64,000 bases of DNA from Candidatus Tepidiaquacella proteinivora. Lineage in GTDB: Bacteria; Bacteroidota; Ignavibacteria; Tepidaquicellales; Tepidaquicellaceae. Position numbers and translations under genes: made by a program. This document shows, piece after piece, positions 1-64,000 of this stretch (position 1 is its first letter; the number at the start of each line of letters is the position of its first letter). The notes below the pieces were generated by a model that worked only from the letters and a program-made list of their open reading frames with translations, did not search any database and was not told where the DNA came from. The stretch lies in the NCBI GenBank assembly GCA_013348845.1, contig CP054675.1, forward strand, positions 1 through 64,000, written 5' to 3'.

Positions 1-13
1 ACTTATCCACTTT

Positions 14-775
14 TTATAAATTACTATTTATTTTCCCTTCCACAATCATTATCTCCTCCTCCGTAAGTCCGTATAGTTGGTACACTAAGCGGTCTATTTC
101 CTTTTCCAAATTTATGGTGTCAGCTTGTGGATTTTCTTTTTTCATTGCAAGGATTTTATCTACCAATTCTTCTATCTGCGAAACGATGGGCTGGTTTGAA
201 GATGTGATTGGGGGGATAGGGAAAGTTTCTAAAAAAACACCTTTAATTGCAATATCGCCCGCGCCAGTTCGATCCGAATACTTATAAATATAGTATTTGA
301 TAAAATCTGAATTTATATTACCAAGAATATATCTTAAATGTTTTCCAGTAAAAAAGAAACAAGATGCTTCAACAAATTTGTTTTCATTGTCTAAAGTGAA
401 TGCTAAATTTTTACCAATATTTTTATTTATCACCTTCTCCTTCTCAAACTCGGGGTAGTAAGTTGCAGCACATCTTTGGAGTGCATACCATTCATATCGT
501 ATTCCCGTCTCTTCTTTGTTTCTTTTTAGCAATTGATCCTTAAATTGTAAAAGATGAGAATAAATCGAAGGATATTGTTTTTGAAACTCTTTTTCAGCTT
601 CTTTGCTTGCACCTTGAATAGTTGTATCTTCATGTAATGGGAAATGCCATGGTATAAAAATCACCCACAACCCTACCCATTCGTAATAGTAGCGTTTAAT
701 ATCGCGACCACGAAGGATAGGTTTTATAATTGTCATAGTACGTTTTTGTTCTTCTTTATCTCTGCAATTTAACAA
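14..775 (-). CDS. C-terminal (TaqI-like specificity) fragment of Eco57I-type DNA methyltransferase, split off by a frameshift
   Basis: This frame encodes the target-recognition part of an adenine-specific DNA methyltransferase. The segment KPILRGRDIKRYYYEW near residues 19-34 is the conserved opening of the TaqI-like C-terminal specificity domain found in Eco57I-class enzymes. The region ETFPIPPITSSNQ followed by a coiled segment ending QLYGLTEEE, near residues 180-240, is the usual end of such proteins. The frame has only a TTG start and no convincing ribosome binding site. It overlaps the end of the preceding methyltransferase frame by 20 bases. The conserved text runs directly from the end of that frame (GVLTGLNEAFIIT) into this one. 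I therefore read the two as one gene broken by a one-base indel near 788-791, not as a separate subunit. It may be non-functional or a sequencing error. Confidence 0.85.
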   Translation of the reverse strand: MLNCRDKEEQKRTMTIIKPILRGRDIKRYYYEWVGLWVIFIPWHFPLHEDTTIQGASKEAEKEFQKQYPSIYSHLLQFKDQLLKRNKEETGIRYEWYALQRCAATYYPEFEKEKVINKNIGKNLAFTLDNENKFVEASCFFFTGKHLRYILGNINSDFIKYYIYKYSDRTGAGDIAIKGVFLETFPIPPITSSNQPIVSQIEELVDKILAMKKENPQADTINLEKEIDRLVYQLYGLTEEEIMIVEGKINSNL

Positions 776-3563
776 TATCTCTTTGGCTTTTCGATGTTAT
801 AATAAACGCTTCGTTTAAGCCGGTTAATACTCCACGATAAATTTTTACATCCCAATCTTTAAGAGGTTTGCCTATTTGCTCAATTTTCTCTTTAAGGCAT
901 TGCTCGGCACTGCTCCCTATATACCAGGCATCTTTGGTGAGCTTTTCTAATTTTACGGCTTGGCTGGTTACTGTTTCGTCAATTGTTGTGTTTTTGTTGT
1001 TGTAGGTTACAGCGCAAAGTTGATTGTTGTATTCAGTCTTTTGAATTATCAATATATTTGTATCTACGGTAGCGCTTTCAAATACACCGGGACCTAAGTC
1101 AACAAGCAATAGGGGATTGAACTTTAGAAAATACTGGCGGAGTTTTTCGCCATATCCTGCGCGCATCCATTTGTTGGATGTAATATAACATAGCACACCA
1201 CCTTTTCTAAGAACTTCTAAACCTTTTTCATAAAAAAGTACATAAATATCTCCCGTTCGGTCAAAGGTTACATAACCTTTATTTTTATACAAGTTTCCAA
1301 GTGTACCTCTGTTTTTTTGCAATTGAATATATGGCGGATTCGCAATTACAATATCAAAACCGTCAGTCATGCCAAACATCCATTCTGGGTCGAACCAGTC
1401 GGCTGAGGAGTTTTGGTCGTAAGGATCAAATGATGCAATTTGCTTAGCAACTATGTCTTTCCAACCATCTTTTATAAGTAGGTAGGCTAATTCTTTTCTT
1501 AAATCTTTATCTTTCTTTTGCAAATCAAGTTTTTCTTTACGGGTATTTGCTGTAAAGTATTTGTGGCGGAGTTCTTTCAATAGTTTTTCTTTTTCATCAA
1601 TATTTGGATTGCGAATAACTAGTTGCTGTGGTCTGTCTAACCCTATCAAAGTATTTGCCGCTACAAATTTTGTTTCTAAGTTAGGTAAACTGCGTATGCC
1701 TAAGTTTTCTTTTGTAGCATCAACTTTCTGGTCTAAAACAAGAGAGATGAAAAATCTTAATTTAGAAATTTGAGTGGCAATAGGCTGTATATCAACTCCA
1801 TAAATACAGTTTTCTATCAAATATAGTTTACGGGCATAATCAGGGAAGTTTATTTTTTCATCAAATGTTTCATAAATCTCTTTAAGTCTTTCTTCTTTCT
1901 CATTTTTATCTCCTAATTTAAAAGCCTCTTCGGTTTCTTTTAAAGCTTTTTGGAACTGCAACTCAAACCAGTATTTATTTTCTGGGTCTAATTTTTGTAA
2001 TATATGGACGAGACGGTGGAGTATACCCATTGGAAAAGCGCCAGAGCCACAGGCAGGATCAAGAATTTTGATGTTGTCAATAGCCAAGATAAGTCGATTT
2101 TTTTCCTCGTCAGAAAATTTTAGCTCTTCATCGGAATAAGAAACAAGCTTTTTGATTTCTTTTATATAACTTTCTTGTTTAGTATCAAAGAAAGAAGAAA
2201 AATACTCTACAAGTGACTCGGTAACCATATAGTCTACAATTTCTCTTGGTGTATAGTAACTTCCTGTAGCTTTTCTTGCTGGGGTTGCAGTTTCGGGGTT
2301 GTATGAGGCGAGCAGATTCTCAAATACTTTTCCTAATAATTCAGGATCAAGAGCAATTTCTTGGTCAATAGGTGTATTTTCATCAATTGTAAAATTGTAG
2401 CTATTCAGTATCTCAATAAGTCCCCTTACTGGTTTGTTGGTGCCGAGTTCATATTGTGAAAGGTCAATTATTTCTTCTTCCTGTTGAAAGAAAAGATAGT
2501 CTGGAATAATAGCCTGCTTTGCAGAATTTCTCGAAAATCCATCTACATAAATAACTTTTCCTGATTCGTCCTCTTTATCAAGGCAATCAAATAACCCACC
2601 ATTTAGAAATGGAATATCTTTAAAAATGTCTAATACCTCTTCCTTACTTATATTAAATTTGTCTGCATAGCGATAGAGGTTTTTAATACCATACTCCTTT
2701 TTATTAGCAGGATAACCATTATCTTCTGCAAATTTTCTCTCATTCATCTTCTGATTTAAAGTACCAAAAAAGAGATTTTGTAAAATAGCATTAAAGTACC
2801 CCGAGCTTCCAGTTTTGGAGCTTAGAAAGTCCTTTACAATACATCTGAGTTTTTCCCTTGAGAATAAAACTCGTGGGATTAACCCCTTTTCCTTTAAGAA
2901 CCAAATAAAAATTATTCTTGTAATTAAACGAATAAGATTTGTAGCATTACGTATTTCTTTATCCTTTTCAGGGTCATCACTGTATTTATAATCATCAGGA
3001 AATTGAACTTTGTCCATTGCCCAGAAGTACCAGTTTTGCAGTTCATTATAAAACTGCTTCGTAACCGGTTCTACAGAGAATGCTTCTTTAATATTTTGAA
3101 ATGTTGAAAAGTCCCCTTCACCAATTTGCTCAAGAAAGGTTTTGTTGGTAAGCTGGGGACTTACAAAATAGGTAAATCTCTTAAAATAACTCCACTGACG
3201 TTTTGTACCAGCATATTCTGGATAAATAAGTGAAAAACGGAAATTGCCATTTTCATCATAAAAGATAAATATGCCAGAATCTGCGAAAGTTTCTTTAAGT
3301 ATTTTTTTACCTTTTTCGTACTGAGCTTTTTTACCACTTCGTTCAGAAAGTGGTTGGGTTACATTAAAGGTGTAGATAAAGATTTTTTCATCTTGATTTA
3401 ATTGTATTTCACCGAGTTTTCTCCCTTGCTGGAAATTATCATCGTTATAGTGAGATAATTCTTCGTTTTTAGGTGCAAAAGAGCGATTTTTCTCTCGGAA
3501 AAATTGGATAAAATTATCTGGATAAAAATCGGTGATGATTTTATGTAAAAGTTCTTTACTCAT
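756..3563 (-). CDS. Eco57I-type adenine-specific DNA methyltransferase, N-terminal and catalytic part (frameshifted)
   Basis: This is the catalytic portion (935 residues) of a large gamma-type N6-adenine DNA methyltransferase. The SAM-binding motif DPACGSGAF is near residue 500 and the catalytic NPPY motif (VIANPPYIQ) near residue 740. About 480 residues precede the SAM motif and I cannot assign them to a known nuclease. Residues 60-130 contain PLSERSGKK and RFSLIYPEY. The frame stops 12 residues after GVLTGLNEAFIIT, just where the specificity domain should begin, and that domain continues in another frame at 14-775. The start ATG overlaps the TGA stop of the helicase by four bases (ATGA), so the two genes are translationally coupled. 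By context it should either protect host DNA from the linked helicase-nuclease or mark self in a restriction or defence system. The family assignment is firm, but whether it still works is uncertain because of the frameshift. Confidence 0.93.
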   Translation of the reverse strand: MSKELLHKIITDFYPDNFIQFFREKNRSFAPKNEELSHYNDDNFQQGRKLGEIQLNQDEKIFIYTFNVTQPLSERSGKKAQYEKGKKILKETFADSGIFIFYDENGNFRFSLIYPEYAGTKRQWSYFKRFTYFVSPQLTNKTFLEQIGEGDFSTFQNIKEAFSVEPVTKQFYNELQNWYFWAMDKVQFPDDYKYSDDPEKDKEIRNATNLIRLITRIIFIWFLKEKGLIPRVLFSREKLRCIVKDFLSSKTGSSGYFNAILQNLFFGTLNQKMNERKFAEDNGYPANKKEYGIKNLYRYADKFNISKEEVLDIFKDIPFLNGGLFDCLDKEDESGKVIYVDGFSRNSAKQAIIPDYLFFQQEEEIIDLSQYELGTNKPVRGLIEILNSYNFTIDENTPIDQEIALDPELLGKVFENLLASYNPETATPARKATGSYYTPREIVDYMVTESLVEYFSSFFDTKQESYIKEIKKLVSYSDEELKFSDEEKNRLILAIDNIKILDPACGSGAFPMGILHRLVHILQKLDPENKYWFELQFQKALKETEEAFKLGDKNEKEERLKEIYETFDEKINFPDYARKLYLIENCIYGVDIQPIATQISKLRFFISLVLDQKVDATKENLGIRSLPNLETKFVAANTLIGLDRPQQLVIRNPNIDEKEKLLKELRHKYFTANTRKEKLDLQKKDKDLRKELAYLLIKDGWKDIVAKQIASFDPYDQNSSADWFDPEWMFGMTDGFDIVIANPPYIQLQKNRGTLGNLYKNKGYVTFDRTGDIYVLFYEKGLEVLRKGGVLCYITSNKWMRAGYGEKLRQYFLKFNPLLLVDLGPGVFESATVDTNILIIQKTEYNNQLCAVTYNNKNTTIDETVTSQAVKLEKLTKDAWYIGSSAEQCLKEKIEQIGKPLKDWDVKIYRGVLTGLNEAFIITSKSQRDIVKLQR
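788..791 (-). other. Probable frameshift site in the methyltransferase gene (short homopolymer)
   Basis: The plus strand has TTTT at 788-791 (AAAA in the gene). Removing one base here joins the two frames as FIITSKAKEILLNCRDK, which leads straight into KPILRGRDIKRY. That matches the usual spacing between the catalytic and specificity regions of the family. Other one-base deletions within about 20 bases would also restore the frame, so the exact site is inferred. Confidence 0.6.
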
Positions 3564-6500
3564 ATCTTTCTGTTTTCAATTGCAATAATAATTTCTTTAG
3601 AGAATCCTTTGTGTTTTTCTTTCTCTTTTAAAAGATAGTTTGCTCCAAGCTCATTTTGGAGTGATGATATTTCCTTAACAGTTTCTTCCTTGCCACCAAC
3701 AGAATTTGCTAAATTAGCAATACGGCGTAGTGTATAATCTGATAGCGTACCGTAATCAATAATGTCTTCTTTCAAAGTTCTTAAAAAGTCCAGGTAGGGT
3801 AATAATTCGTTAAATGGATTTTTCAAAAAAGTGTTAATATTATTTAGTGCCTTTTGTTCAAGGCTTTGTTCGCTTTTTGGCACATGGTAATGCTCTTTAA
3901 ACTTTTTTACGATCTCATAAAAATCCCAAAAACCTTCACTCAATGGAAGTCTTTCTTCATCTTTCCTACAAGCAATTCTGTCAAAGACCTCCTCAAATAT
4001 GGGCTGATATATCTGCTTGTCATTATCATATTTTAAAACATGAATATAAAGCTTTCCTTTTTTTAAAAAAACAAGAAGCTCATTTTTATCACTTTTTTTG
4101 GCAACTTTTATGCGGTTGGGATAGTTTTTTAGCTCTTTTATGAGTTCAGGATTTTCTTCTAAGATTTCTAAATATTTTTTTAATACTTTAGTATAAAAGC
4201 TTTCTTCTTCAAGGGCATCTGGATTTTGTTGAATTCTCTCAAACAATCCTGATGGGGTTGGTTCCTCATCAACATCAAAGATTTTTGCATCTTCGCCAAG
4301 AGTGTTATGGATTAAAAACATTTTATTGCTTGCAATTTCACGTGATTTTACTAATTCCGCGCCCTGTTCAGTAGGGAAGAAATTCACAATATACAGTTCA
4401 TCAAAAACTTTTTTGCTGATACGATTGATACGACCAACACGCTGTATTACACGGACAGGATTCCACGGTATATCATAATTAATAACCATGCCAGCGCGGT
4501 TTAAATTAAAGCCCTCAGAAATTCGATCGGTTGCAAGCAGTATGTCGTATTTATCTTCTTGACCTTTGTACGATGCATCAAAGTTTTTGTTTATCTCAGA
4601 TATTTTTGATTGAGCAAGATCACCGCCAACTGTAAGTACTCTATTGTTGAAATGCTTTTCTAAAATTGGTTCAAGATATTTAACGGTATCAAGGTATTCT
4701 GAAAATATTACGACTTTTCTTTTAGGTTCATCATTTTTGAAATTTTGATTTAATATATCTTTTAAATTATTAATTAAGCAATTAACTTTTGGATCTTCTT
4801 CTACAAGGTCTAAATTTGAAAGTTTGGTTAGGATTTTATTGAAAAGTTCTTGATCAGATTCTATGTTGGCAATAAATTCATCTTTATATCGAAATTCATC
4901 AACTTCATATATTTCGTGATTTTTAGGGTATTCACCTTTTCTAATTTTATCTGAATATTCTTGAAGATATTTTTCAATTTCATCTATTTCGAGGTCATAG
5001 ATCTTTTCTAATAGAGAACGGTCAAGTATGTATTTACCTGTTTTAGTAATAAATTGCAAGGCATCTTCTGTAACCTTTTTAAAATTCATAATGCTTTGTT
5101 TAAAAGAGCCGAATGAGCTTTCAAAGCGTTTAACGAGCAATCGGCGCATAAAATCATACAAGTTGCGCTGTTGAATAAATTGGAAATTTTCTTTCTTCTC
5201 AAGTCCTTCTTCGTCAATCTTCATTCGATCAATCTTGTATTCAAAAGGCCTGTAGATAGCACCTTTAAATTTTCCGCCTTCATCAGGGTCGCCAAAATAA
5301 TCACTAATGACTTTATCATAAAATTCAGACTGCTCTTTTGTTAATTCAAAGAACCATTCTGTAGGGTTTTGAACTTTTGATAAATTTTTAACTTCATTGT
5401 TATATAATGGATTTCCCTGCAAATCAAGGCGATTGCGTCTAATAGTAACAGGCTCTATGACATCTCTGATTTGTTTTGCAAGATAATGGGCACGACTCTT
5501 TACTCTTTTCAAATCTATTGCTTCTTCTTCAAAAAGAACTTTATAATAGTCCTTTGCTTTTTTTATTTTTGAAGGAAGCTTAGAATTATGATACTTACTT
5601 ATATAGCTAAGCTTATCAAAAGTTCCTTTGAAAGTTCTGAATTTATCAACAAGGTTATTTTCAAGAGTAATTGATGACTTCTTAGGAACAATAAATAATT
5701 TTAATAAAGACAGAATATCGGCCGGTTTATTATTAAAAGGTGTTGCTGTAAGTAAAATTATTATTTTACCACGACAGATATTTTTCAAATATTCATAGCT
5801 CTTTGTATCCTGGTTCCTGAATCGGTGGGCTTCATCAACAATAACAACTTCAAAATCTTTTGCTTTGTTAACATATTCGGCTACATTTTCTAAATCACCT
5901 AACGAACGCACCTCCCAGTCATATAATCCAAAATCTTCCGTATATTTCGACCAACCCGAATTTTTATTTTTATCGCCAATAATCCCCGGTGGGCAAATAA
6001 CAATTCCACGTTTTTTTAATTCTCTTGCCACAGCACAGGCAATAATTGTCTTGCCAAGTCCTACAACATCGGCGATGATAACACCATTGTTTTTTTCTAT
6101 TATTGCAAGTGCCTGTTTAATTGCATCAATTTGATATTGATAAGGTGTATAATCAGCTTTTTCTAATAATCTTTTAATAGAATTTTCATTACCTCTTTGT
6201 TCATACGAATCAATATAAGTTTTTAATACTAGAACAAATGCTTCAAAAGGAGTTATCTCTTTTACAAGAGTCTCTGTTTTGATTACTTCAATGAGTTTTT
6301 GCTTAAGCTCATCTATTTCAGTAATTTTTACTGCTCTATTCCATAAATCATCAAAATACTTTTCTGCATCTTCAAAACCATAATCGCTTATTTCTACATT
6401 AAATTCATTTTGTGTAGTTATACCCGATTTAGTAAGATTACTGCTACCTGTAATAAAAAGATTCTTTCGTCCTACCTGACTTTCCTCTAATTTAAATAAG

Positions 6501-6937
6501 TAGAGCTTGGCATGATTTGGATTATAAGTTTTTCGAATTATCAGTCTATCATCATGGATAAGCTTCACAAAAAAATGAACCTGTTCATAAAATTCCTTTG
6601 TGTCGAAATCTTCGAAATTAAAAGATTTTTTAATTGATTGTAAAAATTTATAGGTACGTTCTTCGTCCGATAATGTACTATCGTCACTTGCCAATTCAAT
6701 AAGTCCAAAATTTGCTTTGTCAACGTTTAAGCCTACCAATACCTTGAGAAGTAGGTTATTATTGTCTTTCAAGCCTTCGTATAACTCTTTAACGCCCGAG
6801 AAATAAAAAAAACCAACTAAAAATTTTAATTCCTCGCTCTTTCGGATTAATTCAATAAGACGGTCACCAAGATTTTTAAATCCTTGATTTGTTAAAAAGT
6901 TATTAATTTGTTGTGGATGTTTTTGTTCTTTAGCCAT
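3560..6937 (-). CDS. PLD-nuclease / SNF2-type helicase fusion of a restriction or defence system
   Basis: This 1125-residue protein fuses a phospholipase-D-type nuclease domain to a superfamily 2 helicase. The PLD half-site is NHAKLYLF near residue 140, followed by ITGSSNLTKSG about 20 residues later, giving the HxK...N pattern of PLD nucleases. The helicase motifs are all present: Walker A (DVVGLGKT, near 292), VVDEAHRFRN (near 367), LLTATPFNN (motif III), ATDRISEGFNL (motif V) and QRVGRINR (motif VI, near 832). About 250 residues without a recognised fold follow. The family includes restriction-type translocases in which ATP-driven DNA movement is coupled to cleavage. The gene starts three bases after the HTH gene and overlaps the methyltransferase gene by four bases, so the three act as one operon. 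The architecture recalls the PLD nuclease and helicase pair of CglI/NgoAVII-type restriction, fused here into one chain. Confidence 0.92.
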   Translation of the reverse strand: MAKEQKHPQQINNFLTNQGFKNLGDRLIELIRKSEELKFLVGFFYFSGVKELYEGLKDNNNLLLKVLVGLNVDKANFGLIELASDDSTLSDEERTYKFLQSIKKSFNFEDFDTKEFYEQVHFFVKLIHDDRLIIRKTYNPNHAKLYLFKLEESQVGRKNLFITGSSNLTKSGITTQNEFNVEISDYGFEDAEKYFDDLWNRAVKITEIDELKQKLIEVIKTETLVKEITPFEAFVLVLKTYIDSYEQRGNENSIKRLLEKADYTPYQYQIDAIKQALAIIEKNNGVIIADVVGLGKTIIACAVARELKKRGIVICPPGIIGDKNKNSGWSKYTEDFGLYDWEVRSLGDLENVAEYVNKAKDFEVVIVDEAHRFRNQDTKSYEYLKNICRGKIIILLTATPFNNKPADILSLLKLFIVPKKSSITLENNLVDKFRTFKGTFDKLSYISKYHNSKLPSKIKKAKDYYKVLFEEEAIDLKRVKSRAHYLAKQIRDVIEPVTIRRNRLDLQGNPLYNNEVKNLSKVQNPTEWFFELTKEQSEFYDKVISDYFGDPDEGGKFKGAIYRPFEYKIDRMKIDEEGLEKKENFQFIQQRNLYDFMRRLLVKRFESSFGSFKQSIMNFKKVTEDALQFITKTGKYILDRSLLEKIYDLEIDEIEKYLQEYSDKIRKGEYPKNHEIYEVDEFRYKDEFIANIESDQELFNKILTKLSNLDLVEEDPKVNCLINNLKDILNQNFKNDEPKRKVVIFSEYLDTVKYLEPILEKHFNNRVLTVGGDLAQSKISEINKNFDASYKGQEDKYDILLATDRISEGFNLNRAGMVINYDIPWNPVRVIQRVGRINRISKKVFDELYIVNFFPTEQGAELVKSREIASNKMFLIHNTLGEDAKIFDVDEEPTPSGLFERIQQNPDALEEESFYTKVLKKYLEILEENPELIKELKNYPNRIKVAKKSDKNELLVFLKKGKLYIHVLKYDNDKQIYQPIFEEVFDRIACRKDEERLPLSEGFWDFYEIVKKFKEHYHVPKSEQSLEQKALNNINTFLKNPFNELLPYLDFLRTLKEDIIDYGTLSDYTLRRIANLANSVGGKEETVKEISSLQNELGANYLLKEKEKHKGFSKEIIIAIENRKI

Positions 6938-6940
6938 AAC

Positions 6941-7168
6941 TTATTTGATTTTACCATACTTTTTAGATGATAATTTAATATTCTTTGCTACTCTTCCAAT
7001 TGATTCCTCACTTATCCACTTATATATTACATCCTTTTTTAACCGCCACTGACCAGCGATTTTTAGGGAGGTTATTTGACCAGAACGGGCAAGTTTATAG
7101 GAAGTATGTTCATCCCTCTGTAAGTATTCTGAAAATTGTTTAAACGTTATTATTTTTTTTACTTCCAA
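6941..7168 (-). CDS. Small excisionase-family helix-turn-helix DNA-binding protein
   Basis: This 75-residue protein has the winged HTH layout of the excisionase/MerR-like HTH_17 family. The pattern is an opening FKQFSEYLQ, then SYKLARSGQI, then the wing LKIAGQWRLKKDVIYKWI. The start is a TTG about eight bases after a GAGAG stretch. It lies three bases before the helicase gene and is the first gene of the restriction operon. It could autoregulate the module or be a DNA-binding component of it. The family also contains phage excisionases, but no integrase or attachment site is visible here. Confidence 0.8.
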   Translation of the reverse strand: MEVKKIITFKQFSEYLQRDEHTSYKLARSGQITSLKIAGQWRLKKDVIYKWISEESIGRVAKNIKLSSKKYGKIK

Positions 7169-7480
7169 AAAGCTCTCTTATATTTAAACAAATAACCCTT
7201 CATAAATCTGGTTAAAACCTACAAAATAATGCAGTAATATTCAAGAGAATTTTTTTAAACTATATTTTCAGTTGTACTGGATAGCTTCGAGAAATAATCC
7301 TGAAAAAAATTAACTACATTTAACACACAAATATAATAACAAACACAAAAAAAATCTTTAGAATATAAAAACAAAGAAGTAATAAAAACATAATACAAAA
7401 AAAGCTTGCCTTTTAGATACTTGCTTAAGTAAATATTTTTAAAATTTTTTTAAAAAATATTAATGAACTGTTTAATACTA
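7169..7480. other. Intergenic region upstream of the restriction operon
   Basis: This 312-base stretch is extremely AT-rich and holds no convincing gene. It must carry the promoter of the minus-strand HTH-helicase-methyltransferase operon. A possible weak minus-strand element is TTGAAT, 17 bases, TAGGTT. An A/T-only inverted repeat at about 7432-7461 lies just after the stop of the next minus-strand gene and could be its terminator, although such repeats are expected by chance in this composition. Confidence 0.5.
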
Positions 7481-7897
7481 TTATTCAAAGAACAAAAAAT
7501 ACATTAAAGAAGAAAAAGCAATTTGTGTAATTACCATAGAAATCCCAAAATATATATCATATTTCCTTGACTTATCATAATATTCCTGATTTTTTGTTTG
7601 CTGATATAAATCATCATTTTCAGTTGCTTCATTTTTTAATAAATAAGCTGAAATTGTTCCAGCGAGAGTAACTATTCCTGATGCCCCTATTTTCCAGAAA
7701 TCCCGTTTTTTACTGAAGAAAATGTTTTTATCTTTTATTACTTTTATATTTCCTTCTTTTATTGAATCTTTTAGTATTTGATTTAATAATTTATCACGGG
7801 GTGCAAAAAAATTTGTTGAATCCTCTAAATTTTGTGAAAAAATTCTACCATTTAAGAGCAATAGATTAATTAATATTAATGATATTATATATCTCAT
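7481..7897 (-). CDS. Small hypothetical membrane protein
   Basis: I do not recognise this 138-residue protein. It begins with a signal-like hydrophobic segment (residues 4-18, ending near IFSQ). A hydrophobic segment follows at about residues 72-88 (IGASGIVTLAGTISAYLL) and a last one at about 116-137. Short charged stretches separate them, including KNQEYYDKSRKYDIYFG. The gene starts one base after the stop codon of the beta-propeller lipoprotein gene, so the two are surely co-transcribed and may share an envelope function. Confidence 0.7.
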   Translation of the reverse strand: MRYIISLILINLLLLNGRIFSQNLEDSTNFFAPRDKLLNQILKDSIKEGNIKVIKDKNIFFSKKRDFWKIGASGIVTLAGTISAYLLKNEATENDDLYQQTKNQEYYDKSRKYDIYFGISMVITQIAFSSLMYFLFFE

Positions 7898-7898
7898 A

Positions 7899-9068
7899 TT
7901 ATTTAAAACAATATATGTTTTTATCGTCGCTAGTTACTATGATATAATCTTTCCATATAGCAATTCCGCTTCTAATTCTGCCGTCAAGTTTATATTTCCA
8001 GATTATGTTTCCATTGTTTTTATTCAGGCAATAAATGTTTTTATCGAAAGATCCAATAAAAATTTTATCATTATGGATTACCGGAGATGCAGTTATAGTT
8101 CCACCTGTTTTATAGTTCCATAATTCATTTCCATCTAAAATATTTAAACAAAAGATCGCTCCGTTAACTGCTGCGATATATATATAATCAGAATCAAAAC
8201 AATTTGAGTTTATGGTTTTTGTATTTAAGTTTTTTTCCCATATAATATTTAGGTCTTCATCACAACAAAAAAATATGTTATTATTAGCGCTGAAAAATAT
8301 TCTTTTATTAAATATAGAAATATCTGAATTTATTGCTGCTTCAACATTAAGGTATTTAATTATTTCCCCTGTATTTGCATTTATTTTATAAAGTTTGCCG
8401 TTATCATTGCCAATATAAAGGATGCTATCAATTAAGGCGGGTGATGAGTAGAAAGAAAGAAAATTTTCTCCCTGGTTTTTAGTCTTTGCATTCCAGAGCA
8501 GATCCCCATTTTCTAAATGCATTTTTAACAAATCGCCCTTTACAGTTGCTGTGAATATAAAATTATTTTCTACTAATAACAAAGTTTCACATCTTGGAAT
8601 TTGTTTCGTCCATTTATATTTGCCATCTATAAGATTATAGCTTGCTATAAAATTGCCTTTATACCCGTTGGTAGTAAATAATATACAGTTATCTTTAATA
8701 ACAGGAGCGGAAGTTATGCTTTTCGGATTTACATAAAGAGAGCCAATTTTGGAACCCGTATTAATATCTGATAATAAGATGTAACCTTCAAGATTTGATG
8801 TGAATATTATATTGTTTGCAACAGTAACAGGGTATTTCGGATAACCTGCATCTGAGTTGTAATACCATAGTAAAGAAGGATTATTGCTGATTTTATATTG
8901 AGACTTTGAAATATTATCCCTCTGATTAGACCCCCCTGGGATAGTCCAATCTTCTTCCTTAGTCTCGAAATTGTATAAATTTAGTTTTATGGTTGTGCAA
9001 CCCTGTAAAATGGATATTATTGATAATAAAAATATATATAAATATTTGTGTTTTATAAATTTATCCAT
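7899..9068 (-). CDS. PQQ-type beta-propeller lipoprotein (BamB-like fold)
   Basis: This 389-residue predicted lipoprotein has a hydrophobic leader ending in the lipobox ILQGC (cysteine near residue 24). The rest is a run of PQQ-like blades. Each blade has the pattern of a G-x-L/I-W strand, for example ELWNYKTGGTITASPVI and NIIWKYKLDG, followed by IYCLN or IYCFK. About seven or eight blades fit the length, giving one closed propeller. The fold is that of BamB-like scaffolds and of quinoprotein dehydrogenases, but there is no sign of a dehydrogenase catalytic site. It heads a two-gene minus-strand unit with the small membrane protein. A role in envelope assembly or binding is inferred only. Confidence 0.85.
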   Translation of the reverse strand: MDKFIKHKYLYIFLLSIISILQGCTTIKLNLYNFETKEEDWTIPGGSNQRDNISKSQYKISNNPSLLWYYNSDAGYPKYPVTVANNIIFTSNLEGYILLSDINTGSKIGSLYVNPKSITSAPVIKDNCILFTTNGYKGNFIASYNLIDGKYKWTKQIPRCETLLLVENNFIFTATVKGDLLKMHLENGDLLWNAKTKNQGENFLSFYSSPALIDSILYIGNDNGKLYKINANTGEIIKYLNVEAAINSDISIFNKRIFFSANNNIFFCCDEDLNIIWEKNLNTKTINSNCFDSDYIYIAAVNGAIFCLNILDGNELWNYKTGGTITASPVIHNDKIFIGSFDKNIYCLNKNNGNIIWKYKLDGRIRSGIAIWKDYIIVTSDDKNIYCFK

Positions 9069-9144
9069 TACTTAATAATTGCAATATTAACAATAAAAAT
9101 CAATGAGTAAAAATCAATATTTTTCTTTTTAAAAAGTATATTAC

Positions 9145-9171
9145 TTGACTTATATTTAGTTTTTATATAAA
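9145..9171 (+). promoter_or_regulatory. Candidate sigma-70-like promoter for the TPR gene
   Basis: TTGACT at 9145-9150 is followed, with a 15-17 base spacer, by TATAAA/TAAATT near 9166-9173, about 20 bases before the ATG of the TPR gene. The spacing is ambiguous because the region is A/T only. Confidence 0.45.
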
Positions 9172-9193
9172 TTAATTTTAACTAAAATCTGTA

Positions 9194-10606
9194 ATGGAAG
9201 ATTATTTTAACTTATTAAGTAGCGAAGATTTCTTAGAAAGTGAAGAAGGGAAAAGAAAAGTAGCGTCTAATTTTGACGAGTTCGTGGCTTTTTTAAAAAA
9301 TAACTTTACTTCTGTTAATCAGGGTGCTATAGAAGGACTAATAGATTTTTTCCTTGATGAAGAACAGTATGAGAAAGCAATTAAGTTAATTGATATATTA
9401 ATTGAATCAAATCCATTTTCCCCTGAACCTTATTATTTGAAGGGGATAGCGCTTGAGGGACTTTCAAAGAATGAAGAGGCAATTCAATATTATGATAAAG
9501 CATTGTCTTTTAATCCCGGTGATGTAGAAATTTTAATTGATAAAGCAATATTACTTGATAAAATTGGAGATTATGAGAATGCTGTAAATATATTTCAACA
9601 AGCTATAGAAATAGAACCTGATAATCCTGAAATTTATTATAATTTAGGTTTGTGTTATGTGGATTCGGGTGAATATGAGAAAGCAATTGAAACATACAAG
9701 GTAGTTCTGGAACTTGATAGTGAAAGAACAGAGGTGTATAATGATCTTGCCTATTGTTATTTCAATATTGAGGAATATGAAACATCTGAATACTATTATA
9801 AAAAGTATCTTGACATAAATCCGTATAATTATCATTCCTGGTGTTATCTTGGTAATTCATATCTTGAAAGGTCAAAATTTTTAAAAGCAATAGATGCTTT
9901 TGAAATATGTTTATCTATAAAAGAAGATTTTTCTCATGCGCTTTATTTTTGCGGGTATTGTTATTTTAATCTTGGCAGATATTATAAAGCAATTGAATAT
10001 TTTGAAAAACTTATAAAAGTAGAGAATAAAGAAGTATATTATTATTATGAACTTGCCGAATTATATACATTGATAGGGCAATATCATAAGGCAATAGTTA
10101 ATTATGATTCCATAATAAGGATTTCACCTGAATCCTGGCGTTCTTTTTATTTAAGGGGCAATTGTTATTATAATCTTGGATTATTTAATAAGGCGCTAAA
10201 TGATTATAAATCAGCTGTTGTATTGAAAAAGGATAGTGTTGATTTATGGCTCTCCAAAGCTGATACGGAGAGAATATTAAAAAAATATGTGGAGGCACTT
10301 GATAGTCTGAGAAAAGCATTATCCATTGACCCGGATAATTTTTCTATATGGCTTGATTATGTTGATACGCTAATAGAAAATAAAGAACTAAAAAAAGCAC
10401 TGGTATTACTGGATTCTATGCAATTTGTTAAGCCAGATATGGCAAGGATATATTATACAAAAGCAAAGGTATATTTTTTATTAAAGGAAATAGAAAAAGG
10501 TATTGAGATGGTATATAAAGGCTTTGAAGTTAATCCGGAAGATAGTTTCGAATTTGACTTTAATAAGGATTGGCAAAAAGTAATAGATTTCTTAATCAAC
10601 TATTGA
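9194..10606 (+). CDS. Tetratricopeptide repeat (TPR) protein
   Basis: This 470-residue soluble protein is made almost entirely of TPR units. There is no signal peptide, and it begins with an acidic stretch (MEDYFNLLSSEDFLESEEGK). From about residue 55 onward there are roughly eleven 34-residue repeats with the W/L-G-Y-A-F-P periodicity, for example YYNLGLCYVDSGEYEKAIETY and YYKAIEYFEKLIKVE. TPR arrays are protein-binding scaffolds, and nothing here identifies a partner. It ends one base before the convergent ftsE gene. A divergent lipoprotein gene lies upstream. Confidence 0.9.
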   Translation: MEDYFNLLSSEDFLESEEGKRKVASNFDEFVAFLKNNFTSVNQGAIEGLIDFFLDEEQYEKAIKLIDILIESNPFSPEPYYLKGIALEGLSKNEEAIQYYDKALSFNPGDVEILIDKAILLDKIGDYENAVNIFQQAIEIEPDNPEIYYNLGLCYVDSGEYEKAIETYKVVLELDSERTEVYNDLAYCYFNIEEYETSEYYYKKYLDINPYNYHSWCYLGNSYLERSKFLKAIDAFEICLSIKEDFSHALYFCGYCYFNLGRYYKAIEYFEKLIKVENKEVYYYYELAELYTLIGQYHKAIVNYDSIIRISPESWRSFYLRGNCYYNLGLFNKALNDYKSAVVLKKDSVDLWLSKADTERILKKYVEALDSLRKALSIDPDNFSIWLDYVDTLIENKELKKALVLLDSMQFVKPDMARIYYTKAKVYFLLKEIEKGIEMVYKGFEVNPEDSFEFDFNKDWQKVIDFLINY

Positions 10607-11287
10607 TTAACTCTTCACCCTCACATCATATAATTTTTTATCCTTAATTTGTATAATTCTGCGGTTCTGAAATCTTTTTACAATTTCAAAATTGTGAGTT
10701 GCTACAATAATAGAAGTACCATTCATATTTATTTTTAAGAGCAATTTAATTATATCAAGCGCTATGAATGGGTCTAAATTACCAGTGGGTTCATCTGCCA
10801 AAAGAAATAAAGGGTCGGTAACGATTGCTCTTGCTATTGCTACTCTTTGCTGTTCTCCGCCTGAAATATCATAGGGCATATCATTTAATCTGTTCATTAA
10901 TCCTACTAAAGATGCTATATCATAAACTTTTCTTTTTATTGCTTCTTTTTTTTCTCCAGCTATATATAATGGTAAAGCAATATTTTCAAATACATTTCTG
11001 TCATTAAGTAATTTAAAGTCCTGAAATACAATTCCTAACTTCTGTCTTAATTCAGGGATATCAGTTTTATCTAATTCAGATGAGTTGTATTTATCAAAAA
11101 TTATTGTACCTTTATCGGGAAATAAATCGAAATAAATTAGTTTCAACATAGTAGTTTTTCCGATTCCACTTTCTCCGACAAGAAAAATAAATTCTCCTTC
11201 TTTTATTTCTACATTTGCGTTTTCAAAAATTGCTTTAGAATGATAACTAAAATTTACATCTTTAAATTGTAATATTGTATTATACAT
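10607..11287 (-). CDS. ftsE: FtsE-like cell division ABC transporter ATP-binding protein
   Basis: This 226-residue ABC ATPase has Walker [10 protein letters not shown] near residue 37, the signature [14 protein letters not shown] near 143 and Walker [13 protein letters not shown]. The length and the ADEPTGNLD form fit FtsE, the cytoplasmic ATPase that works with FtsX to activate peptidoglycan hydrolases at the division site. LolD-type ATPases look similar, so the assignment rests on overall similarity. No ftsX is present next to it. Its start overlaps the end of pdxA by eight bases, placing it last in the lytR_C-rsfS-pdxA-ftsE operon. Confidence 0.8.
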
Positions 11288-12245
11288 TCTTATTGATTAA
11301 TTTCTTTGTTAAAAGATAGTTAATTCTTAAAGCTTCAAATGCTCCATTAAGATTTGCTATACCTTTACCAGCGATATCAAAAGCAGTACCGTGCGCAGGT
11401 GATGTTCTTATGAATTTAAGTCCTGCTGTGATATTAACACCTTCCATTCCGGAAATAATTTTGAATGGTATCATTATTTGATCATGATACATTCCAATTA
11501 TTAAATCATAATTTTTGTATTTTCTGAAACCAAAGAACCCGTCTGCGGAAAATGGTCCTTCAATATTTAAATCTGTTTTGATTAAACTTTTTATAACAGG
11601 TTTTATTATTTTATTTTCTTGATTACCAATAGAGTTGTCTTCTCCAGAATGTGGATTTAATGATAGAACAGCTGCCTTTATTTTATCTTTCAAAAATAAT
11701 TTTGAAGAAACTTTAAATATATTTTTTATTTTGGTGAGTAAATAATTTTTTGTAATTGTTTGAGTAACTTTCTCTAATGGTATATGAATTGTAAGAGGGG
11801 TAAATACTCTGTTTTCAAAAAACATAAACATAAATGTATCTTTGCTTTTTGTAAGTGCCCTTAACATCTCAGTATGTCCCGAAAAATTATATCCCGCTAA
11901 TTGAATTGATTTTTTTGAAATTGGCATAGTAACAATTGAATGCAGTTCATTTTTCTTAATTAAATCAACTGCTTTACAAATAGCATCACCAGAAATTTTT
12001 CCAGCCTCAGAACATACTTTTCCCGGCATAACCTTGTAATCTTTAGATATTTCAACCTCTATAATATTAATTTTAGGTGGTATTTTAAGTTTTAATTTTT
12101 TTGAGTAATAATCGAGAACATATTTTGGGGATATAATAATAATCTCACCAAATTTTTTTATAAAAGGCAGATTAATCAATTTTAAAATTAATTCTGCCCC
12201 AATACCGTTTGGGTCACCTATTGTTATACCTATTTTCGGTTTCAT
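11280..12245 (-). CDS. pdxA: 4-hydroxythreonine-4-phosphate dehydrogenase
   Basis: PdxA oxidises 4-phosphohydroxy-L-threonine in the DXP-dependent route to pyridoxal phosphate. The 321-residue protein starts with the diagnostic IGITIGDPNGIGAELI. It contains SGHTEMLR (metal and substrate-binding histidine), LSLNPHSGEDNSIG and the late MYHDQIMIPFK (second histidine-aspartate pair). It ends with a typical TSPAHGTAFDIAGKGIAN segment. These features and the length match the family. It lies one base after rsfS and overlaps ftsE by eight bases, so the genes are cotranscribed. Confidence 0.96.
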   Translation of the reverse strand: MKPKIGITIGDPNGIGAELILKLINLPFIKKFGEIIIISPKYVLDYYSKKLKLKIPPKINIIEVEISKDYKVMPGKVCSEAGKISGDAICKAVDLIKKNELHSIVTMPISKKSIQLAGYNFSGHTEMLRALTKSKDTFMFMFFENRVFTPLTIHIPLEKVTQTITKNYLLTKIKNIFKVSSKLFLKDKIKAAVLSLNPHSGEDNSIGNQENKIIKPVIKSLIKTDLNIEGPFSADGFFGFRKYKNYDLIIGMYHDQIMIPFKIISGMEGVNITAGLKFIRTSPAHGTAFDIAGKGIANLNGAFEALRINYLLTKKLINKNV

Positions 12246-12617
12246 TTAAACTTCATCTTTAATATAAGTAATATCAGCATCTCCCCATAAACCTTCAAGG
12301 TTATAATACTTTCTTGTCTCTTTAAGGAATATATGCACGACTACATCAACAAAATCAAGTAAAACCCAACTTAAATTTGTATAACCCTCGCTATGCCACG
12401 GTTTATATCCCTTTTTTTTAGTTTCTTCTGATATATAATCTGCAATTGCTTTTGCATTTACATCTGAAGTTGCAGTGCATATAACAAAGAAATCTGTTAT
12501 TGATGTTATTTTTCTTAAGTCAAATATCTGTATATCTTCGCCTTTCTTTTGCAGTATTAATTTAGAGATATATTCTGCTAAATTTTTAGGGTCATCAAGT
12601 TTTCTTTTTCTTGGCAT
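12246..12617 (-). CDS. rsfS: Ribosomal silencing factor RsfS
   Basis: RsfS binds ribosomal protein L14 and blocks joining of the ribosomal subunits when nutrients are scarce. The 123-residue protein has the family hallmarks DIQIFDLRKITSITDFFVI, then WHSEGYTNLSWVLLDFVDVVVH, then the ending YYNLEGLWGDA. It lies between the LytR_C protein gene (one-base gap) and pdxA (directly adjacent), a spacing that implies a single transcript. Confidence 0.96.
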   Translation of the reverse strand: MPRKRKLDDPKNLAEYISKLILQKKGEDIQIFDLRKITSITDFFVICTATSDVNAKAIADYISEETKKKGYKPWHSEGYTNLSWVLLDFVDVVVHIFLKETRKYYNLEGLWGDADITYIKDEV

Positions 12618-12618
12618 A

Positions 12619-13089
12619 TTAATTTTTAATCTGTGTTAAATATGGTTTTAAAGAATGAAAATCTTTTCCAATTATTACTGTTACATCTAATTGTAAGTCT
12701 TTATTATAATTCTGGATAATTCTTGTAGAGTCTAAACCTAAAATGTATGCAACTGATTTTGCTCTTTCATAATTTTTACTTCTCAATAATATGATTGTTT
12801 TTTGAACAGTATCAGTAAAATAATTACCACTATTTTTTACATCGACGCCTTTTTCAATCAGATAGTTTGTGAATATTGATGCTAACCTTTTTTCTCCGCA
12901 TCCATTTAATACTTCAGCAGTCGGTTTAATGTTAATATCAGTTACTTTGTAGTTTGTGTCGGTTAAGGTAGTTTGCGGTTTTTCTTTTTTGCCTTTTGAA
13001 GTTAATAATAAAGAATAAATCAAATATCCGCAGATTATGAGAAGTAATATAATTATAATATTTAAGATTGTTCCCTTATACTTTTTCAA
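12619..13089 (-). CDS. LytR C-terminal domain membrane protein
   Basis: This 156-residue protein has an N-terminal membrane anchor at about residues 8-30 (rich in I and L). The rest is a LytR_C domain, starting at AEVLNGCGEKRLA near residue 57 and including SIFTNYLIEKG, VQKTIILLRS and VTVIIGKD. This small domain occurs at the end of LytR-CpsA-Psr proteins and alone in Bacteroidota and Chlorobi, often beside rsfS as here. It probably faces the periplasm, and its function is unknown. It is the first gene of the rsfS-pdxA-ftsE unit. Confidence 0.85.
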   Translation of the reverse strand: MKKYKGTILNIIIILLLIICGYLIYSLLLTSKGKKEKPQTTLTDTNYKVTDINIKPTAEVLNGCGEKRLASIFTNYLIEKGVDVKNSGNYFTDTVQKTIILLRSKNYERAKSVAYILGLDSTRIIQNYNKDLQLDVTVIIGKDFHSLKPYLTQIKN

Positions 13090-13155
13090 TTTATAAGGAT
13101 ACCCCTTTTTATTATTTCAAATTTTATTTTAAAAAAATCCGCAGTTATGACTTTA

Positions 13156-13653
13156 TTATGGTCTGTTTTCAAAGAAGTAATTATCATAAATATCGTTGTG
13201 GTTATATAAGTATGGATCGAAATAATAATTTTTTAAGTTTCTGAATTCAAATTTTAGAAACGAATTTTCTGATATCTTGTAATCAATATTTAATCTTGAT
13301 AGATTAATTCCTGTGAATTCATCCTGCAATACTTTTGAATAACTCTTACCGAATGAGGAACTTGCATAAGGAGAATAACTTAACTCAATATCTGCAGACA
13401 TAAAAAGTCTGTTGGAAATCTTATAGCTTAAAGTGTTAATATAAGAGGTAACAGAAATGGTACCATATCTTGATGATAAGACTGAAATACCAAATGAATG
13501 TTTCATAGAAAAATTCTTCGGATTTATAAACCCAAGAATATAATTTGTATTTTCATTTAGCGGATTACCATTGGAGGATTTGTATTGAGAATATGAATTC
13601 ACAAAAATAAATAAAGTTAAAACTGTTATCAGTATTATCTTATAGTTTTTCAT
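13156..13653 (-). CDS. Hypothetical secreted protein, possible outer-membrane beta-strand protein
   Basis: I do not recognise the family. The 165-residue protein has a clear signal peptide (MKNYKIILITVLTLFIFVNSYSQ) and then alternating hydrophobic and polar segments such as YKISNRLFMSADIELSYS and YKISENSFLKFEFRNLK. These are typical of small outer-membrane beta structures in this group. It may belong to the preceding LytR_C/rsfS transcript, from which a 66-base gap separates it. A possible promoter (TTGTTT, 17, TATATT) lies so close to the start that I do not rely on it. Confidence 0.65.
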   Translation of the reverse strand: MKNYKIILITVLTLFIFVNSYSQYKSSNGNPLNENTNYILGFINPKNFSMKHSFGISVLSSRYGTISVTSYINTLSYKISNRLFMSADIELSYSPYASSSFGKSYSKVLQDEFTGINLSRLNIDYKISENSFLKFEFRNLKNYYFDPYLYNHNDIYDNYFFENRP

Positions 13654-13727
13654 AATATAAATATATCAAATTTTCATCATTTAAACAACAATGAAAGATG
13701 AATATATTGTAATTTAAATTATATGAT

Positions 13728-14855
13728 ATGAATAAGAGAAAGAAATTGCTCTTTCTTCTATTATCGTCTTCCTATGGTGGTCTGGAAATTCATTCTGTAG
13801 ATTTCTGTAAATGGATGAGTGAAAGGGGATGGAATATAAATTTGCTCTGTGCTACAGGGTCAGCAGTTATGTCTAATGCTGTGGAGAAAAAAATTAAAAT
13901 CTATAATATTGAGAAGCCAAAAAAATATTTTGATATAAATAAAGTTAGAAAAGCTCTTAAATTATTAGAAACAATTAAACCTGATATACTTTTTGTGAGT
14001 GACAATAATGATTTAAATTTTGCTGTGCTGCTGAAAAAATTTTATAATTCAGGATTGAAACTTGTATATATCTTACATATGCAAATTGGGGTCAGTAAAA
14101 AAGATTTATATCATAGATTTATTTTTCGTAATATTGATAAATGGGTTGTTCCTCTTCAATATTTGAAACTTCAAACGCTACAAAGAACAACAATTGAAGA
14201 GAAAAAGATTGAAATTATAAGGCATAGTTCTGATGTTGAAAAATTATTAAACACTCAGGTTGATAAAACGGAAGCAAGAAAAATTTTTAATCTGCCTTAT
14301 GAGGGATTTGTTATTGGTATGAATGCAAGAATTGATAGACAGAAAAACCAACATATTGTAATTGAAACATTATACAAAATTATTTCGGGTTCCGATAAAA
14401 AGATCTTTTTTCTTATGCTTGGAAGACCAACAATGAATGAAGGAAAAGAGTATTATGATTACATAATTAATTTTATAAGAGAAAAAAAACTGGATAATTA
14501 TGTAGTAATTAAAGATTATCTCGAAGATATTTCCTGCTTTTATAAAGCAATTGATGCCTTGATTGTTCCAACCAGAACAGAAACTTATGGTCAGAATACT
14601 ATTGAAGCTGTGATTTATGGGGTACCAGTCATAGGCACTGATTCAGGGGGAACAAAAGAAATTTTACAGGATGTTGATTCGACATTATTATATAATCCCG
14701 AAAATAAGGATGATTTATCAGGGAAAATATTGCTACTTCAGGATAAATATGATTATTACAAGGAAAAGTTTTTAAAAGCAAGTAAATATTTTTCTGATTT
14801 ATACTCTAAGGAAAGAGAATGTGCAAATTATGAGGAATTAATTGAGAAGTTGTAA
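13728..14855 (+). CDS. Family 4 glycosyltransferase
   Basis: This 375-residue cytoplasmic or peripheral glycosyltransferase has the GT-B fold. The N-terminal half begins LLFLLLSSSYGGLEIHSVDF, where the glycine-rich loop follows the first strand. The C-terminal half has GMNARIDRQKNQHIVIE and the donor-binding segment PTRTETYGQNTIEAVIYGVPVIGTDSGGTKE, with the paired glutamates of GT4 enzymes. The substrate cannot be predicted. It ends inside the convergent aminotransferase gene (18-base overlap). Confidence 0.9.
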   Translation: MNKRKKLLFLLLSSSYGGLEIHSVDFCKWMSERGWNINLLCATGSAVMSNAVEKKIKIYNIEKPKKYFDINKVRKALKLLETIKPDILFVSDNNDLNFAVLLKKFYNSGLKLVYILHMQIGVSKKDLYHRFIFRNIDKWVVPLQYLKLQTLQRTTIEEKKIEIIRHSSDVEKLLNTQVDKTEARKIFNLPYEGFVIGMNARIDRQKNQHIVIETLYKIISGSDKKIFFLMLGRPTMNEGKEYYDYIINFIREKKLDNYVVIKDYLEDISCFYKAIDALIVPTRTETYGQNTIEAVIYGVPVIGTDSGGTKEILQDVDSTLLYNPENKDDLSGKILLLQDKYDYYKEKFLKASKYFSDLYSKERECANYEELIEKL

Positions 14856-16055
14856 AATTCCCTCTATACCTTTTTTAAAATCTATTTCTGGTATTATAAG
14901 CGATACAACAATAAAACCACTTTTTTTAAAGTCGTAAAAGTATCCCGGATAAATAAATATATTTTTTTCTTTTAATAGCTCTATAGCAAATTTATCATCA
15001 TCAATGTTCTTTTTTAATTTTAAAATTGCATACCACCCGCCTTCATAATTAAGGATTTTAAATTTTTCATTATTCTTTTCAATGTTTAACAGATGATTTA
15101 AATTTTTACTTATCCGCTCTTTTATTTGATGCTGTATTATTTTTCCTGATTTTAATATTTCTGGTGTGGCATTAATTATTGGTGTATTAACTGTTAAATA
15201 TGTATCGCAAATGAATTCAAGTTTTTCCCTTATTTTATCAACCATAGAAATATTAGCAGTGAAATATATCCATCCTAATTTCATCTGTGGCATTGCTACA
15301 AGTTTTGATAATCCGTTTAATATGAAAATAGGGATATTGTGTTCCTGAAATAAATTAATTGTTAGTTCAGAATTGAAATTAAAATTGTAATCAAAGAATA
15401 CCTCATCTATTATTAACGGTAAATTATTTATTTGACAAGTGTTGATTAATTTTTCAATGTCATCTTTCCTGAGATAATTTCCTGTTGGATTATTTGGATT
15501 GATCGCAACAATGCATTTTGTTTTTTTATTTAATTTGGATTTTAATGAATTATAGTCTATATCCCAATGATTATCTCTATATTTAATATTATAATATTTA
15601 ATTTTGAAGGAATTAATTTGAGCAAGATAAAATATCAGGGGATAACCCGGACTGGGTATCAGAATATTATCACCCGGGTTACAAAACAATCTGAATATGT
15701 GAGAATATGATTCGCTTGTACCTGAAGTAAAAAATAAATTATCCTTGAAAAATCTGATTTTAGAAAAAGAATTTTTAAATCTTTGTTCGTAATATTTTTT
15801 CACAGATTCCCTGAGTTCTTCTGTTCCGTTTGGTGATGGTCTGTAATTATAATTATTTTTATTGGAAAATAGAGCGTTTAGATTATATGCAGAATAATCA
15901 AAATCACATTTTGTAGGATTTGATTCCGTTAAATCTATAATTTTTAAGTTAGATTTTTTATTTAAATTCTCTAACTTAATCTTATTCTCAATCTCGTTTT
16001 TTAATCTAAATAATTCGTTTATCTGGAAATTATTTTGAAAAAATTTTGAAAACAT
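14838..16055 (-). CDS. PLP-dependent class I/II aminotransferase
   Basis: This 405-residue fold-type I aminotransferase has FFTSGTSESYSHI (phosphate-binding turn) and PSPGYPLIFYLAQ. It also has AINPNNPTGNYL (the conserved N-P-T-G), IDEVFFDY (cofactor aspartate) and LNGLSKLVAMPQMKLGW, which contains the Schiff-base lysine. The residue set is that of aspartate/aromatic-type or MalY-like enzymes, and the amino-acid specificity is not clear. The gene stands alone on the minus strand, convergent with the glycosyltransferase and divergent from the DUF4783-like gene. Confidence 0.92.
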   Translation of the reverse strand: MFSKFFQNNFQINELFRLKNEIENKIKLENLNKKSNLKIIDLTESNPTKCDFDYSAYNLNALFSNKNNYNYRPSPNGTEELRESVKKYYEQRFKNSFSKIRFFKDNLFFTSGTSESYSHIFRLFCNPGDNILIPSPGYPLIFYLAQINSFKIKYYNIKYRDNHWDIDYNSLKSKLNKKTKCIVAINPNNPTGNYLRKDDIEKLINTCQINNLPLIIDEVFFDYNFNFNSELTINLFQEHNIPIFILNGLSKLVAMPQMKLGWIYFTANISMVDKIREKLEFICDTYLTVNTPIINATPEILKSGKIIQHQIKERISKNLNHLLNIEKNNEKFKILNYEGGWYAILKLKKNIDDDKFAIELLKEKNIFIYPGYFYDFKKSGFIVVSLIIPEIDFKKGIEGILQLLN

Positions 16056-16129
16056 ATCTCAATATAATAATATTTGATAAATTTATAAACTTTAAACTTT
16101 AATACCTTTTCATTAAATTATTTACAGAT

Positions 16130-16576
16130 ATGAGAATATATATAATAATTTTTATATCTTTAGTTTTTGTAACCAGTTCCTATTGTCAGGATAAATGGTG
16201 GAATGACAAGAAATATTCTAATACCATAAAAAATAAAGAGTGCAAATATACATTCGAAAATATTGCAAATGGTTTTAAGAATTCTAATGTTGATAAAATT
16301 ACAAGATATTTTGACACTGAAGTATATCTTGATGTTCTTACAGCAAGTGCAGGTTATTATAGTATTAATCAGGCTGAACAAATTTTGATAGATTTCTTGA
16401 ATTATTTCAATATTATAAATTTTTATTATACTAAATCTTTTGTGAATGTTAACTCTGCATTTGCTATTGGATATTGTGTATATATGCGAAATAATACATC
16501 AATTAAAATTAATGCTTCTATTTCTCTTAAATATAAAGATACAAGTTGGTATTTAGAACAAATAATTCTAAATTAA
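16130..16576 (+). CDS. DUF4783-like exported protein
   Basis: This 148-residue protein has a signal peptide (MRIYIIIFISLVFVTSSYCQ). Its mature part begins with a helix and continues with IANGFKNSNVDKITRYFD, ending in SLKYKDTSWYLEQIILN. That is the small NTF2-like layout of the DUF4783 family common in Bacteroidota. No catalytic residues are evident. It ends one base before the histidine kinase start, so the two are translationally coupled, which suggests a role as a periplasmic partner of the sensor. Confidence 0.75.
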   Translation: MRIYIIIFISLVFVTSSYCQDKWWNDKKYSNTIKNKECKYTFENIANGFKNSNVDKITRYFDTEVYLDVLTASAGYYSINQAEQILIDFLNYFNIINFYYTKSFVNVNSAFAIGYCVYMRNNTSIKINASISLKYKDTSWYLEQIILN

Positions 16577-16577
16577 T

Positions 16578-19500
16578 TTGAAAAATAATAAACTATTTAA
16601 CAAATACAGCTGGATTTTAATTTTTATCCTGATATTTATTGTTATCTGGATTTTTATTATTGAGTTATTTACAAATTATCTTTCTTCAAAGATAGATTCA
16701 GATTGGGCTAAGATTTATAGTGAGAAGACAAATAATCAAAAAACAATATGCGCAAATATCTTTGAGAAATACCAATCAGATTTACAGAATTATACTAAGG
16801 TTTTAGTATCTTCTGCAGAAATCAGAAATTCGATCAGAAATAATAATGCGAATCAGATTTACAGCACTTATGATAAATTAAAGTTATCTGATGGTTTCTG
16901 TTGTGAGATTTATGATAAGAAGTATAATATGTTATTCTTTTCCGGTAGGGAATTAATGCCGGAATTGTATTTGTTACAAAAGTGTGCTACAGGAAAAAGT
17001 TTTTCTTTTTTAAAAAATATCGGATACTATACCTACTTACTGATTTTTACCCCTGTTGTTGATAGTGGTACAGAATCAGAAGTCGTAGGTGTAATAGTAA
17101 CTGCTTCTTTAATTGACATTAATTTAAAAATTAAAGATAAAATTTTCCCGGGTTTCGGTATTACAAATGAGATAAGGAATAGTATCGGGGTTTCTTCTCC
17201 GAGAATAATCACTTCAGAATCTATAGAATTAAGTAGTTTACAGGAAAAAGGATTGGATAAGGTTTTTTTATTAATCAATGGCATAGATAACACAATAATA
17301 GGTGCTATAATACTTGATAGTTATGATAAACAAACATATATAGTAGATCTTAAAGAAATAACCACAAAGTTTGTTTCAGCTCTTATCTTTTTATTTACAT
17401 TGATTCTTGTTCTTTTATACCAGAGGATATCAAAATTTATTAATTATGATAAAGTAGATTTTTTAAAAGTATTATTATTTTTCACTCTTCTTGTAATTAT
17501 CAGGTATTTATGGATAATCTTTAAATTTCCATCTGCAATAATAAATTCTGACCTGTTTAATCCTCAATATTATGCTACTGGCTCATTTGCTGGTGTAGCT
17601 AAATCACTCGGCGAATTGTTTATTACTTCTTCTTTTGTTCTCATCTGGGTTGTTTATGTTGCGAAAGTCTTTTCAAATAATGAAAATATATTCGGGAAAA
17701 AATTAACTAAGAATACTTTTAGTTTTTTTATTCGTGAGTTCTTTCTCCAAATTGTTATAATTTCATTTTTCTTTTTAAATATATTTCTTTACTCCGTAAT
17801 CTTCAGGAATATAATTACAGATTCTAACATTAAATTCTTGGATAAAAGCAGTTTAATCCCTTCTGAGGAATTATTACTTATCGATATTATTATTTTATTT
17901 ATTTCTTTTATACTGATTTTTCTTAACTGTTCGTTAATAATCATTTCGTATTTCAGAATTAAAAAATATTTGACATCGGTTATTGTTAAAAGATTTTTGT
18001 TATTGATAATATTTATTTTTATCTTTGCTTTAACTGTTTTATTATCTTCATTATTGAATTTGCATATTGGTTTATTGATGGGGCTATTTCTGATTTCTAT
18101 TATTTTTATTTCGGGATATTATATTATAAGAAATGCATATATAACAAGGAATTTGAAACTTTTTACATTAAGGAATTTTTATGTTATCATACTGGCAAGT
18201 ATTCTTATAATGCCTTTTATTTTACTCCATCATTTGAAATTAAAAGAACCGGATTACATTGAGTATTTGGGAAAAAGTATTACTAATCAGGAAGAAGAAA
18301 GGGCAATTATCATTTTATCAAATGAACTACATAACCTTACTCTTGATAGGGGAATTGAAAGTCAGATTACGGATAAATCGAAAATATCGGGTTTAGCATT
18401 TAAACTGTGGTCAGAGAGTAAACTGAGCAATGAAAACTTTAACTCTGCTGTGATAATTATAGATACGAATAAGAAAATAATATCTGACTTTAATATAAAT
18501 CCATTAAAACTTGAAACCGATAGTATAGTTAGCTATGCAGCAAGTAAATTTTTAGATAAGCCTTATATTTACTATCCGCCGGATTATATTCAGGATACAC
18601 TTGAAGAGCAAATTGATTTAGAGGATTTAGAATCAACTGATTATGACTTTTATCCTGTAATGTTTGAAAATGTTACAATTTTTAAAAATCCTGTAGATAA
18701 ATATTATATTGGTATTACTGCAATAGAAAAATCACAGTTCAAAAATACTGCTCAGGCAAAATTACTCGGCTATGTTTTAATTGTACTTCAATCTGATATT
18801 GAAAACTGGGTTATACAACAACAGCAACTTTTTAGAGTTCAGCAGCGGGATAATTTGCTATATAAAATAATTACTAAACCTGTAATAACTGAGTTTGTAA
18901 ATTCTGAAATAGAAAATACTACTGATTTTGAAATTGCAAATGAAATTAAAAATTATATTCCCGAATTTTCTAATTATGCTGTCAATAACAAAAAAAGAAG
19001 TCAATGGAAAACTTTTATTATTAATGAAAAAGAATATAAAACATATTTCTTATATTCAGAACCAAAAAATCTTGATGAAGTTAATAATAAAGGGATAGAA
19101 AGAATTTTTGCTTTTTCTGTAAGAGAAAAAGAATATGGGGTTTATATTTTTTATTATCTTAAGTTTGTTCTTTTTAACATATTCATTTTTTTAGTGTTTT
19201 ATTTGTTAACAGCTATAGTTGTTTCTTATAAATTAAAAAATTTAAAATTTAGTTTTAGAAATAAATTGTTTATAATTTTTCTTTTAATTTCTGTTATACC
19301 TATAATTATTCTCGGCTTTTATACAAGAGCATTTATCATTAATAAATATGATACTTCAACACAAAGTCAGGTTCTGTCAGATTTGAATTTGGTTTCTGAG
19401 GTTTTAAGTAGTGAAAAAGATTATTCAAAAAATATTAAAATAATTCCTGATACTTCAGGCAGAACTCTTAAAAATGCACTTGAACGATATTTTATAAAAA

Positions 19501-20708
19501 CAGATAAGAATTTCAATATTTTTATCAATAATAAACTCGTCTCAACTACCAGTGATGAATTATATAAATCGGATTTGTTAAGTAAAAGAATAGATGGTGA
19601 GGCTTATTATAATTTAATGATTCTCAAAAAAGACAGCTTCTTTAAAAATCGTCAAATTGGAAAGTTAACTTTCTTTGAAGGGTACAAACCTATTGTTGAT
19701 AACAGAAATAATATTTTAGCAATTGTTTCATCTATTACACTTTTTCGGCAAAATGAAATAAATGAAGAACTAACGGAGTCAATAACTTTTATTTTTGGTT
19801 CATATATTATTGTTGTAATTTTGTTATTAATGCTTGTAACATTTTTTACTGAAAGATTAGCAAAACCAATCTTAATTCTAAAAGAAGCAACCGAAAAGAT
19901 TGCCCGTTCTGAGGCAAATATCAATATAAATATTAAAAGAAGCGATGAACTCGGAATATTAGTTGATGCTTTTAATAAAATGATAAAAGATTTAGAAAAA
20001 TCAAAAGAGGAGTTGAAGCGTGCCGAAAGGGAAGCAGCATGGAGGGATATTGCAAGACGGGTTGCTCATGAAATTAAAAATCCTCTTACCCCTATAAAAC
20101 TATCTATTCAACATTTATCAAAGGTTTTTAAAAATTCTAAGAATAAAGAAGAACTTCAACAAGCAATAGAAAAAACAAAAGAGATTATCATAAAAGAGAT
20201 AGATAAACTCAATAAAATAGCCACAGATTTTTCTGATTTTGCAAAAATGCCATCAAGAGAGTATGAACTCCTGAATGTTAATGATGTACTTGAGGAAGTT
20301 CTCACATTGTATTCTTTTGAAGAAAGAATTCAAATTGTAAGAAACCTGCAGCCTGAAATACCTATGATCAAAGCGGATAGACAGGAATTGAACAGAGTGT
20401 TTCAAAATATTATTAAAAATGCATTTCAGGCTATTCTTGAAAAAGGCTCTATAACCGTAAAATCATATTTTGATAAAGAATTTGTATATGTGGAAATTAT
20501 TGATACTGGTATTGGTATGGATGAGAATATTTTAAGCAGACTTTTCGACCCGAATTTTTCAACTAAAAGTTCCGGGATGGGTCTTGGTCTTGCAATTACG
20601 AAGAAATCGCTCGATGATATGAAAGCTTCTATTTTAATTGAAAGTAAAGTGAATGTGGGTACAAAAGTTACTCTTAAATTCCATATTCATAAAAATAATG
20701 GTATTTAA
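16578..20708 (+). CDS. Very large NtrY-like membrane sensor histidine kinase
   Basis: This is a 1376-residue sensor kinase with a TTG start. A first membrane helix (about residues 10-32) is followed by an extracytoplasmic sensor of about 230 residues. A cluster of about eight helices (about 265-580), a second large soluble sensor region and a helix near 875 come next. After a third sensor segment and a helix at about 1075-1095 there is a HAMP domain. The kinase core has the H-box ARRVAHEIKNPLTPIKLS (His near 1164), the N-box NIIKNAFQA (near 1277), DTGIGMDE and GMGLGLAI. The H-box form matches NtrY-type kinases. No response regulator is adjacent. It overlaps the Ig-like lipoprotein gene by 11 bases. 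A link to the sigma-54 promoter at hsp20 is only a guess. Confidence 0.92.
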   Translation: MKNNKLFNKYSWILIFILIFIVIWIFIIELFTNYLSSKIDSDWAKIYSEKTNNQKTICANIFEKYQSDLQNYTKVLVSSAEIRNSIRNNNANQIYSTYDKLKLSDGFCCEIYDKKYNMLFFSGRELMPELYLLQKCATGKSFSFLKNIGYYTYLLIFTPVVDSGTESEVVGVIVTASLIDINLKIKDKIFPGFGITNEIRNSIGVSSPRIITSESIELSSLQEKGLDKVFLLINGIDNTIIGAIILDSYDKQTYIVDLKEITTKFVSALIFLFTLILVLLYQRISKFINYDKVDFLKVLLFFTLLVIIRYLWIIFKFPSAIINSDLFNPQYYATGSFAGVAKSLGELFITSSFVLIWVVYVAKVFSNNENIFGKKLTKNTFSFFIREFFLQIVIISFFFLNIFLYSVIFRNIITDSNIKFLDKSSLIPSEELLLIDIIILFISFILIFLNCSLIIISYFRIKKYLTSVIVKRFLLLIIFIFIFALTVLLSSLLNLHIGLLMGLFLISIIFISGYYIIRNAYITRNLKLFTLRNFYVIILASILIMPFILLHHLKLKEPDYIEYLGKSITNQEEERAIIILSNELHNLTLDRGIESQITDKSKISGLAFKLWSESKLSNENFNSAVIIIDTNKKIISDFNINPLKLETDSIVSYAASKFLDKPYIYYPPDYIQDTLEEQIDLEDLESTDYDFYPVMFENVTIFKNPVDKYYIGITAIEKSQFKNTAQAKLLGYVLIVLQSDIENWVIQQQQLFRVQQRDNLLYKIITKPVITEFVNSEIENTTDFEIANEIKNYIPEFSNYAVNNKKRSQWKTFIINEKEYKTYFLYSEPKNLDEVNNKGIERIFAFSVREKEYGVYIFYYLKFVLFNIFIFLVFYLLTAIVVSYKLKNLKFSFRNKLFIIFLLISVIPIIILGFYTRAFIINKYDTSTQSQVLSDLNLVSEVLSSEKDYSKNIKIIPDTSGRTLKNALERYFIKTDKNFNIFINNKLVSTTSDELYKSDLLSKRIDGEAYYNLMILKKDSFFKNRQIGKLTFFEGYKPIVDNRNNILAIVSSITLFRQNEINEELTESITFIFGSYIIVVILLLMLVTFFTERLAKPILILKEATEKIARSEANININIKRSDELGILVDAFNKMIKDLEKSKEELKRAEREAAWRDIARRVAHEIKNPLTPIKLSIQHLSKVFKNSKNKEELQQAIEKTKEIIIKEIDKLNKIATDFSDFAKMPSREYELLNVNDVLEEVLTLYSFEERIQIVRNLQPEIPMIKADRQELNRVFQNIIKNAFQAILEKGSITVKSYFDKEFVYVEIIDTGIGMDENILSRLFDPNFSTKSSGMGLGLAITKKSLDDMKASILIESKVNVGTKVTLKFHIHKNNGI

Positions 20709-22179
20709 ATTTAATATTTTAATATCACACTTTAAAAATTTTGTTTTATTGTTAATCGTTTCTGTCTGTTTATTGATTTTTTCCTGTGCCGTTCAGGAAC
20801 CCCCTTCTGGTGGGGAAGATGATACAACACCACCCAGAATAGTTGAAATTTATCCTGCTGATAATACTGTAAATTTCTCAGATAATAAAATCCGGATAAC
20901 ATTTGATGAATATGTTGATAGACGTTCTTTCAGAGAAGCATTATTTATCACTCCTAAACCTAAGGGAGAAATAAAACTTAATTGGTCTGGTAAAGAAGTC
21001 GAAATTGAATTTTCAAAACCTCTCGAAAAAAACAGAACTTATGTTTTCACTATCGGGAAATTGCTTAAAGATGTCAATAGAGGTAACCCGATTACTGAAC
21101 CTATAACTTTTGCTATTTCAACAGGGTCTGCTATAGATAGTTGTAAAATATTCGGTAAAGTATTTGATTTATCTTTCATTCCTCCTACATCTGAAATTTA
21201 CAGAAATCTTGTTGTTACAGCCTATAGAATTAATAATCAGGATATAAATCCTGAAGTTAATGAACCGGATTTTGTTTGTCCCGTTGCTCCTGATGGTAAA
21301 TTTGTTTTTAATAATTTACCTTTTGGAAAATATAGGTTGTTTGCTATAGTAGATAATGACAGGAATTACCTTTTCAATAAGGATTTTGATAATATTGCAG
21401 TTACAAATGATTTGATTTTAAATCAGGATATTCCAGTTGTAAAAAATGTAAATTTTTTCCTTGACCTTGACCCAAAATTTACAACAGAGAATTGCTTAAA
21501 ATTATTTGATACTCAGACAAGTGGTTTCAAGGGCTCCAAGGCAAATGTAAAGTGGTTTATGAATCAGCTCTTTTTCGATTCTACAGGATTTGTTGCTTTT
21601 TCATATAAAGAGGAATCAGATGATGTATCTGTTAATCCTTCAATTGTTACATTTTTAAAAAATCAAAAAATATCAAAGCTTGATTTAATTACATCAACTG
21701 AATTAATAAACACTTCAAATGAATCTAAAAGTTTATTAAGTTTCTTCTGGATCTCAGATTCAATTGTGAACATCAGTACCACTGAGAAATTAGATTTTTC
21801 TACTAAATATATTTTAAAACTTAGAATAAATAATTCACTGCATAGTTTAAAATTCAAAACTGCTCCAGTCAGAAAATTCGGTTCGTTAACGGGAAATATC
21901 TACGCTAATTTTGAAAATAAAGTGATTATATTTTTAATTAATAATGATAATGGTTTGATTTATTACAATAATGTATTTGATATAAATTCTAAATATGAAT
22001 TTAAAAATGTATTGGAAGGAAATTATATTCTCTTTGCATATATTGATATGAATGAGGATGGCCTTTATAATCGTGGTAATTACTTTCCTCATTTAGCAGG
22101 TGAGCCGTTTTTTATCTATCCCGAATTGATTAAAATTAACGGAAACTGGACTTTGGAAAATGTAAATATTAATTTTTAA
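20698..22179 (+). CDS. Ig-like (Big_5) domain lipoprotein
   Basis: I place the start at the ATG at 20698 instead of the in-frame upstream start at 20653, because it gives a normal leader (MVFKFNILISHFKNF...) before the lipobox IFSC. The 493-residue product has a Big_5 (SbsA-type) Ig-like domain directly after the lipid cysteine, with PPRIVEIYPADNTVNFSDN and later RTYVFTIGKLLKDV. Carboxypeptidase-regulatory-like beta-sandwich segments follow (FGKYRLFAIVDNDRN, EGNYILFAYIDMNEDG). These lipoproteins are common in Bacteroidota and Ignavibacteria, and their role is unknown. The gene overlaps the kinase gene by 11 bases and the convergent holB gene by 11 bases. Confidence 0.85.
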   Translation: MVFKFNILISHFKNFVLLLIVSVCLLIFSCAVQEPPSGGEDDTTPPRIVEIYPADNTVNFSDNKIRITFDEYVDRRSFREALFITPKPKGEIKLNWSGKEVEIEFSKPLEKNRTYVFTIGKLLKDVNRGNPITEPITFAISTGSAIDSCKIFGKVFDLSFIPPTSEIYRNLVVTAYRINNQDINPEVNEPDFVCPVAPDGKFVFNNLPFGKYRLFAIVDNDRNYLFNKDFDNIAVTNDLILNQDIPVVKNVNFFLDLDPKFTTENCLKLFDTQTSGFKGSKANVKWFMNQLFFDSTGFVAFSYKEESDDVSVNPSIVTFLKNQKISKLDLITSTELINTSNESKSLLSFFWISDSIVNISTTEKLDFSTKYILKLRINNSLHSLKFKTAPVRKFGSLTGNIYANFENKVIIFLINNDNGLIYYNNVFDINSKYEFKNVLEGNYILFAYIDMNEDGLYNRGNYFPHLAGEPFFIYPELIKINGNWTLENVNINF

Positions 22180-23302
22180 CCCTCTCTAATTCTCCTTTCA
22201 GACTTAAAAATAATTTGTTTAATGCTAATTCAGGGTTTATGTTTATTTCTATATCTCTTATAGAATCTTCAAGTATATTTATAATTTTGTAACTATTGGA
22301 TTTAATATTTTTGCTGAATTTTTCAAGTACATCAATTCTGTCATAATTTATAATACATTCATTTTTTTTGTTTGATACATATAAAATATCCCTGAACCAG
22401 AGTTGCATAATCTCTAATATATATTTGATTTTCTCTCTTTCCTTATTTTCTGTAATTTTTTTTATTTCATTAGAAAGTGAAACGTAACTGCTGGTTATAA
22501 TATTTCGTAAAATATCTATTATTTTGTCTCTCAGTTCTATATAATTGGTATCGAATAAATTTAAAAGTTTTGCTATGCTTCCCTCTGCCAGACGCGAATA
22601 AAATTTTATCTGCTCTTCTGAAAAATCTTCTTTTATTTTTTTTAGATAATTTTCTATTTCTGAAACCGGTAATAAATTAAATTTTATTTTTTGGCATCTC
22701 CCAATTATTGTTGCTGGTAGAGAATTTATTCTTGATGTCGTTAAAATTAGTAGGGAATCCCCGGGTGGTTCCTCAAGAATTTTTAACAATGAGTTATAAC
22801 TCTCAGTGTTCATCATATCTGCCCTTGAAATAAGAAAAATTTTTTTCTTATTCTTTATTCCTTTTCTGTAAATATCGTTCTTTAATTGCCTTATGCTGTC
22901 TATCCTGATAAAGTTCGCATTTGGTATATTTATTCTGTAATATGGGTTCTTTCTTTTCTCTTCCAGCTCATTCAAATAAATTTCATAGTCTGATTTATTT
23001 AAATTACTTATAGGATCAATTTCTTTTTTGTAATTGCTGCTTCCGGCAGGTAATGCGGTTATAAATTTAAAAATTGATGAATACAAAAGTTTTGTTTGTT
23101 TACAACTTGTGCAAATATCACAAGCGTCAAATGAATCGTTAACATTATCACAGTTAATTAGTTTTGCGAATTCTATTGCTACTGCATCTTTCCCAACACC
23201 ATCAGGTCCGAAGAAAATATATGCATTTGCTATTTTTTTACTCTGGTAGATTTTTTTTAGTGTTTCAATTACTTTTTTATGTCCGTAAATGTTTGACCAC
23301 AT
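22169..23302 (-). CDS. holB: DNA polymerase III delta-prime subunit
   Basis: This 377-residue AAA+ clamp-loader subunit begins WSNIYGHKKVIETLKK and has Walker A FFGPDGVGKDAVA near residue 31. A four-cysteine zinc module lies near residues 51-66 (spaced CD...CDICTSCK). It also has FLISRADMMNTESYNSLLKILEEPP and the sensor-1/arginine-finger region TSRINSLPATIIGRCQKI. The layout is that of delta-prime (HolB), which helps open and load the replication clamp. It follows the BamA/TamA-like gene by one base and is convergent with the Ig-like lipoprotein gene. Confidence 0.92.
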   Translation of the reverse strand: MWSNIYGHKKVIETLKKIYQSKKIANAYIFFGPDGVGKDAVAIEFAKLINCDNVNDSFDACDICTSCKQTKLLYSSIFKFITALPAGSSNYKKEIDPISNLNKSDYEIYLNELEEKRKNPYYRINIPNANFIRIDSIRQLKNDIYRKGIKNKKKIFLISRADMMNTESYNSLLKILEEPPGDSLLILTTSRINSLPATIIGRCQKIKFNLLPVSEIENYLKKIKEDFSEEQIKFYSRLAEGSIAKLLNLFDTNYIELRDKIIDILRNIITSSYVSLSNEIKKITENKEREKIKYILEIMQLWFRDILYVSNKKNECIINYDRIDVLEKFSKNIKSNSYKIINILEDSIRDIEININPELALNKLFLSLKGELERVKN

Positions 23303-23303
23303 A

Positions 23304-25322
23304 TTAAAATGTATGCCCTATCCCTATCTGGAATGCTATTTTATTTTTAAAAATTGTTTCTAAATCATTTTCAAACAACCAGGGTTTTGTACCGTTTGAA
23401 TTTGCTTCATAGTCATAGAATTTAAATCCAATGTCAAATCTGACGGGACCAACAAGTGTATAATACCTGATCCCTCCGCCTATTGCTATAGCAACATCAC
23501 TGAATCTAAAATCACCAGGTTTCCTCCATAGATTACCGTAATCAATAAAAGTAACAAAACCCAAATCCCTGAAGAAACTTTTTGCATAATAAAATGGCTT
23601 TGCTCTTAATTCAAAACTTCCTTCTATAAGAAAATTACCGCCGAATTCACGGTTTTCAAATGTTCCTAATTTCTTTGCCTGCCATCCTCTTATACTTGTG
23701 CTACCCCCGGCAATAAATTTTGCCGGTATGGGAATATCAATATCAGTTTCCTCCTCAATACCTGTTATCTTGTATTTATTGCTTGCGTATTCAAACAATG
23801 CACCAATTAAAAATTTACATGCTAAAACTGTTGATTCATTTGGAGGATTCAGACTGAAATAAAATTTATTAATATTCGAAAATTTAACATATCTAAATGT
23901 AGAAGTACTTATAATCTTTTCTATTAAATAACTCAATAATCCACTTTCTTCAAGAAGATATGATTGATAGTATCCTTTCGTTGGGTATTGAAAATTATTT
24001 GTATTATTGTGTATTGCAGAAAAATTAATTACTGATGTAAAAAGGTTTACCTGAAATTCTGGTAATGTAACCACTGAATCTTTCAAAGGATATTCTATTG
24101 GAATATTTACAGTAATTTTTGAGTTATTAATTTCCCAGGAAGAGTAAAAGCTATTTATATAAGTGTGTTTGGGCAAGACATAATTCAAACCTGCAATGTT
24201 TTTAATTGCGCTGATTGAAAATATGTCATCTTTAAAATATGTCCATGCCAAGTTTAAATTACCAGTGATTTTATTATTATTGAATATATAAGGTTGATAT
24301 AACTGAAAGCTTAGTTCCAATAAATAAATATCTTCTGAATGTATAAATCCGGAGCCTTTTGACACAAACTTTCTGCCACCCCCAAAAAAGTACTTATCAA
24401 TGAAGGAAAGAGAAATACCACCATAAAATCTATTAAGAATATCATAACCAGATATTTCAGGTTGAAATATATATTTTGGGGTGAGTGATGCAGTAACAAG
24501 AAAGTCTATTATATTGTTTACTGTATCTATATTTTTAATTTGAATCCTTGCATTTTCCAGAATTTCTATATTTGAAATTCTATTTTCACTTTCCACTAAA
24601 GTTTTTCTGCTGTAAATATCTCCCTCTTTATATTCCAATTCTTTATAAATTTCATCTATTTTTAAATTTTTTGGATTATTACTTATTTCAACAAAGGTTT
24701 TCCCGAACCTATACATATTACCGGTTTTAAAATTTAGCGTAATATTAACCTTATTTTTCAATTCATCTGAAAATGATATAATCTTTTCAACATCAGGGTT
24801 TTCAGCAAGTGCGTTTAGATAGCCATAATTATTTAATATATTAATTATCCTCATTATTTCAGATTGCATATTGTTCTTTGAATATCTTGTTCTTTCTTTA
24901 AGTAATTTTAAGTCATCATTGAATATTTCTTCTCTTGCTGTTTGATAAATATCATTAAGACCTGCATATTTTATTTTATTGATTTTATATTCAGGTCCGG
25001 GTGAGATGATAAAAATTATTTCAACTTCTTTATCTTCTTTATTTATCACTAATTGAGTATCTATTACCACATCAAAGTATCCGTTATCAAAAAAATATTT
25101 ATCTATTCTTCTGATATCCAACTCGAAATCTGAATAACTAAAATATTTCTGAGTGGGGGTTTGAATTACTTGTTTTATTTCCTTTTTTGATAAAGCACAT
25201 TCTGATGATAAAATAATATTAACATCATTTATCTTATAAGTTTCTTCATCTCTTTTATCTTGTTGGGAAAAAGCGTTAGGTAAGAAGATGAACAAAAACA
25301 ATATTAAAAACTTTTCTTTCAA
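23304..25322 (-). CDS. BamA/TamA-family outer membrane protein
   Basis: This 672-residue protein has a signal peptide (FLILFLFIFLPNAFSQQ), then POTRA-like domains in the first ~290 residues, for example DFELDIRRIDKYFFDNGYFDVVI and EIYKELEYKEGDIYSRKTL. A C-terminal 16-strand-type beta-barrel follows, with the lid-lock segment AGGSTSIRGWQAKKLG near 555 and a terminal phenylalanine (IGIGHTF). The RGW motif and terminal F are hallmarks of the Omp85 family. It is shorter than canonical BamA, so TamA or an accessory paralogue is more likely. It is cotranscribed with holB downstream. Confidence 0.9.
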   Translation of the reverse strand: MKEKFLILFLFIFLPNAFSQQDKRDEETYKINDVNIILSSECALSKKEIKQVIQTPTQKYFSYSDFELDIRRIDKYFFDNGYFDVVIDTQLVINKEDKEVEIIFIISPGPEYKINKIKYAGLNDIYQTAREEIFNDDLKLLKERTRYSKNNMQSEIMRIINILNNYGYLNALAENPDVEKIISFSDELKNKVNITLNFKTGNMYRFGKTFVEISNNPKNLKIDEIYKELEYKEGDIYSRKTLVESENRISNIEILENARIQIKNIDTVNNIIDFLVTASLTPKYIFQPEISGYDILNRFYGGISLSFIDKYFFGGGRKFVSKGSGFIHSEDIYLLELSFQLYQPYIFNNNKITGNLNLAWTYFKDDIFSISAIKNIAGLNYVLPKHTYINSFYSSWEINNSKITVNIPIEYPLKDSVVTLPEFQVNLFTSVINFSAIHNNTNNFQYPTKGYYQSYLLEESGLLSYLIEKIISTSTFRYVKFSNINKFYFSLNPPNESTVLACKFLIGALFEYASNKYKITGIEEETDIDIPIPAKFIAGGSTSIRGWQAKKLGTFENREFGGNFLIEGSFELRAKPFYYAKSFFRDLGFVTFIDYGNLWRKPGDFRFSDVAIAIGGGIRYYTLVGPVRFDIGFKFYDYEANSNGTKPWLFENDLETIFKNKIAFQIGIGHTF

Positions 25323-25373
25323 AAAAGGTAATTTTTCCAGTAATTTTAAATTAACAAATTATTTATTTTAATT

Positions 25374-25414
25374 TTATAAAAAAACCCAATCCAGAATTTA
25401 AAACCGGATTGGGT
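25374..25414 (-). terminator. Rho-independent terminator for the DUF2795 gene
   Basis: A perfect 9-bp stem is formed by ACCCAATCC (25384-25392) and GGATTGGGT (25406-25414). On the minus strand it is followed directly by a run of seven to eight T's, placing it 27 bases after the stop of the DUF2795 gene. Confidence 0.85.
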
Positions 25415-25440
25415 CAAAAAAACATAATTTAATTAGATAA

Positions 25441-25668
25441 TCAGAAATCTTTACTTTCTTCATCATAAAAGAAGTCTTCGTCAGTAGGATAATCGGGCCA
25501 TATTTCCTCAATACTTTCATAAGGTTCATCAGTATCATCTAATTCCATCAGGTTATCGATTACTTCTTGTGGTGCTCCTGTCCTTGATGCATAATCAATT
25601 AACTCATATTTATTTGCAGGCCAGGGAGCATCATCTAAATATGATGCAAGTTCTAATGTCCATACCAT
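25441..25668 (-). CDS. DUF2795 family acidic small protein
   Basis: This is a 75-residue, strongly acidic protein. It starts MVWTLELASYLDDAPWPANK and contains LIDYASRTGAPQEVIDNLMEL and the near-invariant ESIEEIWPDYPT. This is the form of DUF2795 usual in the Bacteroidota/Chlorobi group. The family function is unknown, although related domains occur in small stress-related proteins. A consensus AGGAGG (complement at 25680-25685) lies 11 bases before the chosen ATG. The gene is single, with its own terminator, which together with the strong ribosome binding site suggests high expression. Confidence 0.9.
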   Translation of the reverse strand: MVWTLELASYLDDAPWPANKYELIDYASRTGAPQEVIDNLMELDDTDEPYESIEEIWPDYPTDEDFFYDEESKDF

Positions 25669-25794
25669 ACTTATTCATACCTCCTGTTTATTTAAGGTGC
25701 GAAAATATAAGAAAAAAAAATTAAATTTCATAGAGAATTTTATTTGTACAATATTAAAATTTATAACTTTTGTTAATATTGATAAAACAATAAT

Positions 25795-26835
25795 TTATTC
25801 AAAATCATGCTCAAACCATTCTGTTGATCTCTTTAACTCCTGGTCTTGAATTAATTTATTTTTTGATTTTGATTTAATTAACTTATTCACTCTTTTTTTA
25901 AATTCTGTTGCTGCGTTGTATCCATAATGCTTACATAAATAATTTAATGCAATCACTTCTGCAATAACGGTAATATTCTTTCCGGGGAAAATCGGTAGAT
26001 TTATTATTTCAATTTCAACACCTAAAATTTTTGTAGTTCGTAAATTCAACCCGGTTCTTTCATACGCTTTATTTGGATCCCATAATTCTAACTCAACAAT
26101 TACCTCAACTCTTTTTTGATATCTGATTGCTCTGATACCAAATATTCTCCTGACATTGATAATACCGACCCCGCGAAGTTCCATAAAATGTTCTCCTAAT
26201 GAAGTACCTGTTCCGATTAGAACATTTTCACTTTTTCTTGTTACTATTACGACATCATCAGCAACAAGTCGGTGTCCTCTTTCAACGAGATCTAAAGCAA
26301 TTTCACTTTTGCCGATCCCTGAAGCTCCATAGAATAAAAGTCCGACACCATAGACATCAACAAATGAACCATGAAGTGTAACCTGTGGTGAGAATTGGTC
26401 ATCAAGAAAGTCATTAATAAAATAAGTTATCTGACTTGTTGAATAAGGAGTTTTAAAAACTGTTATATTATGTTCTTCTGCTTTTTTTAATAAGAGCGGT
26501 GGGATTTTATTATTATTAGTAATAATAATACATGGAATATTAAATGAAAAAAATTTATTTAGTGATTTTTCCTGTTCTTTTTTAGTTAGTCCTGAAATAA
26601 ATTTAATTTCAGAATTCCCGAATATTTGCACACGCTTATATGCAAATAGTTCAACATAGCCGGCTAATGCCAGACCTGGTCTGTGAATATCTTTTATTTT
26701 TATTACAGACTCTTTATTAATAGGTTTTTTGGTAACTTTTCTTAATTTAAATCTGTCTTTACATTCTTGATAAAAGAAATCTACCGGAACTGATTCTTTT
26801 TGTATTATTTTTAGATTCTTAAATTTATCTTTCAC
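25795..26835 (-). CDS. hprK: HPr kinase/phosphorylase
   Basis: This 346-residue HprK-type protein has the P-loop FYGASGIGKSEIALDLVERGHRLVADD near residues 168-195. The signature MELRGVGIINVRRIFG and the C-terminal PGKNITVIAEVIALN are also present. HprK phosphorylates HPr on serine in Firmicutes. In this group it usually occurs without a PTS sugar permease, and no HPr gene is visible here, so its true target is open. It is one base away from the hibernation factor gene and clearly cotranscribed with it. Confidence 0.93.
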   Translation of the reverse strand: MKDKFKNLKIIQKESVPVDFFYQECKDRFKLRKVTKKPINKESVIKIKDIHRPGLALAGYVELFAYKRVQIFGNSEIKFISGLTKKEQEKSLNKFFSFNIPCIIITNNNKIPPLLLKKAEEHNITVFKTPYSTSQITYFINDFLDDQFSPQVTLHGSFVDVYGVGLLFYGASGIGKSEIALDLVERGHRLVADDVVIVTRKSENVLIGTGTSLGEHFMELRGVGIINVRRIFGIRAIRYQKRVEVIVELELWDPNKAYERTGLNLRTTKILGVEIEIINLPIFPGKNITVIAEVIALNYLCKHYGYNAATEFKKRVNKLIKSKSKNKLIQDQELKRSTEWFEHDFE

Positions 26836-26836
26836 T

Positions 26837-27172
26837 TTATTTGAATTTTATATTACGCGATTTCTTTTTAGAATTTGTTTTTGATTTTATTTTATCCATA
26901 TACCTGTACAATTGTGTCTCAACTTTACTTGCTGCTAAATCAATAGCTCTGGCTAAATCGCTTGAAGATTCTTTGGAAGTAATAATTCTGTCTTTTAGTT
27001 TTACTTTTAGTTCACAATGTTTTTCTTCTTTCGGTGGTTTGTCTTTATGTAACACAACATCTGCAAAAAGAATTTGGTCATTGTACTTTGTGAGCTCTTC
27101 AAGTCTTTCTTTGATTTGGGTTCTTACTGCATCAGTGGTTTTAAAGTTTCTTGTTGTTATGTTCACTTTCAT
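26837..27172 (-). CDS. hpf: Ribosome hibernation promoting factor, short form
   Basis: This 111-residue short HPF/YfiA-type protein starts MKVNITTRNFKTTDAVRTQIKER. It has ADVVLHKDKPPKEEKHCELKV and SSSDLARAIDLAASKVETQLYRY, the usual beta-alpha-beta-beta-beta-alpha layout. It binds the 30S decoding region and stabilises idle ribosomes. The short length means no C-terminal dimerisation domain. A lysine-rich tail is present instead. It is the first gene of the hpf-hprK pair, an arrangement known in Chlorobi and relatives. Confidence 0.9.
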   Translation of the reverse strand: MKVNITTRNFKTTDAVRTQIKERLEELTKYNDQILFADVVLHKDKPPKEEKHCELKVKLKDRIITSKESSSDLARAIDLAASKVETQLYRYMDKIKSKTNSKKKSRNIKFK

Positions 27173-27394
27173 AGTTTTACCCCATTTAATTTTTTAAAAA
27201 ATATTTTCATTGGGTTTATTTGTTAGTTCAATATGCAAAAGAGATAAATTAAAAGCAATAAAAAAATTTACTACTTTTAAATTTTCTTATTATTCATATT
27301 TGCCAATATTCAAAATTATATTTTTTATAAGAATTAACTTATTTGTTTTATAATATTATATTATTTTTAGAATAAGTTTTATTTTATTCGTAGT

Positions 27395-27943
27395 TTGAAT
27401 TTGGATTCGGAAAATACAAACAGGTTATTATTCAAAAGATCACTTATTATATATTTATCAATTTTGTTTATTGCCCTAATCAATTTTCTAATCATTCTGT
27501 TTGCACCGTTATTAGTTAATTCTTCTGGTTTCCTTTCTGATTTAGGCTTTTTGATATATGCGCTATTTTCCAAATCCTGTCACCAGATTAAAGACAGATC
27601 TTTTTTTGTTTTTGGTGAATATTTACCCGTATGCATTAGATGTTTTTCTATTTATACGGGTTTTTTATTAGGTAGCATTGTTTTTCCGTTTATTCGCAAA
27701 TTTAATTTTTTTGCCCTTCCTAAAATTTCTCTATTCATATTTTCTGTTGTATTGATTATTATTGATGTGAGTTTAAATCTTTTTGGATTCTTAGATAATT
27801 TTGTTATTTCAAGAATTGTTACTGGTGGATTTCTTGGAACTGTTGCAGCATTTTATATTATCCCGGGTTTTGTAAATGCTTATTTTGAAATTTTTATTTT
27901 TTTTAAGAAGAAAAAAATTCAGCCTTATGACAAAACAAGCTAA
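27395..27943 (+). CDS. DUF2085 membrane protein
   Basis: This 182-residue membrane protein has four to five hydrophobic segments. Its central block SCHQIKDRSFFVFGEYLPVCIRCFSIYTGF is split by conserved cysteines and arginines that define DUF2085 (CHQ...R.F.....PVC.RC...Y.G). The start is TTG, chosen because no ATG precedes the first conserved segment. Its function is unknown. Its end overlaps the next membrane protein gene by 17 bases. Confidence 0.85.
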   Translation: MNLDSENTNRLLFKRSLIIYLSILFIALINFLIILFAPLLVNSSGFLSDLGFLIYALFSKSCHQIKDRSFFVFGEYLPVCIRCFSIYTGFLLGSIVFPFIRKFNFFALPKISLFIFSVVLIIIDVSLNLFGFLDNFVISRIVTGGFLGTVAAFYIIPGFVNAYFEIFIFFKKKKIQPYDKTS

Positions 27944-28457
27944 GGATAATAAACTTACTGCAATTATTATTGGTACTATTTGTATTACTTTTTTCACAAT
28001 GACGCCACTTTTAAACCTTATTAATTTATTTTGCTTTGCTGGTGTGGCTCTTGGTGGCTTTTTAGCTTCTGTTTATTATTGTTCTAAAGCCAGACAAAAT
28101 GAAGTAGAAATTTATATTAAGGATGGAGTTCTCATAGGATTGTTTAGTGGAATATTATCATCTATTGTTGTTGTTTTGATCTCTATGTTTTCGACAATTA
28201 TTTCTAAAACTAATCCAATGATTGAGATTTCTGAAATGTTTAACTCTTTTTTTAAAACAGTTCCTAATGAAATAAATGAAGTTATTCAACAATTATCCAG
28301 TGAATATGAAACTCTCGGCTATTCACCAACCTTAATGATTACAATGCTTGTAATGAATTTATTAATATATCCGGTTGTAGGTTTAGTAGGTGGTCTGTTA
28401 GGTGTAGTGTTAAAAAGAAATAGTAAAAAACCTGATAGCAATTATCTAAATACCTGA
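27927..28457 (+). CDS. Hypothetical membrane protein
   Basis: I choose the ATG at 27927 ([13 protein letters not shown]) over the in-frame upstream start at 27876, because the upstream piece lies wholly inside the DUF2085 gene and adds only a basic hydrophobic stretch. The 176-residue product has about five membrane segments (two near residues 12-48 and glycine-rich ones at about 70-95 and 150-168). The soluble part in between is helical ([21 protein letters not shown]). The family is not recognised. It is cotranscribed with the DUF2085 gene. Confidence 0.7.
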
Positions 28458-28970
28458 GCTTTTTATACTATTATAAGACTTCAAATAACATAAAAAATCG
28501 TCATAAGAAAAACACACAAACATTACAAATTTTGGAAGTTCATTTCCTTTTAAAAAATTACTTGTAGTCTCTAATGCAATTATTGATGCTTCTTTTATCG
28601 GATATCCATACGCTCCTGTGCTTATAGATGGGAAAGCTATTGTTTCAATATTATTATTCTTTGCAAGTTCAAGACTTTTTATGTAGCAACTTTCTAATAA
28701 TTTCGCTTCATTTTTTATTCCTCCCTGCCATATTGGTCCGACAGTATGAATGACAAATTTTGCAGGGAGATTATAGCCCTTTGTTATTTTCGCTTCACCA
28801 GTAGGACATCCGTTCAATGTAAGGCATTCTTCATATAATCCTTTACCCGCTGCTCTGTGTATTGCCCCATCTACTCCGCCACCTCCAAGTAATGTGGTAT
28901 TAGCAGCATTAACTATTGCATCAACCATTATTTTTGTAATATCACCTTGTAGTATAATAATGTTTCCCAT
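28446..28970 (-). CDS. Macrodomain protein, O-acetyl-ADP-ribose deacetylase type
   Basis: This 174-residue protein is a single macrodomain. It has [38 protein letters not shown], the ADP-ribose-binding core. It also has [27 protein letters not shown] and [13 protein letters not shown]. The NAAN and [14 protein letters not shown] patterns match the YmdB/MacroD class that hydrolyses O-acetyl-ADP-ribose and protein-linked ADP-ribose. It is a single gene, convergent with the membrane protein gene (12-base overlap). Confidence 0.94.
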
Positions 28971-29059
28971 ATTAAATAATTATTATTAAATTTTTTAAGT
29001 AAAGATATAAATTTTTTTTATAATATTTTATTTATAAATATTTTTTCCTATATTAAAAA

Positions 29060-29075
29060 CACATTAATTAATGTG
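29060..29075. promoter_or_regulatory. Perfect 16-bp palindrome upstream of a lipoprotein gene
   Basis: CACATTAATTAATGTG is its own reverse complement and ends 11 bases before the ATG at 29087. It has the size and position of a dimeric repressor site. The AT-rich core lowers its significance. Confidence 0.35.
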
Positions 29076-29086
29076 AAGATAAATCT

Positions 29087-29485
29087 ATGAATTTTAGAAA
29101 AAGTTTTGCTTTCATAATTTTGTCTTTTGTAATTATATGTATTAATTCCTGCTCAAAGGAGAATTCTTTTAATCCTGAAAATCAAAGATGTGATGTTATC
29201 GCTGTAACTAATCTGCAACCTTATTTACCTTGTTCTGTAAAATATTATGCTAATGTATATGGTGGGATGAAAAATGTTTCACTTTCTTATTATATAGATT
29301 CCGGTAAAGTTATTAATGTTAATCCCTCATCTTTTCCTTTCGAAGAAAAAACATATTTAACTATTAGAGATACAGCGCGAATTACAGGCACAGGGATAAC
29401 AAATCAAAGCGGAAGCTTAATTGTTTCATTTTATGCGTGGAAAACCGGATTTGCTTCTTTTGGCAGTGATTCGTGCGTTAAATAA
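29087..29485 (+). CDS. Hypothetical lipoprotein
   Basis: This is a 132-residue predicted lipoprotein. The hydrophobic leader (FAFIILSFVIICIN) ends in the lipobox INSC with the cysteine near residue 22. The mature part looks like a short beta-sandwich (VSLSYYIDSGKVINVNPSSF, TYLTIRDTARITGTG). It has four cysteines including the lipid cysteine. No family is recognised. A perfect 16-bp palindrome lies just upstream of the gene, which is followed at nine bases by the DUF6544 gene. Confidence 0.7.
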   Translation: MNFRKSFAFIILSFVIICINSCSKENSFNPENQRCDVIAVTNLQPYLPCSVKYYANVYGGMKNVSLSYYIDSGKVINVNPSSFPFEEKTYLTIRDTARITGTGITNQSGSLIVSFYAWKTGFASFGSDSCVK

Positions 29486-29493
29486 TTTTTGAT

Positions 29494-30591
29494 ATGATTT
29501 TTAAAATTATTTTTTTGGCGGTCCTGATTATTCACGGGGGAATTCATTTATTGGGCTTCTTAAAGGCATTTGATTTATTGAAAACTGATGAGATAAAAAA
29601 ACTTATCAGTAAACCACTTGGGATTTTATGGTTATTTGTTACGGTTTTATTCTTTACAACCGCTATTTTGCTCATATTTAAAAATAATCTATGGTTAATT
29701 TCAGGATTTATATCAATTATATTTTCACAAATTTTAATTTTTTCTTTTGGAAGTGAAGCAAAATATGGTACCCTTGCTAACATAATAATTTTAATTGTTA
29801 TTGTATTGAGTTACGGGATATACAGATTTGAAAAAAATTATATAAATGATGTAAAAGGTTTGATTGAAAAAAATAAGATTGATAATTCCGATATTCTTAC
29901 AGTAAAAGACATTCAGCATATTCCTGTGATTGTGCAAAAGTATTTAAAATATTGTAATGTAATTGGCAAACCTAAAGTGAAAAATTTCCGGGTGGTTTTC
30001 AAAGGGCAGATGAGAAGCAGAGAAAGGGGATTTTTCGATTTTATATCTGAACAATATAATTTTATTGATGATCCTGCACGACTTTTTTTTATGAAAGGAG
30101 AGATGTATGGTTTTACAGTCCCGGGCTATCACAAATATATAAATGCAACTGCTTCTATGGATATCCGTTTATTTGGATTTTTCCCTCTTATTAAAATCGA
30201 AGGTGAGGTGATGGATAAAGCTGAAACTGTTACTTTGTTTAATGATATGTGTTTATTCGCTCCATCAACTCTAATTGATAATAGAATTCAATGGGAAGTT
30301 TTAAATGATACAACAGTTAATGCTAAATTTACTAATAAAGGAATTTCTATTTCTGCTGATTTATATTTCGATAAAAACGGGCGATTAACCAATTTCATTT
30401 CAAATGACAGAACTGATGTTTCTGATATGAAACAATATCCTTTTCTTACACCTATAAATGATTATGCAAATATTAATGATGTCAATGTGGTCTGTAATGG
30501 CTTTGCAATTTGGAGGTATCCTGATAGAGATTTTATTTATGGTAATTTTAATTTGAAGGAAATAAACTATAATTTAATTCATATTAAATAA
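29494..30591 (+). CDS. DUF6544-like membrane protein
   Basis: This 365-residue protein has about four N-terminal membrane segments (residues 1-112). A soluble C-terminal domain from about residue 140 matches the DUF6544 pattern: HIPVIVQKYLKYCNVIGKPKV, then FVFKGQ-type and Y-F-I-D-D-P-A-R-L-F strands. LFAPSTLIDNRIQWEVLNDT and ISADLYFDKNGRLTNF complete it. The function of the family is unknown. It is the first of a pair with the DUF6790-like gene 12 bases downstream. Confidence 0.8.
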   Translation: MIFKIIFLAVLIIHGGIHLLGFLKAFDLLKTDEIKKLISKPLGILWLFVTVLFFTTAILLIFKNNLWLISGFISIIFSQILIFSFGSEAKYGTLANIIILIVIVLSYGIYRFEKNYINDVKGLIEKNKIDNSDILTVKDIQHIPVIVQKYLKYCNVIGKPKVKNFRVVFKGQMRSRERGFFDFISEQYNFIDDPARLFFMKGEMYGFTVPGYHKYINATASMDIRLFGFFPLIKIEGEVMDKAETVTLFNDMCLFAPSTLIDNRIQWEVLNDTTVNAKFTNKGISISADLYFDKNGRLTNFISNDRTDVSDMKQYPFLTPINDYANINDVNVVCNGFAIWRYPDRDFIYGNFNLKEINYNLIHIK

Positions 30592-30603
30592 CATATATTT
30601 CGT

Positions 30604-31083
30604 ATGATTTATATTATTTTTTATTTAATTGCATGGATTCTGGGGTTAATTTTATTTTTTACCAATAAACCACGTTCTTTTTTACAAAATATGATAACAG
30701 CACATTTCCTTATTTCTGTTGGATTATTTGGGTTCTGGAATTTTATGGGTCATGTTTTTATGAGTGAAAGAGTTGCTCAATCTATCGGGTGGGTTTCTAA
30801 TGGTTTTCAGATAGAAATCGGTTTTGTTTCTCTTGGGATGGGAATTGCAGGTATTTTATGTTATTGGTTCAGAAATGGTTTCTGGTGGGCAACTTTAATT
30901 CCATATTCTACTTTCTTATTAGGAGCGGCTGGAAATCATATCAAAGAAATGATTGAAAAAGGGAACTTTAATCCGGGCAATTCAATTATTGTAATTCCGG
31001 ATATCCTGATGCCTTTAACGATTTTAGTTCTGATGATTATCAATTATATAAAAGAAAGAAAAGCGAAATCATTATCACAATAA
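30604..31083 (+). CDS. DUF6790-like integral membrane protein
   Basis: This 159-residue protein has five membrane helices. The conserved core is GLFGFWNFMGHVFMSERVAQ, then SIGWVSNGFQIEIGFVSLGMGI, then GAAGNHIKEMIEKGNFNPGN. These are the features of the DUF6790 family, whose function is unknown. It is cotranscribed with the DUF6544-like gene just upstream. Confidence 0.75.
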   Translation: MIYIIFYLIAWILGLILFFTNKPRSFLQNMITAHFLISVGLFGFWNFMGHVFMSERVAQSIGWVSNGFQIEIGFVSLGMGIAGILCYWFRNGFWWATLIPYSTFLLGAAGNHIKEMIEKGNFNPGNSIIVIPDILMPLTILVLMIINYIKERKAKSLSQ

Positions 31084-31138
31084 CGAACTCAAAATAAAAA
31101 TAATTATAAAATTCTCTCTATAAAACTTTTTAAATAGA

Positions 31139-31954
31139 ATGTTTTTATTCATTTTATTATATATACTCTCTTTTCCATATTCAGATGAAGTTAGTTCAAA
31201 TAATTTAAAAAATTCTGATTTTACTGATGATATTATAAACGATTGTGACATTATATATTGGGATTCAGTTATCCGTTATAATTTGGGAAATGATATTATT
31301 GAAATCAGGATTAACGGAAAATCATCAGATAAATATATACTGATTAATTTACACGAGAATGAAGTTACATCAATAAACGCTGCGAAAGAGATTATTGATA
31401 ATTTCGGTGGATACTTTATTTATATCAGTCAGAGCGGAGAAAGAAATATTAAATTTACTCTGGACTCTATTCCATATGCATTTGATCCTAACAGAATTTT
31501 CACAAGAGAAGGAATTAAAAAAACAATGCATAATTTAGGGAATTTTTCTTTAGAAGCTGAAAACGAAGTATTTAAGTTCGCTAATTATTTATTAGATTTT
31601 TTAACTAAAGACTCTGTTTGTATTATTGCAGTTCATAATAATTATGACGGCAATTATTCCGCTAAATCATATTATAGAAAGAATAAACAGGATGCAAAAA
31701 GGGTTTATATTAACCCATCTGAAGATGTAGATGATTTCTTTTTTGTGGTTCAGGAAAGAGATTTCGATTTTTTTAAGTCGCAGGGTTATAATGTTGTTTT
31801 GCAGGATAATGAAAATGTCAACGATGACGGTTCTCTGTCTGTATATTGCGGTAAAAACAATATTCGTTATATTAATGTAGAAGTTCAGGAAGGGAAATTG
31901 CAAACACAATATAAAATGATTTTATCAGCTATAAATTATCTATCTGAAAAATAA
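31139..31954 (+). CDS. Exported protein resembling zinc-dependent carboxypeptidase / N-formylglutamate-type hydrolases
   Basis: This 271-residue protein has a short hydrophobic leader (MFLFILLYILSFPYS). Three features suggest a metal-dependent hydrolase of the M14 / desuccinylase type: INLHENE near residues 70-75 (a H-x-x-E-like pair), IIAVHNNYDGNYS near 164-176 (a second histidine) and INVEVQEGK near 243-251 (a glutamate in the usual catalytic position). Overall similarity to a named family is weak, so the call is tentative. It is a single gene, possibly with its own promoter upstream, and no partner is evident. Confidence 0.5.
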   Translation: MFLFILLYILSFPYSDEVSSNNLKNSDFTDDIINDCDIIYWDSVIRYNLGNDIIEIRINGKSSDKYILINLHENEVTSINAAKEIIDNFGGYFIYISQSGERNIKFTLDSIPYAFDPNRIFTREGIKKTMHNLGNFSLEAENEVFKFANYLLDFLTKDSVCIIAVHNNYDGNYSAKSYYRKNKQDAKRVYINPSEDVDDFFFVVQERDFDFFKSQGYNVVLQDNENVNDDGSLSVYCGKNNIRYINVEVQEGKLQTQYKMILSAINYLSEK

Positions 31955-32047
31955 AGCTGAATTAAAGTATTGATTATCTTACTTTTCTTTGAATTAAAAG
32001 ATTTTCGTAGTAAATGGATAGATTGAAAATGTTAATTAAAAAATATC

Positions 32048-32076
32048 TTGAAAATTCAATAAAATCTTGATATATT
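32048..32076 (+). promoter_or_regulatory. Sigma-70-like promoter of the L21-L27 operon
   Basis: TTGAAA at 32048-32053, a 17-base spacer, and TATATT at 32071-32076. The predicted start is about 15-18 bases before the L21 ATG. The same TATATT -10 with 17-base spacing recurs at 36954 and 56958. Confidence 0.65.
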
Positions 32077-32099
32077 AAATGATTAATTAAATAAATTTT

Positions 32100-32408
32100 A
32101 TGATTGCTATTGTAGATATAAAAGGAAGTCAATACAAAGTTGAAGAAAAACAGAAAATTTTTGTCCCGAAACTGAAAGAAGAAAAGGGAAGTAAGGTTGA
32201 GTTTGATACGGTTCTTTTATTTTCTGAAGATGGTAAGTCATTTGAAATCGGTAAACCATATCTTGAAAGAAAAGTTACTGCCACTGTAATTGATCATATA
32301 AAAGATGATAAGGTTATTGTTTTTAAGAAGAAGAGAAGAAAAGGGTATAAAGTTAAAAGAGGACACAGACAACAATATACTCAAATTTCAATTGATAAAA
32401 TAATTTAA
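32100..32408 (+). CDS. rplU: 50S ribosomal protein L21
   Basis: This 102-residue L21 starts MIAIVDIKGSQYKVEEKQKI. It has the family features VEFDTVLLFSEDG, VTATVIDHIKDDKVIVFKKKRRKGYK and RGHRQQYTQISID. It binds 23S rRNA in the large subunit. The gene is followed after six bases by rpmA, the universal order for this pair, behind a good promoter at 32048-32076. Confidence 0.97.
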   Translation: MIAIVDIKGSQYKVEEKQKIFVPKLKEEKGSKVEFDTVLLFSEDGKSFEIGKPYLERKVTATVIDHIKDDKVIVFKKKRRKGYKVKRGHRQQYTQISIDKII

Positions 32409-32414
32409 TTAGTT

Positions 32415-32669
32415 ATGGCACATAAAAAAGGTTTAGGAAGTTCAAAAAACGGGAGAGATTCACAATCCAAACGATTAGGAGTAAAACGTTTTGGTGGTGA
32501 ATTTGTCAGAGCAGGAAATATAATATTAAGACAAAGGGGAACTAAATTTCTCCCCGGTATTAATGTAGGACTTGGCAGAGATTATACTATATTTTCTCTT
32601 ATTGATGGCAAAGTAAAATTTTCAACAAAAGCAGGTAGAAAAGTTGTTAATGTTTTACCTTTAAATTAA
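32415..32669 (+). CDS. rpmA: 50S ribosomal protein L27
   Basis: This 84-residue L27 starts [20 protein letters not shown]. It has [25 protein letters not shown] and the end [14 protein letters not shown]. Its N-terminus reaches the peptidyl transferase centre. No N-terminal cleavage extension of the Firmicutes type is present. It is the second gene of the rplU-rpmA operon, with a strong terminator 28 bases downstream. Confidence 0.97.
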
Positions 32670-32696
32670 TTTGTTCTGTTACTCCTGAACGAGTCT

Positions 32697-32729
32697 TAAA
32701 AACCGTTATTTGTAAAAGTAACGGTTTTT

Positions 32730-32731
<2 letters not shown>
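32697..32731. terminator. Bidirectional terminator between rpmA and mdh
   Basis: The inverted repeat AAAAAACCGTTA (32697-32708) and TAACGGTTTTTT (32719-32730) has an A-run on the left and a T-run on the right. It can end rpmA on the plus strand and mdh, whose stop codon overlaps its edge, on the minus strand. Confidence 0.85.
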
Positions 32732-34072
<1,341 letters not shown>

Positions 34073-34082
34073 TTTATTAAGT

Positions 34083-35990
34083 TTATAATTTCCAGAAAAC
34101 TCTTATTATAAAATTATCTGATGTATTCTCATAGTTTCCGGTAGATTTAATAAAATCTTTACTGTATCTCAAATATACAAAAGTTCCTGTATTAAAATAA
34201 AGTATTAAATTTGAATATGGTCCGAAATTTTGTGTAAAGTATTTCGACTTCTTTTCGCCTTCATCGTATTCAAATTGATTAAGAATAAAAAACCTGAAAC
34301 CTGCTCCTATCGTTAAAAAATTATAATTATAATTGATATTAAATTCTATCCTTTTCTCTATAAAATAATCTGATGGCCTTATTGAGAAATTCTTTTCATT
34401 AAATTGTCCCTGTTCATAAATTTTCAACTCTCCGTTAATATTAGAAAAAATATTTTTTGTAATATCATATCTTGTTGAATCCCAGATTTGTAATTGCCTG
34501 AAAACATAACTTTGTACCTGAGAAAGTATATCTTCAAATCTATAAACTGTATAGTTTGCAAGAACCTGAAATGAGTTATTCGTTGTAAGATTTTTAATGG
34601 GTGAGTATGTGCTTTTAGAGTTTAACCTGAATATTTTATTTGTATAATTATTTGCGCTTCTCTCTTTATATATATAGCTCAGAGTTGTCATATTGAATTC
34701 GAATAGCGTTGTTAGCTTGAAATTATTTAGATTGTTATAGGTATGAGAAATTTGAGTATTTATATAAAGTTCATCTCTGTCATCTGCATTTTCCTTTGTA
34801 TCAGTATTATATCTAAGTAAATAATAAGATGAAGTTAAACTTATTAAATGCAGATTGCTTAAAGAATAATCTGTGTTAAATGCGGCTGAAGAAATTGAAG
34901 CTGAATTATTCTTATTTTTCTCTATTCTTTCAAGTTCGCGTATTACTGCCTGATTATACCCTTCAGTATTAATTAAATTATGAACTTCTGCCCGTTCGGA
35001 AAATAAAACTTTTAAACTCATTCTGAATTTTTCTAAAAAGAAATTCAACCTTGCAAATCCTTCAACTCTGTTCTCACTTACTTTTGTATCGTATATATTT
35101 TCAAAGATAGCGCCTGTACCCTGTGGTTTGTATTTATATTCATTTCTGTAATTCTTATACAGATATGCTCCGTTTATAGTAAGCCCAAAATTTTTTATAA
35201 ATCTGTAGTTCAGTTCATCCTGTAATAAAACATAGTTATCCATTCGTGATTGAGTATTCATATTTTCATTATACTGAGAAATAACACTTTGTGTTGCAGG
35301 AATGAAAAAATCATTTTTTGTATTATATGCTCTTATATTCAGATTATTTTCTGCGTTTATACTGAAAGATTTAAAAAGGTTTGTATTAATTTCAAGGAAG
35401 TGATTTTTCTTTTCTATCAGATTCTCATAAGAAATATTCAATTTTCCTCTTGATTCAATATCATAGATAAATAATCTATCTAACTCTGTTAATATAATTG
35501 TTCCAAACCCTGAAGTTGCTTTGCCGGTCTGCTCATCATTTTTTATCCCTATTTTTGCATTTATCTTTAAATTATTTAAGTTTGTATAATCGAAGTTGGC
35601 AAAATAGTACATACTTTTTGTTTTATTTACTTCTATGTTTTTTTCATCTGATAGCGATTTACTTTGAACGCCGAGACCGGCAGAGATTTTTTTTGTTAAT
35701 ATATAGTTAGAACCTAAAGAAATATTAATATTATCACGGGCAAAATTTTCACCAAGTTTTGTTATATCTGAATTATAATTCCCATCTATAAAAAAAACTA
35801 TTCTACCGGATTTTATTTTTTTATAAATTGACGATTTAAATATTGCTGAATTTAAATTATTCTCGAGATTTGTTGATAGTCCTTCCTGATTTGTTATTAT
35901 TGTATCTTGACTGTAATCAGTTATCTGAGAATATGAAACTGAAGTTAGAAAAAAAAATAAGAAAAAGATTCTAATTGTAAACTTTTTCAT
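34083..35990 (-). CDS. Outer-membrane beta-barrel-like hypothetical protein
   Basis: I choose the ATG at 35990 (MKKFTIRIFFLFFFLTSVSYSQ) over the TTG two codons upstream, because the signal peptide begins there. The 635-residue product is made of alternating amphipathic strands with frequent Y/F-N-x-N turns, such as YSLSNLHLISLTSSYYLLRYN and FLEKFRMSLKVLFSERAE. It ends in a hydrophobic strand (FIIRVFWKL). This is typical of large outer-membrane barrels. No sequence family is recognised. It overlaps the ABC ATPase gene by about 20 bases. Confidence 0.75.
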   Translation of the reverse strand: MKKFTIRIFFLFFFLTSVSYSQITDYSQDTIITNQEGLSTNLENNLNSAIFKSSIYKKIKSGRIVFFIDGNYNSDITKLGENFARDNINISLGSNYILTKKISAGLGVQSKSLSDEKNIEVNKTKSMYYFANFDYTNLNNLKINAKIGIKNDEQTGKATSGFGTIILTELDRLFIYDIESRGKLNISYENLIEKKNHFLEINTNLFKSFSINAENNLNIRAYNTKNDFFIPATQSVISQYNENMNTQSRMDNYVLLQDELNYRFIKNFGLTINGAYLYKNYRNEYKYKPQGTGAIFENIYDTKVSENRVEGFARLNFFLEKFRMSLKVLFSERAEVHNLINTEGYNQAVIRELERIEKNKNNSASISSAAFNTDYSLSNLHLISLTSSYYLLRYNTDTKENADDRDELYINTQISHTYNNLNNFKLTTLFEFNMTTLSYIYKERSANNYTNKIFRLNSKSTYSPIKNLTTNNSFQVLANYTVYRFEDILSQVQSYVFRQLQIWDSTRYDITKNIFSNINGELKIYEQGQFNEKNFSIRPSDYFIEKRIEFNINYNYNFLTIGAGFRFFILNQFEYDEGEKKSKYFTQNFGPYSNLILYFNTGTFVYLRYSKDFIKSTGNYENTSDNFIIRVFWKL

Positions 35991-36729
35991 AATCAAAAAT
36001 CTTGGTATCTAATTCATCCTTTAAACTTTTATATAAATTTTCCAAATCTGTATATCCTTTATCTTCCTTTAATTCTTCTGTCCTTTTATTTAATTGTATT
36101 TTACCTTTTTCCAGTATTATAATTCTTGTTGAAATTTTTTCTATCATATTTAAAAGATGCGAACAGTAAAATATAGTTTTCCCCTTATCTGCTAATTTGG
36201 TGAGCATATCCTGAAAAATAATTATGCTTGTTGCATCTAAACCGCTGAGTGGTTCATCTAATAATATAATTTCCGGATTATGAAGCAATGCTGCTGTTAT
36301 TAAAATCTTTTGCTTATTTCCTTTGGAAATTTTTCCGAATGATATTGATATGGAATCTTTGAAGTTGAATAATTCTGAAAAATATTCAACTCTCTTTTTC
36401 AATATAAAGGAATCTATATTCCTGACTTTTGCGATAAATTCAAAATATTCATTTGGCGTTATAGAATTAAATACATTTGGAGTCTCCGGTACATAACCAA
36501 CAATTTCTTTTATACTAACAAGATTTTCTGATATACTTTTACCTCCGATTATTATTTCTCCGGAAGTGAAGTTCAATATACCACATAAGATTTTTACAGT
36601 TGTTGATTTTCCAGCACCGTTTGAACCGATGTATCCGCAGATTTCTCCTTTATCAATTGTGAAGGATATATTATCAAGTGCTTTTGTATTATCCTGATAA
36701 ATTTTTGTTAAGTTTTTAACTGATATCAA
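35971..36729 (-). CDS. ABC transporter ATP-binding protein without adjacent permease
   Basis: This 252-residue ABC ATPase has Walker A YIGSNGAGKSTTVK near residue 35, a signature FGKISKGNKQKILIT in place of the usual LSGGQ, and Walker B IILLDEPLSGLD. The SKGN-type signature is typical of the CcmA/NatA-like exporters. A C-terminal tail of about 40 residues follows. No permease lies on either side, unless an unrecognised partner is elsewhere. It heads the minus-strand run through the outer-membrane-like protein to mdh. Confidence 0.88.
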   Translation of the reverse strand: MISVKNLTKIYQDNTKALDNISFTIDKGEICGYIGSNGAGKSTTVKILCGILNFTSGEIIIGGKSISENLVSIKEIVGYVPETPNVFNSITPNEYFEFIAKVRNIDSFILKKRVEYFSELFNFKDSISISFGKISKGNKQKILITAALLHNPEIILLDEPLSGLDATSIIIFQDMLTKLADKGKTIFYCSHLLNMIEKISTRIIILEKGKIQLNKRTEELKEDKGYTDLENLYKSLKDELDTKIFDYEKVYN

Positions 36730-37121
36730 TTTCTGAAAATTTTACTCAAAGTTATTAAAGTTTGAAATCAATTTAAATCCCATTCAAAAATTTATCTTTA
36801 AAATCCTTTTCGTTATTCATACTTTATAATTAGAATAAAATTAATTTTATGATTCGGTTAATCCATTAGGTAAATATATTTTTTCAGTTTTTGATAAGGG
36901 AATAATTCTAAATATTACCTCAAAATAAACTTGACTTTTTAAAATTTCACTTGTATATTGAAAATGTCAAATCAACATAATGCTAATATATACTGGAAAA
37001 AGGTTTCGTCTCTTTTTCTTATTAAGTGGTATGCAGTTATCTCAGGGGATATTTTATATCTCAAAAAGAAAATTCAAAGTAATTTTTATAAATTATTTTT
37101 TAACCTTAAATTAATAACATT
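36730..37121. other. Intergenic regulatory region upstream of the giant beta-helix gene
   Basis: This 392-base divergent region separates the ABC ATPase gene (minus) and the giant gene (plus). It holds a clear promoter at 36931-36959 and, after it, a 53-codon open frame that ends on the giant gene start (ATGA). The rest is A/T-rich with no further feature that I can support, although the minus-strand operon must also start here. Confidence 0.5.
36931..36959 (+). promoter_or_regulatory. Sigma-70-like promoter of the giant dockerin gene
   Basis: TTGACT at 36931-36936, exactly 17 bases, then TATATT at 36954-36959. Transcription would start near 36966, giving a leader of about 155 bases. Confidence 0.7.
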
Positions 37122-37125
37122 ATGA
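36964..37125 (+). CDS. Possible leader peptide upstream of the giant gene
   Basis: This is a 53-codon frame (starting MSNQHNANIYWKKVSSLF, ending NLKLITL). Its TGA stop overlaps the giant gene ATG as ATGA. It has a basic, hydrophobic make-up, and its start lies on the predicted transcription start. There is no ribosome binding site, so chance is the likelier explanation. Confidence 0.2.
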   Translation: MSNQHNANIYWKKVSSLFLIKWYAVISGDILYLKKKIQSNFYKLFFNLKLITL

Positions 37126-40100
37126 AAAAAATCTTCCCTTTACTCGTCAGTTTTATTCTATTACTGATTTTATCAGTAGGGTTTTCACCGGAGCCAGTCA
37201 CTTCCGGTGTCGATTTATCTTCCCAATATGTTATTGATAATCCGAGTGGTGATAAAATTTCAAGGTCGGGAGATTTCAGAGTGTATTATGTCCAGACTTC
37301 TTTTGAGGAAACTTCATTTCCACCCCCGGGATGGACTGATACTGCAATTAGCGGTTCTACTATCTGGGACAGGGTTACAGTAAGTTCTTATCCTTCAGGG
37401 GTCTATCCGAAGACGGGTACTTATATGGCAAGATATTATTGCTGGGGCTCTCCGTCAGGGTATATTGCAAATTTAATTACTCCTTCTTTTGATTTATCAA
37501 GTGCTGGTGGTAATGCTGTAGTTGATTTCTGGATGTACAGAGAAAATGGTTATGCAGGAACTTATTTTGATACTCTTGCAGTCTGGGTAAGTACAACTAA
37601 ATATACTCATACAGGCGCAACTTTACTTGCAAAGATTTCAAGAGTATATTCTCCTGCAGGTTGGTATAACTTTGTTTTACCAATTCCTTCAAGTTATAAC
37701 GGAACTGTTAATTATGTAATATTTCAGGCATTGAGTGGATACGGTTACGACCTGCATATTGATGATATCAGAATTGGAGTACCAGACCCGATGTCATTAA
37801 CTTCCTGTACCAATACTCAAATTACAGGAGGGGTATTAGTTAATTCAATTAATAATCCGATTCTCAGGATTAATGTTGCTGTTTCCGGTTCTTTAAATCC
37901 ATTTAATATATCTTCTTTTAAGTTTACAACAACCGGAACAACCAATCCGGCAACAGATATCAGGAATGCGAAAGTGTTTTTCACCGGAAACAATCCTGTA
38001 TTTTCAGCTTCTTCTCAGTTTGGAACACCTGTGCAATTCCCAAATGGTGTATTTTATATAACTGGTTCTCAGACTTTAGCTGAGGGAAATAACTACTTTT
38101 GGTTAACTTATGATATCCCATCTGGCGCTACAAATGGAAATTATGTCGATGCTACCTGCGATTCTGTTACAGGCAGTGGCGCAATGGGTACTGTACAACC
38201 TGTACCGCCAAATCCGGCAGGGAATAGGCAAATTGTTGGTCCTTTGATTGGTGATTATGTGATAGGTCCTTCAACCAATGATAATCCTGACAGCGATTAT
38301 CCAAACTTTACTTCCGCAATTCAGGATCTTATCAGCAGAGGTGTTAGTGGTGCTGTAACCTTCCATGTTAAACCTGCTGTGTATGGTACTACTACAGGAA
38401 CAGAAGTCGATAGTATGCTCACATTTACACCGGTAAATGGAGCAAGTACAACCAATACAATTACATTTAAAAAGAAATCAGATTTATCAGGTGAAGTTTG
38501 GGTTGAAAGATATGGTACAACCGGTACTACAGATTATATAATACAATTAGCTGGTACTAAATATTTTACATTTGATTCTATCAATGTAAGACAAAAAGAT
38601 ACAGCGGTTTACAATATGGTTGAAAGGGGATATGAGGTTACTAACCCGGTTGTGAATGTTGGAGCCCAATATAATACGATTCGAAATTGTAAAATCTATT
38701 TGAAAGGTACTAACACTAACACAAGAGGTATAAACCATTATAATTCAACTACTCCTACATTAATTGCAGGAACTAACTCGGATAATACTTATGCTAATAA
38801 CCAAATTTTAAACGCAAGAACAGGTATATATGTTTATGGTTATGCAGCACCATCTCCATACTCATTATATGATAAGAATAATGTTATTATGGGTAATACC
38901 ATTACAGGTGTTGGCACCGGTGGTGGTACTGTGTCTGCTTATGGTATATATAGTTATTATCAGGGTTCAACTTTTAGAATTTTAAATAATACAATTACTG
39001 GTGCTCCTGATAATGCATATACTTTTTATGGTATTTTAAACTCTTATGGCTATGACCAGAATATTGATATTGTAGGTAATACAATTAATGCTGGTTATAA
39101 TGCAAATTTTATTTTCTATGGTATATATGCATACTATACAGGTGCATTATCCAGTCCTACAGTAAGTAATACAGTAAATATCAATAATAATAATATAACA
39201 GCAAATTTAGGTACTTCATTTTCAACATCTTTTTACGGTCTGTATGTCTATTATTGCCATGCAGATACATTAAACATAATAGGTAATTCAATACTAAATA
39301 CAAATATCCCCGGAACAGGAACAGCATATCTAAATTATATCTATTACTGGGGTAATAACCTTAACTTTGGTAATAATAACTATAATAATATTTACAGAGC
39401 AAGTTCTGGGGCTACATATCCCGCATATATTTATTATTCAAACTGGGAATATCCGAAATCTAAGATTTATGGCAATAATTTCAATAATATTCGTTCCGCA
39501 GGTGGTGTAATATATGGCTTGTATCATTATGGAAGGCCAAGTGAAACATCTTATATTTATGATAACAACCTTACAAATTGGGTTACCGGAACCGGTTCCT
39601 TTATTTATGGATTATATAATGCTAATTCGTTTAATACTTATATATACAATAACCTGATTAATAATCTAAGAGATAGCGCAGCTACGAGTGGATATATTTA
39701 TAACATTTATCAGGTAAGTGGTACGAATAGCTATTATTATAATAACTTTATTGCAAATTCCCGTGCAAATTCTTCATCAAGCAATCTTGCGAATATAGGC
39801 TTTTATATCGGAGGCGGAACATTTAGTGGTATTTATTACAATAGTATATATTTAGCAGATACAAGTACAAGTACTTCGTATGGAAGTGCAGGCTTATATC
39901 TTGGAGGCAGTTATTATACGGAATTAAGAAATAATAATATTGTTAATATTTCTAAACCAGGAAATGGTGTTTATGCTGCGAAAACCTGTGGTATTAGATT
40001 CGGAGCGACAACATATCTACCATATTATACTTTATATTCCGGTAATAATAACATTTATTGTGGTCCGACTTCAGATACGGGCCGTGTCATTTATTATGAT

Positions 40101-43100
40101 GGTCCAAATCGTTTCTTTACTTTACAGTCATATAAGAATTTTGTTACACCAAGAGAACAAAGTTCTATTTCAGAAATGCCTGTATTTGTTAATGCGCCGG
40201 CAGGTGATTTACATATAAACGGAGCTACTCCAACATTACTTTATAATGGCGCTCTTGCTGTTGCTCCACCTTATGCACCTATTGCCATTACTACAGATAA
40301 GGATGGTAATACAAGGAGTGATCCATTTGCAGATATTGGTGCTGATGAGTTTACCGGTTCTATGTCAACCGATGTTATTCAGCCAACTATAGTATATGAA
40401 AAATTAGGTAATGGCGCTCTTGGTACAAGCAGAACCTTTAATAATGTATTGGTTTTAGACCCAAGTGGTGTTAATTCAACTACTTTTGCACCAAGGGTTT
40501 ACTATAAAAAATCAACTAATGCAAACACGTTTAATGATAATACATCTTCTACCGATGGTTGGAAGTTCGCAACAGGTACGGCAGGAAGTGGCGGATATTA
40601 TTCATTTACAATTGATTATACAAAATTATATGGTGGTTCTGTTTCTTCTGGTGATGTTATTCAATATTTTGTAGTTGCGCAAGACCTTGCTTCTACACCA
40701 AATGTCGGAATAAATGCCGGTGTATTCGCAACTACACCGACAAGCGTTGCACTCGTCGCCGGAAACTTCCCAATCACAGGTACAATAAATTCATATACAA
40801 TTACAACCACAAGTCTGTCAAGTACTGTTAATGTAGGTACAGGGCAAACATATACTTCACTTACAGGTCCTTCCGGATTATTCTATGCAATAAATACCGG
40901 AGTACTTACGGGAAATCTTAATGTAGTTATAACAAGTGACATTATTGAGCCTGGCACATATCAATTACAAAACTGGTCTGAACAATATGCTCCTGCAACT
41001 TATAAGATTACAATAAGACCAGATGGAACAACAATCAGGAATATTTATGGCTGGGTTGCAAACACAAATGGTATGATTAGATTGTCCGGTGTAAATAATG
41101 TAACGATTGATGGTAGTTATGGTGGAAGCGGTAGATATCTCCGTTTCGCAAACAGAACTGCGGGTTCATATCCAACAATTTCATTTATAAATGGATGTAC
41201 TTATGATACTCTTAAAAACTGTATCGTCGAAGGTGTTACGACGAGTTCGACTTATGGTGTTGTATTCATAGGTGCTGGAATTACTACATTCCCGCAACAA
41301 GCAAATAATTACCTTACAATTTCAGGAAACCTGATTAGGGATTTAAGCGACTCTCTCGCAGTGTCTCCTTATACCGGTATTAGTAACTATGGCTCTGCTG
41401 TACCTGTGCTGAATAGTTACAATACAATTGTTAATAATGAAATTATGAACTGTTCTTACTATGGTATATATATGACTTCCACAGGTAGTGGCGATGGTTG
41501 GGTTATAAAAAATAATAGTATTTACTATGTTGCAGGTACATATACTTATCCTTTAACAAATACCTCCTGGTATGCAATGTACATATATCCAACTTATTAT
41601 GGTAATGGTTATATAATTGATAGTAATTATATTGGTGGTTCACAGGCGCAGGCAGGTGGTTCATATATGTTAACTAAGGGATTATTCCACGGGATTTATG
41701 CCGGGCTTGGTTACAATGCAGAATCCCATATCAGAGGAAATGTAATAAAGAATATCAGGTCAACGTATATTACTCCTTCAACAACTACATATTATGGGAT
41801 AGCTGGTCTGCTGGGTTGGTTGAATATATCCGGAAATACAATAGGAAGTTCTGATACTACGCAACGATTACAAATGAATGGAATTTTCAGAGGTATATCA
41901 GCAAGTCCATCATATTATGCCGGAACTCCGACATTAAAGGTTAATAATAATATAATTAACAATATCTGGACACGACCTGACTCAACATTTGCAACTCTCT
42001 CAGGTACATTTAATAGATACGGAATAGTTGTTGGCGGCTATCTACCGACTGAATGTAAGAACAATGTAATTATGAATATGTTATCCTGGCAAAGCCCCGG
42101 AACTACTTCTTATCACTGCTTCCATATGGGAATATTGCCAAATGTTTATAATAAGGTCAATGTCGATAACAATGTTGTTTATAATATAGCAAATTTAGTT
42201 ACTACTGCACCAACGGGAACCGGAAGAATACTTGTATATGGTATTCAACCGATTTATCTTGGTGATGGTTCTACGGTATCCGGTAACAGAATATCAAAAA
42301 TATATTCTTCAACTGTAAATGCAAACGGAGACCTTATTATTGGTATATATAATGCTGCTTCATATCATGGTATGACCACAATATTGGCAAACAATCAGAT
42401 TTCAATGCTTGATAATAGCGGAACCTGGGCAAATGTTGTCGGGGTAATGGATGTTAGTTCCTATGGTGGTTACTGCAATTGGTATTATAACTCTATCGTG
42501 TTAGGTGGTGCTTCCGGTAGTGGTAATCTATACAATTCTTATGCATATTATCGTGCTACAACCGCAGGGCTTGCCACTTATAGCATATTGAGAAACAATA
42601 TTTTATATAATATGAGAACAGGTGGATTAAACAACCACCTTGCTACTGGTGTTCAATCCGGTTCTCTTGACCAATTTTCACAGCTTTATCCGTATGCATT
42701 AGCAGAAGATGAAATGTTACCAAGTTCAATGAAAGGTGGCGAAAGAGGAACAAGTCCATACTTCCTGAGCGATTACAACTTATTCGTTTCTACAAGTTCT
42801 AATATGATTGGCGATTGGTATGGTACATTCTATAATTTGAGCGGTTGGAAGACTGCTTCCGGAGAAGATGCAAATAGTCTGGCAGATACAGTTGCAAATA
42901 CTCCTGCCTCACAACTATTCAGAAACTATCTAAACGCTGATTTAAATATTGATACAACGCAAGCAGCTTCAATCCTTGTTGCGAAGCGTGGTCTTGGAAT
43001 TAGCGGAATAGATAAAGACTTTAATGGATATCCGAGAAGTGAAACGGGAGCAACCTGTATAGGTTCTCATGAATTTAATTATACAAAACCAATTGTTCCG

Positions 43101-46100
43101 ACTTTGGTTTCACCATCAAATGGTGCTACAGGTATTCCAATCCCTGTTGTTATGAAATGGAATAAGACAGTCTTTGCTTCCGGTTATAATTTACAGATTT
43201 CAACAGATTCAACATTTGCTACCACAGTGAAAGATACGGTGGCTTCAGATTCTCTATATACATTCTATACTGCGGTTTCCGGAACGAAGTATTTCTGGAG
43301 AGTCAGAACATATTATGCACAATATAGCCCGAGTCAATTCAGCGCTGTTTGGAACTTTACACCTCAAGCTGCAGGACCTCTTACTGGTATAAAATATATA
43401 CCGGGTGATTATCCATCTATTCCTGCGGCAATAACTGATTTGAATACTTATGGTGTTGGCACCGGTGGTGTTACTTTCAGGGTTGCGACTGGTAAAGTTG
43501 ATACGGCTGCTAATCTTGTTATTACTGCAAGAGGTTCAGCTTCCAATCCAATAGTATTTGAAAAGTGGGGTACTTTTGACCAACCACTACCAAATCCATT
43601 AATAATAGCAGCCGCCGGAACCGGTTCTATGGATGGTATTATTAAGTTCTCCGGTGTTAGTTATATTACTTTTGACGGAATTGATTTAAGGGAAAATCCG
43701 GCTAACACTACAACTACCACACAAATGGAATGGGGCTATGCATTATTAAAGGCAAGCGCTGATTCTGGTTCGCAGAACATTACTATTAAAAATTGTAACA
43801 TTACACTAAATAAAGCAAATACAAGTAGTGTTGGTATATATTCAGCAAACCATACAATTACATTAACAAGCGCTCTGACTATTACAGCATTTTCAGGAAC
43901 TAACTCTAATAATAAATTCTTTAATAATAACATAAGTAATTGCTATATTGGTATTTCTGTAGCTGGTTACAATGATGCTTCACCTTATGCTTTCTATGAC
44001 CACTTCAATCAAATTGGTAAACAGGGTGGTAATACGATCAGAAACTTCGGTGGTGGCTCAGCAACTACTTATGGAATATATTCAATATATCAGGATAGTT
44101 TAGATATCAGCAATAATAACATTGGAGGCGGTACCGGTACTACTACAACTAACTATGGTATATTTGTATCGATCTGTTACAATTCAAGCATTACAGTTTA
44201 TAATAACACGGTATCTGATACCAACGCTGTTACAACATCAGCGACTTATGGTATTGCGTTGAATAATGCAGGATATAATGGAGTTGATAATACAATAATT
44301 ATCAGAAGGAATACTGTACAGGGTATGACTTCCACCGCAGTAACGAGTGGAATACTATATGGATTCTATATATATTATACGACAAGTCTGAATTTATATG
44401 TTGACTCCAATAATTTCATCAACAACAAGTGGGGTGGAAGTACTCAAACAGCAACAGGTACAATTTACGGATTCTATGTCTATCCATATACAACAACACC
44501 GCCAGCAGGTAGTGTCGGATACTTCACTAACAATTATATGAGTGGAAACAGAAGAATACAATCTGCATTGGGTACTGGTACCTTATATGGTATGTATTTA
44601 TATTATGGACAGCAAACATTTAATGCATATAATAACACTATAGAAAACGACACACTTGCGGTAACAACCAGTGCAGCATATTATTTTTATGTTTATAACT
44701 ATTATGCAACAACAGCGAATTATTACAATAATGTTATCAGAAATCTATATAAAGGTCCCGGTAGTAGTGGAGCATTGTATTGCGTTTATATTTCTAATGC
44801 TGCCTATTCAGGAACATTTAATTATTACAATAATACAGTTGAAAACATTAATAGTGATGGTATAGGTGCAGTTTATGGTATATATAATGCTTCCGGAGCG
44901 CCAAATAAGAATTTCTATGGAAACACTGTAAGAAATCTTAAGACAATTGGAACAGGAGCAGTTTATGGTATGTATCTCTCATCCGGAACAACAGTAAATA
45001 TATATAATAATTTAGTAACGAATTTAAGAACTGGTACTGGTGCCGGATACGGTATGTATGTTGCCAGTGGAACAACTAACAATATTTATAATAATTTCAT
45101 TTCTGATATCAGGTCAGATTCATCCACAGCAGCATTAGCAATTGCAGGACTATATTTAAGTGGTGGTACTACGAATAATGTTTATTATAATACAATTTAT
45201 CTTAACGCAGAACCTTATGCAGGCTCAACATTTGGAAGCGCTGCATTATGGGCATCTACGACGCCAACATTAGATTTGAGAAATAATATATTAGTTAATG
45301 TGTCAACACCCGGACCGACAGGTGGCTTTACAGCAGTATATCAAAGAAATACAACTAATTTAGCAACTTACGCTAATACTTCTAATTTTAACTTGTTCTA
45401 TGCTGGAACTCCAAGCTCCAATAGGGTTATTTACTATGATGGGACTAACTATGATTCTACGTTGGCATTATATAAAACACGGGTAACACCAAGAGATGCA
45501 AATTCAGTTACTCAGAATCCACCATTTGTTAATGTAACGACAAGACCTTATGATTTGCATCTGGATACCGCAATAACTACAGTTGCAGAAAGTGGTGGTT
45601 CAACAATTTCTACACCAATTGCTATAACAACTGACTTCGACGGACAACCGCGATATCCAAATCCGGGTTATCCTGCGCATCCACTTTATCCACCGACAGC
45701 GCCGGATATTGGAGCAGATGAATTTGGTGGTAAACCACTTGATATTAATCCACCAAATATAAGCTACATTCCATTGTTGAATACTTCCAGCACTTCTGCA
45801 CGAACATTAACAGCAACAATAACAGACCCAAGTGGAGTACCAACTACTTCTCCCGGATGGCCAATGCTTTACTGGAAGATTAATACTGGCAGCTGGACTG
45901 CTGCAGCACCGGTAACAGTATCCTATCCACAATATACTTATCAATTCGGTGCAGGAGTTACACTTGGTGACTCTGTATTCTATTATATTGTAGCAAGAGA
46001 CAATGCAACACCTCCTAACATTGGAGCATATCCATCATTAGGTGCAGGAGGATTTACCTATGACCCACCAGCTGCAAGTATTCCACCAACAAATCCGAGC

Positions 46101-48683
46101 AGCTATAAGATTACAGCTGCACCACTTGCAGGTGATTATACGGTTGGTTTGTCATTATTTAACAGCATATCTGGTAGAAAGATATACTTCGAAAAGGTAG
46201 TTGAAAAAGTTGTGAAAGAAGTACCGGTAGAAGAAAATAATGTTGAAGAATTCATCGCAGGTAAAGGACAGGAACCAAAACCAGATGCTGCTGAACTTTC
46301 TTCACCTTATGCTGGTAATGGTAAAACCAAACTCGTTACTGTAGAAGAAGTCAGATGGATACCAATGGAAAACGGCAAAGTATATGATGGACCATTATAT
46401 GTGAAAAAAGCAGAAAGTCCTGAAATAGACTTCCCGGATGGTACGATGGGTGTTTATGCTACTATTACAGCCGCAATTAATGATTTGAATTTAAGAGGTG
46501 TTAGTGCTAACACAAGATTCTTATTAGTGGATACTTCTTATTCTACCGGAGAAACATATCCGATAGTAATTAATGTACAAAATATTAATATGCCTGGCAG
46601 TACGAAGACTGTAACCATCAAGCCGAATACTGGTGTTAATGCAACTATAAATGGTGTCGCTCCATCAACTCAAATATTCAAGATACTAACCAGTTATGTT
46701 ACAATAGATGGTTCCAATACTGTAGGAGGAACTACAAGGAATCTTTCTATTATTAACTCAAGCACTACTTCTCCACAGGTAATTGTAATTGGTTCAACCG
46801 GAACAACGCCAATTACAAATGTAACAGTTAAGAATTGTGAAATTACCAATGGTATCAATTCAAGTAGTGCTGTTATAGTTTCTGATGGTACTGCACCCGG
46901 AACTGCTGGTTGGTTTAATGATATCAGTATTTTGAATAATAAAATTAATTTAGCATATATTGGAATATATTCAATAGCAACAGTTGCAACAGGAAACGGA
47001 AGCGGATTGAATATTAGTAATAATACTTTTGATAACCCATTATATCCGGTCAGGCTGACCAAAATATATGTACAGGGCGTAGATGGTGTAACCGTTTCTA
47101 ATAACTTTATTGGAAACGATTCTAACGGCGTAGATGCATCTAATATAACTGGTATCTGGTTCGCTACAGGAACAAAGAATGGAATAATTTCCGGAAATAC
47201 AATATCTAATATTGCAGGCTATGGTCCACCAAGAGGAATTGCAATTTCAACAGGTATTGCAAATGCAAATATTTCAATTACAAAGAATACTATAACTGGT
47301 ATTAGAACTGCTTATAGTGGACCACCATACGGAATTTATGTTTTCAGTACAACCTCAGGTGTGAGCATTACTAAGAATAAGATAGGCAATCTATTAAATA
47401 GAAATACCGGTGGTTATGGTGCAAGAGGAATTAATATCGCTTCAACTGTGACACCCGCTAATATTGAAATTATAAACAACTTCGTATGGAATATTGTGGC
47501 AACATCTGATGCATCAGTTACATACTGGGGTATTGGAATTGCTCTTGATGCAACTGTTAGCGGAATTACCGTTTACTTTAATTCTGTCAATTTATACGGT
47601 ACATATCCTGGCTATTCATCATCTACAGTACACTCTGCGTTCTATGCATCGTCAGGAATTTCAGGATTGAATCTAAGAGATAATATATTTGTGAATAAAT
47701 TTGATAATACTTCAAGTACTACGGATAAGAGTTACGCGATATACTGTGCCGGAACTAACACAGCATTTACAGATATTAACTACAACGATTATTATGTATT
47801 CGGAACACCAGGAATATTAGGATACCTGGGTGGAGATAAGACAACACTTGGAGACTGGAAACTTGCAACATTGAAAGACTCAGCAAGTATTTCCGGTGAT
47901 CCAGTATTCGTAAGTGATTCCAACTTACATATTGACTCGACGCAGGTATCACCTGTTGGTAATGCAGGACAATATATTTCAACAGTTCTTGATGATATTG
48001 ATGATAATCCAAGAAGTACATCAACCCCGGATATCGGAGCAGATGAATACAATTACTCAACCGCTGTGTTGACTTTGAACCTGAAAGTATATCTTGAAGG
48101 ATTCTGGAATGGTACAACTCAGGTTGTTGATACTGCGAAGATTTATCTTGCAAACAGTAGCTCACCTTATGCATTTGTTGATTCACAGAAAGTAGTGCTT
48201 TCAAGTGCAGGAACAGCCACAATGAACTTTAACAAAACCTCTGGTAACTACTATATAGTTGTTATGCATAGGAACCATCTTGAGACCTGGAGTAGATTGC
48301 CACAGGCATTCGTTGCAGGAACACCATTAAGTTATGACTTTACAACGGACTCTGCAAAAGCTTATGGCTTTAATATGAGAAAGGTAGGAAGCGTATGGAC
48401 ATTATATGCAGGAGATGCAAATCAGGATGGTGCAGTTGACGCACTTGATGTTGCACTATTCATTTCACAATTTGGTAACTTTGGTTACTTAAGTTGTGAC
48501 TTCAACGGTGATGGTGCGGTTGACGCACTTGATGTACCAATCTTAATTGGTGATTTCGGAATGACAAAATCCGTACCAACAGTAATGATACCACCAGACC
48601 CAGGATTAAGGTCCAAGATAATCGAAGAGATAAAGAAAAAATTCGAAACCCCAAAGAGAGAATTTAAGCAAAATTCTGATTAA
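37122..48683 (+). CDS. Giant secreted beta-helix protein (3853 residues) with C-terminal dockerin
   Basis: The signal peptide covers about residues 1-28. A jelly-roll choice-of-anchor/MAM-like domain lies at about 57-225 (FEETSFPPPGWTD to DLHIDDIRIG). A BNR-neuraminidase-type N-terminal domain follows at about 230-370. Four pectin-lyase/NosD-type beta-helix modules come next (about 390-1077, 1224-1985, 2086-2866, 3107-3643), each ending in a GADEF-, GADEY- or GSHEF-type marker. Ig-like domains lie at about 1087-1217 and 2870-3010, and an FN3 domain at about 1990-2087. A charged linker occupies about 3013-3106, followed by a beta domain. A dockerin with two Ca-binding loops (DANQDGAVDALD and DFNGDGAVDALD) lies at about 3764-3815. 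A basic tail ends the protein, with no T9SS sorting domain. The helix modules are full of N-N and Y-G-I-Y turns. A surface adhesin or glycan-binding role is likely, and no catalytic site was found. Its G+C is well above the flanks. Confidence 0.93.
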   Translation: MKKIFPLLVSFILLLILSVGFSPEPVTSGVDLSSQYVIDNPSGDKISRSGDFRVYYVQTSFEETSFPPPGWTDTAISGSTIWDRVTVSSYPSGVYPKTGTYMARYYCWGSPSGYIANLITPSFDLSSAGGNAVVDFWMYRENGYAGTYFDTLAVWVSTTKYTHTGATLLAKISRVYSPAGWYNFVLPIPSSYNGTVNYVIFQALSGYGYDLHIDDIRIGVPDPMSLTSCTNTQITGGVLVNSINNPILRINVAVSGSLNPFNISSFKFTTTGTTNPATDIRNAKVFFTGNNPVFSASSQFGTPVQFPNGVFYITGSQTLAEGNNYFWLTYDIPSGATNGNYVDATCDSVTGSGAMGTVQPVPPNPAGNRQIVGPLIGDYVIGPSTNDNPDSDYPNFTSAIQDLISRGVSGAVTFHVKPAVYGTTTGTEVDSMLTFTPVNGASTTNTITFKKKSDLSGEVWVERYGTTGTTDYIIQLAGTKYFTFDSINVRQKDTAVYNMVERGYEVTNPVVNVGAQYNTIRNCKIYLKGTNTNTRGINHYNSTTPTLIAGTNSDNTYANNQILNARTGIYVYGYAAPSPYSLYDKNNVIMGNTITGVGTGGGTVSAYGIYSYYQGSTFRILNNTITGAPDNAYTFYGILNSYGYDQNIDIVGNTINAGYNANFIFYGIYAYYTGALSSPTVSNTVNINNNNITANLGTSFSTSFYGLYVYYCHADTLNIIGNSILNTNIPGTGTAYLNYIYYWGNNLNFGNNNYNNIYRASSGATYPAYIYYSNWEYPKSKIYGNNFNNIRSAGGVIYGLYHYGRPSETSYIYDNNLTNWVTGTGSFIYGLYNANSFNTYIYNNLINNLRDSAATSGYIYNIYQVSGTNSYYYNNFIANSRANSSSSNLANIGFYIGGGTFSGIYYNSIYLADTSTSTSYGSAGLYLGGSYYTELRNNNIVNISKPGNGVYAAKTCGIRFGATTYLPYYTLYSGNNNIYCGPTSDTGRVIYYDGPNRFFTLQSYKNFVTPREQSSISEMPVFVNAPAGDLHINGATPTLLYNGALAVAPPYAPIAITTDKDGNTRSDPFADIGADEFTGSMSTDVIQPTIVYEKLGNGALGTSRTFNNVLVLDPSGVNSTTFAPRVYYKKSTNANTFNDNTSSTDGWKFATGTAGSGGYYSFTIDYTKLYGGSVSSGDVIQYFVVAQDLASTPNVGINAGVFATTPTSVALVAGNFPITGTINSYTITTTSLSSTVNVGTGQTYTSLTGPSGLFYAINTGVLTGNLNVVITSDIIEPGTYQLQNWSEQYAPATYKITIRPDGTTIRNIYGWVANTNGMIRLSGVNNVTIDGSYGGSGRYLRFANRTAGSYPTISFINGCTYDTLKNCIVEGVTTSSTYGVVFIGAGITTFPQQANNYLTISGNLIRDLSDSLAVSPYTGISNYGSAVPVLNSYNTIVNNEIMNCSYYGIYMTSTGSGDGWVIKNNSIYYVAGTYTYPLTNTSWYAMYIYPTYYGNGYIIDSNYIGGSQAQAGGSYMLTKGLFHGIYAGLGYNAESHIRGNVIKNIRSTYITPSTTTYYGIAGLLGWLNISGNTIGSSDTTQRLQMNGIFRGISASPSYYAGTPTLKVNNNIINNIWTRPDSTFATLSGTFNRYGIVVGGYLPTECKNNVIMNMLSWQSPGTTSYHCFHMGILPNVYNKVNVDNNVVYNIANLVTTAPTGTGRILVYGIQPIYLGDGSTVSGNRISKIYSSTVNANGDLIIGIYNAASYHGMTTILANNQISMLDNSGTWANVVGVMDVSSYGGYCNWYYNSIVLGGASGSGNLYNSYAYYRATTAGLATYSILRNNILYNMRTGGLNNHLATGVQSGSLDQFSQLYPYALAEDEMLPSSMKGGERGTSPYFLSDYNLFVSTSSNMIGDWYGTFYNLSGWKTASGEDANSLADTVANTPASQLFRNYLNADLNIDTTQAASILVAKRGLGISGIDKDFNGYPRSETGATCIGSHEFNYTKPIVPTLVSPSNGATGIPIPVVMKWNKTVFASGYNLQISTDSTFATTVKDTVASDSLYTFYTAVSGTKYFWRVRTYYAQYSPSQFSAVWNFTPQAAGPLTGIKYIPGDYPSIPAAITDLNTYGVGTGGVTFRVATGKVDTAANLVITARGSASNPIVFEKWGTFDQPLPNPLIIAAAGTGSMDGIIKFSGVSYITFDGIDLRENPANTTTTTQMEWGYALLKASADSGSQNITIKNCNITLNKANTSSVGIYSANHTITLTSALTITAFSGTNSNNKFFNNNISNCYIGISVAGYNDASPYAFYDHFNQIGKQGGNTIRNFGGGSATTYGIYSIYQDSLDISNNNIGGGTGTTTTNYGIFVSICYNSSITVYNNTVSDTNAVTTSATYGIALNNAGYNGVDNTIIIRRNTVQGMTSTAVTSGILYGFYIYYTTSLNLYVDSNNFINNKWGGSTQTATGTIYGFYVYPYTTTPPAGSVGYFTNNYMSGNRRIQSALGTGTLYGMYLYYGQQTFNAYNNTIENDTLAVTTSAAYYFYVYNYYATTANYYNNVIRNLYKGPGSSGALYCVYISNAAYSGTFNYYNNTVENINSDGIGAVYGIYNASGAPNKNFYGNTVRNLKTIGTGAVYGMYLSSGTTVNIYNNLVTNLRTGTGAGYGMYVASGTTNNIYNNFISDIRSDSSTAALAIAGLYLSGGTTNNVYYNTIYLNAEPYAGSTFGSAALWASTTPTLDLRNNILVNVSTPGPTGGFTAVYQRNTTNLATYANTSNFNLFYAGTPSSNRVIYYDGTNYDSTLALYKTRVTPRDANSVTQNPPFVNVTTRPYDLHLDTAITTVAESGGSTISTPIAITTDFDGQPRYPNPGYPAHPLYPPTAPDIGADEFGGKPLDINPPNISYIPLLNTSSTSARTLTATITDPSGVPTTSPGWPMLYWKINTGSWTAAAPVTVSYPQYTYQFGAGVTLGDSVFYYIVARDNATPPNIGAYPSLGAGGFTYDPPAASIPPTNPSSYKITAAPLAGDYTVGLSLFNSISGRKIYFEKVVEKVVKEVPVEENNVEEFIAGKGQEPKPDAAELSSPYAGNGKTKLVTVEEVRWIPMENGKVYDGPLYVKKAESPEIDFPDGTMGVYATITAAINDLNLRGVSANTRFLLVDTSYSTGETYPIVINVQNINMPGSTKTVTIKPNTGVNATINGVAPSTQIFKILTSYVTIDGSNTVGGTTRNLSIINSSTTSPQVIVIGSTGTTPITNVTVKNCEITNGINSSSAVIVSDGTAPGTAGWFNDISILNNKINLAYIGIYSIATVATGNGSGLNISNNTFDNPLYPVRLTKIYVQGVDGVTVSNNFIGNDSNGVDASNITGIWFATGTKNGIISGNTISNIAGYGPPRGIAISTGIANANISITKNTITGIRTAYSGPPYGIYVFSTTSGVSITKNKIGNLLNRNTGGYGARGINIASTVTPANIEIINNFVWNIVATSDASVTYWGIGIALDATVSGITVYFNSVNLYGTYPGYSSSTVHSAFYASSGISGLNLRDNIFVNKFDNTSSTTDKSYAIYCAGTNTAFTDINYNDYYVFGTPGILGYLGGDKTTLGDWKLATLKDSASISGDPVFVSDSNLHIDSTQVSPVGNAGQYISTVLDDIDDNPRSTSTPDIGADEYNYSTAVLTLNLKVYLEGFWNGTTQVVDTAKIYLANSSSPYAFVDSQKVVLSSAGTATMNFNKTSGNYYIVVMHRNHLETWSRLPQAFVAGTPLSYDFTTDSAKAYGFNMRKVGSVWTLYAGDANQDGAVDALDVALFISQFGNFGYLSCDFNGDGAVDALDVPILIGDFGMTKSVPTVMIPPDPGLRSKIIEEIKKKFETPKREFKQNSD
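48428..48540 (+). repeat. Near-identical direct repeat encoding the two dockerin calcium loops
   Basis: GTTGACGCACTTGATGT occurs twice (about 48434 and 48520), each preceded by GATGGTGC plus A or G, about 86 bases apart. It encodes GAVDALDV in both EF-hand-like dockerin halves and reflects the internal duplication of that domain. Confidence 0.85.
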
Positions 48684-48694
48684 TTAATTATAAT

Positions 48695-48747
48695 AGCAAA
48701 GGGTAGCGGAATTAATATTCCGCTACCTGATTGCTCGTAAAGTTTTT
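48695..48747 (+). terminator. Hairpin terminator after the giant gene
   Basis: An 11-bp perfect stem is formed by GGTAGCGGAAT (48702-48712) and ATTCCGCTACC (48717-48727) with a TAAT loop. It is extended by AGCAA/TTGCT outer arms and followed by TTTTTT at 48742-48747. The T-run lies seven bases after the outer arms and about 14 after the main stem, so termination may be partial, allowing some reading into the next gene. Confidence 0.75.
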
Positions 48748-48801
48748 TAATGAAGAAGTTTTTAAAAATAAATATTAAATAATCAAAATAATTAAAACAA
48801 A

Positions 48802-49626
48802 ATGAAAAAATTAATTACACTGCTGCTATTAATAGCACTCTTCGTGGGGGTTGCCCACAGTCAGAAGGTTACATTTTCACTTTCAAATCCAAGAATACAA
48901 AGTGGATATTTTAAATACGATTTAATGGCAACTATTCCTTCTGGACAGGCTTGGGCTGTTGGGTCATGTAATATAAGGATAAACTTTACTTGTGTTCCCA
49001 CAGGTGCATTAACGGTAAAAACAGATAACCCTGTTGAAAATGCTAATCCTAACATTAGCGGAGCAAACGGTTATCAGAATATGACTACCACTTCGATATT
49101 AAATGGAACAGCTATTAGCTTGAATATACTTACTTTTAATACAAGTGGTTTCTATCGTTTTACACCAGGGATATATTTAATTGGTACTTTACGCTGGACT
49201 GTATCAGGAACTGTGAACAATACAGCAATGACATTCAGAGTTCCACCCGACCAGTATCCTACACTTGTATTTGATAGCTTAGTTCAGTTAGGATATCCTT
49301 CCGGCTTTAATGTGGTACAACCGACCCCAACAGGAGTTATCCAGGTTGCTAATGAATTACCGACAGAATACCAGTTATATCAAAATTATCCAAATCCGTT
49401 TAATCCTGTAACTACGATTAAATATGACATACCAAAGAAAGTATTGGTTGTAATAAAGATTTATGATATAACAGGTAGAGAAGTAGAAGAATTAGTAAAT
49501 CAGGAACAAGAACAAGGGAGATACGAAATAAGCTGGTCTGCAGATCGTCTGTCGAGTGGAATTTATTTCTACACGATACGGACAAAAGATTTCTCTGATA
49601 CAAAGAGAATGGTACTAATTAAATAA
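48802..49626 (+). CDS. Small T9SS-sorted protein with cohesin-like beta-sandwich
   Basis: This 274-residue protein has a signal peptide (residues 1-20, ending AHSQ) and an N-terminal beta-sandwich of about 160 residues. A C-terminal T9SS type A sorting domain starts at YQLYQNYPNPFNPVTTIKYD (near 193). It continues with VVIKIYDITGREVEEL, then LSSGIYFYTIRTKDF, and ends TKRMVLIK. The sandwich begins VTFSLSNPRIQSGYFKYDL. It has the strand order and a hydrophobic GIYLIGTLRWTVSG strand seen in cohesin-type domains. That similarity is weak and needs a structure comparison. It lies 118 bases after the dockerin-bearing giant gene, which itself lacks a sorting domain. The pair could therefore form a cell-surface anchor and cargo. 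The gene has its own terminator. Confidence 0.85.
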   Translation: MKKLITLLLLIALFVGVAHSQKVTFSLSNPRIQSGYFKYDLMATIPSGQAWAVGSCNIRINFTCVPTGALTVKTDNPVENANPNISGANGYQNMTTTSILNGTAISLNILTFNTSGFYRFTPGIYLIGTLRWTVSGTVNNTAMTFRVPPDQYPTLVFDSLVQLGYPSGFNVVQPTPTGVIQVANELPTEYQLYQNYPNPFNPVTTIKYDIPKKVLVVIKIYDITGREVEELVNQEQEQGRYEISWSADRLSSGIYFYTIRTKDFSDTKRMVLIK

Positions 49627-49661
49627 AGCTGTTAATTTAATTATTCTTTAGATTCTTATTT

Positions 49662-49705
49662 AAAAAGTCACTTTGTATTCTTTAGTGAGTATAAAGTGGC
49701 TTTTT
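49662..49705 (+). terminator. Terminator after the T9SS-sorted protein gene
   Basis: AAAAAGTCACTTT (49662-49674) pairs with AAAGTGGCTTTTT (49693-49705), 13 bp with one G-T pair. The right arm ends in the T-run. Confidence 0.85.
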
Positions 49706-49806
49706 ATTTAATGTATTTTAATTCTGAATTTTAATTTTATGTATGAAGTATTTTTAATTCCTGAAAAAATTTTTTTGTCTGTAAATTTAGGGTAAAATTT
49801 TTCAAA

Positions 49807-49835
49807 TTGAATTTTCAAGTTTCAATATATATCTT
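49807..49835 (+). promoter_or_regulatory. Candidate promoter of tRNA-Leu
   Basis: TTGAAT at 49807-49812, 17 bases, then TATCTT at 49830-49835. The predicted start is about nine bases before the mature tRNA. Confidence 0.5.
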
Positions 49836-49850
49836 TCAGAAAATATGTTT

Positions 49851-49935
49851 GCTCAAATGGCGGAATTGGTAGACGCGCTGCATTCAGGGTGCAGTCTTAA
49901 TTATTAAGGTGAGGGTTCGAATCCCTCTTTGAGCA
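49851..49935 (+). tRNA. tRNA-Leu (anticodon CAG)
   Basis: This 85-base class II tRNA has a 7-bp acceptor stem (GCTCAAA with TTTGAGC) and a D-arm containing TGGTAGACGC. The anticodon stem is CTGCA/TGCAG around the loop TTCAGGG, with anticodon CAG. A long variable arm (TCTTAATTATTAAGGT) and the T-arm GAGGGTTCGAATCCCTC complete it. The 3' CCA is not encoded (A then CTA). recJ begins 24 bases later. Confidence 0.96.
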
Positions 49936-49959
49936 CTAAAAAATTTAAAATGATTACAG

Positions 49960-51696
49960 TTGAAAAAAATCTGGAAATTAAAAGAACTAAATTCAAACAA
50001 TGGCATTGGAAAACAAATTGATTTTTCGACTTTTTATGAAGATGTAAAAGATAAGGTAAAATTATCAGAATCACTCCTTCGGTTATTATATTTGCGTGGG
50101 ATCACAAGCCATTTGGATATAATAAAATTTTTTAAACCACAATTAGAAAGGTTATATGATCCATTTCTTATGAAAGATATGGATAAGGCTTGTAATAGAG
50201 TTTTGAAAGCAATTTCTGATAAAGAGGATGTTATGATAACAGGTGATTACGATGTTGATGGTACCTGCGGTGCTTCGATGCTGCATCTCTTTTTGAAAGA
50301 ATTTGCCGTTGATACAGAAATATACATTCCGGATAGAGAATCAGAAGGTTATGGTATTTCAACAAATAGTATAAATCTTGCAAAAGAAAAAGGTATTAAG
50401 TTAATAATTTCAGTAGATTTTGGAATTACTGCAATTGATAAAATTGACTTTGCAAATTCTTTAGGTATTGATTTTATTATTTGTGACCATCATCAACCAC
50501 GGGAAAAAATCCCTGATGCTCTTGCTGTTTTAAATCCTATGAGAAACGATTGTCCGTATCCATTTAAACATCTATGCGGTAGTGGTGTAGCCTTCAAACT
50601 TATTCAGGCGATTTGTAGAAAACTTAACCGCAATGAAATTATTACAAAATACCTTGACCTTGTTGCAATTGCTACCGCTTCTGATATTTCTCCTGTTATT
50701 GATGAAAACAGAATATTAATTAGTACAGGTTTTGATTTAATGAATAATTCTCCAAGACCATCAATAAAAACATTGATGTCTAAAATTTACGCTGGTTCAT
50801 TTAATAAAATAAACACTTCAAATATTATTTATACAATTGCTCCAAGACTGAATGCAGTTGGTAGGTTAGGTGATGCAAAAAGGGCAGTGGAATTTTTACT
50901 TTGTGAAGATAAAGAACAGCTTAATTTATTATCAAGCGAACTTGATGATACTAATACTGATAGAAGGGAAATGGATCAGGAAATAACCCGTCAGGCTATT
51001 GAAATGTTTGAACAGAAGTATTCAAATGACAACCCGCATTGTATCGTTTTGCATAAGGATGACTGGCATCCCGGCGTAATAGGTATAGTTGCAGCAAGAC
51101 TTGTTGAAAAATATAATTTGCCTTCTATTGTTTTATCAACTATTAATGGAATTGCAAAAGGAAGTGCAAGAAGTAATGGTAATTTTAATATATATGATGC
51201 ATTAAAATTATGTGAAGATTATTTGATTCAGTTTGGCGGTCATTTCTATGCGGCTGGTCTTGAAATGAAAGTTGAAAATATTGATAAATTTAGAGAAAAG
51301 TTTAATAAAATTGCTTCTGAAAAACTTGAGCCTGATAAACTATCATCAGAATTTGAGTATGAAGTTGAGATAAAGTTCCAAGATATTGATACTATTTTTA
51401 TGAATGTTCTTGAATACTTCGAACCATATGGACCCGGTAATCCTGTCCCAATATTTATGAGTAAAAACCTTGTTATAGGAGATGGAATAAAACATTTTAA
51501 AAATTATTGTATTATTTTCAGATTAACAGATCCTGCTTCTGATATTTCGTTTGAAGCAAATTTACCTTATGAAGAAAAATTTCTTGATTCAATTAAACCC
51601 GGTGTAAGTTGTGATGTTTGCTATACTGTTGATGTAAATCGCTGGAATAATTATCCTATTGGCAAATTAAGAATTAAAGATATTAAATTTAATTAG
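49960..51696 (+). CDS. recJ: Single-stranded-DNA-specific exonuclease RecJ
   Basis: This 578-residue RecJ is a 5'-3' single-strand exonuclease of recombination and mismatch repair. DHH-family motifs are clear: ITGDYDVDGTCGASML near residue 90, SVDFGITA, and CDHHQPREKIPDALAVLNP near 177. DHHA1-type features follow (LHKDDWHPGVIGIVAARL, FGGHFYAAGLEM). The start is a TTG, as there is no ATG nearby, with the protein running MKKIWKLKELNSN. The length is normal. It follows tRNA-Leu closely and precedes yebC-ruvC-ruvA on the same strand. Confidence 0.95.
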   Translation: MKKIWKLKELNSNNGIGKQIDFSTFYEDVKDKVKLSESLLRLLYLRGITSHLDIIKFFKPQLERLYDPFLMKDMDKACNRVLKAISDKEDVMITGDYDVDGTCGASMLHLFLKEFAVDTEIYIPDRESEGYGISTNSINLAKEKGIKLIISVDFGITAIDKIDFANSLGIDFIICDHHQPREKIPDALAVLNPMRNDCPYPFKHLCGSGVAFKLIQAICRKLNRNEIITKYLDLVAIATASDISPVIDENRILISTGFDLMNNSPRPSIKTLMSKIYAGSFNKINTSNIIYTIAPRLNAVGRLGDAKRAVEFLLCEDKEQLNLLSSELDDTNTDRREMDQEITRQAIEMFEQKYSNDNPHCIVLHKDDWHPGVIGIVAARLVEKYNLPSIVLSTINGIAKGSARSNGNFNIYDALKLCEDYLIQFGGHFYAAGLEMKVENIDKFREKFNKIASEKLEPDKLSSEFEYEVEIKFQDIDTIFMNVLEYFEPYGPGNPVPIFMSKNLVIGDGIKHFKNYCIIFRLTDPASDISFEANLPYEEKFLDSIKPGVSCDVCYTVDVNRWNNYPIGKLRIKDIKFN

Positions 51697-51722
51697 TTTT
51701 TAAAAATTTAATTTAATTTTTT

Positions 51723-52442
51723 ATGTCTGGTCATTCAAAATGGGCAACAATAAAAAGGAAAAAAGCAGCTAATGATGCGGCGCGCGGTAAAATTTTCACT
51801 AAGTTAATTAAGGAAATTACCATTGCTGCAAGAGATGGCGGTGGCGACCCTGAAGGAAATCCAAGATTGAGATTAGCAATAATGAATGCTAAAGCCAATA
51901 ATATGCCTCAGGAGAATATTACTCGCGCAATTAAAAAAGGAACAGGTGAACTTGAAGGAGTTAAATATGAAGAAATTAATTATGAAGCGTACGCTCCGCA
52001 CGGCGCTGCAGTTATAATCGAATGCGTGACTGATAACCGCAACCGTACTGTTGCTGAGTTAAGACATTTAATTTCAAAACATCATGGTAATATGGGTGAG
52101 ACTGGTTCAGTTAACTGGATGTTCGAAAGAAAAGGGGTTATTCTTGTGACTAAAGATAATCATACTGAAGATGAAATTATGGAAGCAATTCTCGATGCTG
52201 GTGTTGAGGATTTAAAAGATGAAAGTGAATTTTTTGAAGTTATAACATCAGTGGAAAATTTTGAAAAAGTCAGAAAAGCAATAGAAGGAAATAAATATAA
52301 AATAGAAAATGCAAGTTTGCAATATGTAGCAAAAAATCCCCTTAAACTGGATGACAAATGTACTGCTGAAGTTATGAAGTTTATTGAAGTTATCGAAGAC
52401 CATGATGATGTTCAGAATGTTTATACTAATGTAGAATTTTAA
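51723..52442 (+). CDS. YebC/PmpR family regulatory protein
   Basis: This 239-residue YebC-type protein starts MSGHSKWATIKRKKAANDAARG, the near-invariant family opening. It contains NPRLRLAIMNAKANNMPQENITRAIKKG, then EAYAPHGAAVIIECVTDNRNRTVAELRH, and EVMKFIEVIEDHDDVQNVYTNVEF at the end. Family members act in transcription or, for some, in relieving ribosome stalling. The arrangement immediately before ruvC is the classic yebC-ruvC-ruvA order. Confidence 0.96.
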   Translation: MSGHSKWATIKRKKAANDAARGKIFTKLIKEITIAARDGGGDPEGNPRLRLAIMNAKANNMPQENITRAIKKGTGELEGVKYEEINYEAYAPHGAAVIIECVTDNRNRTVAELRHLISKHHGNMGETGSVNWMFERKGVILVTKDNHTEDEIMEAILDAGVEDLKDESEFFEVITSVENFEKVRKAIEGNKYKIENASLQYVAKNPLKLDDKCTAEVMKFIEVIEDHDDVQNVYTNVEF

Positions 52443-52455
52443 ATGAATTATTTAA

Positions 52456-53022
52456 ATGATTATTTTAGGAGTTGATCCGGGTTCGGTTATTACAGGTGTT
52501 GCATTGTTGAAAGTGAGTGAAAAAGTTCAGATACTTTCCTATGATGTAATTTTACTTAATCGCAGAAATACACAAACTGAAAGGCTTAAAAATATATACG
52601 ATTCCTGTACATCAATAATAAAAAAATACAAGCCTGAACATCTGGCAATTGAGACAGCATTTTATGGAAAGAATATACAATCTACTTTAAAGCTTGGACA
52701 GGCATCAGGGGCTGCTATCGTGGCTGCTTTAAATTCAGGTTTAAAAATATATGAGTATTCTCCAAGAGAAATAAAAAAAAGTGTTACAGGAAACGGAGCT
52801 GCAAGTAAACAACTTGTGAAGTATTTTATTAAAAGTAATTTCAGAATTAAAGAAGAACCAAAATTTCTCGATGCTTTTGATGCAATTGCTGTTGCTCTGT
52901 GTCATTATCATTACCTTATCAAAATGGGCTTTGGAATATATAATCGGAAATCTAATAAAAGGTTAGCAAAAGAGTGGTCTTTTTATATAAAAAATAATCC
53001 ACAGAAAATCTTAAAATCTTAA
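52456..53022 (+). CDS. ruvC: Holliday junction endonuclease RuvC
   Basis: This 188-residue RuvC has the catalytic acidic residues in ILGVDPGSVITG (Asp near 6), LAIETAFYGKN (Glu near 69) and the C-terminal FLDAFDAIAVALCHYHY (Asp-rich end). It cuts Holliday junctions made during recombination. A basic tail extends it slightly beyond the usual length. It lies 13 bases after yebC and four bases before ruvA. Confidence 0.95.
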   Translation: MIILGVDPGSVITGVALLKVSEKVQILSYDVILLNRRNTQTERLKNIYDSCTSIIKKYKPEHLAIETAFYGKNIQSTLKLGQASGAAIVAALNSGLKIYEYSPREIKKSVTGNGAASKQLVKYFIKSNFRIKEEPKFLDAFDAIAVALCHYHYLIKMGFGIYNRKSNKRLAKEWSFYIKNNPQKILKS

Positions 53023-53026
53023 CTCA

Positions 53027-53650
53027 ATGATTTCATTTATCAAAGGGAAAATTGTAAAAAATAATATAAAAGATATTATTATTGAAGTTGGTTGTGTTGG
53101 ATATCAGATTTTTATTACTAAAAAACTTTATGAAAGTATTAAGGATTTAAATGAAGAAGTAAGTATTTTTACATATCTCGATATTAAAGAAAATTCTATA
53201 GCTCTTTATGGATTCTTTGATGAGAAAGAAAGGGAAATTTTTAAACTTCTCATTGGCGTAAGCGGGATAAGTACTAAAACTGCTCATAATATTTTATGCC
53301 ATATAGGTTTTGAAGAAATAATAAGGTTAATAACTGGTAAGCAATCATTATCTTCTGTAAAAATTCCGGGTCTTGGAATTAAAAAGATGGAAATAATTTC
53401 TACTTCTTTGAAGGATAAAATTGTGAAATTATCTTCAGCTGAATATTTGGAATCACTCCCTTCAGTTTCGGAAGGTGAATTAACAGAAAAAGAGCAGTAC
53501 AGACTTGAAGCGCTAAATGCATTAATGAATCTTGGATATGTGAGAGCAGAAGCGGAGAAATTAATAAGGGAAGCAATAAAAATTTTTGGCGAAGAAAAAT
53601 ATACAACAGGGGATTTGATTAAGAAAGCTCTTGAAATTGCATCAATTTAA
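53027..53650 (+). CDS. ruvA: Holliday junction DNA helicase subunit RuvA
   Basis: This 207-residue RuvA begins MISFIKGKIVKNNIKDIIIEVGCVGYQI (OB-fold). It has YGFFDEKEREIFKLLIGVSGISTKTAHNIL and IPGLGIKKMEII (HhH motifs), and a C-terminal RuvB-contact domain (YRLEALNALMNLGYVRAEAE). RuvA binds the four-way junction and loads RuvB. No ruvB follows. The gene ends at a strong shared terminator. Confidence 0.95.
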   Translation: MISFIKGKIVKNNIKDIIIEVGCVGYQIFITKKLYESIKDLNEEVSIFTYLDIKENSIALYGFFDEKEREIFKLLIGVSGISTKTAHNILCHIGFEEIIRLITGKQSLSSVKIPGLGIKKMEIISTSLKDKIVKLSSAEYLESLPSVSEGELTEKEQYRLEALNALMNLGYVRAEAEKLIREAIKIFGEEKYTTGDLIKKALEIASI

Positions 53651-53691
53651 TATGTAATATTTTTTAAAATTATTTTCTGTAATTTTTAAAT

Positions 53692-53731
53692 AAAAAACCC
53701 TCTTATAAATAATCAGTATAAGAGGGTTTTG
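53692..53731. terminator. Bidirectional terminator between ruvA and dnaK
   Basis: AAAACCCTCTTATA (53694-53707) pairs perfectly with TATAAGAGGGTTTT (53717-53730). A-rich sequence lies on the left and T-rich on the right, so it serves ruvA on the plus strand and dnaK on the minus strand. Confidence 0.9.
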
Positions 53732-53749
53732 TTTTATGACAGGTGAAAA

Positions 53750-55684
53750 TTATTTTTTATCGTCCATTACTTCAAAATCTGCATTTTCTACTTTTCCGTC
53801 ATCTTTTGTACCCGCTGATTCCTGTTTAGCCTGTGAACCTGTCTCTGGTCCTTGAGTATGAGTTCTGGCACTTGAATACATTTGAGATGATGCTTCATTC
53901 CATGCTGCATTGTATTCGTCAATAGCAGATTTCAATTCATTAATGTTATCGTGTTTAATTACTTCTTTTAATCTGTCAATTGCACTCTGTATCTTCGCCC
54001 TTGTCGGTTGATCTAATTTTGTTTCAAATTCTTTTAACTGCTTTTCTCCCTGGAATATCATTGCATCTGCCTGATTCTTCATATCTATCAACTCTTTCTT
54101 CTTTTTGTCTTCTTCTTCATGTTCTTTTGCATCGCGTTTCATCCGTTCGATTTCCTGTTCGGTTAATCCGGAAGAATGCGTTATTCTTATATCCTGCTGT
54201 TTTCCGGTACCAAGGTCTTTTGCTGTTACATGCAAAATACCATTTGCATCGATATCAAATGTTACCTCAATCTGTGGTACGCCTCTTGGTGCTGGTGGTA
54301 TTCCATCTAAATGGAATCTGCCAAGAGTTCTGTTATCAACAGCCATTGGTCGTTCTCCTTGCAATACATGAATCTCTACTGATGGTTGGTTATCACTTGC
54401 TGTTGAAAATATCTGTGACTTTCTTGTAGGAATAGTTGTATTTGCTTCAATCAATTTTGTCATTACACCACCTAAAGTTTCAATACCAAGTGAAAGTGGT
54501 GTTACATCAAGAAGTAATACATCAGAAACATCACCAGCAAGAACACCTCCCTGTATTGCAGCACCAATAGCAACAACTTCATCAGGATTAACTCCTTTGT
54601 GGGGTTCTTTACCAAATATTCTTTTAACTGTTTCCTGAACAAGAGGTATTCTTGTGGAACCACCAACAAGGATGACTTCATCAATTTCTTCTTTCCTGAA
54701 TCCTGAATCACTAATACACTTTTCGCACGGTCCTACTGTTCTTTCAACTAAGTCTGCAATTAAAGATTCGAATTTTGCCCTTGTAATTGTTTCCAATAAA
54801 AATTTTGGTCCATCAGCAGTTGCGGTTATATATGGTAAATTTACTTCAGTTTGCTGACTTGAAGAAAGTGCTTTTTTAGCGTTTTCTGCTGCTTCTTTTA
54901 ATCGTTGCAAAGCCATCGGGTCTTTTCGTAAATCTATCCCTTCTTTCTTTTGAAATTCATCAGCAAGATAATCTATAAGCCTTTGGTCAAAATCGTCTCC
55001 TCCAAGATGTCCATCACCATTAGTGGCTTTTACTTCAAACACACCATCGCCAAGTTCAAGAATAGAAATATCAAATGTTCCTCCACCTAAATCATATACT
55101 GCTACCTTATGATTCTTTTTCTTCTTATCAAGTCCATAAGCCAATGCTGCAGCAGTAGGTTCATTTATTATTCTCTTTACATCAAGTCCTGCAATACGAC
55201 CGGCATCTTTAGTAGCCTGCCTTTGAGAATCATTGAAATATGCAGGTACAGTAATTACTGCTTCGGTTACTGGTTGACCAAGATAATCTTCAGCAGTTTT
55301 TTTCATTTTCTGTAAAATCATAGCAGAAATTTCCGGTGGTGAATACACTCGTTTCTGGTTTGTACTTTTATCTGTAATTTCTACTCTTGCAACATCATTT
55401 TCACCTCTGATTACTTTATAAGGTACTTCTTTTATCTCCTCTAAAACCTCATCGTATCTTCTACCCATAAACCTTTTTATCGAGAAAATAGTATTCTGCG
55501 GATTTGTTACAGCCTGCCTCTTTGCAGGTTCTCCTACAATTCGTTCACCCGTCTTTGTAAAAGCCACTACTGAAGGTGTAGTTCTTGAACCTTCAGAATT
55601 TGGAATAACAACCGGCTCATTTCCTTCCATTACGGCAACACAAGAATTAGTGGTGCCTAAATCAATACCTATAATTTTTCCCAT
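53750..55684 (-). CDS. dnaK: Chaperone protein DnaK (Hsp70)
   Basis: This 644-residue Hsp70 has the ATPase motifs [18 protein letters not shown] at the start, [18 protein letters not shown] and [15 protein letters not shown]. The substrate-binding domain ([17 protein letters not shown]) is followed by the helical lid and an acidic tail ending in FEVMDDKK. The length is standard. It refolds proteins with DnaJ and GrpE, neither of which is adjacent. It follows hsp20 across a hairpin-bearing 87-base gap. I see no separate promoter or CIRCE element, so it may be read from the hsp20 promoter. Confidence 0.97.
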
Positions 55685-55716
55685 AATTAAATTTCCTTTC
55701 TTTTAGTTATATTAAA

Positions 55717-55744
55717 CCCCGACCGATTTTTATCTCGGTCAGGG
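55717..55744 (-). promoter_or_regulatory. Hairpin in the hsp20-dnaK spacer
   Basis: A 10-bp stem is formed by CCCTGACCGA and TCGGTCGGGG on the minus strand. All pairs form there (one G-U). On the plus strand the same position would be a C-A mismatch. The following T-run is short (TTT), so partial termination or transcript processing and stability control is more likely than full termination. Confidence 0.6.
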
Positions 55745-55771
55745 CTTTTTAAAATTAATTTTTGTGTAATA

Positions 55772-56218
55772 TTATTTAACTTTGATTTCCTTAACAACTG
55801 GTTTTGCTTCTTCAACTTTTGGTAAAGTTATTGATAAAACTCCATCTTTAAAGTTGGCTTCAATAGCATCAGTCTTCACATCCTTAGAAACATTGAAACT
55901 TCTACAAAACTCACCATAATATATTTCATTCATAATCAAATTTGCATCTTCAGATTTTTGTTGTTGCTTTTTCACACCAGATATTGTTAATGTATCATTT
56001 TCTAAAGTAATCTTTACATCATCCTTAGAAATACCGGGCATTTCCATATAGATATAGAAATTATCTCTATCCTCAGTTATACGTGTCCTCGGAGAATAAT
56101 TTGATACATTGAACAACTCATTTCTGAAAGAGAAGAATGGATGGTCGAAAATTGAACGAAAAGTATCACTGATGTTGAAAAGGTCATCATCTTTTCTGAA
56201 TTTTATTAAGTTTTTCAT
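55772..56218 (-). CDS. Hsp20 family small heat shock protein
   Basis: This 148-residue small heat-shock protein has an alpha-crystallin domain (about residues 42-138) with PRTRITEDRDNFYIYMEMPGISKDDVKIT and GEFCRSFNVSKDVK. The strand ANFKDGVLSITLPK and a C-terminal tail with KPVVKEIKVK complete it. These proteins hold unfolding proteins without ATP. The start has a consensus AGGAGG (complement at 56228-56233) nine bases upstream and a sigma-54-type promoter just before it. dnaK follows on the same strand. Confidence 0.95.
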   Translation of the reverse strand: MKNLIKFRKDDDLFNISDTFRSIFDHPFFSFRNELFNVSNYSPRTRITEDRDNFYIYMEMPGISKDDVKITLENDTLTISGVKKQQQKSEDANLIMNEIYYGEFCRSFNVSKDVKTDAIEANFKDGVLSITLPKVEEAKPVVKEIKVK

Positions 56219-56265
56219 ATATTTTTACCTCCTTCTTTTTATTTTTTTTAATTTCACTATATACT

Positions 56266-56281
56266 TGCAATAACCGTGCCA
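56266..56281 (-). promoter_or_regulatory. Sigma-54 (-24/-12) promoter for hsp20
   Basis: The minus strand reads TGGCACGGTTATTGCA, an exact fit to TGGCACGrnnnTTGCw. The conserved GG and GC are 12 bases apart, corresponding to -24 and -12. Transcription would start near 56255, leaving a 37-base leader with the AGGAGG site. A dyad, GGAAAAATATTCC with GGAAATTTTTCC, at 56378-56407 lies about 125-150 bases upstream, a typical place for an activator site. It could alternatively serve the gene ending at 56443. Confidence 0.85.
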
Positions 56282-56442
56282 TAATGTTTTAATGAAAAAT
56301 ATTATCATTTTAGAGAAATATTTTTCACAATTTTAAAATTTATTAATTTTGAAGTGAAAAAATTTTCAATAATAATGGAAAAATATTCCTTTACGGAAAT
56401 TTTTCCCTATACCATAATTAATAGATTATAGGAGATTAATTA

Positions 56443-56937
56443 TTAATAATAATATTCTTCTAATACTTTCTTTAATTCACCGTTATCGTAAGTGAATCCT
56501 GTAAAAACCCATTTGTGTTTTTCAAAATGAGTAATATAACAAATATTATCTTTAATAGTAAATGAAATGTCGTAAGGTGTATAATACCAGCCGAATTGGA
56601 ATAGACCACCCTGCATGAAAGTATCATAATCGTTAATTAACAGAAGAACATTATATGAATTTTTTTTGTAGGTATTGTCATTATACGAAATCACTATATC
56701 AAGCATACCATCCCCGGAATAGTCTCCAATGTTAAAATTAATTATAGAAAGGTTTTCAGGTAAAAAATATGTAATTTCATCAATCATATCATCTGAGTAT
56801 ATTCCATCAAGCATTCCCATAAAAATTTCTACATCAATAGCGTATCTATCAGAAAAACTTGATGCTTGCCCCATAATACTTGAATTAATACTTAAAATGA
56901 TTATTATTGACGAAATAAATAACCTTAATCTACTCAT
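56443..56937 (-). CDS. Hypothetical exported protein
   Basis: This 164-residue protein of unknown family has a signal peptide MSRLRLFISSIIIILSINSSIMGQ. The mature part includes VEIFMGMLDGIYSDDMIDEITY and a central GDYSGDGMLDIVISYNDN, which resembles an FG-GAP/calcium-loop repeat. A C-terminal beta region follows. I choose the ATG at 56937 over an upstream in-frame TTG at 56958, because a near-perfect promoter places the TTG inside the -10 element. The leader would then be only about a dozen bases, with AGAGG next to the ATG. Confidence 0.7.
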   Translation of the reverse strand: MSRLRLFISSIIIILSINSSIMGQASSFSDRYAIDVEIFMGMLDGIYSDDMIDEITYFLPENLSIINFNIGDYSGDGMLDIVISYNDNTYKKNSYNVLLLINDYDTFMQGGLFQFGWYYTPYDISFTIKDNICYITHFEKHKWVFTGFTYDNGELKKVLEEYYY

Positions 56938-56957
56938 ACCTCTGTTATTTATTGTCA

Positions 56958-56986
56958 AATATAACTTATAAAAAAATATATGTCAA
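56958..56986 (-). promoter_or_regulatory. Consensus sigma-70-like promoter of the 56443-56937 gene
   Basis: On the minus strand TTGACA (56981-56986), exactly 17 bases, and TATATT (56958-56963). Transcription would start near 56951. This fixes the start codon of the gene downstream of the TTG at 56956-56958. Confidence 0.75.
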
Positions 56987-57045
56987 GTAAAAAATAAATA
57001 AAGTATTACTTTAAAGAAGGGGGGTAAATTTTATAATTACAATAT

Positions 57046-58530
57046 TTAATTTCTTCTGTAAAATAATTCTTTGATACGGGATTTTTCTATTACTTTAAGA
57101 TAAAATAATGAGTAAATAATTATTATGAGAATTATAATATCTGTCAGCAATGATAAAGTGGTTTTATCTTCAAGAAGGTAATTTTTAATAATGTGTGAAA
57201 TTAGAAATCCTATTATAAAAATTATAGAAATAATTATAATTTTCCGCCAATCATAGTTAATCTTATATACTTTTTGTGAAAGAAAATAAAGCATTACTGA
57301 CATTGCAAAATATGAAATTAAAGTTGCGATGGCTGCTCCAGTTATATCAATTTTGGGGATTAAAAGAAGGTTGGATATAAAATTTATTATGAACCCAAAA
57401 AATGTTACAATAAGAATCATATATGTTCTTTCCGCAAAAAAAGGAGCAGCGTATAAATTTGAAAAAATTCCAGAGAAGAAATAAGCAGAAAATATAAATG
57501 GTAAAATTTTTAAACCTTCCCAGTAGTTTTCATTGAGTATTGAGAAATTATCTATTTTGAATTTAACTATTGGGGGAATAAATGATATAAAAATAAACAG
57601 TAATGACAACCCAGCGAATGTGTAATATGTAAACACTCTTGATATGATATTTTTATTATCGGGATTTTCTGTTAAATTAAGGAAATAAGGCGTCCAGGCA
57701 AATCTAAATGCTGCAATTATTAAAGACATACCAGCAGCAAGTTTATAATTTACACTATAAATTCCAACTTCTGCATCATTCAGTAAATATTTTATAAAAA
57801 ATCTGTCAGAAACATCTATGAAAAGAATAAATAATCCAACATAGATAAATTTATTACCAAATAAAACAAGCCTTTTTGCTTTGTTAAAGGAAAATTTTAA
57901 TCTCAGGTATTTTCTTGTTAAATAAAGCGTGAAAATTAAAGTTATAATACAGGAAATTATATAACTATAAAAGATAGCTTCTATGCCCTGTTTTAAATAA
58001 ACAATGAAAATGAAATTAAAGGAAATGTTTGTAATAACTGAAATAATATTAGCAATAAAATATTTTTTTGCTTGTAGCTCAGCCCGTAAAAGAAGAAGCG
58101 GAAATCTATATATAGTATCAACGAGTAATACAAGACACATAAGTTTCAATAAGAAAATTGAATTTTCATAAGTATCTAACTTCATTATTACTGATATTTC
58201 CGAAGAAAAATAATAAATTATTAAGGAGAATATTATAGAGGAAACAGTTAATAAAATTATAGTTGTGGAATAAGTTAATGTCCTTTCTTCTTTGGTTTTA
58301 TCAGTGGCAAAATATTTTATGAATGATGTATCCAATCCATAGACAAAGAAAATTCCAATAACAAGCCAAATTGAATTAATTATATTAAAAATACCAAGTT
58401 CATCAGGTAAAAAATAATAAGTATATAAGGGAATAAGTAGAAGTGATATAAATCTGTTTATCAGTAAACCAAATCCGTAAATAAAAGTTTGGGAAAATAG
58501 TTCTTTTATATAAGATTTTTTTTCCTCCAT
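57046..58530 (-). CDS. Polysaccharide flippase (Wzx / MATE-like oligosaccharide exporter)
   Basis: This 494-residue integral membrane protein has about 12-14 helices spread along its whole length. The N-terminal pattern is FSQTFIYGFGLLINRFISLLLIPLYTYYF, with PDELGIFNIINSIW. This is the PST/Wzx flippase arrangement that moves lipid-linked glycans across the inner membrane. It starts two bases before the stop of the adjacent glycosyltransferase gene's downstream neighbour region, with only a 2-base gap to that gene. It ends the glycan operon. Confidence 0.88.
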   Translation of the reverse strand: MEEKKSYIKELFSQTFIYGFGLLINRFISLLLIPLYTYYFLPDELGIFNIINSIWLVIGIFFVYGLDTSFIKYFATDKTKEERTLTYSTTIILLTVSSIIFSLIIYYFSSEISVIMKLDTYENSIFLLKLMCLVLLVDTIYRFPLLLLRAELQAKKYFIANIISVITNISFNFIFIVYLKQGIEAIFYSYIISCIITLIFTLYLTRKYLRLKFSFNKAKRLVLFGNKFIYVGLFILFIDVSDRFFIKYLLNDAEVGIYSVNYKLAAGMSLIIAAFRFAWTPYFLNLTENPDNKNIISRVFTYYTFAGLSLLFIFISFIPPIVKFKIDNFSILNENYWEGLKILPFIFSAYFFSGIFSNLYAAPFFAERTYMILIVTFFGFIINFISNLLLIPKIDITGAAIATLISYFAMSVMLYFLSQKVYKINYDWRKIIIISIIFIIGFLISHIIKNYLLEDKTTLSLLTDIIILIIIIYSLFYLKVIEKSRIKELFYRRN

Positions 58531-58532
58531 TT

Positions 58533-59618
58533 CTATAATATGTTATACTTATTGTATAACTCTAATAGTTGTTTATTAACCGATTCGTATGAATGATATT
58601 TTTTAAGCCATTCAACACTTTTAATTGAATATTCAATTAAGACTTCTGGATTTTTTAATATATTTGCAATAGTATCATATAGAGTTTCTTCAGTTGCGTT
58701 AATGAAAGGATTCTCTTTAAGAAATTTCTTGTAATCTTCTGTGAATTCGGTAATTGTCGGAAGTCCAAGAAGAAAATTTTCTATTGAATTTTTTCCGTAT
58801 CCTGACCCTCCGAGTATCCCGCCTACCTGGTCAATTGCTAAGTCGCAATCTTTCTTAATTTCAAGTAACTTATTACGAGGTAAATTTTCTACCAAAAGGA
58901 ATTCGAAATTGAAATTTCTTTTAAGTTGGTTTATTATTTTTAGAATTTTCTCCGTGCCTTTAAATAATCTATTAGTAGGGGAGTGTATTATTTTGATTGT
59001 TTTATTTAATTTTAATTTTGCAGTTGCATTTTCACAGTTAAATGGAAAAAAAATATAATTTATATTTGGATGTATTTTGGTGTGGTCAAATTCTACTGTA
59101 AGATTTAAATCACTTAGTTCTTCCATTTCTTTAAATATACCCCTTGTTCTTAAATCACTACCAAAATAACATGCAATAATTTTTTTCCCATTATTTTTCA
59201 TATTTTTCGCAAATCGAAAATCACGAAATAAATCAATTCCGCCATCAAAATGATAAATATCAAATTCCTGTAGTGAATATCTTTTTATTATATCTTCTAT
59301 TTTTGGGGAGTTTATTAAATCTTTTATTCTGAAATAAATTTTATCTGTGAAAGTATATTTATAATATTTCAGGGATGTATTTTGTTCATTAGATGTTTTT
59401 AAAGATTTTGAAAGAAATTTCCTTTGCCTGTACAGTGTTGCAAGTTTTCCCTTCGGGAGATTTAAGTCTATATTAATATCACTCTGGAAGTCGGTTGATT
59501 CTTTGTATATTGTAACGAGATTCGATTTAAAACCAAATTTTCTGTGCATATAAACAAAATCAATAGGCATACCAGCAAAATTTTGCGGAGCAATATGTAA
59601 GATAGATTTATTGCTCAT
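58533..59618 (-). CDS. GT-B fold glycosyltransferase
   Basis: This 361-residue glycosyltransferase-like protein begins ILHIAPQNFAGMPIDFVYMHRKFG. The C-terminal half has IKIIHSPTNRLFKGTEKILKIIN (a donor-site strand) and GYGKNSIENFLLGLPTITEF in the place where GT4 enzymes have their E-x7-E motif. The assignment to GT family 4 is by pattern only. It overlaps the amidohydrolase gene by 11 bases and precedes the flippase gene in the operon. The sugar is unknown. Confidence 0.75.
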   Translation of the reverse strand: MSNKSILHIAPQNFAGMPIDFVYMHRKFGFKSNLVTIYKESTDFQSDINIDLNLPKGKLATLYRQRKFLSKSLKTSNEQNTSLKYYKYTFTDKIYFRIKDLINSPKIEDIIKRYSLQEFDIYHFDGGIDLFRDFRFAKNMKNNGKKIIACYFGSDLRTRGIFKEMEELSDLNLTVEFDHTKIHPNINYIFFPFNCENATAKLKLNKTIKIIHSPTNRLFKGTEKILKIINQLKRNFNFEFLLVENLPRNKLLEIKKDCDLAIDQVGGILGGSGYGKNSIENFLLGLPTITEFTEDYKKFLKENPFINATEETLYDTIANILKNPEVLIEYSIKSVEWLKKYHSYESVNKQLLELYNKYNIL

Positions 59619-60345
59619 TTATTAGTGAAAGTATATTTCCGGAAAATATCTTTTCCCGTTCTGAGTTAGTTAAATTCAGAGAATTAATTAAGGATATATA
59701 CATTTCAGGTAAGCCAAGATTATAATCACTGCCAAATATTACTTTTTCTGCTCCAACAATTTTTATTACTTCATTAACAAAATAAAATTCACGGACCGAT
59801 TCAGTGCCAAGATAAACATTTTCAAGTCTTCTTTCTTTTATCTGTTTTGCACAGGGAATGCATAGGTTTGGTTGATCACCACCTAAATGCGAGAGAATAA
59901 TTTTCAAATCGGGATTTTTCTCTGCTAATTCCAAAGGATGCTGATAACCCGCTACTTCTACCCATCTTCCGCAATGAACAATTATTGGTTTTTTATTTAT
60001 AATTGAAAATTCAATGTATTGTTTATAATGTTCATCTGTTATCTTTCTTTTATTTAGAGATGGGTGAATTTTCAGAAATTTTATATCGCTGATATTATCA
60101 ATTAAAAAATTACTAAGTTTTTTATCATCCGGATTTACCCAGGGAGCAAAATAAAATTTGAAATCAGTTCTTAATTTTACTTCACTTAACAGGGATTCAT
60201 TATCAGTATTATCAGCAGGGAAGCATACCGCTGCGGAGATGTTATTCCTTTTAAAAACCTTAACCGCTTCATCTACAGTTGTTTCATAATTTAAAAAATT
60301 CTCTGACCATTTTCCGATATGAGTATGAGCATCAATTATTTTCAT
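59608..60345 (-). CDS. Amidohydrolase family TIM-barrel hydrolase
   Basis: This 245-residue TIM-barrel hydrolase of the amidohydrolase type starts KIIDAHTHIGKWSENF (the metal HxH pair). It has KFLKIHPSL, KPIIVHCGRW (third histidine), ILSHLGGDQPN and VIFGSDYNLGLPEMY (metal aspartate). These features fit the amidohydrolase-2 family of decarboxylases and hydrolases. Its place between the formyltransferase and glycosyltransferase genes suggests action on a glycan or its precursor, but nothing in the sequence proves it. It overlaps the formyltransferase gene by four bases. Confidence 0.85.
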   Translation of the reverse strand: MKIIDAHTHIGKWSENFLNYETTVDEAVKVFKRNNISAAVCFPADNTDNESLLSEVKLRTDFKFYFAPWVNPDDKKLSNFLIDNISDIKFLKIHPSLNKRKITDEHYKQYIEFSIINKKPIIVHCGRWVEVAGYQHPLELAEKNPDLKIILSHLGGDQPNLCIPCAKQIKERRLENVYLGTESVREFYFVNEVIKIVGAEKVIFGSDYNLGLPEMYISLINSLNLTNSEREKIFSGNILSLINEQ

Positions 60346-61289
60346 TTTAAAATGTCTCCTGTTTTAAATATTTCAGAGATATTATCCATTTTTTTTTCGT
60401 TATGAAGAATTTCTTTTAGTTCTATTGTGCCTTTAGAACATCTGACTATTATGCTATTATTTGATACTTTCTCTATATATCCAGAAATCTTATTCACTGA
60501 GTCGTTTTCAATTATTCTTGCTTTTGTTATGATTAATTCTTCAGCTTTGTAGTATGTTATTGCAGATGGATATGGTGGTGTTAATGCACGAATTAAATTA
60601 TAAATTTCTTTTGCAGGTTTATCCCAATTTATAATTCTTTCTTTGTATGTTATAGATTTATACGCTGAATTTTTATATTCCTTTTGTGGGGTTAATAATT
60701 TGTTAATGTTTTCAGGGTATACCAAAAGGTTGTTCAATTCAATTAATCCGAAAACATTTTTAATTAGATTACCTGCGAAATCAGAACATTTCTTATATAC
60801 AGAATTAACATCATCTTCATCTTCTATATAAATATCATTTTCTAACAGAATTGCACCGCTATCTACTCCTCCTTCAATTTTATGAACTGTCATTGTAATT
60901 TTACTATCTCCGTTTATAATCGCTCGTGAAATAGGTGCTCTACCTCTGTATTCAGGGAGTTTTCCGCAGTGAAGATTATAAATTCCAAGTAGTGGTGAAT
61001 TAAAAATATCTTCCCCAAGTATCTCCATAAATCCAACACAAATTCCTAAATGAAAATTTTTTATTTTTCCTTTATACTCTTTTAATTTCTCAATAATAAG
61101 TAGAGGAATATTTCTACTTACGCTGAGTTCTTTTAGGGATTCAATTATTTCTTCTGAGGGTTTACTATCTTGAAGACTTTTATGTGTAATAATTAGTTCC
61201 GGAATGTAATTCTCTTTTATTAAATCTCTTAAACAACTTAATCCGATAAAACCATCGGTTAAATAAAAATATTTTATTTTTGAAGCCAT
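60342..61289 (-). CDS. Formyltransferase of the Fmt/ArnA N-terminal type
   Basis: This 315-residue 10-formyl-THF-dependent formyltransferase has the catalytic IYNLHCGKLPEYRGRAPISRA (Asn and His) near residues 99-120. GGVDSGAILLEN carries the catalytic aspartate, and a C-terminal Fmt-C-like domain follows (LIRALTPPYPSAITYYK). Fmt acting on initiator tRNA is possible, but the context makes an amino-sugar formyltransferase (as in the first half of ArnA) more likely. It overlaps the upstream NAD-dependent enzyme gene by 16 bases. Confidence 0.85.
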   Translation of the reverse strand: MASKIKYFYLTDGFIGLSCLRDLIKENYIPELIITHKSLQDSKPSEEIIESLKELSVSRNIPLLIIEKLKEYKGKIKNFHLGICVGFMEILGEDIFNSPLLGIYNLHCGKLPEYRGRAPISRAIINGDSKITMTVHKIEGGVDSGAILLENDIYIEDEDDVNSVYKKCSDFAGNLIKNVFGLIELNNLLVYPENINKLLTPQKEYKNSAYKSITYKERIINWDKPAKEIYNLIRALTPPYPSAITYYKAEELIITKARIIENDSVNKISGYIEKVSNNSIIVRCSKGTIELKEILHNEKKMDNISEIFKTGDILK

Positions 61290-62245
61290 TTTTTGTACCA
61301 GTTATAAGTCCTTATAATGCCTTCATCTAAATCAAATTTTGGTTCAAATCCCAATATTTTTTTTGCTTTATCTATGCTTGGAATTCTTAACTCTACATCA
61401 ACATATGTTTTAGGCACATATTTTATTTTTGATTTGGACTTACAAAGTTGTATAACCTTTTCGGCAAGAGAACTTATTGTTATTGTTCCTTTTGGATTTC
61501 CTATATTGAATATTTCTCCAATTGCTTCTTCCTTATGGAGTGCAAGAAGAATTCCCTGAGATATATCGTCTATATAGCACCAAGACCTTATCTGATCGCC
61601 GTCACCGTGAATTTCAATTGTTTTATTTCTAATCGCATTTTTAATAAATATATGTATTGCACCTTCTCCTATTTGGCCGGGGCCATAAATATTAAATGGT
61701 CTTATTGTAACACAGGGATAACCTTTGGTTTTATAATAGCTGTAAGTTAGATGTTCACCAGCCACTTTACTAACAGAGTATGTCCAGCGAGCTTCTCCAA
61801 CAGGAGCGAAGTTTGTATTTGATTTTTCTGTAGATTTATACGCGTAAGACCCGAGTACTTCACTTGTAGAAAAATTTATTACTCTTTCCAGTTTCGAACT
61901 GTATTTTTCTAATGCTTTAAGAAAATTAAAGGTACCCTGAATATTTACCTCCATTGTTTTTATGGGGTCAATTATAACTGTATCTATGCCAGCAATTGCT
62001 GCAAGATGCATAGCAATTTGTGGTTTAAATGATTCACATACAGATTTCAAATTTTCATAATCTCTAACATCTCCTTTAATTAAAGCGATGTTGTCTTTAT
62101 TTATCTTTCTGTATTTCAGCGAGTCTCTCTGAAAAGTATCATAGATTACAATTTGATTGTGATTTATCAAAATTTCTGTCAGGCTACTACCAATAAATCC
62201 AGCGCCACCAGTTAATAATATTCTTTTCCCTTTTGGTATCTTCAT
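61274..62245 (-). CDS. NAD-dependent sugar dehydratase / decarboxylase / epimerase
   Basis: This 323-residue extended SDR enzyme has the Rossmann loop LLTGGAGFIGSSLTEIL. The active-site segment NFSTSEVLGSYAY and the pair RWTYSVSK (catalytic Tyr and Lys) follow, then RPFNIYGPGQIG and RSWCYIDDISQGILLALH. The STSEV and RWxYSVSK forms are like those of ArnA-type UDP-glucuronate decarboxylase and of some dehydratases. They differ from GalE-type epimerases. The exact reaction is not certain. It overlaps the acetyltransferase gene by four bases (ATGA) and the formyltransferase gene by 16. Confidence 0.88.
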   Translation of the reverse strand: MKIPKGKRILLTGGAGFIGSSLTEILINHNQIVIYDTFQRDSLKYRKINKDNIALIKGDVRDYENLKSVCESFKPQIAMHLAAIAGIDTVIIDPIKTMEVNIQGTFNFLKALEKYSSKLERVINFSTSEVLGSYAYKSTEKSNTNFAPVGEARWTYSVSKVAGEHLTYSYYKTKGYPCVTIRPFNIYGPGQIGEGAIHIFIKNAIRNKTIEIHGDGDQIRSWCYIDDISQGILLALHKEEAIGEIFNIGNPKGTITISSLAEKVIQLCKSKSKIKYVPKTYVDVELRIPSIDKAKKILGFEPKFDLDEGIIRTYNWYKKWLQK

Positions 62246-63219
62246 TGTTTTAAGTTAATTATGAAAGATTTTCTAATGAAACCGAATGCACGGAATTTTC
62301 TTTTAAATTTGTATAAACCTTCAATTAATGAGCCTTTAGCATCTGAAGTTCCTATATCATATAATCTTAAATTATTTTCTTTTGCCCATTTAATTGTATA
62401 ATAAAGTAAAAAATCAGATACTCTATATTTCTTGAAATCTTCGTCGGTTGCAAGATAAAAGTTTAAGACTACATCCTTTTTTGCTAAAAACAGAACACAA
62501 ATTCCGGTTAAAAATTTTTCTATTTCACTGGCGAAAAATATAATTTTATCATCTAAATTCTTTTTTAAATACATCAACTCTTCAAATGTATGGGTTGGTT
62601 TTATATTTTTTAATGAACGATTATTATATAATATTTCATAGAATTTATTCAGATATGAAATTGGTTCATTACTGTTAACAATTCTTACATTTATTATTTC
62701 ACTGCTGTTTCTTATAGTTCTTTTTAATGGGTTTTTTAGTTTATTATAATCAAAATCCGATAAGTTTATTATGTTGGTAAGAGAATAGTTCTTAATGCAA
62801 AACCCTTCTTTTAATAATGCATATTCATATTCTTCGTTATTATCAATTGTATATATTGATGGTGGGTTATTTATAATACAATCGTAGAAATTATTTTCTC
62901 GTAAATATTTCTTTAATTCAGATATGACTATTTGATAATCAATTACATCTAACTTTTCTCTCCACAGAAAGCCACCAAAACTTGCACCTTTGCATGAGAA
63001 GAAAGTTTTTTTTCCATTATTAGTTTCTTCACACCCTGTTAATAAAGCGAGTACTTTATTTTTATCTTGGGATTTAAATATTAAATGATGAAAATTAATA
63101 CCCTTATTAAATATTGTGTTGTAATTCAAAAATTTGTAATCAAAAAAAATATTATAGTTAATATTTAATAATTCATTCCAGCTGCGATTGTTTTCAATAT
63201 TAACTCTTTCAACTATCAT
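62242..63219 (-). CDS. GNAT / FemAB-like acyltransferase
   Basis: This 325-residue protein resembles the FemAB-like branch of the GNAT acetyltransferase superfamily. It has two related halves, with CKGASFGGFLWREKLD in the first. In the second half FLTGICVLFLAKKDVVLNFYLATDED is followed by VSDFLLYYTIKWAKENNLRLYDIGTSDAKGS, the typical GNAT end. Such proteins add acyl or aminoacyl groups to sugars or peptides in cell-wall and capsule pathways. It overlaps the SDR gene by four bases and lies two bases from the ArnT-like gene. Confidence 0.75.
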   Translation of the reverse strand: MIVERVNIENNRSWNELLNINYNIFFDYKFLNYNTIFNKGINFHHLIFKSQDKNKVLALLTGCEETNNGKKTFFSCKGASFGGFLWREKLDVIDYQIVISELKKYLRENNFYDCIINNPPSIYTIDNNEEYEYALLKEGFCIKNYSLTNIINLSDFDYNKLKNPLKRTIRNSSEIINVRIVNSNEPISYLNKFYEILYNNRSLKNIKPTHTFEELMYLKKNLDDKIIFFASEIEKFLTGICVLFLAKKDVVLNFYLATDEDFKKYRVSDFLLYYTIKWAKENNLRLYDIGTSDAKGSLIEGLYKFKRKFRAFGFIRKSFIINLKQ

Positions 63220-63221
63220 AC

Positions 63222-64000
63222 TTACCAGTATAATTCATAACCCGGTTTTTTCAAAATTAATTTAAATTTTTCTGGCATAAAAGTCTTTGTGTCATCATAA
63301 TCCGTTCTGTTTATTTCATCACGTTCAACTATAATTGAGTATTTATCGGGAGGTAATGAATCAAGAAATGATTTCACAGTCTCTGTCCCTACTCTTTTTG
63401 TCTCAAGTAATTTATAAGTATATTCTGAATTCTTCCATCCAATATTAAGCCCTTTGAAATAAAAGCTAAACTGTGGATTTGCACGATCATTTTCATATAA
63501 TCCTGCAATATAAATTATTTCTTTTTTACCTGTTTTATCAATTTCTTTCTTTATCCCTGATAATTCAAAAGAATCTTCCCACCATGGAATATCAATCATA
63601 TGAACAATGTTAAGACTAATGAAGAAGACGATTATAAAAGAGTAAAATATATAGGCAATATTTATCTTTTTTGTTATTAAAATAGAAATAATATACACTA
63701 CTATGCAAATAAGTATTGTAATAAGAGAGTAGATAATAAATTCGTTTTTAAATAAATCCTTCAACCAATTTCTATTATTGAAGGTTAAAGCCCAGAATAT
63801 ATTTATTACTATAAGTAATAGTGTAAAGGCTTTCTCTTTATAATCTGATTTTCTTAATTCATATAAATATGAAGGAATTATCAGTGATACTTGTGATAAT
63901 ATCAATAGTGTATAAACCTCAAGCTTCGTCTTAAAGAAAGTAATAATTAGAAAACCAGCAATGAACCATACCCAGATAAATAATTTATTTATTGTAAGAT
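63222..64000 (-). CDS. C-terminal part of an ArnT/GT39-like membrane glycosyltransferase, running off the window
   Basis: The frame stays open to the window end: from 63905 to 64000 there is no stop, and the internal TTG is not a real start. The readable part has hydrophobic helices and then a soluble domain of about 90 residues (NPQFSFYFKGLNIGW, PDKYSIIVERDEINR). Upstream of the TTG the frame continues FIWVWFIAGFLIITFFKTKLEVYTLL. This gives the K-L-x-x-Y pattern typical of GT39/ArnT enzymes that transfer sugars from undecaprenyl phosphate. It would be the first visible gene of the glycan operon. The substrate is unknown. Confidence 0.8.
   Translation of the reverse strand, partial: LTINKLFIWVWFIAGFLIITFFKTKLEVYTLLILSQVSLIIPSYLYELRKSDYKEKAFTLLLIVINIFWALTFNNRNWLKDLFKNEFIIYSLITILICIVVYIISILITKKINIAYIFYSFIIVFFISLNIVHMIDIPWWEDSFELSGIKKEIDKTGKKEIIYIAGLYENDRANPQFSFYFKGLNIGWKNSEYTYKLLETKRVGTETVKSFLDSLPPDKYSIIVERDEINRTDYDDTKTFMPEKFKLILKKPGYELYW

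Follow-up and report, generated by a model that had tools for sequence, protein, structure and literature searches.

The gene directly downstream of that for a 3853-residue giant protein most probably encodes a T9SS-delivered surface receptor, whose cohesin would bind the X-dockerin of the neighbouring giant and hold that protein outside the cell; we put the probability of this reading at about 0.87. Judging from their N-termini, both proteins would be exported by Sec. The small protein would then take the T9SS route indicated by its sorting domain, its cohesin would bind the calcium-loaded dockerin (a step suggested by the folds, the gene pairing and the co-variation described below), and the giant would be retained on the cell surface, with a T9SS sorting domain replacing the clostridial cell-wall anchor. 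The features of the pair within the window (the whole stretch of 64,000 nucleotides that was analysed) are collected in Table 1; the span 48411-49626 begins at G3764, where the dockerin starts, and runs through the end of the small gene.

Table 1. Features of the giant gene, the small gene and the gap between them (nucleotide positions are those of the window).
Feature	Residues	Nucleotides	Strand	Basis
Giant cargo protein, 3853 aa		37122-48683	+	ORF call
BNR_assoc_N domain of giant	238-353			Pfam, E 8.8e-11
Right-handed beta-helix repeats of giant				Pfam Beta_helix, E 7.1e-8
X module of giant, beta-sandwich packed on dockerin	~3650-3763	48069-48410	+	AF2, fold search, second module in genome
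Dockerin of giant	3764-3812	48411-48557	+	PF00404, AF2, fold search
Dockerin calcium loop 1		~48414-48449	+
Dockerin calcium loop 2		~48498-48533	+
Charged C-terminal tail of giant	predicted helix ~3827-3841	48558-48680	+	secondary structure of the model
Strong hairpin between giant and small gene		48702-48727	+	intergenic RNA fold, -29 kcal/mol, z -5.4
Small protein, 274 aa		48802-49626	+	ORF call
Predicted signal peptide of small protein	1-20	48802-48861	+	sequence; helix 2-15 in model
Cohesin-fold domain of small protein	21-183	48862-49350	+	AF2 with 28 homologues; PDB comparison
T9SS type A sorting domain of small protein	187-274	49360-49623	+	PF18962, TIGR04183, structural match to PorU

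The original prediction held that the giant ends in a two-loop dockerin and lacks a T9SS domain, and both statements stand: Dockerin_1 (PF00404) matches residues 3763-3809 above the cut-off (E 1.2e-7), two complete 12-residue calcium loops can be read in the sequence (DANQDGAVDALD and DFNGDGAVDALD), and Pfam detects no Por_Secre_tail (T9SS sorting) domain in the protein. What had been missed is an X-type module of ~115 residues directly N-terminal to the dockerin; across X module and dockerin, the giant and the genome's other dockerin protein share 54% identity. When an AF2 model of residues 3640-3853, built from 46 sequences (pLDDT 93.6, pTM 0.82), was compared with the PDB, type II X-dockerin dyads took all of the first 8 places (Z 13.2-11.5), matching over the whole X-dockerin module; the ninth match was unrelated (Z 7.2). 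On this model, we are highly confident that the C-terminal module adopts the type II X-dockerin dyad fold. The charged tail that follows is absent from the shorter Fn3-type cargo of the same genome, whose C-terminal end is the dockerin. The N-terminus of the giant is signal-peptide-like, and its repeats allow the guess that it may be an adhesin.

A T9SS sorting domain had likewise been predicted for the product of the next gene, and profile searches agree: PF18962 (Por_Secre_tail) matches residues 196-271 (E 1.5e-11), the NCBIfam model TIGR04183 matches with an E of 4.8e-12, and the domain resembles, among other structures, PorU in its C-terminal part (6za2; Z 8.8, 22% identity). Residues ~21-183 match no Pfam family, the cohesin profile PF00963 included, and the best PF00963 score in the genome (13.4 bits, below the cut-off) falls at another place; we therefore speak of a cohesin-fold domain, not of a PF00963 member. 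Searches of this domain against PDB chains, as a single sequence and as a profile, retrieved no cohesin, so that its identity came from fold comparison only. The cohesin-like sandwich, at first a weak pattern match, gained considerably from the structure prediction suggested as a check, which returned a cohesin fold and not an unrelated one. In the PDB comparison of an AF2 model built on an alignment of 28 full-length homologues (mean pLDDT 85.7), ranks 1-38 are all cohesins (Z 12.3-9.9), among them representatives of types I, II and III and, from outside cellulosomes, the A. fulgidus cohesin (2xdh, Z 10.3). The best of them, 146 residues long, superimposes over 142 residues with an rmsd of 3.1, and identity to the matched solved cohesins is only about 8-16%. 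Foldseek, applied to the two-domain model, placed a type II cohesin first and mixed cohesins with other two-domain matches; the structural realignment was counted as the stronger evidence. We assign a cohesin fold to residues 21-183 of the model with high confidence. A cohesin fold alone is no proof of dockerin binding. Conservation by strand is mildly higher on b3, b5 and b6 of the expected binding sheet and lower on b8, and was not counted as evidence.

As modelled, the giant and the small protein resemble opposite partners of identical solved complexes, those matched on both sides being 4wi0, 4u3s, 3kcp, 5m0y, 5g5d, 2b59 and 5k39. Their genes, both on the + strand, are separated by 118 bp; promoter-like sites occur at a frequency not above that in shuffles. 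The 2.40 Mb genome holds exactly two dockerins (PF00404; at 48408 and 802108) and exactly two full-length matches of the small protein (at 48802 and 801208). The search for other dockerin proteins, also suggested at the outset, thus found one more, a 682-aa protein of the Fn3 type, whose gene is likewise followed by one for a small-protein homologue. Since both pairs are adjacent and co-oriented, with only two dockerins and two partners in 2.40 Mb, the association is above chance. No Pfam cohesin exceeds the cut-off in the genome, and a class-wide search of 294 genomes with PF00963 gave no match in its own genus, so the partner of the giant is not a Pfam-type cohesin.

The cohesin/X-dockerin gene pair recurs across related bacteria, and appears to have been overlooked so far because standard annotation misses the cohesin. 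In the class-wide search, our cohesin profile matches 21 and our X-dockerin profile 104 of the 294 genomes. Upstream sequence fit for judgement was available for 29 first-family cohesin genes of the family and order. In 28 of these, an X-dockerin precedes the cohesin on the same strand at a domain-to-domain distance of 90-364 bp; the sole exception is a frame-broken gene (L193). A second, divergent cohesin family (hhalign against the first: 97%, E 1.2e-10), consisting of ~366-aa proteins from relatives rich in X-dockerins, shows the same arrangement: its genes come right after X-dockerin genes, at times as tandem copies. In some relatives X-dockerins outnumber the adjacent cohesins, and pairing there is not strictly one to one. 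A search for related loci mostly matched relatives of the sorting domain. Comparative genomics thus supports the view that the small protein and the giant are a putative cognate pair.

The distribution of sorting domains over these genes is one-sided. None was found in 91 non-redundant X-dockerin frames, and 44 of 57 cohesin frames carry one; most of the others are truncated where a contig or locus ends, have a broken frame, or are adaptors that themselves bear an X-dockerin. Because the cargo has no sorting domain, we considered an extension of the receptor reading, in which the cohesin protein also serves as a secretion adaptor that binds the X-dockerin in the periplasm and carries the cargo through the T9SS pore. 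The absence of sorting domains from all 91 frames, although the genome encodes SprA (the T9SS pore) and about 120 sorting-domain matches, would be accounted for, as would the position of the partner gene directly downstream and the existence of giants of 2000-3900 aa with no other visible outer-membrane route. Nevertheless, the literature searched held nothing usable on such T9SS co-export, and the cargo may have another outer-membrane route; we regard the extension as a genuine possibility that falls somewhat short of even odds.

Cohesin and dockerin also co-vary, as far as sequence distances can tell. Their distances correlate at 0.86 over 23 pairs, a value that in part reflects shared ancestry and whose weight is limited by it; once X-module and sorting-domain distances are removed, the partial correlation is 0.50 (0/2000 permutations). 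This compares with ~0 between cohesin and X module and 0.23 between sorting domain and dockerin. Dockerin positions 10-11 are identical between the two halves in several members (AL/AL in the giant; GL/GL, AI/AI and AT/AT in relatives), which would fit two-way binding. These data bear on the reading that the two proteins are mere neighbours, the cohesin-fold protein recognising a ligand of its own, such as a glycan or a different surface protein, and the X-dockerin having another target. Such a reading draws on the fact that function does not follow from a fold match and on the low sequence identity to known cohesins, but it leaves the exact pairing within the genome, the synteny kept in two divergent families and the co-variation itself unaccounted for, and we consider it improbable.

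The receptor reading is placed in a broader setting by relatives in which both modules occur in other combinations. Some proteins (L150, L151, L057/L152) possess a cohesin and an X-dockerin together, and in L150 the genes follow one another as cargo, adaptor, small X-dockerin protein and cohesin-sorting-domain protein, an order that can be likened to the tiers of a cellulosome. One gene that seemed to break the adjacency, L132:2990, looks like a cohesin-Fn3-X-dockerin adaptor interrupted by a frame break, and it was left uncounted. The X-dockerin cargo of relatives comprises Fn3 proteins, Ig-like proteins and enzymes, among the latter a GSDH-type dehydrogenase and, in one X-dockerin operon, subtilisin, M14 carboxypeptidase and endonuclease/exonuclease/phosphatase-family proteins. 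Docked enzymes and adaptors of this kind are what would be expected if the pair belonged to a true cellulosome-like multi-enzyme complex in its host. However, the genome encodes only two X-dockerin proteins, no enzyme domain is recognised in either, each partner protein has a single cohesin, and the combination of a multi-cohesin scaffoldin with several dockerin enzymes is not found there; for this genome we consider such a complex very improbable.

Beyond the class, the X-dockerin profile also has matches in 14 genomes of the sampled phylum; three of them (G328, G428 and G488) match the dockerin half alone. Several of these X-dockerin genes are followed by genes for sorting-domain proteins with similar N-terminal domains. 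The sorting-domain proteins of L240 and L243 match the cohesin profiles, and a candidate third family (L232, L233, L235, L236) reached E 0.025 in profile comparison and is not claimed as cohesin. A general two-part display in T9SS-using Bacteroidota and their relatives, in which a sorted cohesin protein carries unsorted X-dockerin cargo across the outer membrane and retains it on the far side, is a tentative extrapolation on which we would not yet rely; if it is true, the T9SS exports cargo indirectly. The receptor reading would in itself extend the cohesin/X-dockerin interaction of clostridial cellulosomes to T9SS bacteria, in the simple form of one receptor and its cargo, and would offer a way of anchoring giant surface proteins when these have no sorting signal. 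Many proteins annotated solely by a type A sorting domain may likewise be cohesin receptors, and the question of whether a protein can be exported by the T9SS via a sorted partner is made testable.

Type II X-dockerins of clostridia bind cohesins that anchor them to the cell surface. The clostridial type II pairs (e.g. the CipA X-dockerin with SdbA; PDB 2b59, 4wi0, 5k39) are accordingly our comparison system, and they share with the pair described here a large protein ending in an X-dockerin, a cohesin on the anchoring protein and equal predicted folds. The differences are that the anchor here is a T9SS sorting domain in a T9SS bacterium, that a giant beta-helix protein takes the place of the enzyme scaffold as cargo, and that the cohesin sequence lies below Pfam detection. 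With T9SS type A sorting-domain proteins, the small protein shares its PF18962/TIGR04183 C-terminal domain and the presence of SprA in the genome; here, however, the protein that is sorted seems to serve as receptor for a partner lacking the signal.

Few open-access papers treat dockerin or cohesin in connection with the T9SS, and in the literature searched, which was mostly open-access, we found no account of a T9SS-sorted receptor that has one cohesin and takes up X-dockerin cargo. The closest case is Ca. Stygibacter (Cloacimonadota), in which a scaffoldin-like protein of 3,755 aa with tandem cohesins, CBMs and dockerin enzymes was reported, the multi-cohesin scaffoldin being inferred to be anchored by a conserved C-terminal domain (PMC8542988). 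Both systems lie outside clostridia and have dockerin partners, and in both the anchoring of cohesins by a sorting domain is inferred; in place of the multi-cohesin scaffoldin, the present one has a 274-aa single-cohesin receptor with a giant cargo protein as its genetic neighbour. Noncellulosomal cohesins and dockerins are also on record (Peer et al. 2009, as cited in PMC8542988), and like these the two modules described here occur outside cellulosomes, but they are linked in gene pairs that are conserved and that include a defined signal for surface sorting.

The intergenic region between the gene of the giant X-dockerin cargo protein and the cohesin gene behind it contains a strong hairpin, which could set the ratio of the giant to the cohesin product. 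Repeats resembling this hairpin are visible at the equivalent intergenic position in loci L131, L135, L137, L138 and L146 of relatives, and hairpin-like repeats were not seen at the corresponding position in L147 and L143. A charged tail follows the dockerin of the giant, unlike in the 682-aa Fn3-type cargo of the same genome, where the dockerin forms the C-terminal end. Comparison of the small cohesin protein with its own 2.4 Mb genome yielded 121 matches, nearly all of them to type A sorting domains, suggesting from sequence a very large T9SS cargo set.

In relatives, genes of the divergent second cohesin family follow a single X-dockerin gene as tandem copies in L206, L210 and L213, and occur in two nearby pairs in L247. 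The X-dockerin gene row of L246, adjoined by a 1244-aa sorting-domain protein, encodes sortilin-type, subtilisin, M14 carboxypeptidase and endonuclease/exonuclease/phosphatase family products. Outside the class, X-dockerin genes of L232, L233, L235, L236 and L242 precede genes of sorting-domain proteins, whose cohesin-like N-termini are candidate homologues of the first two cohesin families. Single adaptor-like proteins combining a cohesin and an X-dockerin also occur, the L150 gene lying between a cargo and an anchor gene.

Coordinates of features in the window and in loci of relatives
Feature	Location	Detail
Intergenic hairpin	window 48702-48727	RNA fold z -5.4
Charged tail of giant	window 48558-48680	predicted helix
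Consecutive X-dockerin genes	L246 1029-14183	4 genes
Adaptor-like protein	L150 5733-7799	N-terminal cohesin, C-terminal X-dockerin
Adaptor-like protein	L151 6547-8472	N-terminal cohesin, C-terminal X-dockerin
Adaptor-like protein	L152	N-terminal cohesin, C-terminal X-dockerin; 628-aa frame
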